From: a virus
Length of the DNA stretch: 34,415 bases
Reading direction: 5' to 3' (one strand)
IMG/VR virus record: IMGVR_UViG_3300028840_002438
Location: 1-34,415 of that record
Each line of letters opens with the position of its first letter. Positions within the stretch are counted from its first letter, which is position 1. Below are positions 1 through 34,415 of the stretch, piece after piece. A model generated the notes under the pieces. That model saw only the letters and a program-made list of their open reading frames with translations. It had not been told where the DNA came from and did no database searches. The translations under genes and the position numbers were made by a program.

Positions 1-144
1 ATTCCTGTGGTATCTTCTGAGCATTGTTAATATTCTTTTAACCCGGAGACATACCTCCCATGGCAGACATGGTTACCCTCACCACCATCGTGAGTCAGGA
101 GCTGGCCGACAAGGTGCGGGCTGCTGCTGATGAGGATGGGCGCA
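1..144. repeat. Terminal direct repeat, left copy (circular joint)
   Basis: These 144 bases are identical to the last 144 of the window. The repeat holds a -10 element (TATCTT at 11-16) and the start of a gene (60-224) whose -35 element exists only beside the right copy. This fits an overlap left by assembling a circular or circularly permuted molecule better than a packaged terminal repeat. A real short terminal repeat cannot be excluded from sequence alone. Confidence 0.95.
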
Positions 145-224
145 GCATCAGCAATTGGCTCAGGGAGCAACTGAAGTGCATCTTCACCGTCGATGAGGAG
201 CTGTCCGATGCAGATGATGATTGA
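60..224 (+). CDS. Small ribbon-helix-helix (Arc/CopG-type) DNA-binding protein, 54 aa
   Basis: This is the first gene of the plus-strand operon. The short beta-strand-like start (MVTLTTIVS) followed by ELADKVRAAADEDGRSISNW and LREQL is the usual pattern of ribbon-helix-helix repressors: a strand that reads the major groove, then two helices that form the dimer, with a GRS turn between them. The tail is acidic. Such proteins act as dimers on short palindromes; P22 Arc and Mnt and plasmid CopG are known examples. A 14-bp palindrome lies just upstream of its own promoter, so autoregulation is likely. The start has a GGAG at 45-48, rather far from the ATG; M4 is an alternative start. The next gene overlaps its 3' end by 17 nt. 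Family call from pattern only; the target is inference. Confidence 0.72.
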   Translation: MADMVTLTTIVSQELADKVRAAADEDGRSISNWLREQLKCIFTVDEELSDADDD

Positions 225-468
225 GCTGTTGGCGTTGGTGGCAGCACTGTCGGTGCTGGTTGTGCAGGTTGGCTGTCTGATAGTCGTCGTCAAACTGGCC
301 CGATCCATCGACAAGCCTGGATCCTCTCGAGAGCCAATGCTGCCCCAGTCGAACACCAACATGGCCGACAAACCTGTTATGCGACAGCCAGGGGTGGTGT
401 ACATGGATGAGGCTCACGAGGCCAGAATCGCCAGGCAGCGGGCTGCAGAGCAGGAGCTGGAGATATGA
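208..468 (+). CDS. Small single-pass membrane protein, 86 aa, unknown function
   Basis: The first 30 or so residues are strongly hydrophobic (ELLALVAALSVLVVQVG, then CLIVVV) and end at a positive KLAR. This predicts one transmembrane helix with the hydrophilic C-terminal 50 residues in the cytoplasm. The rest is polar and charged with no motif I recognise. I chose the ATG at 208 because GAGGAG lies at 194-201 just upstream; an in-frame ATG at 193 would add five residues. It overlaps the regulator by 17 nt and the NeuB-like gene by 4 nt (ATGA), so it is translated as part of the sugar operon. It could be a membrane anchor for the sugar enzymes, a superinfection-exclusion protein or a holin; nothing in the sequence decides. 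Confidence 0.65.
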   Translation: MQMMIELLALVAALSVLVVQVGCLIVVVKLARSIDKPGSSREPMLPQSNTNMADKPVMRQPGVVYMDEAHEARIARQRAAEQELEI

Positions 469-1178
469 GCGATTGCCAGCTCATCATGGATCCCGGCAGC
501 ATCTATAACGAGGACAACCGGTATGCACAGGAGTTCATCGCCCTGGCCAAAGAAGCTGGGGTATGGCTCAAGCCGCAACTGCTGCCGGCATCTGAGGCAG
601 AGGGCACACCCAACCTGCCCTTCGATTTCGAGTCTGCCCCTTGGATGTTCGAATTGGCCCGGGAAGAGGGAGTGACGTTGGTGGGTTCTGTGTGGAATGA
701 GGAGGGGCTGCGGACTCTCAGGGCCTGCGGGGTTGAGAACATCAAATTCAGCTTCTCACAGCGGAAGAACCTGGATCTCATCCATGAGGCATGCAACGAG
801 CCGGCGTTCAAGCGGGTGTTCGTCTCAGGTGATCTGTTCGACACGCCGTGGGTTGAGAACCCCAAAATAATCCGTCTGTACTGCCCATCGGTGGGAGGGG
901 TACCTCTATACCCCCAACCCTTCCTGGTGGACATGGATGGATTATTTGACACGTTTGACGGGCTGTCTGATCACAGTCTGGGATGGAGCCAGACACGGCA
1001 GGCGATGCACAGGGGTGCCCGCTACGTTGAGTTCCATGCCCGGCTGGAGCATAAGTCCGCGACGGCCGATGCTCTATTTGCACGCAGCCCACAGTCCGTG
1101 CTGGATTTCTGCCGGGAGACGGACGAGCCGGTGGAATGGCCACCGGACTACCTGCCCCTCTGGAGGCCCCGGGCATGA
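465..1178 (+). CDS. neuB: NeuB-family nonulosonic acid synthase-like protein, 237 aa
   Basis: NeuB enzymes condense phosphoenolpyruvate with a six-carbon amino sugar to form a nine-carbon sialic, legionaminic or pseudaminic acid. The barrel signatures are visible: AKEAGVWLKPQ (28-38, matching the family's AG-x-x-x-K-x-Q), GVTLVGSVWNEEGL (69-82), an IKFSFSQRKNLDLI strand (93-106), and GLSDHSLG (166-173) followed by VEFHARLE (188-195). His170 and His191 correspond to the two metal-binding histidines of the family and have the same 21-residue spacing as in the characterised Neisseria enzyme. The protein is short: typical NeuB is about 340 residues with a C-terminal antifreeze-like (SAF) domain, absent here. 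The N-terminal AEIG-type motif is altered to MDPGS. ATGA overlaps join it to both neighbours. Family membership looks firm; activity and substrate are inferred. Confidence 0.82.
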   Translation: MSDCQLIMDPGSIYNEDNRYAQEFIALAKEAGVWLKPQLLPASEAEGTPNLPFDFESAPWMFELAREEGVTLVGSVWNEEGLRTLRACGVENIKFSFSQRKNLDLIHEACNEPAFKRVFVSGDLFDTPWVENPKIIRLYCPSVGGVPLYPQPFLVDMDGLFDTFDGLSDHSLGWSQTRQAMHRGARYVEFHARLEHKSATADALFARSPQSVLDFCRETDEPVEWPPDYLPLWRPRA

Positions 1179-1774
1179 CTATCCTGATAGTTGGTAACCG
1201 AGGCAACATGGGTTCCCGGTACACCCAGATCTGTGAGACGCTGGGGCACGATGTGTGGGGGCATGACATTGCAGACGGGAAGAGTTGGGGCGGTTGCAAG
1301 GGGGCTGATTGGGCCATCATCGCCACCCCGGTGGGCACCCACATGGAATGGATAAAGCGGCTGTCCGATTCAGGCGTATCCCACGTTCTGTGCGAGAAAC
1401 CCATAACCACGTCAGCCAGCAAGCTCAAGGACTTACCTTCTGGTGTGTCCATGGTTAACAACTGGGCCTTCCTGTTCCCGTGGCAGATGTTCCCCCAATG
1501 CCACAACATCCACTATTCGAGCCCATGGAGTGGGGGTGACGGGGACTGGGATATGATCCAGCCCGTGTACCTGGCCAACCGACTCACCAGGGAAACGGGC
1601 CCTGTGTTCGACGTACGCATAGACGGGTATCCTGTTACCCGCCATCAGTTCGAGCTGAGCTACGTGTCGATGATCAAGGCGTGGCTCAGGGGGGAGCAGA
1701 TGTGGGGGATTGACAATATCATCGCAGCACATAACCGCGTCCTCAAGTGGATGCAAGGAGCGTTGACACTATGA
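1175..1774 (+). CDS. Gfo/Idh/MocA-type NAD(P)-dependent oxidoreductase, short form, 199 aa
   Basis: The N-terminus is a Rossmann fold, ILIVGNRGNMGSR (3-15), with the G-x-x-G-x-M-G nucleotide loop. The hallmark of the family, E-K-P, is at 74-76 (VLCEKPIT), after an IIATPVGTHM segment (48-57) also typical of it. Gfo/Idh enzymes oxidise or reduce sugar hydroxyls with NAD(P). The usual length is 320-350 residues; here the C-terminal substrate domain is much reduced, which fits small phage-type or sugar-cluster versions or a partly degenerate enzyme. I chose the ATG at 1175, which overlaps the preceding stop as ATGA, over an upstream GTG/ATG in the same frame. It sits between the synthase and the cytidylyltransferase, so it likely acts on the same sugar. 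Substrate unknown. Confidence 0.75.
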   Translation: MTILIVGNRGNMGSRYTQICETLGHDVWGHDIADGKSWGGCKGADWAIIATPVGTHMEWIKRLSDSGVSHVLCEKPITTSASKLKDLPSGVSMVNNWAFLFPWQMFPQCHNIHYSSPWSGGDGDWDMIQPVYLANRLTRETGPVFDVRIDGYPVTRHQFELSYVSMIKAWLRGEQMWGIDNIIAAHNRVLKWMQGALTL

Positions 1775-2457
1775 TCATGGCAGCGATTCAGGCACACTCA
1801 AATTCCACCAGGTTCCCAGGGAAAATCTACGAGAAGCTGGCCGGCAAGAGCATCCTTCAACGGGTGGTTGAGTCTGCCCGGGACGTTGTACAGAACGTGG
1901 TGGTGCTGGGTGTGGAATCTGATCAGGAGCTGCGGGACTACTGCATCGACAACCGGATCCCCGTCTACTTGTCCAAAGAACCCGAGAACGATCTGGTGGC
2001 CCGGTACTTGGACTGCATGACTGCCTACCGGGTGGCCAATGTGGTGCGACTGACGAGTGACTGCCCACTGCTGTCTGTCCCGATGTTGGACTATTGTGTC
2101 AGGATCCACATGACGAACCAGATGGACTTCACCAGCAACGGGTGGCCGCTGGCACGGACGGCCCCTGACGGGTGGGACGTCGAGGTGATCAGCCAGCGAC
2201 TGATGCTGCATGTAGACAAAATGGCCGGGACACCCTACGACAGGGAACACTGCACCAGCTACATCTACTGGAACGAGCCGGAGCTGGTACACTCTGATCA
2301 CCCCTTCAAGCTCTGCAACGTGAAGTACGGGCTGCAGATGGACACCCCCGAGAACAAGTGCTCCGTCGATACCCCCGAGGATCTCGAGCGTCTGCGTGAA
2401 CGCATGGATGCCAAGCCGGCATCACTGTCTGGCATCGAGGAGGATAGATCCAAATGA
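1771..2457 (+). CDS. spsF: SpsF-type cytidylyltransferase (COG1861-like), 228 aa
   Basis: The start MIMAAIQAHSNSTRFPGK (1-18) matches the IIQARMGSTRLPGK signature of SpsF proteins, the nucleotide-binding loop of NTP transferases. NDLVARYLD (74-82) and RLTSDCPLL (93-101) match the DVLARY and R-x-T-x-DCPL motifs that bind the nucleotide and metal. SpsF-like proteins stand beside NeuB-like genes in many bacterial surface-glycan clusters, where they are thought to activate the product as a CMP-sugar; that activity is established for related CMP-NeuA/PseF enzymes and inferred for SpsF. The length is normal for the family. The ATG at 1771 overlaps the previous stop as ATGA, and the next gene starts the same way. 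It would supply the donor for any transferase, including the Maf-like protein at 20270-21490. Confidence 0.85.
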   Translation: MIMAAIQAHSNSTRFPGKIYEKLAGKSILQRVVESARDVVQNVVVLGVESDQELRDYCIDNRIPVYLSKEPENDLVARYLDCMTAYRVANVVRLTSDCPLLSVPMLDYCVRIHMTNQMDFTSNGWPLARTAPDGWDVEVISQRLMLHVDKMAGTPYDREHCTSYIYWNEPELVHSDHPFKLCNVKYGLQMDTPENKCSVDTPEDLERLRERMDAKPASLSGIEEDRSK

Positions 2458-3596
2458 GCTGGCAGTCACGGGCAGAAAAGGTACTCAAGCCGACGACATT
2501 CTCGAAGCAGCCCAACTACTACATCAGGGGTGTCCACCCTACCCACGTTCGGAGTGGGCAAGGGAACTACCTCACTGGCCCGGACAACGAGGTGATCTTC
2601 GACACCACCGGTGGGCTGGGGAGCAACCTATGGGAGTGCAGGAACAACTTCGCGCTGCCGTCCACCAAAGAGGTGATCCTCGCTGAGATGCTCGTCACAC
2701 GCATTCGTTGTGCTGACATGGTGCAGCTTGTGAAGACTGGCTCCGAGGCGTGCAGTGCAGCCATCAGGTATGCCCGAGCGTTCACTGACAGAGGGCAGAC
2801 GGCCGGCACAGGCTACCATGGATGGCACAATCTGTTCATCGCCGCCGAGTCCCCGGGGGCAGGATGCTACTACGAGGGATACCGCAAGTGTCAGAATCTG
2901 AATGAGCTGACAGACTATGCCGATCACAACCGCGATCTGGCTGCAGTCATCATCGAGCCGTGGGAGCTGGATCCCAATGTCACTGATAAGCTGGAGGCAC
3001 TGCGTAGCGTCTGCACTCAGAATGGGATCGTGCTGATATTCGATGAGGTGATCTCAGGTGCCCGAGTGCCCAAGTTCGTGGTTGCCAACTACACAGACGT
3101 ACAGCCTGATCTCATCGTGATGGGGAAAGCCCTGGGAGGTGGGTACCCGCTGGGGATCTGTGCCGGCAGGCGTGACATCATGTCAACCCCAGGAGTGTTC
3201 GTCTCATCGACATTCGCCGGGGAAGAGTCGACGCTGGACGCTGCAATCGCCACCATGCACAAGACGACTGACGATGAGCTGATGCGGTTCTATGATCAGG
3301 CCAATGACTTCCAGCGGAAGTTCAACTACGAGGGGGAAGGGCTGGTGTGGCTGGAGGGGTATGGGACACGGACGGTGCTGCGTGGGCAGAAGAACTATGC
3401 AGCCATCCTGTCCCAGGAGATGTACCGGAGGTACCGCACGTTGATGATGGCCAATGGCCCCCTCATCCCCCATATGAGCTGGAAAACGTCTGACTACTCC
3501 CTGATCATCACCCAGATGCGGCCCATCGTCAAGGAGCTGGACACGCTGCAGCTGGAGGCTGAGCCCGAACCAATCTTCAAGAGAGTGAAGGACTGA
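2454..3596 (+). CDS. Class III PLP aminotransferase (HemL/GSAM-like), 380 aa
   Basis: This is a fold-type I PLP enzyme. TGSEACSAAIRYAR (95-108) is the phosphate-binding stretch, YHGWHN (121-126) carries the ring-stacking aromatic, IIEP (166-169) and IFDEVISG (195-202) give the cofactor-binding Asp197, and MGKALGGGYPLG (223-234) gives the Schiff-base Lys225. The closest well-known relatives by motif are glutamate-1-semialdehyde aminomutase and sugar-cluster class III aminotransferases. It is about 50 residues shorter than HemL. In this operon it most likely aminates a keto-sugar, the step done by DegT-type PseC/LegC in standard pathways. Residues that contact the substrate cannot be read by eye, so a tetrapyrrole role is not formally excluded but has no support nearby. 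ATGA overlap upstream; the next gene overlaps its stop by one base (TGATG). Confidence 0.87.
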   Translation: MSWQSRAEKVLKPTTFSKQPNYYIRGVHPTHVRSGQGNYLTGPDNEVIFDTTGGLGSNLWECRNNFALPSTKEVILAEMLVTRIRCADMVQLVKTGSEACSAAIRYARAFTDRGQTAGTGYHGWHNLFIAAESPGAGCYYEGYRKCQNLNELTDYADHNRDLAAVIIEPWELDPNVTDKLEALRSVCTQNGIVLIFDEVISGARVPKFVVANYTDVQPDLIVMGKALGGGYPLGICAGRRDIMSTPGVFVSSTFAGEESTLDAAIATMHKTTDDELMRFYDQANDFQRKFNYEGEGLVWLEGYGTRTVLRGQKNYAAILSQEMYRRYRTLMMANGPLIPHMSWKTSDYSLIITQMRPIVKELDTLQLEAEPEPIFKRVKD

Positions 3597-3913
3597 TGGC
3601 CTGCAAACAGTGTGGGAAGTGCTGTACCCAATTCAGCATCGTGTACCCCAACAACGATGAGCAGGCGGAGTTCCTCAGGGCACGGGGGTTCAAAGCCTGG
3701 CAGTCCAATGATAAGTTCACCCAATGGGTGCTCAGGACGAGATGCCCACACTTGACACAAGAGAACAAGTGTGACATCTATGAGGGCCGTCCGCTGGCCT
3801 GCCAGGTTTTCCCTGTGACTCTCATGTACCAGAAAATTGGGCTCGATCCTGACAAGGCCGTCCCCAAGGGTTGTGGATACAAGTTCAACGAGGAGACGCA
3901 AACCTATGAGTAG
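3596..3913 (+). CDS. YkgJ/UPF0153-type cysteine-cluster protein, 105 aa
   Basis: The N-terminus MACKQCGKCC has cysteines at 3, 6, 9 and 10, and a second set lies at C50, C59 (NKCDIYEGRP) and C69, with another at C93. This C-x2-C-x2-CC plus C-x-IY-x-x-RP-x-x-C layout defines the YkgJ family, predicted to bind zinc or an iron-sulphur cluster. The biochemical role of the family is not settled. YkgJ-like genes do occur in flagellar glycosylation and surface-sugar clusters, so its place inside this operon may be functional. It overlaps the aminotransferase stop by one base and the next small gene by eight. Confidence 0.8.
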   Translation: MACKQCGKCCTQFSIVYPNNDEQAEFLRARGFKAWQSNDKFTQWVLRTRCPHLTQENKCDIYEGRPLACQVFPVTLMYQKIGLDPDKAVPKGCGYKFNEETQTYE

Positions 3914-4601
3914 GGCTGATCGATTGGCCGAGGTGTTGTACAAGACGCTGTGGGTGATGCGTGAGTACGGCAACGGTGGCACGGCATATGAGGCAGAACT
4001 TCTGATTGAGGAAATGGAGGCAACGTGTATTGGATATCAGGATGCGGAACTCTGGCGCGAGAGCTTGTCCGCCAAATACAAGAGAACTGCGGGGGAGACA
4101 CCCGCATCACCATCTTCTCTCGAAGCGAAAGTCGCCAAGCGGATATGCGACGGGATTTCCCTGAGGGAGGATCCACAGGACTGCGTTACCATATCGGCGA
4201 CATCAGGGACTACGAGCGCGTCAGACGCAGTATCGGTAACCGTCACCGATATGTCCTCCACACCGCAGCCCTCAAACGAGTTGACACAGGAGAGTACGAG
4301 CCCTGGGAGTTCGTCCAAACCAACGTCAACGGGAGCTGGAACGTCATCCGAGCCTGTCATGAATCAGGAGTCGAGCGATGCATGCTCATCTCCACCGACA
4401 AGGCCGTTGCACCCATCACCCACTACGGAGCAACCAAGTTGTGCATGGAGCGACTCGGAATCGGAGCCAACAACCTCGGAACCTGCGGAATCAGCATCTG
4501 TAGATACGCCAACGTCACCGGATCAACCGGCTCAGTCCTCCCGCTCTGGCAATCGCAAAAAGAGAAAGGGAAGCCGCTCACGATCACAGACAAACGAATG
4601 A
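3906..4601 (+). CDS. Unknown protein; long frame overlapping the dehydratase gene, up to 231 aa
   Basis: The ATG at 3906 overlaps the YkgJ-type stop and has GAGGAG at 3889-3894. The first 40 codons fill what would otherwise be the only gap in the operon and look like a normal soluble helical protein (ADRLAEVLYKTLWVMREYG). The frame then runs on for about 190 codons inside the dehydratase gene, in its +1 frame, and gives a Ser/Thr/Pro-rich tail ending in a basic stretch (RKKRKGSRSR). No family is recognised. It may be a small real protein with a chance extension, or a truly overprinted gene. The dehydratase codon choice over the overlap (CTC and GTC in place of CTG and GTG) would keep this frame open, which argues for the second reading but does not prove it. 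Confidence 0.45.
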   Translation: MSRADRLAEVLYKTLWVMREYGNGGTAYEAELLIEEMEATCIGYQDAELWRESLSAKYKRTAGETPASPSSLEAKVAKRICDGISLREDPQDCVTISATSGTTSASDAVSVTVTDMSSTPQPSNELTQESTSPGSSSKPTSTGAGTSSEPVMNQESSDACSSPPTRPLHPSPTTEQPSCAWSDSESEPTTSEPAESASVDTPTSPDQPAQSSRSGNRKKRKGSRSRSQTNE

Positions 4602-4954
4602 CGAGGATGTGGATTTCCAAAGAGGACGCCGCCGAGTTCGTTCTGTACTGCCTGAATTGCTTTGAGCGTGGATGCATATTCGTACCGAAATTTGTCCGGG
4701 CCCGACGTCTGATCGACATGGCCCGCGAGATCGCTCCCGAGCCGTACCCTGTCACAGAGATCGGACTGCGGCCACATGAGAAACTCCATGAGGTGCTCAT
4801 TTCTGAGGGGGATGCCCGGCACACCTACGAGCAGGACATTCGATACACAATCTACCCGGCCCAGCATGACTGGGGGAAAGTACCCCGACGTGGTGTGCAG
4901 TGTGATGAAACTTTCCGTTTATCATCGGCGGTTCTGACTGGAGGAGAAGGCTAA
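4025..4954 (+). CDS. pseB: PseB/FlaA1-type UDP-N-acetylhexosamine 4,6-dehydratase, 309 aa
   Basis: An SDR-type NAD(P) enzyme of the CapD/PseB group, which removes water from UDP-GlcNAc to give a 4-keto-6-deoxy sugar, the first step to pseudaminic- and legionaminic-type sugars. Visible motifs are an N-terminal GCGTLARELVR in place of the usual TGGTGSFG loop, IFSRSE (30-35), GDIRD (58-62), HTAALKRV (79-86), TNVNGSWNVI (99-108), and the catalytic set STDKA (Asp125, Lys126) with YGATK (Tyr134, Lys138). The nine-residue spacing from Asp125 to Tyr134 matches the known PseB/FlaA1 active site. The start is GTG at 4025 with GGAGG four bases upstream. It lies in a +1 overlap with the gene from 3906. 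UDP-GlcNAc as substrate is inferred from family. Confidence 0.88.
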   Translation: MYWISGCGTLARELVRQIQENCGGDTRITIFSRSESRQADMRRDFPEGGSTGLRYHIGDIRDYERVRRSIGNRHRYVLHTAALKRVDTGEYEPWEFVQTNVNGSWNVIRACHESGVERCMLISTDKAVAPITHYGATKLCMERLGIGANNLGTCGISICRYANVTGSTGSVLPLWQSQKEKGKPLTITDKRMTRMWISKEDAAEFVLYCLNCFERGCIFVPKFVRARRLIDMAREIAPEPYPVTEIGLRPHEKLHEVLISEGDARHTYEQDIRYTIYPAQHDWGKVPRRGVQCDETFRLSSAVLTGGEG

Positions 4955-4955
4955 A

Positions 4956-5735
4956 GTGGACGACACGCATGCATCAGTGGTGAACTACTGGAATCACCGC
5001 AGCCAACTGGGTGACATGGCCGGTACCCGTGATCTGGCAGCGAAACGGTTGGAGATGGAGACGCTTGCCACGCACCTGAGGCCTGCTGGAAAAGTGCTGG
5101 ACGCAGGCTGTGGTAACGGCCTATCCATGGCGTGGCTCAAGAACCAAATGCCTGATATCGATTTATATGGCATCGACAACTCCGATGGAATGGTGGGTGC
5201 TTGCAAGGCTCACCTCCAGTCAGAGGGGTGTGAGGCCACAGTCGAGCTGGCGTCTGTCCTCGACTACGATCCCGGGTTCAAGTTCTCAACGATCTACACT
5301 GAGCGCACCCTCATCAACCTCCCCGATTGGGATACGCAGAAACGGGCCATCCTGCACATCCTGTCACTGCTCGAGCCGTCTGAGTTGGGAGTGTACCTCA
5401 TGATGGAGAACTCGCAGGAGGGTGTTGACATCATGAATGCATGGCGGCACAAGCTGGGGCTGGATCCCGTGAAACCTCCGTGGCATAACCGGTACCTCCG
5501 TGATGCTGAGTTGGAGACGATATTCGACAACGATCTGGCCACGCTGTGGGGTATCATCGACTACAGTGCCGGGTACTACCTCATGTCCCGGGTGGTGAAT
5601 GCGTGGCTGGCCAAGCAAGAGAACCTCGAGCCTCAGTACGACAGCCCCCTCAATACACTGGGGATTATGCTTCCAGAACTCGAATCACGGACGTTCGTGG
5701 GGCAAGGTAGGCTGTGGGTTTGGCAGACAAAATGA
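4956..5735 (+). CDS. Class I SAM-dependent methyltransferase, 259 aa
   Basis: Motif I, VLDAGCGNG (47-55), binds S-adenosylmethionine; DLYGIDNSDGMV follows as the acidic-loop motif II, and TIYTERTLINLP is the motif IV-like strand. The layout is that of UbiE/Methyltransf_11-type small-molecule enzymes, not of DNA methylases: there is no DPPY or PCQ motif. The start is GTG at 4956 with GAGGAGAAGG at 4941-4950, one base after the dehydratase stop. Being between the dehydratase and the acetyltransferase, it probably O- or N-methylates the operon's sugar product. The acceptor cannot be seen from the sequence. Confidence 0.8.
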   Translation: MDDTHASVVNYWNHRSQLGDMAGTRDLAAKRLEMETLATHLRPAGKVLDAGCGNGLSMAWLKNQMPDIDLYGIDNSDGMVGACKAHLQSEGCEATVELASVLDYDPGFKFSTIYTERTLINLPDWDTQKRAILHILSLLEPSELGVYLMMENSQEGVDIMNAWRHKLGLDPVKPPWHNRYLRDAELETIFDNDLATLWGIIDYSAGYYLMSRVVNAWLAKQENLEPQYDSPLNTLGIMLPELESRTFVGQGRLWVWQTK

Positions 5736-6154
5736 GAGTGTCTGACACGTTGATAGAACGGGACATCCAGGACTCTGATGCAGGGTTCCTGTATTACCTG
5801 CTCGCCACCAGATCACCTGCTGCATGTATTTCTCACAGGGCCCTCCCGACATGGGATCAGCATCTGGCGTACCTGGAGAAGATATCGAATGAGTGGCCGG
5901 CCGTCAAGATGGTGTGTGAGAATCACAGTTCATCCCCGGTGCCTGTGGGGTACTACTACCTCACCCCGATGTATGAGATAGGGATCCATACAGAGAGAGG
6001 GAAAGAGCGTTACCACCGTGAGATACTGGAACACATAATGAGGGTGCACAAAGGGAAGAGACTGCTGGCCAATGTGGCACCCTCAAATGAATTCCACCAT
6101 CAACTGTACCGGGGAGCAGGCTTCCGTTTGGTTCAGGAAACGTATGAGGTGTGA
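5732..6154 (+). CDS. GNAT-family N-acetyltransferase, 140 aa
   Basis: The order of elements fits a small GNAT enzyme: an N-terminal strand-helix with WDQHLAYLEKI, a VGYYYLTPMYEIGIHT pair of strands, then a helix and strand VAPSNEFHHQLYRGAGFRLV that matches the conserved C-terminal GNAT pattern (N-x-x-x-x-x-x-Y-x-x-x-GF). The acetyl-CoA loop is poorly conserved. In pseudaminic acid synthesis the GNAT enzyme PseH acetylates the 4-amino sugar made by the dehydratase and aminotransferase, so this gene completes a plausible three-step set with those two. The ATG at 5732 overlaps the methyltransferase stop as ATGA; a GTG at 5714 is an in-frame alternative. Last gene of the operon; only two bases separate it from the convergent gene ending at 6157, with no terminator hairpin between. 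Confidence 0.75.
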   Translation: MRVSDTLIERDIQDSDAGFLYYLLATRSPAACISHRALPTWDQHLAYLEKISNEWPAVKMVCENHSSSPVPVGYYYLTPMYEIGIHTERGKERYHREILEHIMRVHKGKRLLANVAPSNEFHHQLYRGAGFRLVQETYEV

Positions 6155-6156
6155 GT

Positions 6157-6354
6157 TCACTTACCCTGCTGCTCGAGCTGCTCCATCATCCTCTTGAGAG
6201 CGGCCGTCCGAGCCTCACTGCGCTTCAGCTCAGCGAAGATCCCCTCTTTGGACATGTCCATGCCACCAGGGGTAGATGCTGTAGCCATGGATGCCGAATC
6301 GGCCTTGATAACCTGTGTGGGCAATGTGATGGTGCCTGTCTGTTTCTCTGCCAT
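6157..6354 (-). CDS. Hypothetical protein, 65 aa
   Basis: The last gene of the virion block, three bases after the fibre gene. The first half is Thr/Ser-rich and probably disordered; the second half (AELKRSEARTAALKRMMEQL) is a predicted amphipathic helix or short coiled coil. Its size and place after a fibre gene would suit a fibre chaperone or trimerisation helper, but no family is recognised and that is a guess from position. Confidence 0.55.
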   Translation of the reverse strand: MAEKQTGTITLPTQVIKADSASMATASTPGGMDMSKEGIFAELKRSEARTAALKRMMEQLEQQGK

Positions 6355-6357
6355 AGT

Positions 6358-7338
6358 TTAGATCGCCTTATATCTGAGGTAGCCTGAAATCCCCTTGGTA
6401 TTTGCAGCCGTCCAGCCATCACCTCTGTAGTTGCTGTAGCACTCAACAGTTTTCGTGGCGGTGGCCACCTCAACAGCACCAGGGAATGTCAGTGCCGAGG
6501 TGTTATCGATAACGGCGGCGGCGTGGAACAGCAGCCCAACCCCATCGGTGGCGGCAGTGACAGGGAGCGTCATCTGCATGCTGGTGGCGGTTGAGGTGCC
6601 TTGTGCATAGTACCACACATCCACCATGGCACCCAGCTGTTGATAGTACCCGTATTCAGTGTGCCCTGCATCGAGCCCGGTGAACGCAGGAGTGAACGTC
6701 GTGTACTGAGTAGAGTAACAGTCCCCGGCAACGGCGACAGCTCCTCCAACATCCAATGATCCACCAATGGTGGCCGCAGTAGTCACCTGCAGGGAATCCA
6801 CAACGCCTGTCGCGGCCCCGGTGATTACGCCACCCACATCCAGAGTGGTTCCCATGGTGGCGGCTGTCGTCACCTGCAATGAATCCACTGTTGCTGAACC
6901 TGCAACAGCAACGGCTCCCCCGATATCGGCTGCACCGCCAATGGTGGCCGCAGTAGTTACCTGCAGTGAATCAACGACACCTGTCGCGGCACCGGTGATC
7001 ACCCCACCAACATCGAGGGTAGTCCCAATGGTGGCTGCAGTTGTCACCTGCAGAGAGTCCACCACGGCCGTGTTGGCTACTGACAGGGTTGACGACAGGG
7101 TGGTGGCCCCGGTGACACCCAGAGTCGATGCGAGGGTAACTGCACCCGTGACACCCAGAGTGGTTCCCACGGTAACCGCACCCGAGCAGGTGATCGAGTT
7201 GCACTCCAGATCGGCAACGTTGATGTCCTCAGTACCATTGCTCAGTCCATCAGTCACGTCGGTGAAGTTGGTGTTCACCTCGGTGGCATCAGCCGTGGAA
7301 CCATTGACAAATGTGTAGGTTACTGCTATGTAGGCCAT
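6358..7338 (-). CDS. Tail fibre-like protein with repeats, 326 aa
   Basis: The N-terminus (AYIAVTYTFVNGSTADATEVNTNF) is the kind found on phage fibres and baseplate proteins. The middle is built of beta-rich repeats: first short ones (VTGAVTLASTLG, VTGATTLSSTLS), then four longer units starting VDSLQVTTAATIG with about 29-30 residues each, in an ABAB pattern. These give thin trimeric fibre shafts in related proteins. The C-terminal 110 residues are a separate domain with many aromatics (HTEYGYYQQLGAMVDVWYYA), a likely receptor-binding or trimer-closing tip. It is Thr/Ser-rich, so it is also a possible glycosylation target. Function inferred from repeat architecture and position. Confidence 0.75.
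   Translation of the reverse strand: MAYIAVTYTFVNGSTADATEVNTNFTDVTDGLSNGTEDINVADLECNSITCSGAVTVGTTLGVTGAVTLASTLGVTGATTLSSTLSVANTAVVDSLQVTTAATIGTTLDVGGVITGAATGVVDSLQVTTAATIGGAADIGGAVAVAGSATVDSLQVTTAATMGTTLDVGGVITGAATGVVDSLQVTTAATIGGSLDVGGAVAVAGDCYSTQYTTFTPAFTGLDAGHTEYGYYQQLGAMVDVWYYAQGTSTATSMQMTLPVTAATDGVGLLFHAAAVIDNTSALTFPGAVEVATATKTVECYSNYRGDGWTAANTKGISGYLRYKAI
6770..7065 (-). repeat. In-gene direct repeats of the fibre shaft
   Basis: Four copies of a unit of about 87-90 bp encode the VDSLQVTTAATIG repeats. Copies 1 and 3 resemble each other most, as do 2 and 4, so the array looks like a duplication of a two-unit block. Such arrays change length by recombination and can alter fibre length. 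Confidence 0.85.
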
Positions 7339-7347
7339 TTCTTCTCC

Positions 7348-8958
7348 TTACGGCTCATATCCACCTGAATACCCGCCACCACCGCCTCCCCCAACACCAA
7401 GCAGCTTGCCCAGTAGCCAGAGTCCTCCGCCGGCACCACCATACCCTGCTACTCTGGGTGCCACAGCTTTGAACGTCGTTTTCGCAGCCTCTGTCTGCCA
7501 TAATGGCCGTGTAGCTTTGGCCATGAGGGCCTTAGCTTTCAGTGCCATGTCGGCATCCGCCATTTCTTCAATGATCTTCTGAGCCTTCCGAACACCCTCT
7601 ATGCTCTCTCCAACAGAAGTGACAACGGCACCCCCGGACACCTCACCACCGAGCCCCAATTTGGTGGTGGGAATGACTCCGGATCCCCTACTCATCTGCT
7701 CAGCAAGTTCCTTGGCCATCTCAACTTCACGGCGGGCCAGCACGTCAGCGTATGCCTTGTACACTTCCCGCTCAATTTTATTCTCGGCCAGCTCAGCGGC
7801 CATGAGGGCGTGGCCCCGCATCTCAAGCAGATTCCGCACTCCTGCATCTGGTGTGCGAGCAACCAGATCCTTGAGCTGGCCCTCAATTGTGGATCTCGCC
7901 TGCTTGTATCGTGCGTAATTGGCCGCTGACATACCCTTCTTCCGGACTGTCCTCTCTGCGATGTTCTCCTGAGCCCTCTTGAAAATGTCATCCACAGGAA
8001 TCGTGATGTCTCTGGGGAACATCATAGCAGTGCGTCCAACTCTGGCCTCCGAAATCTGATTCACTTGATCAGACAACTGAGTCAGATGCTTGGCAGTATT
8101 CGGGCCTGCAATCTGTTTGAGCCCCGCAAGTCCCATGTTCAGCACGGTGCCAATGACAAGCTCCTCCAGAGCCGCCGGTGTTCCGCCTTCTTCCATAGCC
8201 CCTGTCACGAATGGTATGTCGGCAATGGCGGCCTTCCCAAAGTCAGAGGCCAAGCGCCTCATCGGGCCAGACGTGGGGACAGTCCAGCTCGGTGCCGCAA
8301 AATCATCCGCACCTGCCATGAAGAACCGTGCTTCTTTGTTGGGTAGCTTCATCGCGGGCTTCCCAGGGCCTGCACCTGCCAACAGCTTCGTGAGAGCCAA
8401 GGATTGCGCCAACCGGCCGCCGAATCTACCCACCTGCTCACCTGTCTGTTCCTCGACAGAGGGCATGCCATGCTGAGCGTATCTGCGACGGAGATCCCGC
8501 TCGGACAGCCCGGCGAGTTCCTCCATGAGATCCATGGATGAAGGTGCCCCTGGGGTGCCGGCATAAGGCCGCTCTTTCAGCAGTGTCCTGCGGCGGATCT
8601 CCTCAAGTGGCAGTTCCCCGGCTTCCTGAATCTGCTTCTCACGGCCCTTACGGGTAGCATATGTCACACCAGGGATGGACTGAACGAGTCCACCAAGTGT
8701 GCCGGAGATGGTTTCACCGGGCTTCTCAGCAATTGCCCCGGGGTAATCGAGAATGGGATCAACCACTTCCTCGAGGAATTCCTCTTTGGTAGGGCCGAAA
8801 GTACCTGGGCCAGATTTGGGCTCGAATGCTGCACCCTGAATAGTTGATATCGGCTCACCCCCGAATCGGCTCGCCTTTTGCAGGGGAGTCTCGGGCTGCA
8901 TCACCGTAAGAGGTTGTGATTCCTCGATGGGGGTGCCGCCAAATCGTGAAGAAGCCAT
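7348..8958 (-). CDS. Probable internal virion/ejection protein, 536 aa
   Basis: The N-terminus carries two SRFGG-x-P-I motifs (SRFGGTPIEE and SRFGGEPIST), of a sort seen at the start of large internal proteins in podovirus-like genomes. Residues about 300-450 are mostly helical and charged (QARSTIEGQLKDLVAR and following). The C-terminus is Gly-rich with a hydrophobic stretch (GGLWLLGKLLGVGGGGGGGY) that could touch a membrane. No enzyme motif, including any recognisable lytic transglycosylase, was seen. Its stop region, size and neighbours suggest a protein ejected with DNA. The start ATG overlaps the previous stop by one base. Confidence 0.6.
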   Translation of the reverse strand: MASSRFGGTPIEESQPLTVMQPETPLQKASRFGGEPISTIQGAAFEPKSGPGTFGPTKEEFLEEVVDPILDYPGAIAEKPGETISGTLGGLVQSIPGVTYATRKGREKQIQEAGELPLEEIRRRTLLKERPYAGTPGAPSSMDLMEELAGLSERDLRRRYAQHGMPSVEEQTGEQVGRFGGRLAQSLALTKLLAGAGPGKPAMKLPNKEARFFMAGADDFAAPSWTVPTSGPMRRLASDFGKAAIADIPFVTGAMEEGGTPAALEELVIGTVLNMGLAGLKQIAGPNTAKHLTQLSDQVNQISEARVGRTAMMFPRDITIPVDDIFKRAQENIAERTVRKKGMSAANYARYKQARSTIEGQLKDLVARTPDAGVRNLLEMRGHALMAAELAENKIEREVYKAYADVLARREVEMAKELAEQMSRGSGVIPTTKLGLGGEVSGGAVVTSVGESIEGVRKAQKIIEEMADADMALKAKALMAKATRPLWQTEAAKTTFKAVAPRVAGYGGAGGGLWLLGKLLGVGGGGGGGYSGGYEP

Positions 8959-10637
8959 TACTTCCCACCCGGTTTCTTGAAGGTGCCAATCACGTTCCCG
9001 TTCTCATCCTGCTCGATGTACTCATCGCCGGGATCGAGCTTGTCGTAGTCCTCTTTCGTCTTCACCACCGGAAGCCCTGCATCTGGTGCTTCTTTGGGGG
9101 GTGATGCCTCGGGCAGCCCCTTCTTGATACGGGCCAGAATCTTATCGATCTGTGCTCTGTCATCCGGGGTGAGGTATGCCGCCCCCTCGCCGATGGTGTT
9201 GATCTGCAAGTTGATGGCAGAGTTGGGATCTTCCAACTCTTCATCCGAAGCAGCAGCCATTTTCCGCATGAGATCCGCGTCTGCCTGCACGGCCTTGATG
9301 AGGCCATAGGAGTTGGCCACGGACTGCTCGATCTTCGGCCAAGCGTACTCGTACTTGTCAATATCCGTGGGGAGTGTCCTGCGGATACGATCATAGATGG
9401 ATTTCACGACGCGGTTCTGGCCGGTGAGAATCCGGTTGAGGGCGATGGCGGTTTCGTCCACCTGGCCTTGGTAACGGGCCGTAGCTTCCCCACCCGGAGC
9501 CTGCAATGCGGCGGCCCCCTTCTTCAGCCCACCCATGACAAGGCCGGCACCTGTCTTCCCAAGCTGTAGCGACTTCTGGTGCCACAGGTTGGTGAACAGG
9601 TTCTCAACCTTGTTCAGGTTCGTCTTGGCCTCACGGGCGGCCTCCTCAGCCTCACGGACAGCCTTTGTCTTCGCGGCCTCCTTCTCACGCTCAACCTTGC
9701 GTGTCTCACCTTCCTGACGGTAGTATTCGGACGTGGCCGCACCAGCGCGGGCTTTGCCTACCCCAGAAGTGTAAGCCATGATTTGCTTGCGGGCCTGATC
9801 TGGGTTCGCTTGAGCCCACGCCAAAGAAGCCATACCGAATATATCGGTGAAATTCTTTTCCTCACCAGCGTTCAGGGGTACCTCGGTTGCTTCCTTGGCC
9901 TTCGCGTCAGCCGCTTCCTTCTTCATCCGGGCTGTCATGATAGGGCCAAACGCCTTCTCAGGATCCATGAGCTGGGCCAGCGCCCACTCCTCATCAGACA
10001 TCCACTCGGGCTTGCCCAGAGCGGTGAACGCTTCCATAATTTCACGCTCACGGCCGAATTCCTCGGCGGCTCGGGCTTCCTTTGCGGCGGCAATGTCAGC
10101 AGCCTGCTCGGCCTTCGTCTCAGCCAGCCCCAACTGACGCTGACGGGCTTCCTCGTCCTGCTGGGCCTTCAGCCTGGACGCAATATCGCCCTGACGCTGT
10201 TGGTAAGCCTGTTGGATGAGCGGGTACGCCTCAGACATGGCCTGTGTGGCCGCACTCGACTTACCCTTCGTGGCGATGGCCTCAGCAATGCCCACAAGCG
10301 GTGTCATAAGCGAAGAAATACCCATGAACGCCTCGGACACACGCCTGTCCCTGTCTGCCTGCTCCTGGGGCGTGAGTTCGCTGTACGGCTTTCTACGGGG
10401 CCGTCCGCTTACGGGATCAGGAACCTCCACGATCCCTGTCTGCTCTTCCTGAGCCATCTTCTCAAGCTGGCGCTTGTACTTGTCGGCAGCCGCAGGATCA
10501 GGAACACCCACAGGAGCCGCAGTCCCTGGCAGGCCAGCTCCTACGACAGGTGCATCCGGCTCAACCAGATCCGACAGCAGATCAACCCCGTTGTCCGTCC
10601 AAGGGGCCCCTATTGGGTTCACATCTGAATACGCCAT
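8958..10637 (-). CDS. Probable internal virion protein, coiled-coil rich, 559 aa
   Basis: After a Pro/Ala/Gly-rich start, residues about 150-400 are long Ala/Glu/Lys/Gln helices (LKAQQDEEARQRQLGLAETK and similar) expected to form coiled coils. The C-terminus ends in a short polar domain (DPGDEYIEQDENGNVIGTF). No catalytic motif was found. It abuts the next gene by one base at each side, within the run of four large genes at the end of the virion block, so a role in the ejected internal complex is likely but not proved. Confidence 0.6.
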   Translation of the reverse strand: MAYSDVNPIGAPWTDNGVDLLSDLVEPDAPVVGAGLPGTAAPVGVPDPAAADKYKRQLEKMAQEEQTGIVEVPDPVSGRPRRKPYSELTPQEQADRDRRVSEAFMGISSLMTPLVGIAEAIATKGKSSAATQAMSEAYPLIQQAYQQRQGDIASRLKAQQDEEARQRQLGLAETKAEQAADIAAAKEARAAEEFGREREIMEAFTALGKPEWMSDEEWALAQLMDPEKAFGPIMTARMKKEAADAKAKEATEVPLNAGEEKNFTDIFGMASLAWAQANPDQARKQIMAYTSGVGKARAGAATSEYYRQEGETRKVEREKEAAKTKAVREAEEAAREAKTNLNKVENLFTNLWHQKSLQLGKTGAGLVMGGLKKGAAALQAPGGEATARYQGQVDETAIALNRILTGQNRVVKSIYDRIRRTLPTDIDKYEYAWPKIEQSVANSYGLIKAVQADADLMRKMAAASDEELEDPNSAINLQINTIGEGAAYLTPDDRAQIDKILARIKKGLPEASPPKEAPDAGLPVVKTKEDYDKLDPGDEYIEQDENGNVIGTFKKPGGK

Positions 10638-11204
10638 TTATGCACTCCCGTACAGTCGTTCGTAGTACCGCTCCGGTGAGTACCGGTTCGTCACGCTGGG
10701 TGTGGATGTCGGCTGAGCAGTTGTCGAGGGCGGCGTGTAGGATGCCAGCCGAACGTCTGAGGCAGTCGGTGTCTGGTAGTTGATGTCCGTAGTCGGCGTG
10801 GCGGTGCTACTGGTGGTGGCTGTTGTGCTGCCACCCAGCGATTCCAACCCTCCCAGAGCCTGTGCCCCCAGCCCGATGTAGTTGGCAATGTTTTTGTTCC
10901 TCTGTGCCTCCTCGAGATCCTGTTCCAGATCGGACATATCAGGCTTCTCGGGCTGATCCTGCAGCCACGGTGAACGGAACGTCACGTTCCTGTCCGTCTG
11001 CAGGATACCCAGCATCTCATTGCGTCTCTGTGCGGTTTCCTGACGCTTCTGATTCAGCTCTGCAATGCGTTGCTGCTCCCGCTCGTAGGCCTCTTGCTTC
11101 TTCTTGGCTCTCTTGGCCACGTCTTCCTCTTCGGAAGACGCAATGGCCCCATACACGCTGGATGCGAGTGAGGCGAGTGTGATCAGTGCTCCAAGTGCGC
11201 TCAT
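10638..11204 (-). CDS. T7 gp14-like internal virion protein candidate, 188 aa
   Basis: The hydrophobic N-terminus SALGALITLASLASSVYGAI is followed by a strongly charged coiled coil (EYEREQQRIAELNQKRQ-type, about residues 35-70) and a Thr/Ser/Pro-rich tail. This hydrophobic helix plus coiled coil, in a gene of about 190 codons before two large helical proteins, recalls T7 gp14, the first protein ejected into the outer membrane. Similarity is in layout, not in a motif that can be named. Confidence 0.55.
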   Translation of the reverse strand: MSALGALITLASLASSVYGAIASSEEEDVAKRAKKKQEAYEREQQRIAELNQKRQETAQRRNEMLGILQTDRNVTFRSPWLQDQPEKPDMSDLEQDLEEAQRNKNIANYIGLGAQALGGLESLGGSTTATTSSTATPTTDINYQTPTASDVRLASYTPPSTTAQPTSTPSVTNRYSPERYYERLYGSA

Positions 11205-11208
11205 TTGC

Positions 11209-13926
11209 TCAGTCCCATGTCTGGTAACGGCCCGTACCTATGCTCCACCCCATCTGCACAGTAGGATCTCCGAGCCAGTACGCTGTGATTCCAGGTGCCG
11301 GGGATCCATCCGCGTTGATAGAACGCTGGATGATCCAGGGCGATCCACCGATGTTCACTGTACTCCCTGTGTATGCTGCCAACCCCTCATTGTCGCCCCG
11401 GGCGGCCAGCTCATCAAGCCTGTCGAGATCGATGATCGAGCAGTCCAGCGCGGATATCTCGTTACGGGCCATGTAGATGGAGTGCAGGATATCCTCGGGC
11501 CACTCATTGAGAACATCCGCATTTGGCCCGTGGTACGTCTTGCCTGAATCAGTGAAGTACCCCTGATCCGGGTACGGCCTCACGTCCCAGGTGTCCAATT
11601 TGTACTGACACGACTCAACCATGGTGCGTTCATCGAAAATGTCGTTGCTCTGCAGAGGCAAAGACGACACGTCGAAGATCCAGTTCATGGCCTCATCACT
11701 CCCATACTGATACTGAGGAGTGATGTTGCGATACAACTGCTCACCTGTCAGGATGCCGCCACGAGAGATGTCCTCAGGCCCATACCACAGGACACCTGCC
11801 CCTGTGGCCCCATAGGTGCCGTCTTCGTTCGGCTGGAACTGCTGATTCTGCTTGGGCCCACCTTGGCCTGGCCAGAATATCTGGCCCTTCCCTGAGATGA
11901 CTTCCTGGTTCTCTGGATGCCACGGATCAGGCACCCACACACCAGCGTTGGGCCGTACCGTCTCAGCCTCGAAGCCAGGAGGCGGCTCATCGCCGGCATT
12001 GGGGTTGGGGGCACCGAAATCGTAGTCCAGTGGGTTCACCGGGGCCGGCCAGAAGTAGCGGTTTCCGTGAACACTGCTGAGCTTCCACGGATCATAGGCA
12101 CTCCGCTGCCAGTACCCGTCTGCATACCCGCTGGGAGGGGGTGCTGTGATCTGATTGTTCAGCCACCCTGTCTCAGGATCATCCCTGTCACCGGTGAATG
12201 ACATGTTGGGTGTCCACACGTTGTTCCCATTCACATCCACAGTCAGGACACCCGGACTCGGGGCCGTTACGGCAACCGGAGTGAAACTCGGGCCAGATAC
12301 CACCTCCTGCCCGGTTTGGTTCGTCGTAACCGGGGCAGGGCCGGTGACTGTCACAGGATCTCCTGTGTCACCATCAACCCACTGCCCTGAATCCTGATCC
12401 CAGACTGCATTCTGGGTAATTTGTCCGGTGGCAGTCATCCCATAGACAGGGCCTGCAAACGGGATCCCCTCACCAAAGGGGAATTCCGTGAACAGGGTGT
12501 CGGTTTCAACCAGCGGGCTTGAGAACAGGTTGGCGGCGTCCTGATACACCATGTTCAGCGATGATGTGAACGCAGGGCCAGACAAGTTCCCGAGGTTGGC
12601 GATGCGTGCGGCCATATAATCCATCCGGAGGCCCAGATTGGCGTCGAACACCTCTTGAGCGAGCCCTGCAGCCCCGTCCAGATAGCTGTAATAGGCCATC
12701 GGATCTTGCGATGCCAGCAGTGCCAACTGATCCTCAGGAATCTGCAGCCCACCCAGCCCCATGTTGTAGTAGGACTGCGCCCTGGCTTTGATGAGATCCG
12801 TTTCCCGTGACAGGACAGTCTCATAGCCCATCTGAATCATGTTCAGGGTGGCACCCAAAGACTCAAGTGTCATGTCAGCCCAGCTGCGGTACTGCTGCAA
12901 CCGTTCGGCAGAGGCCAAATCGGCCTGGTTCATGTTGATGCGGGCGAGGATCTCGTCCCTGTCCACGCCGGTGGCCGCAGCAAGCTGGGTGTAGTCGAAG
13001 GCGATCTGGTTCCGCAGCTCATCAACCTTGACGGCCAGCTCATCATAGCTCAGGCTCCGGTTGGCGTCATTCTGGACAGCCTGCCAGACGCGGTTCCGCT
13101 CTTCATTCGTCCACCCCTGCTCCTCAGCCCAGACATCGAAATCGTACTGATTGTCGAACTCCCGAGCCTGCTCAGCAAGCCCCCGTTCGTCCTGATTCAG
13201 CTTCGCATAGCTCAATTCAGCTGTAAATGCCTGCTCGCCGAGACGCTCCTCACGCTGCCACCGCTGGCCCTGAATGGTGCCGGCAATCTCCTGCTTGGCG
13301 GCCAGCTCAGCCATATTGACTTCATTCGTCTGAGCAGCCTTGTTGATCATGATGTTGCGGACAAGCTCATTCCGCATCTTCACGGCAGCCGGCCCGGTAA
13401 TCCCCTGCTGGGCCAAGTAGGCATCCAGCTCCTCGAGCTGGGCCTGCATTTCCGCATTGGAGGCTGCATCGATAGTCTGGCGCTGCAGATCATACTGTGA
13501 GCGGCCGGCGGCATCTCTGGGAATGTAGGCATCAACGTCGATGGGGCCTGTTGTGGGCTCGCCATATTGACGTGAGAGGTAGTCTGCATAGGGGCCCTGG
13601 GCGACGATGGCCGTGTCATATGCACCATAGCCTACCCCACCCCCGGTGAACGTCTGGAACTCAGGAGCCCCAGTGAGCGGTGCCCCGGCTGTGGTTGTCT
13701 GTCCCACAGGGGACGTTACCACCACAGCACCGGCAGTCATGGCCGAGGGGACGAACCCTGTCAGCGTGTATGCCGTGGGGGCCGTGGTGACAAGTCCGGG
13801 GGCATCACCGAACCCAGGGGTTCCTGGAACGCCTCCGGCCCCTGAGACGTACGTGCCTGCCGTGACAGGGGCTGTCACCGTGACAGGGACAGGGTTGATA
13901 GTCGGGCCTGCTACTGTGATCGCCAT
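11209..13926 (-). CDS. Large virion protein of unknown role, 905 aa
   Basis: Three regions are visible. Residues 1-130 are Thr/Val/Gly/Pro-rich beta-type repeats (PVTVTAPVTAGTYV). Residues about 140-440 are helical and Gln/Glu/Ala-rich (EMQAQLEELDAYLAQQG). Residues 480-905 are rich in Trp, Pro, Gly and Asn (several WVPDPW- and WPAPV-like stretches), suggesting folded beta modules. There is no signal peptide or recognisable enzyme motif. It sits between the tail hub-like gene and the internal proteins, so it may be a tail needle, adhesin or ejected protein. Confidence 0.6.
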   Translation of the reverse strand: MAITVAGPTINPVPVTVTAPVTAGTYVSGAGGVPGTPGFGDAPGLVTTAPTAYTLTGFVPSAMTAGAVVVTSPVGQTTTAGAPLTGAPEFQTFTGGGVGYGAYDTAIVAQGPYADYLSRQYGEPTTGPIDVDAYIPRDAAGRSQYDLQRQTIDAASNAEMQAQLEELDAYLAQQGITGPAAVKMRNELVRNIMINKAAQTNEVNMAELAAKQEIAGTIQGQRWQREERLGEQAFTAELSYAKLNQDERGLAEQAREFDNQYDFDVWAEEQGWTNEERNRVWQAVQNDANRSLSYDELAVKVDELRNQIAFDYTQLAAATGVDRDEILARINMNQADLASAERLQQYRSWADMTLESLGATLNMIQMGYETVLSRETDLIKARAQSYYNMGLGGLQIPEDQLALLASQDPMAYYSYLDGAAGLAQEVFDANLGLRMDYMAARIANLGNLSGPAFTSSLNMVYQDAANLFSSPLVETDTLFTEFPFGEGIPFAGPVYGMTATGQITQNAVWDQDSGQWVDGDTGDPVTVTGPAPVTTNQTGQEVVSGPSFTPVAVTAPSPGVLTVDVNGNNVWTPNMSFTGDRDDPETGWLNNQITAPPPSGYADGYWQRSAYDPWKLSSVHGNRYFWPAPVNPLDYDFGAPNPNAGDEPPPGFEAETVRPNAGVWVPDPWHPENQEVISGKGQIFWPGQGGPKQNQQFQPNEDGTYGATGAGVLWYGPEDISRGGILTGEQLYRNITPQYQYGSDEAMNWIFDVSSLPLQSNDIFDERTMVESCQYKLDTWDVRPYPDQGYFTDSGKTYHGPNADVLNEWPEDILHSIYMARNEISALDCSIIDLDRLDELAARGDNEGLAAYTGSTVNIGGSPWIIQRSINADGSPAPGITAYWLGDPTVQMGWSIGTGRYQTWD

Positions 13927-15864
13927 TTATGCTCCCCGTCTGCTACGGAGGTTGTATGTCAACTCAATGGAATGGGCCTTCCAGTACTGATCGGCCGTAT
14001 TCGTGGCGAACTGGAACTGGATGGTTTTCCCTACAGCATTCCTGAGGATGATCCGGTACGTCCGACGCTCAAGGGCTGCACCCCACGTTCCTGATCCCCA
14101 AACAAGGGCACCCCAGAGCGCACCCCCTGGATTTAATGAGATCTGCTCAGTGGTGCCAGATTCATCGTACATGTCCACCCAGTACGTAACATCCATTGGC
14201 CAGTCACCGGGAGTGTCGACGGTGATGTAGGCATGCCTCCACACCTTCGTGTAGTCCCTGTGCTCAGGAATACCGGTAAATCGCACGGTTTTGAACTTGG
14301 AATCAATGGCTGAGCCGTCGAAATTGTAGCTGGTGCTGAGCAGTGAGTAGACTGTACCGCCTGTCACTCCCCCACCCACCAGATCACCACCGTATGTGGT
14401 GAAATTGTTCACCGCAGGCCCATCCTGGACGCTCCATACTCCTCCAGTGGGGCCTGCTTCGACGGATGAGGCCTGGATGTAGTCATAGATGTAGATCTTG
14501 TCATTCCCGGTGGAACTGGAACTCGAGGGGACTGCAACCCACACCTTATTGTCGAAATCGATGGCCGCAGCCTTATCGAGCAAGCTGTTCTTGAACGCCA
14601 GCACGTCTGGCTCGATATTATCGGACAGCGAGTCCACCAGATAGCGTCCAATCACCGAATCAGCCGGCCCCCGGGCGATATCTTCGCCTGAGAAGGCATA
14701 AATGCCTGATCGGGTGATGAACATCATCAGGTTCTCGAAGAACGCAAGTGCTTTGTCACTCTGGGTGCTGTAGGCGCTGGGGCTCTTCACCTGGTACCAG
14801 TTGTTGGGGTTGGATACCCCTGTGGAATCAGGCATGTAGAGCAGATAGATTGAACCAACCCCGTTGTCATCGTTCTTGTGGATCGCCAAAGAGTTTCCCA
14901 TGATCCGGATGCCTGAAATCGGGTATCCATCGCCTTTCCCGATGTCGATGGCGTTCCCGGTGCCGAAAATCTCAGGCTGATTGGCATCTGAGTAGTATAG
15001 CCTGTCGGGGTAATTGGGATCCCCAGCCATGAACAACCTTCCACGGTGGTACACCATGAACTTGCAGGCCTCAGGCTGGTTGTGATCCGTGTAGCCTGTG
15101 GTGGCCGGGATGGAAGCATCACCCACAACGTCCGTGTATGTCGTCTGGGCGGCTGAAAGGGCCGTTACCCGGTAGTATTCAGCAGTTGAGCCAGCAGTCG
15201 TCCGATACAGATACTTGGTGGAGACACCGGCACTCGCGGCGAACACAGGGATTCCTGTGATGTCGGCCTGGCCGCTGGTGATAGCCACCAGGGCCGTGGT
15301 GATGGGAGCATAGTTGCCCTCAACCCCGTTGGCGTTCAGCCCTGAAATGGCCCAGCGGTAGTTCCCCACCAGATCACCCAAGGCTCCCGAAACAGCCGAT
15401 GCAGAGCCTGATGTGGGCTCTGGCACCCCCACCTGCACGAAGTTGGATCCATCATACCGGTAGGGAGTCACCCAGCCGTTCGAGAAATAGGCTTCCTCCT
15501 CGACGGTGACGATCCGGACATCCTGGCCGGCAGTGAAGACAGACTGCGCTGAGGGGATTGTTGTGAACGTCTGTGTGTTCGTGGCGTAGGCTGTGCCTGA
15601 ACACACCGCCAGAAGCGTCTCTCCGCCTGTTGTGGGCTGGTAGAGGCCATGCAGTCCATCGATAGGGCCTGAGCCTATGGCGGCCGTGTTGAGGGTAGAA
15701 AAGCCCTTACAAGTGCCGACAGCTCCCCCGTCATCGAACGTCACGTTCAGGAGATCAGGGGACTGATTGGGCGGGACATCCAAGTCCACCCTTTTCGAGT
15801 TCAAGCCACCATCAAAAACAGGTACCCTATAGCTCGCTTTTGTGGTTGTCGGCATGAATGGCAC
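13927..15864 (-). CDS. Tail/stabilisation protein (P22 gp10-like class), 645 aa
   Basis: The protein starts with VPVFDGGLNSKRVDLDVPPN, a pattern (GGLN...D..P.Q.P.LLN) typical of the large beta-propeller tail hub or nozzle proteins of podoviruses. It goes on with many beta-strand motifs (VYHRGRLFMAG, RSGIYAFSGED). It follows the connector gene at 15941-16594, as gp10 follows gp4 in P22-like layouts. The start shown is a GTG; an in-frame ATG at 15855 is nearly as good. The 76 bases upstream hold no gene and no clear promoter. Confidence 0.65.
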   Translation of the reverse strand: MPFMPTTTKASYRVPVFDGGLNSKRVDLDVPPNQSPDLLNVTFDDGGAVGTCKGFSTLNTAAIGSGPIDGLHGLYQPTTGGETLLAVCSGTAYATNTQTFTTIPSAQSVFTAGQDVRIVTVEEEAYFSNGWVTPYRYDGSNFVQVGVPEPTSGSASAVSGALGDLVGNYRWAISGLNANGVEGNYAPITTALVAITSGQADITGIPVFAASAGVSTKYLYRTTAGSTAEYYRVTALSAAQTTYTDVVGDASIPATTGYTDHNQPEACKFMVYHRGRLFMAGDPNYPDRLYYSDANQPEIFGTGNAIDIGKGDGYPISGIRIMGNSLAIHKNDDNGVGSIYLLYMPDSTGVSNPNNWYQVKSPSAYSTQSDKALAFFENLMMFITRSGIYAFSGEDIARGPADSVIGRYLVDSLSDNIEPDVLAFKNSLLDKAAAIDFDNKVWVAVPSSSSSTGNDKIYIYDYIQASSVEAGPTGGVWSVQDGPAVNNFTTYGGDLVGGGVTGGTVYSLLSTSYNFDGSAIDSKFKTVRFTGIPEHRDYTKVWRHAYITVDTPGDWPMDVTYWVDMYDESGTTEQISLNPGGALWGALVWGSGTWGAALERRTYRIILRNAVGKTIQFQFATNTADQYWKAHSIELTYNLRSRRGA

Positions 15865-15940
15865 AGTGGTATACTCTCTTCTGTCAGGTGATCAGCCTGT
15901 GAGTTGAAACGACGGTGGGCTTAACACAAAACGTGTCGAT

Positions 15941-16594
15941 CTACACCAACCCGTCTACGGCACTGAGGTTGTAACTGCTGTCCTTGACGACAGGGAACCG
16001 TCCCCCGTACTTGCGTTTCGCCCACAGCATCTGGGCCCTCTGTATCCCCTCCATCCAGGCCCGCTTATGGAAATTGGCCCTTCCCTCGTCCTGATCCTTC
16101 GCATAGCAGCGATACAGCACGTAGTCAGGCAGCAGGTGATGGAACAGCTGGGGTATGGTAAATGCCGTGGATGAAGACGTGATCTCGGCAGGTTCCGCTA
16201 TGTAGTAGAACATCAACGTCTCAGCACTGTCAGGGACAGGCCACAGTCCCACGTCTGATCCTTTCAGTACATAGTGGGTGGGCTTACCCTCGGTAAGCGT
16301 GTTGCCGTAGCTGGGCATCTCAAGGGCGTCGAAGCCCCTGATGTCCACACACTTGAGCGGATAGCTGTCCCACGTCAGCTCCTTGATGTACAGACAATCT
16401 GAGGGGATGGCGTAGGTGGCGGTTGAGGCCACAGTCGTCGTGGACGAGTCCGTGGCCTCTGTGCACTCAGTGATCGAGGCGATCTCGCACTCACCCTGCC
16501 ATTCATAAGCCCTGAGTTCATCATCACTCCAGAATCCGGCCGTGGTTTCATAGATCTGGTTTCGGATCGTGGACAGGATTTGTGCTGGTGTCAT
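15941..16594 (-). CDS. Head-tail adaptor (connector) protein candidate, 217 aa
   Basis: The N-terminal helix TPAQILSTIRNQIYETTAGFWSDDELRAYEW is a common start for podovirus and siphovirus adaptor proteins that dock under the portal. Further on, YAIPSDCLYIKELTWD and LKGSDVGLWPVPDSAETLMF are the beta region typical of this class, and the C-terminus is helical (FHKRAWMEGIQRAQML). Its ATG follows the upstream stop directly. Assigned by length, motif pattern and position before the tail hub gene. Confidence 0.68.
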   Translation of the reverse strand: MTPAQILSTIRNQIYETTAGFWSDDELRAYEWQGECEIASITECTEATDSSTTTVASTATYAIPSDCLYIKELTWDSYPLKCVDIRGFDALEMPSYGNTLTEGKPTHYVLKGSDVGLWPVPDSAETLMFYYIAEPAEITSSSTAFTIPQLFHHLLPDYVLYRCYAKDQDEGRANFHKRAWMEGIQRAQMLWAKRKYGGRFPVVKDSSYNLSAVDGLV

Positions 16595-17092
16595 TTACGC
16601 CTCCACAGGGGCTTTGGCCCCCATCTTCTCCTGCTTTTTCTCACACGCCCTCATGTGAATGATCAGGCCCTGCTTCTTGGTGAAGCTGCCCTCACAGAAC
16701 GGGCAGATGTACTCCTTCTCAACCGTCTTGTTGGCCGGATCTTGCTTCAATTCGGCCAGAATCTGCTCCTTCAGGGCCCCCACATCCACATGCTCCCGAT
16801 TGTTGATCCCCAGGTGCTGCAAATAGGCGTCCTGAGTTGGGAACAGCTGCCCGGTGCGGTGATCCGTAACCGGTGTCTTGTCCTCTGACACGTTCTCGAA
16901 GATCTTCTCGATCTCGAGCGACACCGGGACGTTCTTTCCACAGTAGTGGCCCCTGATCACCACCGCCTCACGCCTGGACACAGTAATAGAGTCCCCAGCC
17001 TTGATGTGATATTCCGTGCCGTTGACGATCTGGTGGAAATCAGTGTCTCCACGATTCCACAACCTGGCCTTCCGTGCTACTTTAGGCATCAC
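16595..17092 (-). CDS. Structural-block protein with C-terminal zinc finger, 165 aa
   Basis: Residues 1-70 form a small beta domain (HIKAGDSITVSRREAVVIRG) of the kind found in phage capsid-associated proteins. At the C-terminus, C130-x2-C133 and H146-x3-C150 (CPFCEGSFTKKQGLIIHMRA) make a classic CCHC-type finger like a C2H2 finger, with a basic tail. A nucleic-acid-binding finger on a structural-block protein is uncommon; it may contact packaged DNA. It overlaps its upstream neighbour by four bases. Confidence 0.65.
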   Translation of the reverse strand: MMPKVARKARLWNRGDTDFHQIVNGTEYHIKAGDSITVSRREAVVIRGHYCGKNVPVSLEIEKIFENVSEDKTPVTDHRTGQLFPTQDAYLQHLGINNREHVDVGALKEQILAELKQDPANKTVEKEYICPFCEGSFTKKQGLIIHMRACEKKQEKMGAKAPVEA

Positions 17093-17370
17093 TGCCCTCC
17101 CTTGGGTTGATTTTTGAGCAGGATATCCAGTTTGTTCTCGATCCTGCCCTCCAACCTATTGAGAGCCTCCCGGTTGTGGGATATTTCAGTTTCAGATCGC
17201 GTGAGCGCCTTATCGACGTGCAGGCCCCACGCAAAAACCCCACAGGCGAGCCCAATGACGGCCACTATCCCTATCACCACTGAACGCCAGTACGCTCCCA
17301 CACCCAAAAACAGCTGGCAGCATTCGGCCCTCTGCCTATCCAGAGCTGTGAGTACCCCATTATCTGTCAC
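17089..17370 (-). CDS. Single-helix membrane protein with coiled coil, 93 aa (holin-like candidate)
   Basis: Residues 29-51 (SVVIGIVAVIGLACGVFAW) are a transmembrane helix; residues 53-87 (ETEISHNREALNRLEGRIEN) are a heptad coiled coil. One helix plus a coiled coil is seen in XhlA-type haemolysin/holin helpers and in some spanins, though in XhlA the order is reversed. It is the only membrane protein in the late block, so it is the best lysis candidate by default, with no partner endolysin recognised. It overlaps both neighbours. Confidence 0.6.
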   Translation of the reverse strand: MTDNGVLTALDRQRAECCQLFLGVGAYWRSVVIGIVAVIGLACGVFAWGLHVDKALTRSETEISHNREALNRLEGRIENKLDILLKNQPKGGQ

Positions 17371-19168
17371 TGTAGTACCCGTCCTTCCTGGGATTGATGA
17401 GATGGACGGCGATGGTGCCTGTGGTGGTGGCTGCAGTCGTAATGGTGAGACGAGCCCACTCTCCGAACTGATAGAGTGGCGGCATGGCTACATTCTGGGC
17501 ACCCCAATGCAAAGATTCATAGCTCTGGATGCCTGATCCGATGACTTCCCCATACACCGGACGCCAGGTTGAGAGATCATTGGACACCTCGGCATACATC
17601 GTCACCCGGGCAGTGCTCAATGTCGTGAAGGAGCTGTACTGGGGTGTGTCCACCACAGCCACAGGCCATTCCATGGTGTTCCAGGCTGTTGATGAGTAGT
17701 CCCCGGTGGCGATGGAGACGTTCACAACTCGAGAGTTGCCATAGGTGCCTGGGGAGGCTGCCCCGGTTGTCGGGAGGGTAGACGGCTTAGGAGGCACAAG
17801 AGATGCCCACTTGGCCCCGGCGAAATAGTCGGTGCCCCAGGTGTTGCCGGCAATATCTGTGGTGTTGGAACCAATGGCCGGAGAGCGAGAGGATGAGTAT
17901 GTGCTCGTCGGCTCAAGGAAAGTGCTTCCGTCTGCTGGGTTGATGGATGCGAACGCCTGTGGAGTGTTAGGATTATCGGCTCCTGTGGGTGCTCCATCAC
18001 AGAAAATGGTGTCGATGGTGCCTTTGATCGCCAACGTGTACGCATCATAGTCATAGGCGCACATGTTGTAGTTGGTGTACGTCCTGGATCCATAGTACCA
18101 CGGGTTTCCTCCTGCGGCTCCAGATCCGTACAGGACGATGTTCTCCGACGTGGCTGATGAGCACCCGTTCATCACATAACTGGCGTTTGCAGCAAGCCCG
18201 TCGTCCCATGCTATCAGATCGTAGAAATAGCAGGTGTCTCGGTTGAACGCATCATTGAGCCCGAAACTTCTGCACGAGTACCCATTCCCGTCCGTCATAA
18301 ATTCACGACAGTACACAGTCTTAGCCGACACCTGCCCACCGATCAGAAATGCCCAGTGAGTGGTGTTGGCATTCCACTCGAGACGGATCTTCTCGATGGT
18401 GTATGTTCCTCCCCCGTACGTAGATGTGGCAAACAGCGAGTCAGCGTTATAGTTGGTGCTCACGTAGTACCCGGCAGTCATATCACCTTCGTGCCAGTTG
18501 GATGAGTCGACCGTCAGCAGAAGATTATGGCCACCCAGGCTCACGTTGATGTGGCAGGCTCCTGTCTCTGACACATCGGTTTCCTGGGTTCCCGTGAGAT
18601 CACCTGCGAGGCCCCCTACGTCGCCGCAGAAATTACTCCAGAGAGCGTAGTCCTTCGCAACCCCGACGGTGTAAGATCCGGAGTTGATAGCAGCACGATC
18701 ATCCACCTGCACATCAACATCAGGAATCATTCCATCCCTGCCGAATAGGAGCGTGTCCTGCAGGTTGAGTTGACTCCCGTCGAACGGCGTCTTCGATGAT
18801 CCTGAGAGGTAGTCCTCTGAGGTTATGTTGAGCTGCGACAGCACCGAGGGCCTCAAATAAAGTTTGTGCCCACAGATGATGTCATCCCGGAGACTCGGAT
18901 CAGCCCACCGATCATTTTTGAGGACAGGGCCCGACTGCTGAATGAAGAATGGCTCTGTACTTGTTGGGAACTTAAGAGTCAGATAGGCCTTCTTCTGCAT
19001 CTTAAGAGCTTTGGAGTCAGCGAACCACTTATCGCATTCGGCCTCATCGACAATCTGATATGAACAGAATGACATATTCGGGCACATGTACTTCCTGAGC
19101 CAGTCGACAGAGTCACCTGGACTGCCGGGAGTACCGCGTTTGAAGTGTGCCAGAAGTACGTCAGCCAT
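17360..19168 (-). CDS. Beta-helix-like virion protein, possible tail spike/adsorption protein, 602 aa
   Basis: The middle has many short Asn/Gly/Ser/Tyr-rich strands, and SPAIGSNTTDIAGNTWGTDYFAGA resembles the end of parallel beta-helix proteins (SPAID-x-G...DI-x-G). The C-terminal 110 residues (VSNDLSTWRPVYGEV) look like a separate beta-sandwich. Parallel beta-helix proteins in phages are usually tail spikes that bind or cut surface polysaccharide. The start at 19168 overlaps the previous stop by eight bases; an in-frame ATG further up would lie inside the neighbour. Function inferred from fold features. Confidence 0.55.
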   Translation of the reverse strand: MADVLLAHFKRGTPGSPGDSVDWLRKYMCPNMSFCSYQIVDEAECDKWFADSKALKMQKKAYLTLKFPTSTEPFFIQQSGPVLKNDRWADPSLRDDIICGHKLYLRPSVLSQLNITSEDYLSGSSKTPFDGSQLNLQDTLLFGRDGMIPDVDVQVDDRAAINSGSYTVGVAKDYALWSNFCGDVGGLAGDLTGTQETDVSETGACHINVSLGGHNLLLTVDSSNWHEGDMTAGYYVSTNYNADSLFATSTYGGGTYTIEKIRLEWNANTTHWAFLIGGQVSAKTVYCREFMTDGNGYSCRSFGLNDAFNRDTCYFYDLIAWDDGLAANASYVMNGCSSATSENIVLYGSGAAGGNPWYYGSRTYTNYNMCAYDYDAYTLAIKGTIDTIFCDGAPTGADNPNTPQAFASINPADGSTFLEPTSTYSSSRSPAIGSNTTDIAGNTWGTDYFAGAKWASLVPPKPSTLPTTGAASPGTYGNSRVVNVSIATGDYSSTAWNTMEWPVAVVDTPQYSSFTTLSTARVTMYAEVSNDLSTWRPVYGEVIGSGIQSYESLHWGAQNVAMPPLYQFGEWARLTITTAATTTGTIAVHLINPRKDGYYSDR

Positions 19169-19580
19169 GGGGGTGGCCTCCTGCCATGTACTGTCGGGCC
19201 GGGAACTGAGCCACATTCCCGTACTGGAATGAGAAGTCACAGCTCATCGTGGCTGTGGCGTTCTCCCAGGTTTTCACACGTAGGTAAGGAAGGCCGGTGA
19301 CAGGGATAGGAATTACGCAGGCCCCCGACGTCTTGATGTCCCATAGATCACCGAACCCCACACTTCTGCCACGATACAGGGTTTTGTAATCGGTGTAGTT
19401 CTGGGAGACGTAGATGCGGATCTCGATGGTGGCCGTACCGAAGTACGAGCCAACATCTGGAATGGACAGATAGCAGGACTTGGCCCCAGGGATGTACCAC
19501 TCCACAGAGGCTGTATCGCCCACCTTGAACCATTTGCTTCCAGTCGTTACCCTGGAATCAACCACCTTGACAAGGGACAT
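19161..19580 (-). CDS. Small structural protein, 139 aa
   Basis: A beta-rich protein with no helix of note (KWFKVGDTASVEWYIPG, IEIRIYVSQNYTDYKTLY) and a compact size suited to a decoration or tail-associated jelly-roll/sandwich domain. It follows two more small beta-rich genes and overlaps the beta-helix-like gene. No family recognised. Confidence 0.6.
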   Translation of the reverse strand: MSLVKVVDSRVTTGSKWFKVGDTASVEWYIPGAKSCYLSIPDVGSYFGTATIEIRIYVSQNYTDYKTLYRGRSVGFGDLWDIKTSGACVIPIPVTGLPYLRVKTWENATATMSCDFSFQYGNVAQFPARQYMAGGHPHG

Positions 19581-19595
19581 GTAGCCCTCCCTTCG

Positions 19596-19976
19596 TCAGT
19601 TGGTGGGATCACGATACATATGCACCTTACAGGCGAGTCCTGCGGCCGTGGCCGTTTGGTTCGACAACTTGATGCGAATGTACCTGCAATAGGCTGCTGG
19701 CTCACACACTGCGATGTAGTTGCCGCTCGAGGTGTTCACCTCCCACGTCATGATCCCCGATCCGGCCGAGTACACTCCCATGTACCGGACAGAGCGGAAT
19801 GCTGACGTGGTAGAGGTGGACGATCCCTCGATCTCTACTGACGTGGTGGATGTCGAGCACCCAGCCGCGAACGTAGGGATCTCCAAAGCCACCCGAGGAT
19901 ACTCCAGCACCTGGATCGCTTCAGAAAGTGCCTCACCATCGGCAATGGTGGCCGTAGCTACCTTGTAGACAGCCAT
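19596..19976 (-). CDS. Small structural protein, Ser/Thr-rich, 126 aa
   Basis: Beta-rich, with a striking CSTSTTSVEIEGSSTSTTSA segment (about residues 40-59) that repeats STSTTS twice. Such Ser/Thr tracts are exposed loops and would be good O-glycosylation sites. Good SD (GGAGGG) just upstream. No family recognised; the setting between capsid and tail genes suggests a virion surface protein. Confidence 0.6.
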   Translation of the reverse strand: MAVYKVATATIADGEALSEAIQVLEYPRVALEIPTFAAGCSTSTTSVEIEGSSTSTTSAFRSVRYMGVYSAGSGIMTWEVNTSSGNYIAVCEPAAYCRYIRIKLSNQTATAAGLACKVHMYRDPTN

Positions 19977-19989
19977 GGAGTGGCCCTCC

Positions 19990-20250
19990 TTACTTTCCGA
20001 AGACGACTACGCTGTAGATGCTCCCTGAGACGCAGCTCTGGAACGCGATATCACCGACACCCGAAGCGGCGGTGTTGTACACCACCCCGGCACCGTTGGT
20101 GGCCGATGTCTGGGGGGTAGCAATCGCCCCGTTGACATACTGCAGCCCGGTGGCCACGGCATCGGTGCCGTCAGTCATGGTGACTGTGCCAATGTGGACA
20201 CGCTGATCACCCATGACAGTCTTGACAACCCACGTTGCTGAAGAAGCCAT
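19990..20250 (-). CDS. Small structural protein, 86 aa
   Basis: An 86-residue beta-rich protein (VHIGTVTMTDGTDAVATGLQ, IYSVVVFGK) with no charged coiled coil or membrane segment. It is directly downstream of the Maf-like gene with 19 bases between and has an AGGGAAAGGGA SD. Small proteins like this near the capsid gene are usually decoration or tail-tube-like subunits. No family recognised. Confidence 0.58.
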   Translation of the reverse strand: MASSATWVVKTVMGDQRVHIGTVTMTDGTDAVATGLQYVNGAIATPQTSATNGAGVVYNTAASGVGDIAFQSCVSGSIYSVVVFGK

Positions 20251-20269
20251 TTTTTAGTCCCTTTCCCTC

Positions 20270-21490
20270 TTAAATGAGGAAACTGTATTTCACGTTCGGA
20301 TCATTCAACAGCTCCGGCATCCTCTGGTAGCGTTTGAAGATGTACAGAAACTCTGCAAGCCTCATGTTGGGGATCTGGATGATGTTCCCGTTGGGATACG
20401 CCCCCAGAGTCCCACCCTCGGTGCAGTTGTACACCATCATGGGGTTGTTCCCCTTCCCACCAAGCAACTGGAATTCTATCCAATTGCGGAAATTTTGGTA
20501 GGACTGCCAACTGTACACCCTGTTGCCGAAAATATCGGTACATGGCACCAGCCCGGCGAATTTCGCATCGTACTGTGAATCCCACGCATGGAACTTGTGG
20601 GTGTAGTCGAATGCGAAGTCGGTACCGATGAACGCGATGGGTGCTGAACCGAAAATGCACACGGCATGGTAGAATACGGCCCCAAACGTATTCCCTCCGA
20701 CGTTGTAGGCCACCTTGAGCTTCGGTATCAAGCTCTCCATCTTGTTGATGAATTCAGGATCCGGAATCAGGCAGTTGAACCAGTAGATCTTGCCTCTCCA
20801 TTTCTTGATGAATTCAGGGTGTGACACGGCCGCTGCGATAAGGACTTTGTCCTCAGTCTCAGCCCAATATTCCTCGGGCTTCTTGGCCCCACCCTCAGAC
20901 ATCTCAGAGATGGTGATCTCACCAGCGTCCAGGTTCACCCAGTACTTGCAGTCAACACCCTTGTCACTGAAGAAGGGGAAGTTGTGACAGCAGGATACGA
21001 TGGGGATCTCGGGTGGTTTCTCTTTGGCCAGAACATCGACGTTTTTCTTCAACGAAGGCCCACTCCCGGCACAGATGCAAGGCCGGTAAGCGTACTTGCC
21101 GTGGAGCTTCATCACCGAGTTTCCCTCGATGTCGTTGTTGTCACGATTGATGCGGATGTGATCGAGCCACATGTCCCGCCATGACTCGGCGGTGATGGCA
21201 TCGTTCGAGCAAGCCTGTCCGTAGAGCTGGGACTTGTTCAGCGGAGGAGCGGCGATGGGTGGCTGGTACTGCAGAATCATCGGCACCATACCCTTCTTCT
21301 CCTCTTCCCACTGGGCCTGCTGCTGTTCGAACTCCTTCACTTTCTGAATGAGTTCGTCCTTCGTGAACGCCGTCATGTCAGCCGAAACCGACGTCATCGC
21401 TGTGGCTGGTACCTGGCCTGCTATGGCCGAGTCCAGAGGTGCTGTTGCAGAGGTTGCCGGAACTGTCAAAGAACCGTTTTTCTCACTCAT
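20270..21490 (-). CDS. DUF115/Maf-like glycosyltransferase candidate, 406 aa
   Basis: CICAGSGPSLKKNVDVL (138-154) carries the GSGPSL motif of the DUF115/MptE-like domain, which is the catalytic domain of Maf motility-accessory factors. The usual following elements are there: IVSCCHNFPFFSDKGVDCKY with WVNLDAG (a substrate-binding strand and acidic residue), and NVGGNTFGAVFYHAVCIFG then IAFIGTDFAF with a nearby HKFHA, matching the family's G-x-x-L-x-x-x-A-x-x-LG and LiG-x-D-x-x-x...H pattern. Maf proteins attach CMP-nonulosonic acids to flagellin Ser/Thr. An N-terminal low-complexity part and a coiled coil (DELIQKVKEFEQQQAQWEEE) precede the domain. The start chosen (21490) has GGAAATAGGG upstream. 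Alternatives: another DUF115 activity. Substrate is inferred. Confidence 0.7.
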   Translation of the reverse strand: MSEKNGSLTVPATSATAPLDSAIAGQVPATAMTSVSADMTAFTKDELIQKVKEFEQQQAQWEEEKKGMVPMILQYQPPIAAPPLNKSQLYGQACSNDAITAESWRDMWLDHIRINRDNNDIEGNSVMKLHGKYAYRPCICAGSGPSLKKNVDVLAKEKPPEIPIVSCCHNFPFFSDKGVDCKYWVNLDAGEITISEMSEGGAKKPEEYWAETEDKVLIAAAVSHPEFIKKWRGKIYWFNCLIPDPEFINKMESLIPKLKVAYNVGGNTFGAVFYHAVCIFGSAPIAFIGTDFAFDYTHKFHAWDSQYDAKFAGLVPCTDIFGNRVYSWQSYQNFRNWIEFQLLGGKGNNPMMVYNCTEGGTLGAYPNGNIIQIPNMRLAEFLYIFKRYQRMPELLNDPNVKYSFLI

Positions 21491-21500
21491 TTTTGCCCTA

Positions 21501-21574
21501 TTTCCTTTCCGTGCCCTTGAGGGTTTCTTAAGGCTCAGCGACTGCCGCATTCCCTCCAAGGGCACGGAAGGAAA
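21501..21574 (-). promoter_or_regulatory. Large stem-loop in front of the Maf-like gene
   Basis: Arms of about 22 bp (21501-21523 and 21552-21574) pair almost perfectly with two single-base slips, around a 28-base loop. On the minus-strand mRNA it lies between the decoration-like gene and the Maf-like start. The AAGGAAA part of the second arm is only about 11 bases from the ATG, so folding would hide part of the ribosome site. There is no U-run right after the stem, so a simple terminator is unlikely; mRNA processing, attenuation or translational damping fit better. Confidence 0.7.
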
Positions 21575-21603
21575 CGACAGCCGCCTCGCCCTCTTTTTTT
21601 CTC

Positions 21604-22083
21604 TTACATACACTGAACGAGTGCGTGGAAGTTACCCGCAGTGGTAGTGGCCGTGAGAGCCTTGGCGAATACCGCCTTGCTCCACGTAGTGCCAGTTCCA
21701 CCGGTGGGCGCATCCACGGAACCGTCAGCAGCCGTCGCAATCGGGTAACCTGCAGCAATCGCGGTGTTGCCAGCATTCTCGAGCATCATGATGCCGCTAC
21801 GGCCAACCCACCCGTAGGTGGCTGTCGTAAGGGTGGCGTTCTGCACGACACCGAATGGCTTCGAGATGGGATCGATGATGCTGGAAACCGTGACGCTGTA
21901 CCCGGTGACGGCCGACAGAGTGCAGATTTCCCCAGGATTGATCTGGGTAGTTCCTGCATTGTACACGTACTGGTACAGAATTTCACCTTCGTAGCGCAGC
22001 GTCCCAACTTCAACACTGTTGGTGGCTGTCACTGCGGAGACTGACTCTGTCCAGACTGTCGGGAGTCCATATGGCCCTGCCAT
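21604..22083 (-). CDS. Head decoration-like protein, 159 aa
   Basis: The gene right after the major capsid protein. It is rich in Thr, Ala, Gly and Val, nearly without charges, and beta-rich (YEGEILYQYVYNAGTTQINP, GYPIATAADGSVDAPTGGTG). This composition and position are those of capsid decoration or head-fibre proteins. It contains the segment KALTATTTAGNF near the end, another Thr-rich loop. Assigned by position and composition, not by a named domain. Confidence 0.62.
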   Translation of the reverse strand: MAGPYGLPTVWTESVSAVTATNSVEVGTLRYEGEILYQYVYNAGTTQINPGEICTLSAVTGYSVTVSSIIDPISKPFGVVQNATLTTATYGWVGRSGIMMLENAGNTAIAAGYPIATAADGSVDAPTGGTGTTWSKAVFAKALTATTTAGNFHALVQCM

Positions 22084-22150
22084 GGTTTCTATTCTCCGGT
22101 TTAGGGTTTATTCACAAGTTATCAACACTCATGAATTTCTTTTATGTCAA

Positions 22151-22200
22151 GGTGGGGCTTATGTACCAGGTTAAGATTTACCCTGAACTTCCACCCCACC
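22151..22200 (-). other. Nested hairpins between capsid and decoration genes
   Basis: The 137-base stretch 22084-22220 holds no gene. In it, GGTGGGG/CCCCACC arms (22151-22157 and 22194-22200) enclose a second inverted repeat (22167-22185, CAGGtTAA/TTAcCCTG). There is a TTGACA on the minus strand just after it but no good -10 at 16-18 bases. A partial terminator or RNA-processing site that sets the ratio of capsid to downstream mRNA is possible. Confidence 0.5.
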
Positions 22201-22220
22201 ACAATGACATCTTGTCAACC

Positions 22221-23138
22221 TTACGCAATGGCGTTCATCTTCCCCTGCATACGGCAATTGCTGCACAGGAGCTGCCCGGCCCAGAAAATCTTGGCCGATG
22301 CTACAGCCTGATCCACTGGCTGGACGAAGGGCGAGAAGCGGAAATTATCCTTGGGGTGATAGCCAAGTTTAAGGTACTTCTCATTTAGCATGAAGAGGTG
22401 GCTGGCCGGAACGTGACTATCCACAATCATCGGGATACCATTGTACATCACGTTCATGAATCCACCACGAGCAGTATCGTCGTCGGTGAACCTCTGCTGA
22501 GGAGTCAGGAGGTTGACGTAGTCATCATAGATGTCCTGCGTCGTCATGGCCACGGTTGGCTTGTCATTGCCGACAGTGCAGTCCCCGTACAGGGCCTGCA
22601 GAGCGTTCATGGTGAGCACAGTCGTGGTGCTGTCTTCCTGAGCACTCCACCAGGTGTAGGTTCCCCGGGCAATCGAACCATAGGTGCCGGCCGAGTCGAC
22701 GGCGAGGCGCAGCCCGACGATGGCATCGGTGGTTGTCCCGAGGTTGTACAGCCCGGTTCCAAGCGCATCAGCCATTGTAAGCTCAGCAGCCTGGACTTTC
22801 GAAGCCACGAATTCGATCACCTGGGCATCGCCGTTGTTCTGCAGCTCAGCGGTGTGCTCGATGGTGATGTTCTCGTAGCGGTAGCCCCACTCGTACTCAG
22901 CAGCCGTGATCTGATCGTTGGCTGTGGTTGAGAGGGTGTCGGTGCCGGAATACCAGCCACCGGCGGTTGTGGTGGCGTACAGGACAGGCTGAACGATCCG
23001 GGTTCCACCGCTCAGAGCCTTGTACGAGTTCTTCCTCATCCTCTGCAGCAAAGAATTGCTGTTGAACACATTGTCCACGAGCATAGGAATGAACGTTTCC
23101 TGTGTCGTAGCAGACAGTTCGGTATACGAAAGTGCCAT
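22221..23138 (-). CDS. Major capsid protein candidate, 305 aa
   Basis: Follows the scaffold gene and has the length and composition of HK97-fold capsid proteins. The start ALSYTELSATTQETFIPMLVDNVF, a beta-rich E-loop-like region (VQPVLYATTTAGGWYSGTD), the spine-helix region (EFVASKVQAAELTMADALGTG) and an A-domain end (YNGIPMIVDSHV) fit. The C-terminus carries a C-x2-C (LLCSNCRMQG), which is unusual. The 5' SD is GGAG. It is the only candidate in the block for a major capsid protein; sequence similarity to a named family was not testable. Confidence 0.8.
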   Translation of the reverse strand: MALSYTELSATTQETFIPMLVDNVFNSNSLLQRMRKNSYKALSGGTRIVQPVLYATTTAGGWYSGTDTLSTTANDQITAAEYEWGYRYENITIEHTAELQNNGDAQVIEFVASKVQAAELTMADALGTGLYNLGTTTDAIVGLRLAVDSAGTYGSIARGTYTWWSAQEDSTTTVLTMNALQALYGDCTVGNDKPTVAMTTQDIYDDYVNLLTPQQRFTDDDTARGGFMNVMYNGIPMIVDSHVPASHLFMLNEKYLKLGYHPKDNFRFSPFVQPVDQAVASAKIFWAGQLLCSNCRMQGKMNAIA

Positions 23139-23156
23139 TTTGGTTTCACTCCGTGG

Positions 23157-24035
23157 TTACGTTTGAAGCCCCATCTTCTCTGCCACCATCCTGGCGGCAT
23201 CATCGTAGGACAATCCCCTGGCTGTGGCTTCCTCTCCCTCTTTCCCTCCGGCCTTCGGAGCGCCTTGTGCTACCACTCCACGCTTCGCATTGGCCTGACG
23301 AGTCTTGGCTACAGCACGGGCACCTTCAGCCTTCTGGTTGGCCGCAACTTTGTCGTACGTGAAGTCCCGGTAAGCAGCTTCGAGCGTGTGGAAGTTGTGT
23401 TTCGCCGCGTGACTGAGCACCTCATACAGGAATGTGTGGCCTGATTTTCCGGGCGTGTCCCACGGTGCCTGGGGATATTTCGCCTTCAGTCCGTTCACTT
23501 CCTTGTCAACGTCGGCATCTTCCTGCTGCTGCTCCCACTGCTGGAACTTCGAATCGTACTCAGAGATCTTCTGCATAAGTTGCTGGTACTCTGGGCTCGA
23601 TTGGGCTCCCTGTTGCTGGGGAGAAGGTTGTCCTCCTTGGGGTTGTTGTCCTGAGTTCACCCGGTTGTAGAGATCCCAGATCTGAGAAGCGAACTGAGGA
23701 TTCCTACTGAATGCCTCTTCGAGCCTTTGATACTGAGCCAGCTTCTGCTGGGACTGCTGCATCTCGGCCCGTTGCCGGTTGAGCTCTTCCATCCTTCTGT
23801 CGTAGGAGACTCCCTGCTGCATCAGCTTGATGGCGTGCTGATAATTCTCAGGGTACAGCGTCTCCTCGTGGAACTTGAGTGGGTACTGTTGAGAGTCCCA
23901 CCCTTCTGGTGCCATCAACTCGGGTTCCTGAGAGGATTGCCCAGCGTCTGGCTGTTGAGTGTCTTGTCCTTCGTCGTTGGGCTCTTGCGACGCCGCGTCG
24001 TCAGTAAGTGCACTCGTATCGTATGGCTCTGGCAT
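23157..24035 (-). CDS. Scaffolding protein candidate, 292 aa
   Basis: Acidic and Gln-rich start (DDAASQEPNDEGQDTQQPD), a helical middle (RRMEELNRQRAEMQQSQQKL), a Pro/Gln-rich linker, and a basic C-terminus (VAKTRQANAKRGVV). This is the normal make-up of capsid scaffolds: mostly helical, few beta strands, with a basic tail that binds the coat. It lies 18 bases upstream of the capsid gene, the standard position. Confidence 0.75.
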   Translation of the reverse strand: MPEPYDTSALTDDAASQEPNDEGQDTQQPDAGQSSQEPELMAPEGWDSQQYPLKFHEETLYPENYQHAIKLMQQGVSYDRRMEELNRQRAEMQQSQQKLAQYQRLEEAFSRNPQFASQIWDLYNRVNSGQQPQGGQPSPQQQGAQSSPEYQQLMQKISEYDSKFQQWEQQQEDADVDKEVNGLKAKYPQAPWDTPGKSGHTFLYEVLSHAAKHNFHTLEAAYRDFTYDKVAANQKAEGARAVAKTRQANAKRGVVAQGAPKAGGKEGEEATARGLSYDDAARMVAEKMGLQT

Positions 24036-24058
24036 GACTGCCGTCTCCTTTTGGCTCG

Positions 24059-24083
24059 GGGCTCCAACTGAATGGAGTTGCCC
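24059..24083 (-). other. Short stem-loop upstream of the scaffold gene
   Basis: GGGC-TCCA at 24059-24066 pairs with TGGA...GCCC at 24073-24083 with a small bulge. The 116-base gap 24036-24151 has two more weak 5-bp stems and no gene. A minor regulatory or processing element is possible; evidence is thin. Confidence 0.3.
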
Positions 24084-24151
24084 AGTTTACTCAGGAGCAT
24101 TTGAGTTCTCGAATCAACTCCTATGCCCTTGGACTTTTATTACAAGATCAA

Positions 24152-24409
24152 TTACGGCTTCTTCACGACGGGCCCTGTCTTGTCGGGGCCCTCAATCTTC
24201 TTCATCCCCTCACGAGGCTTGGGCATCGTGGTGTCACGGTTGATGGCCGGATCAACAGGATTGCTGATCTTCTTCCCACTGTCCAGTCCTGCCGGCGTCT
24301 CAATCGGGCCACCAGATGATGTCTTCGGCTGCTCAGGAATGGCCGTCTTGGTTTTGATTGAGGGGTGATATGCAAGATCTCCCCCAGCTACCTGGATTCC
24401 ACCTGCCAT
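24152..24409 (-). CDS. Hypothetical protein, 85 aa
   Basis: A polar, Lys/Pro/Gly-rich protein, probably disordered (IKTKTAIPEQPKTSSGG; KPREGMKKIEGPDKTGPVVK). It lies between a Pro/Gly/Ala-rich gene and the scaffold, a region that in podovirus-like genomes often holds small head-assembly proteins. SD AGGAG is eight bases upstream. No family recognised. Confidence 0.55.
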   Translation of the reverse strand: MAGGIQVAGGDLAYHPSIKTKTAIPEQPKTSSGGPIETPAGLDSGKKISNPVDPAINRDTTMPKPREGMKKIEGPDKTGPVVKKP

Positions 24410-24423
24410 TTTTCTACACTCCT

Positions 24424-24449
24424 TTTATGTGAGAACTTTATGTGAGAAC
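24424..24449. repeat. Perfect 13-bp tandem duplication at a gene end
   Basis: TTTATGTGAGAAC occurs twice in a row (24424-24436 and 24437-24449). The stop of the gene ending at 24438 falls inside the right copy. Because 13 is not a multiple of three, a change in copy number would alter only the 3' untranslated bases, which suggests a recent slip event without effect on the protein. Confidence 0.9.
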
Positions 24450-25040
24450 TGTTGGCTGCTTACCTTGGGGTTTCTGCTGGGCACCCATCGGACGAGATTT
24501 CGGTTGTGCCCCTGCAGGCTCAGGCGGTGCTTCGAACGGGTTGAAGGCCATACCATTCGGCCCTGGCCCCCCACCTTGTGCCTGTGCCGCAGACGCCATG
24601 TCTCCTGTCGGCATCCCAGCCGCTGGAGGTGCCCCTGCTCCCACTTGGGGAGCCCCTGGAGCTGGTGCCCCCGGAGGAGCCCCCATCCCTGCTGCGGCAC
24701 CCGGCATATCCCCTCCACCTGGTTGTCCAGCCGTAGCCTCCTGCACTGACTGAAGGAGATCCATCACCTGCTGCTGGATTTTGCCTGCCGCAGGATTACC
24801 GGCGTCTGTGAGCGACGCAGCATACATCACCAACGAGCGCAGTCCAGCAATGACTGGATCCTCAGGAGTCTCACCAGGAGGGCCCTGTTCAGGCATACCA
24901 CCAGGGCCAGGCATGCCGGCCTTCTGAGCCATCACCTCTTCACCACTGGGGTATGCTGCCCGCTGAGGGCCTGCCCCTGCCATAGGAGATGCACCTCCCG
25001 GGGGTGTTGCAACCGGAGGTGACATTGGTGCTCCATTCAT
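24438..25040 (-). CDS. Pro/Gly/Ala-rich low-complexity protein, 200 aa
   Basis: Long Gly-Ala-Pro runs (GAPPGAPAPGAPQVGAGAPP) flank one ordered helical segment of about 55 residues (VIAGLRSLVMYAASLTDAGN to LLQSVQEATAG). Its place between portal and scaffold and its make-up suit a head-assembly or head-completion protein. No family recognised. Good SD (AGGAGTTAG) before the ATG at 25040. Confidence 0.6.
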   Translation of the reverse strand: MNGAPMSPPVATPPGGASPMAGAGPQRAAYPSGEEVMAQKAGMPGPGGMPEQGPPGETPEDPVIAGLRSLVMYAASLTDAGNPAAGKIQQQVMDLLQSVQEATAGQPGGGDMPGAAAGMGAPPGAPAPGAPQVGAGAPPAAGMPTGDMASAAQAQGGGPGPNGMAFNPFEAPPEPAGAQPKSRPMGAQQKPQGKQPTVLT

Positions 25041-25054
25041 TGAGCCTAACTCCT

Positions 25055-25240
25055 TTATTTGGTACGACTTAGAGCGCGCTTGTAGGCACTGCCCTTCGAT
25101 TTTGTCTTCGACTTCTTGAGCATATCAGGGGGGCCTGGAATCGATGGTGTCTTCATAGCAGGCCCTGCAGGAGAGTAGAACCCTCCCTCGGCAATCCCGT
25201 GCCGGCCCATCCGATACTCGTTGGTTCCACCACCGTTCAT
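25055..25240 (-). CDS. Hypothetical small basic protein, 61 aa
   Basis: I chose the ATG at 25240, four bases after the previous stop; the frame is open further up but overlaps the neighbour. The C-terminus is very basic (LKKSKTKSKGSAYKRALSRT). Small basic proteins next to the portal may bind DNA or the scaffold. No family recognised. Confidence 0.5.
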   Translation of the reverse strand: MNGGGTNEYRMGRHGIAEGGFYSPAGPAMKTPSIPGPPDMLKKSKTKSKGSAYKRALSRTK

Positions 25241-25244
25241 CGTC

Positions 25245-25493
25245 TTAGTACCTCGCCATGGCTCTCTGATAGGCCTGGTTCTGGTTGCGCTGAGCCATCT
25301 GTCTCTGTGGCTGTCCGACTGCTGAGCCCTGGCCCATACGTGGACGAGCCATCCCTGGCTGGTACTGTTGGCGGACAGGGGGTGATGCACGCCTGTTACG
25401 GGCTGCTGCTGGCTGTCTCTGAGCCATTTGAGCGTTCCTATACCCCATCTGCTGCCCTTGTCCTTGGGCTCCCATCCCGTTCATCGCTGGCAT
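25245..25493 (-). CDS. Gln/Arg/Met-rich low-complexity protein, 82 aa
   Basis: Composition is strongly skewed (GQGQQMGYRNAQMAQRQPA; RQMAQRNQNQAYQRAMARY), with a net positive charge and no acidic residues in long stretches. The ATG overlaps the portal stop by one base. Probably disordered and possibly DNA- or head-binding. No family recognised. Confidence 0.55.
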   Translation of the reverse strand: MPAMNGMGAQGQGQQMGYRNAQMAQRQPAAARNRRASPPVRQQYQPGMARPRMGQGSAVGQPQRQMAQRNQNQAYQRAMARY

Positions 25494-27439
25494 TATGCTG
25501 GTGCTCCTGCTGGAGGTGGTTGCTGTTGTGCAGCCTGCTGTTCCTGTGCAGCCTGCTCTTTCTCTTCGGCTCGGCGCATGATCTCTTCACGCTCTGGGAA
25601 CTCTAAGACATCGAGCAGGGCTTCCCTATCGATGGCCTGGTTCTCATACAGTCTCATCGCCTGCTGGCCGAGCTTCTCCTTCTGATATGGCAACGACATT
25701 CCTGTCGTAACATCCAATTCGAACTGCCCCACCGTGGGGGTGCCCTCACTGGTGTCACCCCTGATGTAGCCATTGGTGGCCTCATCGTACTCAATAGGAG
25801 TTGAAACTGGACGGATGAGATCCTCCCCAGTTTCTTCATCCTGCATGGATTCGAAGAAAAACTCAACATATGAGGGGTAGATGCCTGTCATGTCCTCACG
25901 GCCTGTGAGGCGTATGACTCGAGGTTCTGAATAGAACTGCAGCATCCTGCTGATAACCAGCTGTCCCAGCCGATATAGACTCACTTCCAGATTCCTCTCG
26001 GCAAGTCGAATGCGTGTCTGGGCGGCCTGTTGCAGCTCCTCGATGGCCTCGGCGGCTGTAATCCCTGTCGGCCGGCGTCCCTGAGTCACCTCATGGATTC
26101 CTGACTGGGTGTCCAGCAGCTGCATGATGGTGTGATACATTTCGAACATCTGAGGAGGTATTCCAGGCGCATCCTGCCGGGCGACAGTCGTATTGGGCAT
26201 CTTGGTGATGATGGCACCCACCTCATTGGACAACATGTCAGGATCCACACCCGAGTCGGCGTCAACCACCCAGGTGGGGTTCGTCATCTTGTTGCTCCAG
26301 TCCACAATCGTGGCGAACACCTTGTTCATCAACCGCTGAGACTCGATAAGTGGGCGGACAACACCCTCACCCCAGAAGGATCTCGGCATGATGGTGTTCA
26401 CAACCCGAACGAATGGCTTCATCCCGTCTTTGTAGGGGTTCTTCACCTCTTGAAGGATGCATTTGGCGTCCGGAATAACTGTCACCACTTTGCCTTGGGG
26501 GAACTTCTTCACCCACACCTTCTCAGGGGGAGCATCCTTCTCAGAATTCGCCTTCTCCTGCTCGATAACGGTTTCATCATCCAGCCAGCATTCCCAGACA
26601 CGAACCATCTCAGCATGTGTCATGTCCGAGGAGGCCTTATCGTCGTCAGGCCCCTTCACGGCTTTGTCGACAGGACTGATGACTCTGATCCGGGTATCGG
26701 ATGTGGAAGTTGAGGGCTCCTTAACTCCCTGTTGGGGAGCCTTGAGGATCATCTTGGCCTTTTCAGGGAATTGGCTCATCAACTCACCACGAGGCATGTA
26801 CAGCTCATGGATAACCCAGCTGCAGTTCCTCTGGAAATCGCTGGATTCATCAGGAACGAAGATGCGTTTGGGATCCACAGGAGTAACCACCACGTCACCC
26901 ACCCCGTCATCCACGTTCTCGTCCCAGGTAACCTTCATCACCCCTGCTGAGCAGATGAGGGCATCCATCAGCACCTCGACAATCACCTGGTTCATCTCCC
27001 GGCGCTTCCACCACACCTCCAGAACCTGTGTCATGAGATCGGCGAACGCGAAATCAGCGGGATCCCTGGCTATCAGTCCGAATGACGGGCTCCTGTCAGT
27101 CATAATCGGGAGCGTCGTCATCACCACCGCCCGGATCACGTTGACGTTCGGGCTGGCCTTGGACTTTGGACGGTTCACTGGCCACTGCTTGCCATTGAAC
27201 ATGTCCCAGTTCTCTTGCCAGTCGGATTCGAATGGCTTCTTGCTGGCCTTGCCCTTATCGTAGAGACGGCGGATGTACTTCAGCAGCTCTTTGTCTTTGT
27301 CCTTCGAAACATTGGACTTAGACGTCTTGGGGACAGACTCGTGGATAGTCCTGAGCGTCGATGTTGGGCTGGAAACTGAATTCCCAACCCCTGCCATCGT
27401 GAGGGGGACACTTCCACCTGTATCGTAGCCATCAGCCAT
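25493..27439 (-). CDS. Portal protein, 648 aa
   Basis: The dodecameric head gate through which DNA enters and leaves. Recognised from position after the terminase and from motifs typical of large podovirus-type portals: WQENWDMFNGKQWPVNRP near residue 70, NVNVIRAVVMTTLPIMTDRS, then IHEVTQGRRPTGITAAEAIEE and LQQAAQTRIRLAERNLEVSL, the long helix of the portal stem. The C-terminal 40 residues are Glu/Gln-rich helix then QQPPPAGAP, a likely barrel or disordered tail. The start overlaps the zinc-ribbon gene by eight bases. Confidence 0.88.
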   Translation of the reverse strand: MADGYDTGGSVPLTMAGVGNSVSSPTSTLRTIHESVPKTSKSNVSKDKDKELLKYIRRLYDKGKASKKPFESDWQENWDMFNGKQWPVNRPKSKASPNVNVIRAVVMTTLPIMTDRSPSFGLIARDPADFAFADLMTQVLEVWWKRREMNQVIVEVLMDALICSAGVMKVTWDENVDDGVGDVVVTPVDPKRIFVPDESSDFQRNCSWVIHELYMPRGELMSQFPEKAKMILKAPQQGVKEPSTSTSDTRIRVISPVDKAVKGPDDDKASSDMTHAEMVRVWECWLDDETVIEQEKANSEKDAPPEKVWVKKFPQGKVVTVIPDAKCILQEVKNPYKDGMKPFVRVVNTIMPRSFWGEGVVRPLIESQRLMNKVFATIVDWSNKMTNPTWVVDADSGVDPDMLSNEVGAIITKMPNTTVARQDAPGIPPQMFEMYHTIMQLLDTQSGIHEVTQGRRPTGITAAEAIEELQQAAQTRIRLAERNLEVSLYRLGQLVISRMLQFYSEPRVIRLTGREDMTGIYPSYVEFFFESMQDEETGEDLIRPVSTPIEYDEATNGYIRGDTSEGTPTVGQFELDVTTGMSLPYQKEKLGQQAMRLYENQAIDREALLDVLEFPEREEIMRRAEEKEQAAQEQQAAQQQPPPAGAPA

Positions 27440-27779
27440 AGCTGTATCCGAGTTCTCCGCCGGTGGGGTATCGTTTGCGGTGTGGTTTCAACTTCTTGAG
27501 AGATTCTGTGTCATTCCCAACCTCGATGGGCCGGCTACCTGTCTTGTCGAAGATCCTGTTCTGGGCATCGACAATGTCCTGCTTGTGTCGGATCTTGGCC
27601 CCCAGCCCTGGATTCCACTCAGAGACATACGTAGGAATGTCTACTTGTGGAGCGGTGTACACCCTGTCCATCGTCATCCCGCATTCGTCACACTGTTTCG
27701 TTATAGGCGGGGACTTCATCGATCCCACTTCCTCAACGTAAGTCCCACAATTCGAACACTTAAATGGATAGAGTGGCAT
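27432..27779 (-). CDS. FmdB-type zinc-ribbon protein, 115 aa
   Basis: MPLYPFKCSNCG with C8, C11 and a second pair C30, C33 (KQCDECGMTM) is the FmdB regulatory-protein zinc ribbon (a P-x-Y-x-Y/F-x-C-x2-C start). The remaining 70 residues are a polar extension with no known domain. FmdB-like ribbons are found in many phages near packaging genes; their job is unknown. It overlaps the portal start. Confidence 0.85.
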   Translation of the reverse strand: MPLYPFKCSNCGTYVEEVGSMKSPPITKQCDECGMTMDRVYTAPQVDIPTYVSEWNPGLGAKIRHKQDIVDAQNRIFDKTGSRPIEVGNDTESLKKLKPHRKRYPTGGELGYSYG

Positions 27780-27934
27780 CAGCGGTATCTCCGGGTGGCC
27801 CGACGGTACTTCCCGTTGTCATCCACCTTCTCAGGCAATGCTGAGTCCTTGGGAGTGTGAGATTCCCATTTATCGGCCATGGATGGCTTATTCGCGTGCA
27901 TCCACCTGCGCTGAGCTTGGCTACGGAATGGCAT
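27779..27934 (-). CDS. Small basic phage protein, 51 aa
   Basis: Read directly from the sequence in the gap between terminase and zinc ribbon. It starts MPFRSQAQRRWMHANKPSMA and ends in a basic KYRRATRRYR. A FRSQAQRRWM-HAN-P-MA start followed by a WE-x-x-TP stretch recurs in small proteins of many phages, beside packaging or head genes; the function is unknown. Its TGA overlaps the next ATG by one base. The SD is weak. Confidence 0.7.
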   Translation of the reverse strand: MPFRSQAQRRWMHANKPSMADKWESHTPKDSALPEKVDDNGKYRRATRRYR

Positions 27935-27966
27935 GTATGAGATAGATCACTGTTGAGGTGTCAGAT

Positions 27967-29388
27967 TCACAGCGCATACCAGTCCTTCTCCTTCAGCTTG
28001 TTCATCTTGGCCCGGGCCTTCTGCTGCAGCACGTTGCCCTGCTTCAACCGGTTCTGCCATGCCCAGAGGCCCATACAGCCATATCTGGTTTCATCAGCCA
28101 CGTCATCGCCATCGCACTTCAGATACGATTCGGGATGGTTCTGATCGATCTCAGGTAGGGTGATGGACTCCCTCCAGCCGTGGTTGGTGCCCTTCCACAG
28201 GACATACTCTGGATAGGATTCCCTACCAGAAAACATCTGTTGAGTGATCATGCAACTGAATGTCTTATCTCGGGTGGCCTTCTCGAACCTGGTTCGTGTC
28301 CCTTGGAATGCGTCCTTGTATTCATCGATCTGGGAACGGATCATGCGCTCGTTAAGTCGTGCCTCAGTCCACATGGATGAGTCAGCCCAGATGGTGACTG
28401 GGAATTGGCCATGCGTCCACGGGAACGCCTCTATCCTGCTGCGGATCTCCTCGGCATGCCCGGCAATGGTTCCTCCACTGTTCAGATAGCTGAATAGACG
28501 GTAGATGCGGCCCTTATCCCAGAACAGCAGCCCGAACGATGTCGGGTGACGGATACCTGAGTCCAACGATCCGAACAGGTACTGCTCACAGGATGATTCC
28601 TCGATGGTGAACGGCTCACAGTCAGTCTGGGGCGGTGGTGGGACGAAGAAGGAACCCAGCAGGGCCGTCCAGTCACCCATGAGGTATGCCTGGCGCTGGG
28701 CCTCAGGCATGGCCTCAAGACGTTTCACGTAGTCCGGATCGCTGTCCACCAGACTCGGATTGTCCCACACCAGAGCCTGCAGGTATTGGAACTGATCCAC
28801 GTCCTCGCCTGGTTCAGGTTCCCTGTCGATGAACAGCTTCTTGAGCCAATGGTGTCCTGGGCCGCCAGGATTGGCTGTCAGCAGGGTTTTCGGCTTCACA
28901 AGTGGATTGGTGGTGCGGAGACATGAGCGCAGGAACTGATACACATCCTTGGTGATCTGGCCCGCTTCATCGATTATAAGAGTATCAATGCTGGCACCTT
29001 GGAACCGGTGGTAATCACCCTCGGTGTAGCCCAATTCGATGATGCTGTCAGATTCTGGAATCAGGAATCTGTGGTGTCTTTCCTGATAGATGAGCCATGG
29101 CCACGTCTGGCGCATGGGCACGATGATGTTCCTCTCAAGTTCTGGAAATGAACGCCGGCAGATGAGGACTTTGTGGCCCTCGTACTTGCAGGCCCTCAGC
29201 AGGCCGTAGAGTCTGGCAAGGTGCGTTTTCCCACCGCCCCTGGCCCCACCATACAGCAAACACTCCGTCTCAGGATCTGATATTCGTTCGAGGGCTTCGG
29301 TTTGTTTGTCCCAAGTTTCCCACTGGAGATCGCTAAGATCAATGTTTCCAACAGTTTGGGGCTTGTGGGATATGGTTGAGGCCTGCAT
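27967..29388 (-). CDS. terL: Terminase large subunit, 473 aa
   Basis: The DNA-packaging motor. The ATPase has Walker A GGARGGGKT (47-55), Walker B TLIIDEAGQ (136-144) and a coupling motif LLTANPGGPG (169-178). The C-terminal RNase H-like nuclease shows acidic residues at Asp276 (GSLDSGIR), Asp336 (IWADSS) and Asp426/Asp428/Asp432 (KCDGDDVADETRYG). All motor and nuclease residues are present, so the protein is likely active. Length is normal. Confidence 0.95.
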   Translation of the reverse strand: MQASTISHKPQTVGNIDLSDLQWETWDKQTEALERISDPETECLLYGGARGGGKTHLARLYGLLRACKYEGHKVLICRRSFPELERNIIVPMRQTWPWLIYQERHHRFLIPESDSIIELGYTEGDYHRFQGASIDTLIIDEAGQITKDVYQFLRSCLRTTNPLVKPKTLLTANPGGPGHHWLKKLFIDREPEPGEDVDQFQYLQALVWDNPSLVDSDPDYVKRLEAMPEAQRQAYLMGDWTALLGSFFVPPPPQTDCEPFTIEESSCEQYLFGSLDSGIRHPTSFGLLFWDKGRIYRLFSYLNSGGTIAGHAEEIRSRIEAFPWTHGQFPVTIWADSSMWTEARLNERMIRSQIDEYKDAFQGTRTRFEKATRDKTFSCMITQQMFSGRESYPEYVLWKGTNHGWRESITLPEIDQNHPESYLKCDGDDVADETRYGCMGLWAWQNRLKQGNVLQQKARAKMNKLKEKDWYAL

Positions 29389-29409
29389 AAGTCCAATGTT
29401 TCGAGGGGT

Positions 29410-29850
29410 TTAGATGTCGATGGGCTTGTTGTCACGTCCGGTGACTGTGATCTTGATCCCGCCGATCTTGATCCCGCCTTGGTGTTCAACTTCCTGGGCA
29501 GGCTCTTTCCATCCACGTTTGCATTTCAGGAAGAATATCGAACCCACGACTGATTTGGACAGATTCTGGATGTGGAATGACTCCTGCCGGGACTCAAATT
29601 CGGCGTGGGCCTTTTTGATTGCGTCAGATATTACCTTGGGAGTATTGGACTTAACCCTACGCCAATTGCACAGCGTCTCGTAGGTAATCCCGAGGTGGAC
29701 GGCCAGTCCTTGCAGAGTAGGGCACCCTGGATTGGCCTCCAGATACTCCTGAACGCCCTTCTCAACCTGGGCGGCAGTGATCTTGGTGTGGCCTTTCGGC
29801 ATGCCCTTCTTACCCTTGGAGGCTGCGGCTTTCTTCTTTTTGGCTGCCAT
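29410..29850 (-). CDS. terS: Terminase small subunit candidate, 146 aa
   Basis: Directly before the large subunit. The basic start (AAKKKKAAASKGKKG) is followed by a helix-turn-helix (PTLQGLAVHLGITYETLCNW) as in DNA-recognising small terminases, and a C-terminal region rich in beta strands (GGIKIGGIKITVTG). I chose the ATG at 29850; an ATG at 29868 would add six residues. It starts 60 bases from the divergent sigma-like gene. Confidence 0.75.
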   Translation of the reverse strand: MAAKKKKAAASKGKKGMPKGHTKITAAQVEKGVQEYLEANPGCPTLQGLAVHLGITYETLCNWRRVKSNTPKVISDAIKKAHAEFESRQESFHIQNLSKSVVGSIFFLKCKRGWKEPAQEVEHQGGIKIGGIKITVTGRDNKPIDI

Positions 29851-29874
29851 ACCAAATTGAGAGATCATTAACGC

Positions 29875-29903
29875 TTGACGATTTCACTTCTCGATTGTAA
29901 ATT
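29875..29903 (+). promoter_or_regulatory. Candidate promoter of the sigma-like gene
   Basis: TTGACG (29875-29880), a 17-base spacer and TAAATT (29898-29903). The start would fall at about 29910, at or next to the ATG at 29911, which has no SD, so the mRNA may be leaderless. Five of six and four of six bases match the sigma70 consensus. Confidence 0.5.
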
Positions 29904-29910
29904 GGTAACT

Positions 29911-30450
29911 ATGCTGACGTACTCATCGGACTGGCATCGGTTTGTGGAGTCCAACTACGACACCATGCAGGCGTTCGGGACATGGTACGTGGGGGCCTAT
30001 TGGCCAGGCATGTCTGCAGAGGATGTGATTGCAGATACGCTGCTGTACATGCATTCACACCAGGTGTGTCAGAATATTCGTGTGCCGGGCCAAACGTCGA
30101 ATCTGACTCGCAACTACCTGTGGATGGTATCAGCACGCACAGCACGAATTAACAACCGGTACGGTAGCCTCCCTGAGGGGTTCGATGTACCGGTACATGA
30201 TGAGATGCCAGAAGGCCTGATCCGACGGGATCTGGCCTTTTTGATTAGGCAGTGGGCACTTGAGATGATAGCCCCCTGGAACAACTCCGGTTGGGCTCTG
30301 GCTCACTACCTGTGTCTGCATCTCAACGAAGGGGTTGTGATTCCAGATACTCAGCTGGAGTTGAGCAGGGAGGTGGGGATATCCCACTCACGCTGTAACG
30401 TCCTGTGTGGTTCTATCAGGCGTTATTTGCAGGGTTACGAGTCCAGATAG
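29911..30450 (+). CDS. Sigma-70/ECF-like protein candidate, 179 aa
   Basis: The layout matches a small sigma factor: a region 2-like helix pair (MSAEDVIADTLLYMHSH, then NYLWMVSARTARIN) and a C-terminal helix-turn-helix (QLELSREVGISHSRCNVLC then IRRYL) like region 4. The linker is short. It would direct host RNA polymerase to phage late promoters. It is the only plus-strand gene in the middle of the minus-strand genome and faces the divergent terminase genes; its end overlaps the convergent gene by 16 bases. The region 2.4 promoter-reading residues cannot be confirmed by eye; a plain DNA-binding protein is the alternative. Confidence 0.5.
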   Translation: MLTYSSDWHRFVESNYDTMQAFGTWYVGAYWPGMSAEDVIADTLLYMHSHQVCQNIRVPGQTSNLTRNYLWMVSARTARINNRYGSLPEGFDVPVHDEMPEGLIRRDLAFLIRQWALEMIAPWNNSGWALAHYLCLHLNEGVVIPDTQLELSREVGISHSRCNVLCGSIRRYLQGYESR

Positions 30451-30950
30451 TCCAGCCCTCTCCGGTGCAGTTCTTGCATCCGGGCCACATCCATCCTTGC
30501 ATTGTACCCACCATGCTCCCTGATTGCAGCTTGTATCTCGTTGCGGGCCTGTCTCTCGAGTTGGGCCCTCATCTGATCGTACCTGTCGCTGTACCGTGAG
30601 ATGCCCGCCTGATCCGCTGACTGCTGGAGGTTACGTTCTGCCTCAAAGAGCTGCCTCTGCTGGTTCATACTACGCATCTGCTGTGCCATTTCAAACTCAC
30701 GTCTGCGGAGTTCTGTCGCCCGGCGGTACCGCTCAAGTTCCTGATCGTAGCTCTGCCGTATCTGGCTCTCACGGGCTTCTACACCCATCTCGAGTTCAGC
30801 CTGCTGGTTGGCCCACCGCTCATACTCGCTGAGCTTGGTGAGGGCCTCCATGATGGTTTGGGGATCCTCAGTCCGGACGGGCTGTGTCAGCTCAGGGGGA
30901 TCCCCCGGCTTGGGCAGGTTCCCGGTAGCTATCTGGTATCGGTTCGCCAT
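30435..30950 (-). CDS. Coiled-coil protein, 171 aa
   Basis: Mostly helical and Glu/Arg/Gln-rich (LERYRRATELRRREFEMAQQ; MRSMNQQRQLFEAERNLQQ), with a short Pro-rich start. It overlaps the methyltransferase upstream by 22 bases and, tail to tail, the sigma-like gene. No family recognised; a DNA-recombination or assembly scaffold are open ideas. Confidence 0.6.
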   Translation of the reverse strand: MANRYQIATGNLPKPGDPPELTQPVRTEDPQTIMEALTKLSEYERWANQQAELEMGVEARESQIRQSYDQELERYRRATELRRREFEMAQQMRSMNQQRQLFEAERNLQQSADQAGISRYSDRYDQMRAQLERQARNEIQAAIREHGGYNARMDVARMQELHRRGLDYLDS

Positions 30951-31642
30951 AGGGCCCCGCAGTACTGTTGGGGATAGGGGATGCCATGGTAGATCTCATC
31001 CGGGTTGCCGATCAGCTTGATGAGATTCGGCTGGTTGTGCAGGGCTGACTGGGTGAACGGATCCCACACCACCAGCAGATACAGGCAGCTGTCACACACC
31101 CTCGTTATGAGGGAAGGGAGCTGTTCCCTTGGAATGTGCTCGAGGCTGGCAATGGCCATCACGACGTGGAATTGGCTGGTTTCCCAGGGGTAGTCCTCAG
31201 CTGGCCCACAGTACCCAAGGATAGGGGAACGCAGCATCTCGATGCACTGAGGTGCGATGTCGATCCCGTGGAGATTGGTGTACCCGGCCCCAGCCAGACA
31301 GTGCAGATCCCTGCCGGCACCACACCCGATGTCACATATCGGGAGGGATTTCGTGCCGTGTGTAAGCTCTGTAATTACGCTCAGTACCCATGCAGCTCTG
31401 TCCGGGTAGTCGTACTGGGTGGTGTCCAGAGTGTCCCTCCAGGCATTTCTCTGCCCCTCTGCGTCCAAATCCTGTTCAGGTACACAGGTGAGCATCACAT
31501 CCACATCATCGCCGTCTTTGATGCGGAATGTACCCAGGGGGGCACATTGTCCCACCGTGGCTCTGGCCCTGCCACTGGTGATCCCGGCCTCCCTGAGTCG
31601 TTGGGCGTACTCGTTCACATGGTTCTCTGATATCGATATCAT
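30929..31642 (-). CDS. Class I SAM-dependent methyltransferase, 237 aa
   Basis: Motif I CDIGCGAGRDLHCL (103-116) is the SAM-binding loop and LHGIDIAPQCIEML the next acidic motif; VMAIASLEHIPREQL is the motif IV-like strand of UbiE-type enzymes. The first 95 residues are a separate region with no known motif. There are no DNA-methylase motifs, so a small molecule or protein is the likely acceptor. I chose the ATG at 31642 because an in-frame upstream start would overlap the neighbouring gene. Confidence 0.78.
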   Translation of the reverse strand: MISISENHVNEYAQRLREAGITSGRARATVGQCAPLGTFRIKDGDDVDVMLTCVPEQDLDAEGQRNAWRDTLDTTQYDYPDRAAWVLSVITELTHGTKSLPICDIGCGAGRDLHCLAGAGYTNLHGIDIAPQCIEMLRSPILGYCGPAEDYPWETSQFHVVMAIASLEHIPREQLPSLITRVCDSCLYLLVVWDPFTQSALHNQPNLIKLIGNPDEIYHGIPYPQQYCGALWRTDTR

Positions 31643-31658
31643 GGTGATGCGCCCCCCC

Positions 31659-32000
31659 TTACGGGTGTATTGGGTTTCGGGTTGGCCCGGGCAGGATGAC
31701 AGCCGATTGGGCTCCCCCCTCACGGCCTGATTGTAAGATCATCTCGATCAGCTTTCTGTCGATACTGTACTCGATCTGAGCCACCCGGGCAGCATGGTTA
31801 CTGCTGGCCACTATCTCGTGGATGCCGGATCTGACTGAACAGCGGTGCCGGGCAACTGTTTTGTACAGCGTGATTGACTGGCTCTCATCGTCCAGCTCAT
31901 AATGTAGGCCTGACTTCTCCACCTCCCCCAGGAACTCCCCGATGAAGTCCTGGGGGCTGTGGATGGCCTTGTCACCTTTGGCTATGGCGTAGCGGTTCAC
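31659..32000 (-). CDS. Hypothetical protein, 113 aa
   Basis: Starts with GTG at 32000 in a GTGA overlap with the upstream stop. Mixed alpha/beta, polar, with no recognised motif (IHSPQDFIGEFLGEVEKSG; IEYSIDRKLIEMILQSG). Early-gene position only. Confidence 0.5.
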   Translation of the reverse strand: MNRYAIAKGDKAIHSPQDFIGEFLGEVEKSGLHYELDDESQSITLYKTVARHRCSVRSGIHEIVASSNHAARVAQIEYSIDRKLIEMILQSGREGGAQSAVILPGPTRNPIHP

Positions 32001-32221
32001 CCGAATGTCTCCTGCAGGAATGCCCCAATGTCCTCGTCCCGCACATATGAGGCCTTCTCTTTGGAGGGACGACTTCTCTTTCTGGCCTCCATCTCGGCAA
32101 CCGCCCGGGCCAGCTCCTCGTCCCGCTTGCTGCTGGTGGCGTTCACCTCCCGCCGAACTGTCCGCCAGTAGTCCTGACTGTTGAGCCTGTTGTAATCGTC
32201 GTCGACTGGGTATCCGTTCAT
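31997..32221 (-). CDS. Hypothetical charged protein, 74 aa
   Basis: Start at 32221 by ATGA overlap with the previous stop. The middle is a charged helix (SKRDEELARAVAEMEARKRS) and the end is acidic. No motif recognised. Confidence 0.5.
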   Translation of the reverse strand: MNGYPVDDDYNRLNSQDYWRTVRREVNATSSKRDEELARAVAEMEARKRSRPSKEKASYVRDEDIGAFLQETFG

Positions 32222-32733
32222 AGCAGTCCTGCCCATCTGCAGCATACAGGGGCCGGGGTGAGCTTGTTCACCGCGTTCCACCACTTGTTGATGAACCTGC
32301 CGAGATCATCAAAATTCCGGTACATGTCACCGGTGTTCCTCCATCCGGTGGTTTCCCCATTAACGTACACTCTGAACGCATAGATCGGGATCTTCCCGGT
32401 GTCGTCGGCTTTGGCCTCGCCGGCCACTTGGATGGTGGTTATCTGTCCGGGCCGGGTGAGGGCTTTATGGGCCCTGTCCTGTCCTGCCGGAAGTTCACCC
32501 TTCCACGATTTCCACTCCACCATCAGCATGTAGCCGTGCCTCTCAGTCATCCCATCCACGTCACCGAACTGACAGCCCTCACCGAGGAAGCGGTTGAGCT
32601 TGTGGATGTCAGGCCGCTTCAGCTTGTTGTAGCACCCGTCCGTCTCACAGTCCCACAGCATTGGATTCTCAGCACTCATGAGCCGATCCCTCCACATTCT
32701 CCACAGGTTTCTCAGCCACCACCGCAGGTTCAT
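32218..32733 (-). CDS. PD-(D/E)XK nuclease candidate, 171 aa
   Basis: The core reads GDVDGMTERHGYMLMVEWKS: Asp58 or Asp60, then Glu73-Trp-Lys75 in a beta strand, which matches the D...E-x-K catalytic motif of this nuclease superfamily, as used by phage resolvases and RecB-type nucleases. An aromatic Lys-Gln/Asn-type substrate loop is not clear. I chose the ATG at 32733 (AGGA SD); a GTG at 32754 and an ATG at 32679 are alternatives. Likely DNA processing in recombination or packaging. Confidence 0.6.
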   Translation of the reverse strand: MNLRWWLRNLWRMWRDRLMSAENPMLWDCETDGCYNKLKRPDIHKLNRFLGEGCQFGDVDGMTERHGYMLMVEWKSWKGELPAGQDRAHKALTRPGQITTIQVAGEAKADDTGKIPIYAFRVYVNGETTGWRNTGDMYRNFDDLGRFINKWWNAVNKLTPAPVCCRWAGLL

Positions 32734-32747
32734 TTTTCCTACCCCCC

Positions 32748-32999
32748 TCACCACCCAGACACAGGGCCATAGTCATCGTCTTCGTCCTCGTCATCATCCT
32801 GCTGCCCCTCGATCCGGGGCGTGATCCATTTGATCTCATCAGGTGCGAACCGCACATAGCCCGTGCCATCACACCGTGGGCAGTCCCGGCCGGACAGGCT
32901 CTCCCATGATGCCCCACCACCCCGCCAGTGTTCGATGATCCTCCCGGTGCCTTTGCAACGATGGCACCTGTCCACGATGCTGTCATTGATCCGGATCAT
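32748..32999 (-). CDS. DnaJ-type zinc-finger protein, 83 aa
   Basis: Two C-x2-C-x-G-x-G motifs (CHRCKGTG at 12-19 and CPRCDGTG at 40-47) make the zinc-binding repeat of the DnaJ cysteine-rich domain; a whole DnaJ has four. The tail is strongly acidic (DDDEDEDDDYGPV). There is no J domain. Such small proteins are common in phages and their role is unknown. The start at 32999 is an ATGA overlap. Confidence 0.75.
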   Translation of the reverse strand: MIRINDSIVDRCHRCKGTGRIIEHWRGGGASWESLSGRDCPRCDGTGYVRFAPDEIKWITPRIEGQQDDDEDEDDDYGPVSGW

Positions 33000-33178
33000 T
33001 TCGAGTCCTTTCGCCACTTCTTCTCAGCCTTCCTGTAATCGGCCCGGTGCTGGATCCACACTTCCTCGCCTTCTTCCCTGAGCCAATCCTCCAAAGCCTC
33101 GGGGTGATCGAACTCGTAGATCTTGTGCACCCTCATGGTGCCACGGAACGGGTGGATGTTCGAATAGGATACTTTCAT
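32996..33178 (-). CDS. Hypothetical small protein, 60 aa
   Basis: Overlaps both neighbours by four bases. A polar, charged, mostly helical protein (DHPEALEDWLREEGEEVWIQ) with a basic C-terminus. No family recognised; position suggests an early accessory. Confidence 0.5.
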   Translation of the reverse strand: MKVSYSNIHPFRGTMRVHKIYEFDHPEALEDWLREEGEEVWIQHRADYRKAEKKWRKDSK

Positions 33179-33996
33179 GCGGCTTCCTCCTGACTGATTG
33201 TGGCTTCAAGGCTGACACCTTTTTTGGTGTCTTCTATGTGTCCGCTGACAACATCGTACCCTTCCCTGAGGATCGCCTTCTTGAGTTCGATAAGTGAATT
33301 CTTTTTCTCTGCAGGCCACTCAGACAAGGTTCCACCCAGCTCTTTGAACCTGCTGACAAGTGTACGGATCTGTTTCGTGATCTCTGGCTCTGGCTCTGGC
33401 TTTTGTTCCATCGTGTTACCGGTAACACGTCCTGTCTGTGCTGTTGCTGTTGATGTTGCTGTTGCTTCTAAGGCTTTTGCTTCAAGGGCCTTAGCGGGCC
33501 CGCCACCGTTGTTACCGGTAACACGCTTCTTGTTACCGGTAACATCATGGAACTGCTTATGAGATGTATTATGTATCATTCGATCATGAGATGAACCTGA
33601 ACCTGAGCTTGGATCTGTCTTTTGATCTTGGCTCTTACGCGCCCGGGACTCAGCCATGGCCTTGGCCTTGTCAGCGTTGTAGGTGTCCTGATTGGCCTTG
33701 CACCGTTCGATCTCGTGGTGCCTGATGATTCCGCCGTCATCCTTGATCAGGATTCCCGTGGCGAATGCGGCACGCATGATGTCAGCGAACTTGGTGTTTG
33801 GATCACCCAGGCACAAGGCATCCTTGATTTCCTCGAGGAATTCCACGGTGACATCTTCGTTGTCCAGCAGTTGTTCCATGACTGCCAGAACGACACCGAC
33901 ACCGGCAGGCCCTGTACGAAGACGGAATTGAACCCACTGTGGGCCTGTCATGAATCCACGGGACAGTTTGACGTAGCGGATAGCTTTGGCGGGCAT
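33175..33996 (-). CDS. Replisome-organiser-like protein (Lin1244/DUF4373-like), 273 aa
   Basis: The N-terminal 110 residues resemble the Lin1244/Lin1753-like winged-helix domain of phage replication initiators (FMTGPQWVQFRLRTGPAG; MEQLLDNEDVTVEFLEEIKD; ADIMRAAFATGILIKDDGG). The middle is a low-complexity Lys/Ala/Gly/Ser/Thr/Glu-rich linker with three VTGN units (152-155, 159-162, 191-194), and the C-terminus is a charged helical region as in DnaD-type initiators. The first gene of the minus operon, as usual for early genes. The start at 33996 has GGGAGG at about 34002-34007; an in-frame upstream start (34095) is possible. The three palindromes in the linker DNA may be the origin. Confidence 0.62.
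   Translation of the reverse strand: MPAKAIRYVKLSRGFMTGPQWVQFRLRTGPAGVGVVLAVMEQLLDNEDVTVEFLEEIKDALCLGDPNTKFADIMRAAFATGILIKDDGGIIRHHEIERCKANQDTYNADKAKAMAESRARKSQDQKTDPSSGSGSSHDRMIHNTSHKQFHDVTGNKKRVTGNNGGGPAKALEAKALEATATSTATAQTGRVTGNTMEQKPEPEPEITKQIRTLVSRFKELGGTLSEWPAEKKNSLIELKKAILREGYDVVSGHIEDTKKGVSLEATISQEEAA
33412..33544. repeat. Three perfect 14-bp palindromes (origin iteron candidates)
   Basis: TGTTACCGGTAACA occurs at 33414-33427, 33510-33523 and 33531-33544; the first is extended to a perfect 18-bp palindrome, CGTGTTACCGGTAACACG at 33412-33429. The second and third start 21 bases apart, two DNA turns. Each encodes VTGN in the replisome-organiser gene. Iterons inside the initiator gene are the rule in ori lambda. 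The sequence also resembles the LacI-family GntR operator (TGTTA-N4-TAACA), so a repressor site is an alternative. Confidence 0.7.
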
Positions 33997-34015
33997 CGAT
34001 TCCTCCCAAATGAAA

Positions 34016-34068
34016 CGGGCCCTGCTGGGCGAAAACCGGGATGAGCTACCGGTATACAGCAGGGCCCG
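34016..34068 (-). promoter_or_regulatory. Leader stem-loop upstream of the replisome-organiser gene
   Basis: A perfect 12-bp inverted repeat (CGGGCCCTGCTG at 34016-34027 and its complement at 34057-34068) with a 29-base loop that contains a further ACCGG/CCGGT stem. It lies in the predicted 5' leader, about 8 bases from the SD. No U-run follows, so attenuation or translational control fits better than termination. Confidence 0.7.
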
Positions 34069-34122
34069 TAAGAAATCATCTGGAAGTCGATGCATTTTTG
34101 AGGCATCACCTGTGCTCAGTCC

Positions 34123-34216
34123 TTTGTCAGCGAGGCTCACTTCGCCAGCTTGCCTCACCCTCCCCATGATAATACTGCATGGGTGTGCGCATGTCAACCA
34201 TCATTTGTCAGCGAGG
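34123..34216. repeat. 13-bp direct repeat in the control region
   Basis: TTTGTCAGCGAGG at 34123-34135 and 34204-34216 are identical and 81 bases apart, flanking the minus-strand promoter. A pair of sites for one regulator is likely; a chance duplication is less so. Confidence 0.7.
34169..34197 (-). promoter_or_regulatory. Promoter of the minus-strand early operon
   Basis: On the minus strand TTGACA (34192-34197), a 17-base spacer, then TATTAT (34169-34174): six of six and five of six bases match sigma70. Transcription would start near 34162 and leave a leader of about 165 nt before the replisome-organiser gene. Confidence 0.8.
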
Positions 34217-34230
34217 AGGTGAAAAATAGA

Positions 34231-34244
34231 GATTGTATACAATC
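34231..34244. promoter_or_regulatory. 14-bp operator-like palindrome
   Basis: GATTGTATACAATC is a perfect palindrome between the two divergent promoters, ending 14 bases before the plus-strand -35. The likely binder is the ribbon-helix-helix protein of 60-224, which would then repress its own operon. Confidence 0.65.
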
Positions 34245-34258
34245 GTTCACAGAACCAC

Positions 34259-34287
34259 TTGACAGCTCAGGATTCCTGTGGTATCTT
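34259..34287 (+). promoter_or_regulatory. Promoter of the sugar operon
   Basis: TTGACA (34259-34264), a 17-base spacer and TATCTT (34282-34287), a full -35 and a four-of-six -10. The same -10 is at 11-16 in the left copy. Transcription would start near 34294, equal to base 23 of the left copy, and reads the regulator and all sugar genes. Confidence 0.75.
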
Positions 34288-34415
34288 CTGAGCATTGTTA
34301 ATATTCTTTTAACCCGGAGACATACCTCCCATGGCAGACATGGTTACCCTCACCACCATCGTGAGTCAGGAGCTGGCCGACAAGGTGCGGGCTGCTGCTG
34401 ATGAGGATGGGCGCA
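34272..34415. repeat. Terminal direct repeat, right copy (circular joint)
   Basis: Identical to bases 1-144. It contains the -10 of the plus-strand promoter and the first 28 codons of the ribbon-helix-helix gene, whose complete copy is at 60-224. Confidence 0.95.
34331..34415 (+). CDS. Ribbon-helix-helix gene, partial copy cut by the window end
   Basis: Identical to the first 85 bases of the gene at 60-224. It is the same gene on the circle, not a second gene. Confidence 0.9.
   Translation, partial: MADMVTLTTIVSQELADKVRAAADEDGR

Follow-up and report, generated by a model that had tools for sequence, protein, structure and literature searches.

A Maf-like DUF115 protein in the capsid operon of a podovirus clade is retained with a nonulosonic-acid-type cassette and may modify the virion

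Maf flagellin glycosyltransferases (PF01973, Maf_flag10) have been described from Magnetospirillum (PDB 5mu5), Aeromonas (Maf1), Clostridium botulinum (Maf) and Campylobacter (PseD). Bacterial Maf acts on flagellin in the cytoplasm before export (PMC4065374) and takes nonulosonic donors (PMC11339370), and a bacterial Maf-2 needs the co-encoded factor GlfM (described in PMC13317340). The mycobacteriophages Che8, Corndog and Myrna glycosylate proteins of their capsids and tails with transferases of their own (Freeman et al., 2023, cited in PMC12363180); these enzymes are annotated there as ordinary glycosyltransferases, whereas the locus described here combines a Maf-type enzyme with a near-complete phage-encoded nonulosonic-type pathway. 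For HRPV-1, the VP4 glycan has been reported to carry 5-N-formyl-legionaminic acid (Kandiba, 2012, cited in PMC6137143), and a nonulosonic acid on the particle of a prokaryotic virus is what it would share with the system proposed here. It differs in that the glycan is N-linked and in that no legionaminic acid pathway is encoded by the virus and the host is predicted to supply the sugar (PMC6137143). The literature searched, which left out preprints and most subscription papers, gave no description of a Maf from a phage or of a virion system in which the phage encodes nonulosonate synthesis; this absence is not proof.

The window, meaning the whole stretch of DNA analyzed here, is the IMG/VR virus record IMGVR_UViG_3300028840_002438 (34,415 bp), a podovirus-type genome of 34.4 kb that encodes a terminase, a portal, a scaffold-like protein and a major capsid protein (MCP) of the podovirus type. 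The record was taken as complete because its two ends are identical over 144 bp. The features of its ends and of the capsid region are the following:

1-144 and 34272-34415: terminal direct repeat of 144 bp, two identical copies
22221-23138, minus strand: MCP (NF033394 capsid_maj_Podo, E 2e-78; phrog_9953)
21604-22083, minus strand: decoration-like protein encoded between the MCP and Maf genes, one of the candidate acceptors (from its position; related ORFs in 82 Maf+ loci)
20270-21490, minus strand: putative Maf-like DUF115 glycosyltransferase, 406 aa (PF01973; structured part approximately residues 40-406)
19990-20250, minus strand: p86, encoded next to Maf in every intact core locus, leading candidate for the acceptor or for a Maf accessory factor (from its adjacency)
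19596-19976, minus strand: Ser/Thr-rich small protein of 126 aa, second candidate acceptor (two STSTTS stretches)
19161-19580, minus strand: small protein without assigned function in the same gene run as p86

The Maf gene is thus located downstream of the MCP gene and is flanked by the decoration-like gene on one side and by the three small genes on the other. The product of the last of these (19161-19580) has no Pfam match above the cut-off and no relatives in the loci compared. Signals for a terminator or for a promoter of the Maf gene itself were not above chance in the window, and none of the RNA families sought was found there. Elsewhere in the genome, a C2H2-zinc-finger-like protein is encoded inside the structural gene run (16595-17092), a family with a comparable placement (f17) occurs in 13 of 22 Maf+ records, and a tail-fibre-like protein (6358-7338) contains internal repeats of 87 bp (29 aa).

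The product of 20270-21490 matches PF01973 (MptE-like, formerly DUF115) with 59 bits and an E value of 6e-16, above the cut-off of 34.6; the GSGPSL motif occupies residues 142-147. All 69 aligned Maf relatives match the family as well, at E ≤ 0.01. Its best NCBIfam match is FlagModPseD (PseD, Maf-type flagellin modification protein; E 1.4e-7), scoring 30.6 bits against a cut-off of 670, and the full three-domain architecture of flagellin Mafs is therefore not met. Because of this low score and of its length, 406 aa compared to 666 aa with most of the flanking domains missing, the protein was classified as Maf-like and not as a flagellin Maf. In the profile search the Magnetospirillum Maf 5mu5 was the best match (E 8e-5) and the only convincing one in the PDB. 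The AlphaFold2 model (pLDDT 90) likewise retrieved the 5mu5 glycosyltransferase in first place with Foldseek (E 1.4e-8), followed by the human sialyltransferase ST8SiaIII (1e-4) and the archaeal MptE/HPPK structure 8sd5 (1.6e-4). TM-scores were modest (0.44 on the query against 5mu5), showing that the relation is one at the level of domains. Values of dN/dS between 0.05 and 0.17, computable only for close pairs, indicate that the gene is under purifying selection. Profile and predicted fold thus confirm a DUF115 relative of Maf, with catalytic activity inferred. An earlier note on this DNA had claimed such a protein, placed between the decoration and the small structural genes, and both the family and the position (between 21604-22083 and 19990-20250) proved correct.

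With the flagellin Mafs, the phage protein shares the DUF115 domain, the relation to the sialyltransferase fold and the co-encoded nonulosonic-type pathway, and both adjoin genes of a self-assembling surface structure. They differ in that flagellin Mafs are encoded next to flagellin genes, whereas the phage gene lies behind a capsid gene, has p86 as its partner and occurs in a genome without flagellin. A different function is suggested by the Pfam family name and by the match to the archaeal HPPK: the protein could have nothing to do with the sugar cassette and be a pterin diphosphokinase of the MptE type, or else a glycosyltransferase whose substrate is DNA or a small molecule. We regard this as highly improbable, since 5mu5 is better by four orders of magnitude in the fold search and alone convincing in the PDB profile search, and since the gene sits in the capsid operon and is retained together with a CMP-nonulosonate-type pathway (see below). 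MptE or archaeal HPPK is consequently the closest counterpart neither in fold nor in context, the context being a sugar cassette and capsid genes.

When Maf, portal or NeuB was used as a single query sequence, the viral, genome and phage collections yielded no relatives. Relatives were found with an MCP alignment, which gave 80 related viral loci, with PF01973 present in 7 of the 50 records tested. An alignment of four Maf proteins, 41-49% identical to the one of the window, then retrieved the family from 85 viral stretches, and 80 loci (36-52% identity) were kept; Maf is encoded by at least 80 IMG/VR contigs. The window protein is not represented in PHROGs. Scans of genome contigs gave no prophage or cellular copies, and the host of the phage therefore remains unknown. 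In all 82 loci that contain both genes, the MCP gene is followed by Maf on the same strand, with a median gap of 539 nt that is usually occupied by one decoration-like ORF. About 80 further viral contigs have this gene in the same position and with the same partners, so that the arrangement seen in the window is well beyond chance.

Most relatives have the gene order NeuB, terminase, portal, scaffold, capsid, decoration, Maf, p86 and small genes, followed by neck and head-completion genes, tail genes, PseB, Gfo/Idh, CTP, aminotransferase and a PseH-like acetyltransferase, with nearly all genes from NeuB to the acetyltransferase on one strand. In the MCP tree, one branch (support 83) separates the core Maf+ phages from all others, and no loss was seen among 57. 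The Maf+ phages thus represent one clade, and the co-occurrences reported here reflect one gain with faithful retention and not many independent gains. Several members of the clade (G072, G075, G079, G085, G096 and other relatives) encode a tyrosine-recombinase-like gene (family f27), which suggests that part of the clade is temperate.

A second lineage of related phages, represented by the five loci L042, L046, L049, L067 and L071, encodes a divergent DUF115 protein in the corresponding slot behind the capsid gene. p86 is absent from all five, and a search for NeuB in four of the records was negative. The protein of L049 (11340-12995), followed by an FkbM methyltransferase gene, has a long additional N-terminal part before the DUF115 domain and looks like a fusion of a PmgQ-like and a DUF115 part. 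PmgQ of phage P1 (L297) resembles this N-terminal part, and P1 PmgO has a weak PF01973 match below the cut-off; the two P1 proteins are possibly separate counterparts of the L049 parts. PmgQ itself was rejected as a DUF115 homologue, because its similarity lies outside the DUF115 domain. The P1 pair and the corresponding pair of Citrobacter phage phiNP resemble the system described here in the PF01973 similarity of PmgO and in being listed as putative morphogenetic functions. They differ in being short separate proteins without assigned function that are not encoded behind a capsid gene, and, unlike in Maf+ phages, no cassette is present in the stretches examined.

The cassette of the window is located at 465-6154 on the plus strand, opposite to the capsid genes, and comprises the following genes:

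465-1178, plus strand: NeuB/PseI-type synthase barrel, 237 aa, no SAF domain (PF03102, PseI)
1136-1774, plus strand: Gfo/Idh/MocA-type oxidoreductase, N-terminal half (PF01408)
1747-2457, plus strand: CMP-sugar synthetase (CTP_transf_3, SpsF/KdsB-like; PF02348, E 2e-14)
2454-3596, plus strand: class-III (glutamate-1-semialdehyde-type) PLP aminotransferase in place of PseC (PF00202)
3596-3913, plus strand: CxxCxxCC putative metal-binding protein inside the cassette (PF03692)
4025-4954, plus strand: PseB-like UDP-GlcNAc 4,6-dehydratase (TIGR03589, E 1e-81)
4956-5735, plus strand: SAM methyltransferase, possibly for sugar tailoring (PF13649)
5714-6154, plus strand: GNAT-like acetyltransferase, PseH analogue (only weak Pfam matches; homologues in G012 and L133)

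In most relatives the slot of the acetyltransferase is taken by a PseH-like gene (TIGR03585). The residues conserved across 20 phage NeuB homologues (K36, Q38, K94, D169-H170, E189 and H191) are kept in the window, as is the PLP lysine K225 of the aminotransferase. The SAF domain is missing from NeuB in the sub-lineage of the window, G012 and G052 and was seen, as a weak match, in a full-length relative. PseB of the window (274 against 407.8) and PseH (72 against 93.1) and PseI (151 against 340) of the relatives are best-named matches below the curated cut-offs, and the UDP-sugar hydrolase PseG was found in none of 22 Maf+ records. The cassette is thus not a canonical pseudaminic acid pathway (PseB-C-H-G-I-F), but it qualifies as a nonulosonic-acid-type pathway in the broad sense of a NeuB condensing enzyme with a CMP-sugar synthetase. 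Since PseG was not found and a class-III enzyme replaces PseC, the exact sugar is unresolved.

Not counting the window, 16 of the core Maf+ records are 33 kb or longer; NeuB was detected in 15 of them, and the CTP_transf_3 CMP-sugar synthetase likewise in 15. NeuB was absent from all 36 capsid relatives that do not belong to the core clade, including L067 and L071 with their divergent DUF115 protein. Clustering of the genes of 22 Maf+ records placed the aminotransferase in 21, NeuB in 20, PseB in 19, the CMP-synthetase in 18 and Gfo/Idh in 15, and the main cassette families in none of 10 control records. The cassette is therefore nearly as conserved as the capsid genes in the Maf+ clade. In most relatives it shares the strand of the late operon, which it flanks; in the window, G012 and G052 it lies on the other strand. 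These data bear out the nonulosonic-acid-type cassette that the earlier note had claimed for this genome, and the co-occurrence of Maf and neuB in other phages, which it had proposed to check, was found.

Which protein might receive the sugar was inferred from position and composition. The p86 family (approximately 89 aa) is encoded directly downstream of Maf, usually after 9-14 nt, in all 79 core loci with downstream sequence, a count that omits four core loci ending at or shortly after Maf. It was never found without Maf and is absent from all Maf- loci; the family of the 126-aa protein is likewise confined to Maf+ loci. Both families have a median Ser/Thr content of about 21%, compared to about 12% for all genes. 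The AlphaFold2 model of p86 (pLDDT 78) is a small beta protein, a beta-sandwich, with weak fold matches to tail-fibre domains. The earlier note had pointed to Ser/Thr-rich small virion proteins, and this proved the weakest part of its argument: STSTTS does occur twice in the 126-aa protein, and the Ser/Thr content of the decoration protein is higher in Maf+ than in Maf- phages (19.9% versus 16.4%, a modest difference without correction for kinship), but the MCPs of the two groups do not differ. These contents fit glycosylation without demonstrating it, and beta-rich surface proteins are often Ser/Thr-rich, which counts against the argument. The decoration-like protein (21604-22083 and relatives) diverges far faster between close relatives than MCP or Maf, as if by swapping or diversifying pressure; L158 and L156 are 60% identical in this protein, 99% in the capsid protein and 96% in Maf.

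The strict one-to-one adjacency with Maf could also mean that p86 is a dedicated accessory or specificity factor with a role like that of the co-encoded GlfM, which a bacterial Maf-2 requires (PMC13317340). The decoration or the capsid protein would then be the acceptor, in line with the higher Ser/Thr content of the Maf+ decoration protein, and the virion would remain the target. This variant is possible, and we consider it the less probable role for p86, since its own Ser/Thr richness and weak likeness to phage fibre domains make it look like a virion surface protein.

A target outside the virion has to be weighed as well. The characterized Maf enzymes of the cited papers act on flagellin (PMC4065374, PMC13317340), and some relatives, with their tyrosine-recombinase-like gene, may be temperate, so that in infected or lysogenic cells Maf and cassette could modify a protein of the host surface, for example flagellin, resulting in lysogenic conversion, superinfection exclusion or a change in motility; the site in the capsid operon would then only be convenient for expression. 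However, Maf has its place between the genes for capsid and neck and is linked to p86, and most relatives have the cassette flanking the late operon and on the strand of the latter. In lysogens, genes of the late operon are usually silent. We therefore judge a host target to be unlikely. The virion was inferred as the target from the fixed place of Maf behind the capsid gene, from the exclusive p86, from the location of the cassette, which in relatives flanks the late operon, and from the absence of a flagellin gene from all 22 Maf+ records.

Our preferred reading, to which we give a probability of about 0.7, is a self-sufficient virion glycosylation module, in which a phage-made CMP-nonulosonate and the Maf of the capsid operon modify a virion surface protein. 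In this module, for which catalytic activity, donor and exact sugar, acceptor, attachment to the virion and any benefit are inferred, the phage would turn UDP-GlcNAc, PEP and CTP of the host into a CMP-activated nonulosonic-type sugar. The predicted steps would be 4,6-dehydration by the PseB-like enzyme, transfer of an amino group by the PLP aminotransferase, acetylation by the PseH-like enzyme, NeuB-type condensation and activation by CTP_transf_3. The Maf-like DUF115 enzyme, produced in the cytoplasm together with the head proteins, may then attach the sugar to Ser/Thr of a small protein of the particle surface, either ahead of assembly or in its course. The most likely acceptor is p86, and the decoration or the 126-aa protein may also serve. 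The benefit could be a charged, shielded or host-mimicking particle surface. Several points speak against this module: there is neither biochemistry nor an isolate, PseG was not found in the Maf+ records searched, PseC is replaced and the window NeuB has no SAF domain. In addition, the phage Maf is much shorter than 5mu5, the cassette of the window is on the strand opposite to the capsid genes, and the MCP shows no enrichment in Ser/Thr and the decoration protein a modest one.

Only a few phages are known to direct the glycosylation of their own virions, and the prokaryotic virus particle known with a nonulosonic acid gets its sugar from the host; here, a whole clade retains genes for making and for transferring the sugar nearly as faithfully as its capsid genes. 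We lean slightly towards the broader proposal that this podovirus clade, which is uncultured, has made flagellin-type glycosylation a core component of its virion, with its own CMP-nonulosonate and a Maf that decorates the dedicated p86, giving a sialic-acid-like coat independent of host glycans. Since one small candidate acceptor can be named, the idea of virion glycosylation is testable by co-expression of a few genes. It is relevant to the ways in which phage particles escape recognition, diffuse and adsorb, and would provide a compact, non-flagellar Maf for protein glycoengineering.

Follow-up and report, generated by a model that had tools for sequence, protein, structure and literature searches.

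A putative iteron origin of replication inside the initiator-like gene of a tailed phage

We have found three identical palindromes inside a single gene of a tailed phage, which by its architecture resembles the genes of replication initiators. In our opinion they probably form an iteron origin embedded in the initiator gene, working like ori-lambda. It is likely to be an example of a known arrangement: origins inside initiator genes have already been described in lambda, SPP1 and Tuc2009. The palindromes are unique in the window, their conservation points to a constraint on the DNA, they have weak DNA at their side, similar dyads are found in the viral loci L005 and L008, and their half-site is enriched in the linkers of PF09681 genes. 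For these reasons an iteron origin is the best explanation of the features which are directly observed: the sequence, its frame, the identity of the codons, the instability of the DNA and the recurrence in other genomes.

The window, i.e. the whole stretch of 34,415 bp which we have analysed, starts and ends with an exact direct terminal repeat of 144 bp (1–144 is identical to 34272–34415). As a consequence the virus record is probably a complete circle, the whole genome of 34,271 bp. It belongs to a tailed phage, with matches to the small and large terminase, the portal and the major head protein. No close relatives of its large terminase were confirmed in the viral contigs searched. The scan of the ORFs of the window, several of which have no assignment, did not recognise a replicative helicase, primase or polymerase. 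The genome also has nonulosonic-acid-like genes in positions 465–5735 (+) and 20270–21613 (−): a partial PseI/NeuB, Gfo/Idh, a cytidylyltransferase, a class III aminotransferase, a methyltransferase, a PseB-like dehydratase (match to TIGR03589 with E 1e-81, which is below the equivalog cut-off) and, in the structural module, a PseD/MptE-like protein. Such genes may serve for the glycosylation of the phage's own virion or for changes in the glycans of its host.

The initiator-like gene occupies positions 33175–33996 on the minus strand and codes for a protein of 273 amino acids. Its likely start is the ATG at 33996; a Shine-Dalgarno sequence, GGGAGGAA, is placed just upstream at 34000–34007. 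Its leader contains a perfect inverted repeat of 13 bp with a 29-nt loop (34015–34069). The protein is organized as an N-terminal domain, a basic helix, a low-complexity linker and a helical C-terminus. The AlphaFold single-sequence model is weak (mean pLDDT 43.5); its predicted helices are 30–44, 51–63, 70–79 and a long one, 93–126, ahead of the linker. This order of domains matches the phage replisome organisers, a resemblance and not homology. The protein has no family match in Pfam or PHROG and no tblastn match in the phage collection; no close relative was confirmed in IMG/VR viral contigs, and its matches to solved structures are at chance level. It could not be placed in PF09681, as the N-terminal domain of this family was not matched, nor related to lambda O, as no Pfam or PHROG family was found. 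Profile comparison (hhalign) with two initiator sets gave nothing useful: against an alignment of 11 initiators the result was E 0.014 over 27 columns, with a probability of 3%. As neither a homologue nor a useful profile match was found, which counts against the origin, we infer its role as initiator from its architecture and by elimination.

The first-pass annotation had reported three identical perfect 14-bp palindromes in the low-complexity linker of this gene, two of them at a step of 21 bp, with no other copy noticed by eye in the window. All of this was borne out. The sequence TGTTACCGGTAACA is found exactly at 33414–33427, 33510–33523 and 33531–33544, all three within the linker of the ORF 33175–33996 (−). 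The 21-bp step separates the copies at 33510 and 33531, and there are 96 bp from 33414 to 33510. A search of the record with up to one mismatch gives these three sites only (none for the reversed control), and there are no further copies with up to two mismatches in the 34,415 bp. With three mismatches two more matches appear, at 6501 and 17842; in shuffled windows the mean number of matches with up to three mismatches is 0.73, and none of 100 shuffles reached the observed five. The circular genome has six perfect palindromes of at least 14 bp, and half of them are the copies of TGTTACCGGTAACA. In gene order we call them iteron A (33531–33544), iteron B (33510–33523) and iteron C, which is an 18-bp perfect palindrome (33412–33429) around the 14-bp core. 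The spacer between B and C (33430–33509) is T-poor in part on the gene strand, the minus strand. The irregular spacing of iteron C, 96 bp from B, counts against the origin.

All three palindromes are in the same reading frame and each one encodes V-T-G-N. Under the codon usage of this phage the codons GTT ACC GGT AAC have a probability of 0.011 for one VTGN, and of 1.3e-6 for all three, if codons are assumed to be independent. The palindrome also extends beyond these residues: the outer T is retained as the third base of GAT, CGT and CGT (residues D, R and R) and the outer A as the first base of AAG, AAC and ACG (residues K, N and T), with a probability of 1.2e-4. The identical codons and the conserved outer bases point to a selection on DNA. 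The three VTGN of the linker peptide would be dictated by the DNA sites, and we give this the same good confidence as the iteron origin as a whole.

A candidate DNA unwinding element is found at 33556–33595, 11 bp from iteron A, as judged from nearest-neighbour stability. Among the non-overlapping 40-bp sites of the genome it ranks second in instability: only 0.012% of the 40-bp windows are less stable. Unlike most other sites of comparable rank, which are found between the main ORFs, it lies within coding DNA, and it is likely to be the unwinding element. No DnaA boxes were found near the three iterons, a result which counts against the origin. The GC-skew check which had been proposed was carried out, and it does not discriminate an origin: the cumulative minimum (34165) coincides with the start of divergent transcription. 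The divergent promoter region contains another 14-bp palindrome, GATTGTATACAATC, at 34231–34244, which differs from the iterons in sequence and is likely to be a transcription operator rather than an iteron. After it, a sigma-70-like promoter can be read by eye, with TTGACA (34259–34264), 17 bp and TATCTT (34282–34287), which precedes a small ribbon-helix-helix-like gene with its ATG at position 60. The match of this divergent protein (60–224) has E 0.049, below the cut-off.

In lambdoid and Stx phages ori-lambda is found in gene O: its iterons are inverted repeats, placed in the central part of the gene beside an AT-rich tract. In the Stx phage P27, changes in the iterons which spare the O protein sequence abolish plasmid replication (PMC7466680). 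The window has the same plan: dyad iterons in the middle of a putative initiator gene, with an AT-rich tract (33556–33595) adjacent to them, 5' of the array in the direction of the gene. The name of lambda-O-like origin given at first stands for the plan, with embedded dyads and adjoining weak DNA, and fails for the protein family, the side of the weak DNA and the number of dyads. There are three 14-bp dyads instead of the four imperfect 19-bp ones of ori-lambda, the iterons are based on GTTAC and the protein was not identified as a lambda O. Most related arrays have the weak DNA on the 3' side and not on the 5' side, a difference which also counts against the origin. In SPP1 oriL is located within gene 38 (PMC6316719). 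The rep gene of Tuc2009 is annotated as containing the origin of replication, and its linker has repeated CAACCAA-type words; no GTTAC array was found in rep of TP901-1. The window shares with SPP1 and Tuc2009 the presence of repeats inside a gene of the replisome-organiser type, but the iteron words differ and the tblastn search with its protein gave no match in the phage collection.

Similar dyads are found in other viruses. When viral contigs were scanned for pairs of exact copies of TGTTACCGGTAACA at 2–32 bp from each other, a single locus was obtained, L005. Here the array TGTTACCGGTAACA, TGTTATGCATAACA, TGTTACCGGTAACA, with steps of exactly 21 bp, occupies the 3' end of a gene for 204 amino acids. 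The middle site remains a palindrome although two residues differ. The L005 protein has a weak match to winged-helix families, and its N-terminal part is 33–44% identical to phage proteins, several of them annotated as DnaD or 'replication initiation'. In L008 a small winged-helix-like gene contains four TGTTA-N4-TAACA dyads with a step of 21 bp, which encode VTGN, VTGN, VTGN and VTDN. The window gene shares with these two the dyads, the 21-bp step and the VTGN in frame, but no similarity could be detected between its protein and theirs. When the spacing was left free, all five pairs at 21 bp in 60 viral stretches were inside the L005 and L008 genes. Most of the seven annotated phages with L005-type initiators which we examined have other repeats, of 22–23 bp, at the equivalent place. 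These repeats and the words of Tuc2009 occupy the same place, which indicates a general position with a variable word.

Bacterial and archaeal genomes present a different picture. In the 118 stretches listed the commonest step of TGTTA-N4-TAACA dyads is also 21 bp, with at least 29 pairs; among the matches listed they are mostly intergenic or in low-complexity repeats, and none was seen by eye in an initiator-like ORF. Similar dyads with this step thus also occur outside origins, which counts against the origin, and a dyad pair alone is not diagnostic. In L094, L098, L099, L101 and L134 there are TGTTA-N4-TAACA pairs with a 21-bp step, mostly outside ORFs; the first four contigs are titled as archaea, and L101 and L134 have two pairs each, about 1.1 kb apart. 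The strict GTTAC pair is absent from 369 gammaproteobacterial genomes and present in one of 385 alphaproteobacterial ones, the classes being those we assume from the centres, Rouxiella and Komagataeibacter respectively. This single case (L391:1501–1533) is a GTTAC dyad pair with a 21-bp step, immediately ahead of a nucleotidyltransferase/antitoxin-like ORF; from this position it is probably an operator and not an initiator site.

The pair GTTAC-NN-GTAAC was found in 103 loci of viral contigs. Most of them belong to one of two groups: tail-fibre-like ORFs, with VTGN repeats at multiples of 12 bp, and initiator-like ORFs, in which an N-terminal domain is followed by a linker containing VTRN, VTCN, VTSN or VTGN. 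Six of the ten initiator-like ORFs scanned have family matches (PF09681 in four, DnaB_2 in two, one of which also has PF09681, and DnaT in one); the remaining four have none. From 27 ORFs chosen among these loci we selected by eye 14 which look initiator-like. Together with L005, L008 and the window gene they make a viral set of 17 genes. The near-copies L265, L327, L297, L315, L329, L331, L304 and L328 and the copy L314 were excluded; the initiator-like L308 and L283, the tail-fibre-like class and other ORFs are also outside this set. The least stable 40 bp of the gene is at most 30 bp from the array in 16 of the 17 (4.1 expected for random placement).

PF09681 genes were also drawn blind to iterons from two classes, represented by 291 and 299 genomes. 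The 55 loci gave 52 with an ORF, 50 with a linker of at least 150 bp and 48 after dereplication. In these 48 linkers the most enriched 6-mer is CGTTAC/GTAACG, with 49 occurrences for 3.2 expected, in 13 genes; GTTAC/GTAAC occurs 61 times (15.6 expected) in 17 genes. The top 5-mers are AGATA-type words, from purine-rich, AT-rich repeats beyond the array. Clusters of at least three GTTAC half-sites are present in 14 of the 52 genes, and in ten of these 14 the least stable 40 bp of the gene is at most 30 bp from the cluster (2.5 for random placement, P 5e-5). Four control words had no link with the least stable DNA. A fifth one, GTTGC/GCAAC, behaved like an iteron (6/7 adjacent to weak DNA) and may be another iteron word. 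GTGAC and TGTCC, which were tested because they were already enriched in these linkers, are adjacent to the least stable DNA in 6/9 and 7/12 cases. It appears that PF09681 linkers (L336–L390) use GTTAC, GTGAC, GTTGC and TGTCC as alternatives, gene by gene, and each of these words is often beside the least stable DNA. The window gene shares with the organisers which have GTTAC linkers the order of domains, the position in the linker, the half-sites and the adjacent weak DNA. It differs in that their half-sites are often back to back (GTAACGTTAC), whereas the window has only GTTAC-CG-GTAAC. A GTTAC array in the linker with the least stable DNA next to it, as found in the window gene, is a regularity which comes from this analysis and not from a published rule. 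The adjacent weak site, the dyads in other initiator-like genes and the enrichment of the half-site support the plan of an origin.

If so, the palindromes would be dimeric binding sites, with half-site (T)GTTAC, for the protein of their own gene. The dimers bound to A and B would be two turns apart and so share a face of the DNA, and iteron C would be looped in or add cooperativity. The bound dimers would strain and melt the weak DNA at 33556–33595, where the helicase, primase and polymerase of the host would then be loaded.

The palindromes might instead be operators, where a phage or host repressor (the RHH-like protein of 60–224, or a host regulator of the LacI family or GntR type) controls transcription. 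Perfect dyads with a central CG do resemble LacI-family and GntR operators, the small RHH-like protein is divergently encoded, and L391 is an example of similar pairs with a 21-bp step in intergenic DNA outside origins: given its place ahead of an antitoxin-like gene, such dyads can be operators. But the sites are 450–580 bp inside an ORF, away from the gene's own promoter, the divergent promoter region has its separate palindrome (34231–34244), comparable dyads are found beside weak DNA in the linkers of other phage initiator-like genes, and the 14-mer TGTTACCGGTAACA was not found in the literature searched. We consider operators unlikely.

A different question is whether the palindromes are simply a by-product of coding for VTGN as a peptide motif which is repeated, as could be thought from the single frame of the three sites and from the phage tail-fibre-like ORFs rich in VTGN repeats. 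Tail repeats are mostly at multiples of 12 bp with varied codons, while here the codons are identical (P 1.3e-6), the palindrome reaches past the repeated residues, and L005 retains the dyad when residues change; a protein-level repeat is very improbable. Finally, the sites could serve in partition, copy control or autoregulation, with the true origin elsewhere. A rival origin could be 22107–22146, in the gap which separates the head gene from the next ORF: no other 40-bp site of the genome is less stable, and it overlaps a perfect match to the TTATNCACA DnaA box (22108) and another with one mismatch (22119). Yet matches to DnaA boxes in the whole genome are fewer than expected by chance (12 and 17.4, respectively), and the linker site is almost as unstable and also carries the iterons, so that we find this quite improbable.

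In the case of the embedded iteron origin, the gene illustrates how a protein sequence may be set in part by the DNA sites which it must contain. The window would be a new case of embedded origin, with an unrecognised initiator. It may also be new that GTTAC half-sites recur in initiators which have no detectable similarity to one another: in the papers covered by our searches we found neither the 14-mer nor a link between GTTAC and the origins of replisome organisers, which is weak evidence. We propose tentatively, with a little less than even confidence, that GTTAC is a widespread origin word, and that dissimilar initiators (PF09681 types, L005/L008 types and the orphan of the window, with no detectable mutual similarity) carry its dyads in their own linkers beside their least stable DNA. 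If this is true, the peptide VT[G/R/C/S]N would be imposed by the origin, and the sequence alone could be enough to locate the origins of unknown phages. For the phage studied here the iterons give a testable origin, with a putative initiator which has no relative in the collections searched. The rule suggested is simple: a small initiator-like gene whose linker combines GTTAC-type dyads with the least stable DNA. In uncultured phages it may help to predict where the origin is and which protein is the initiator.
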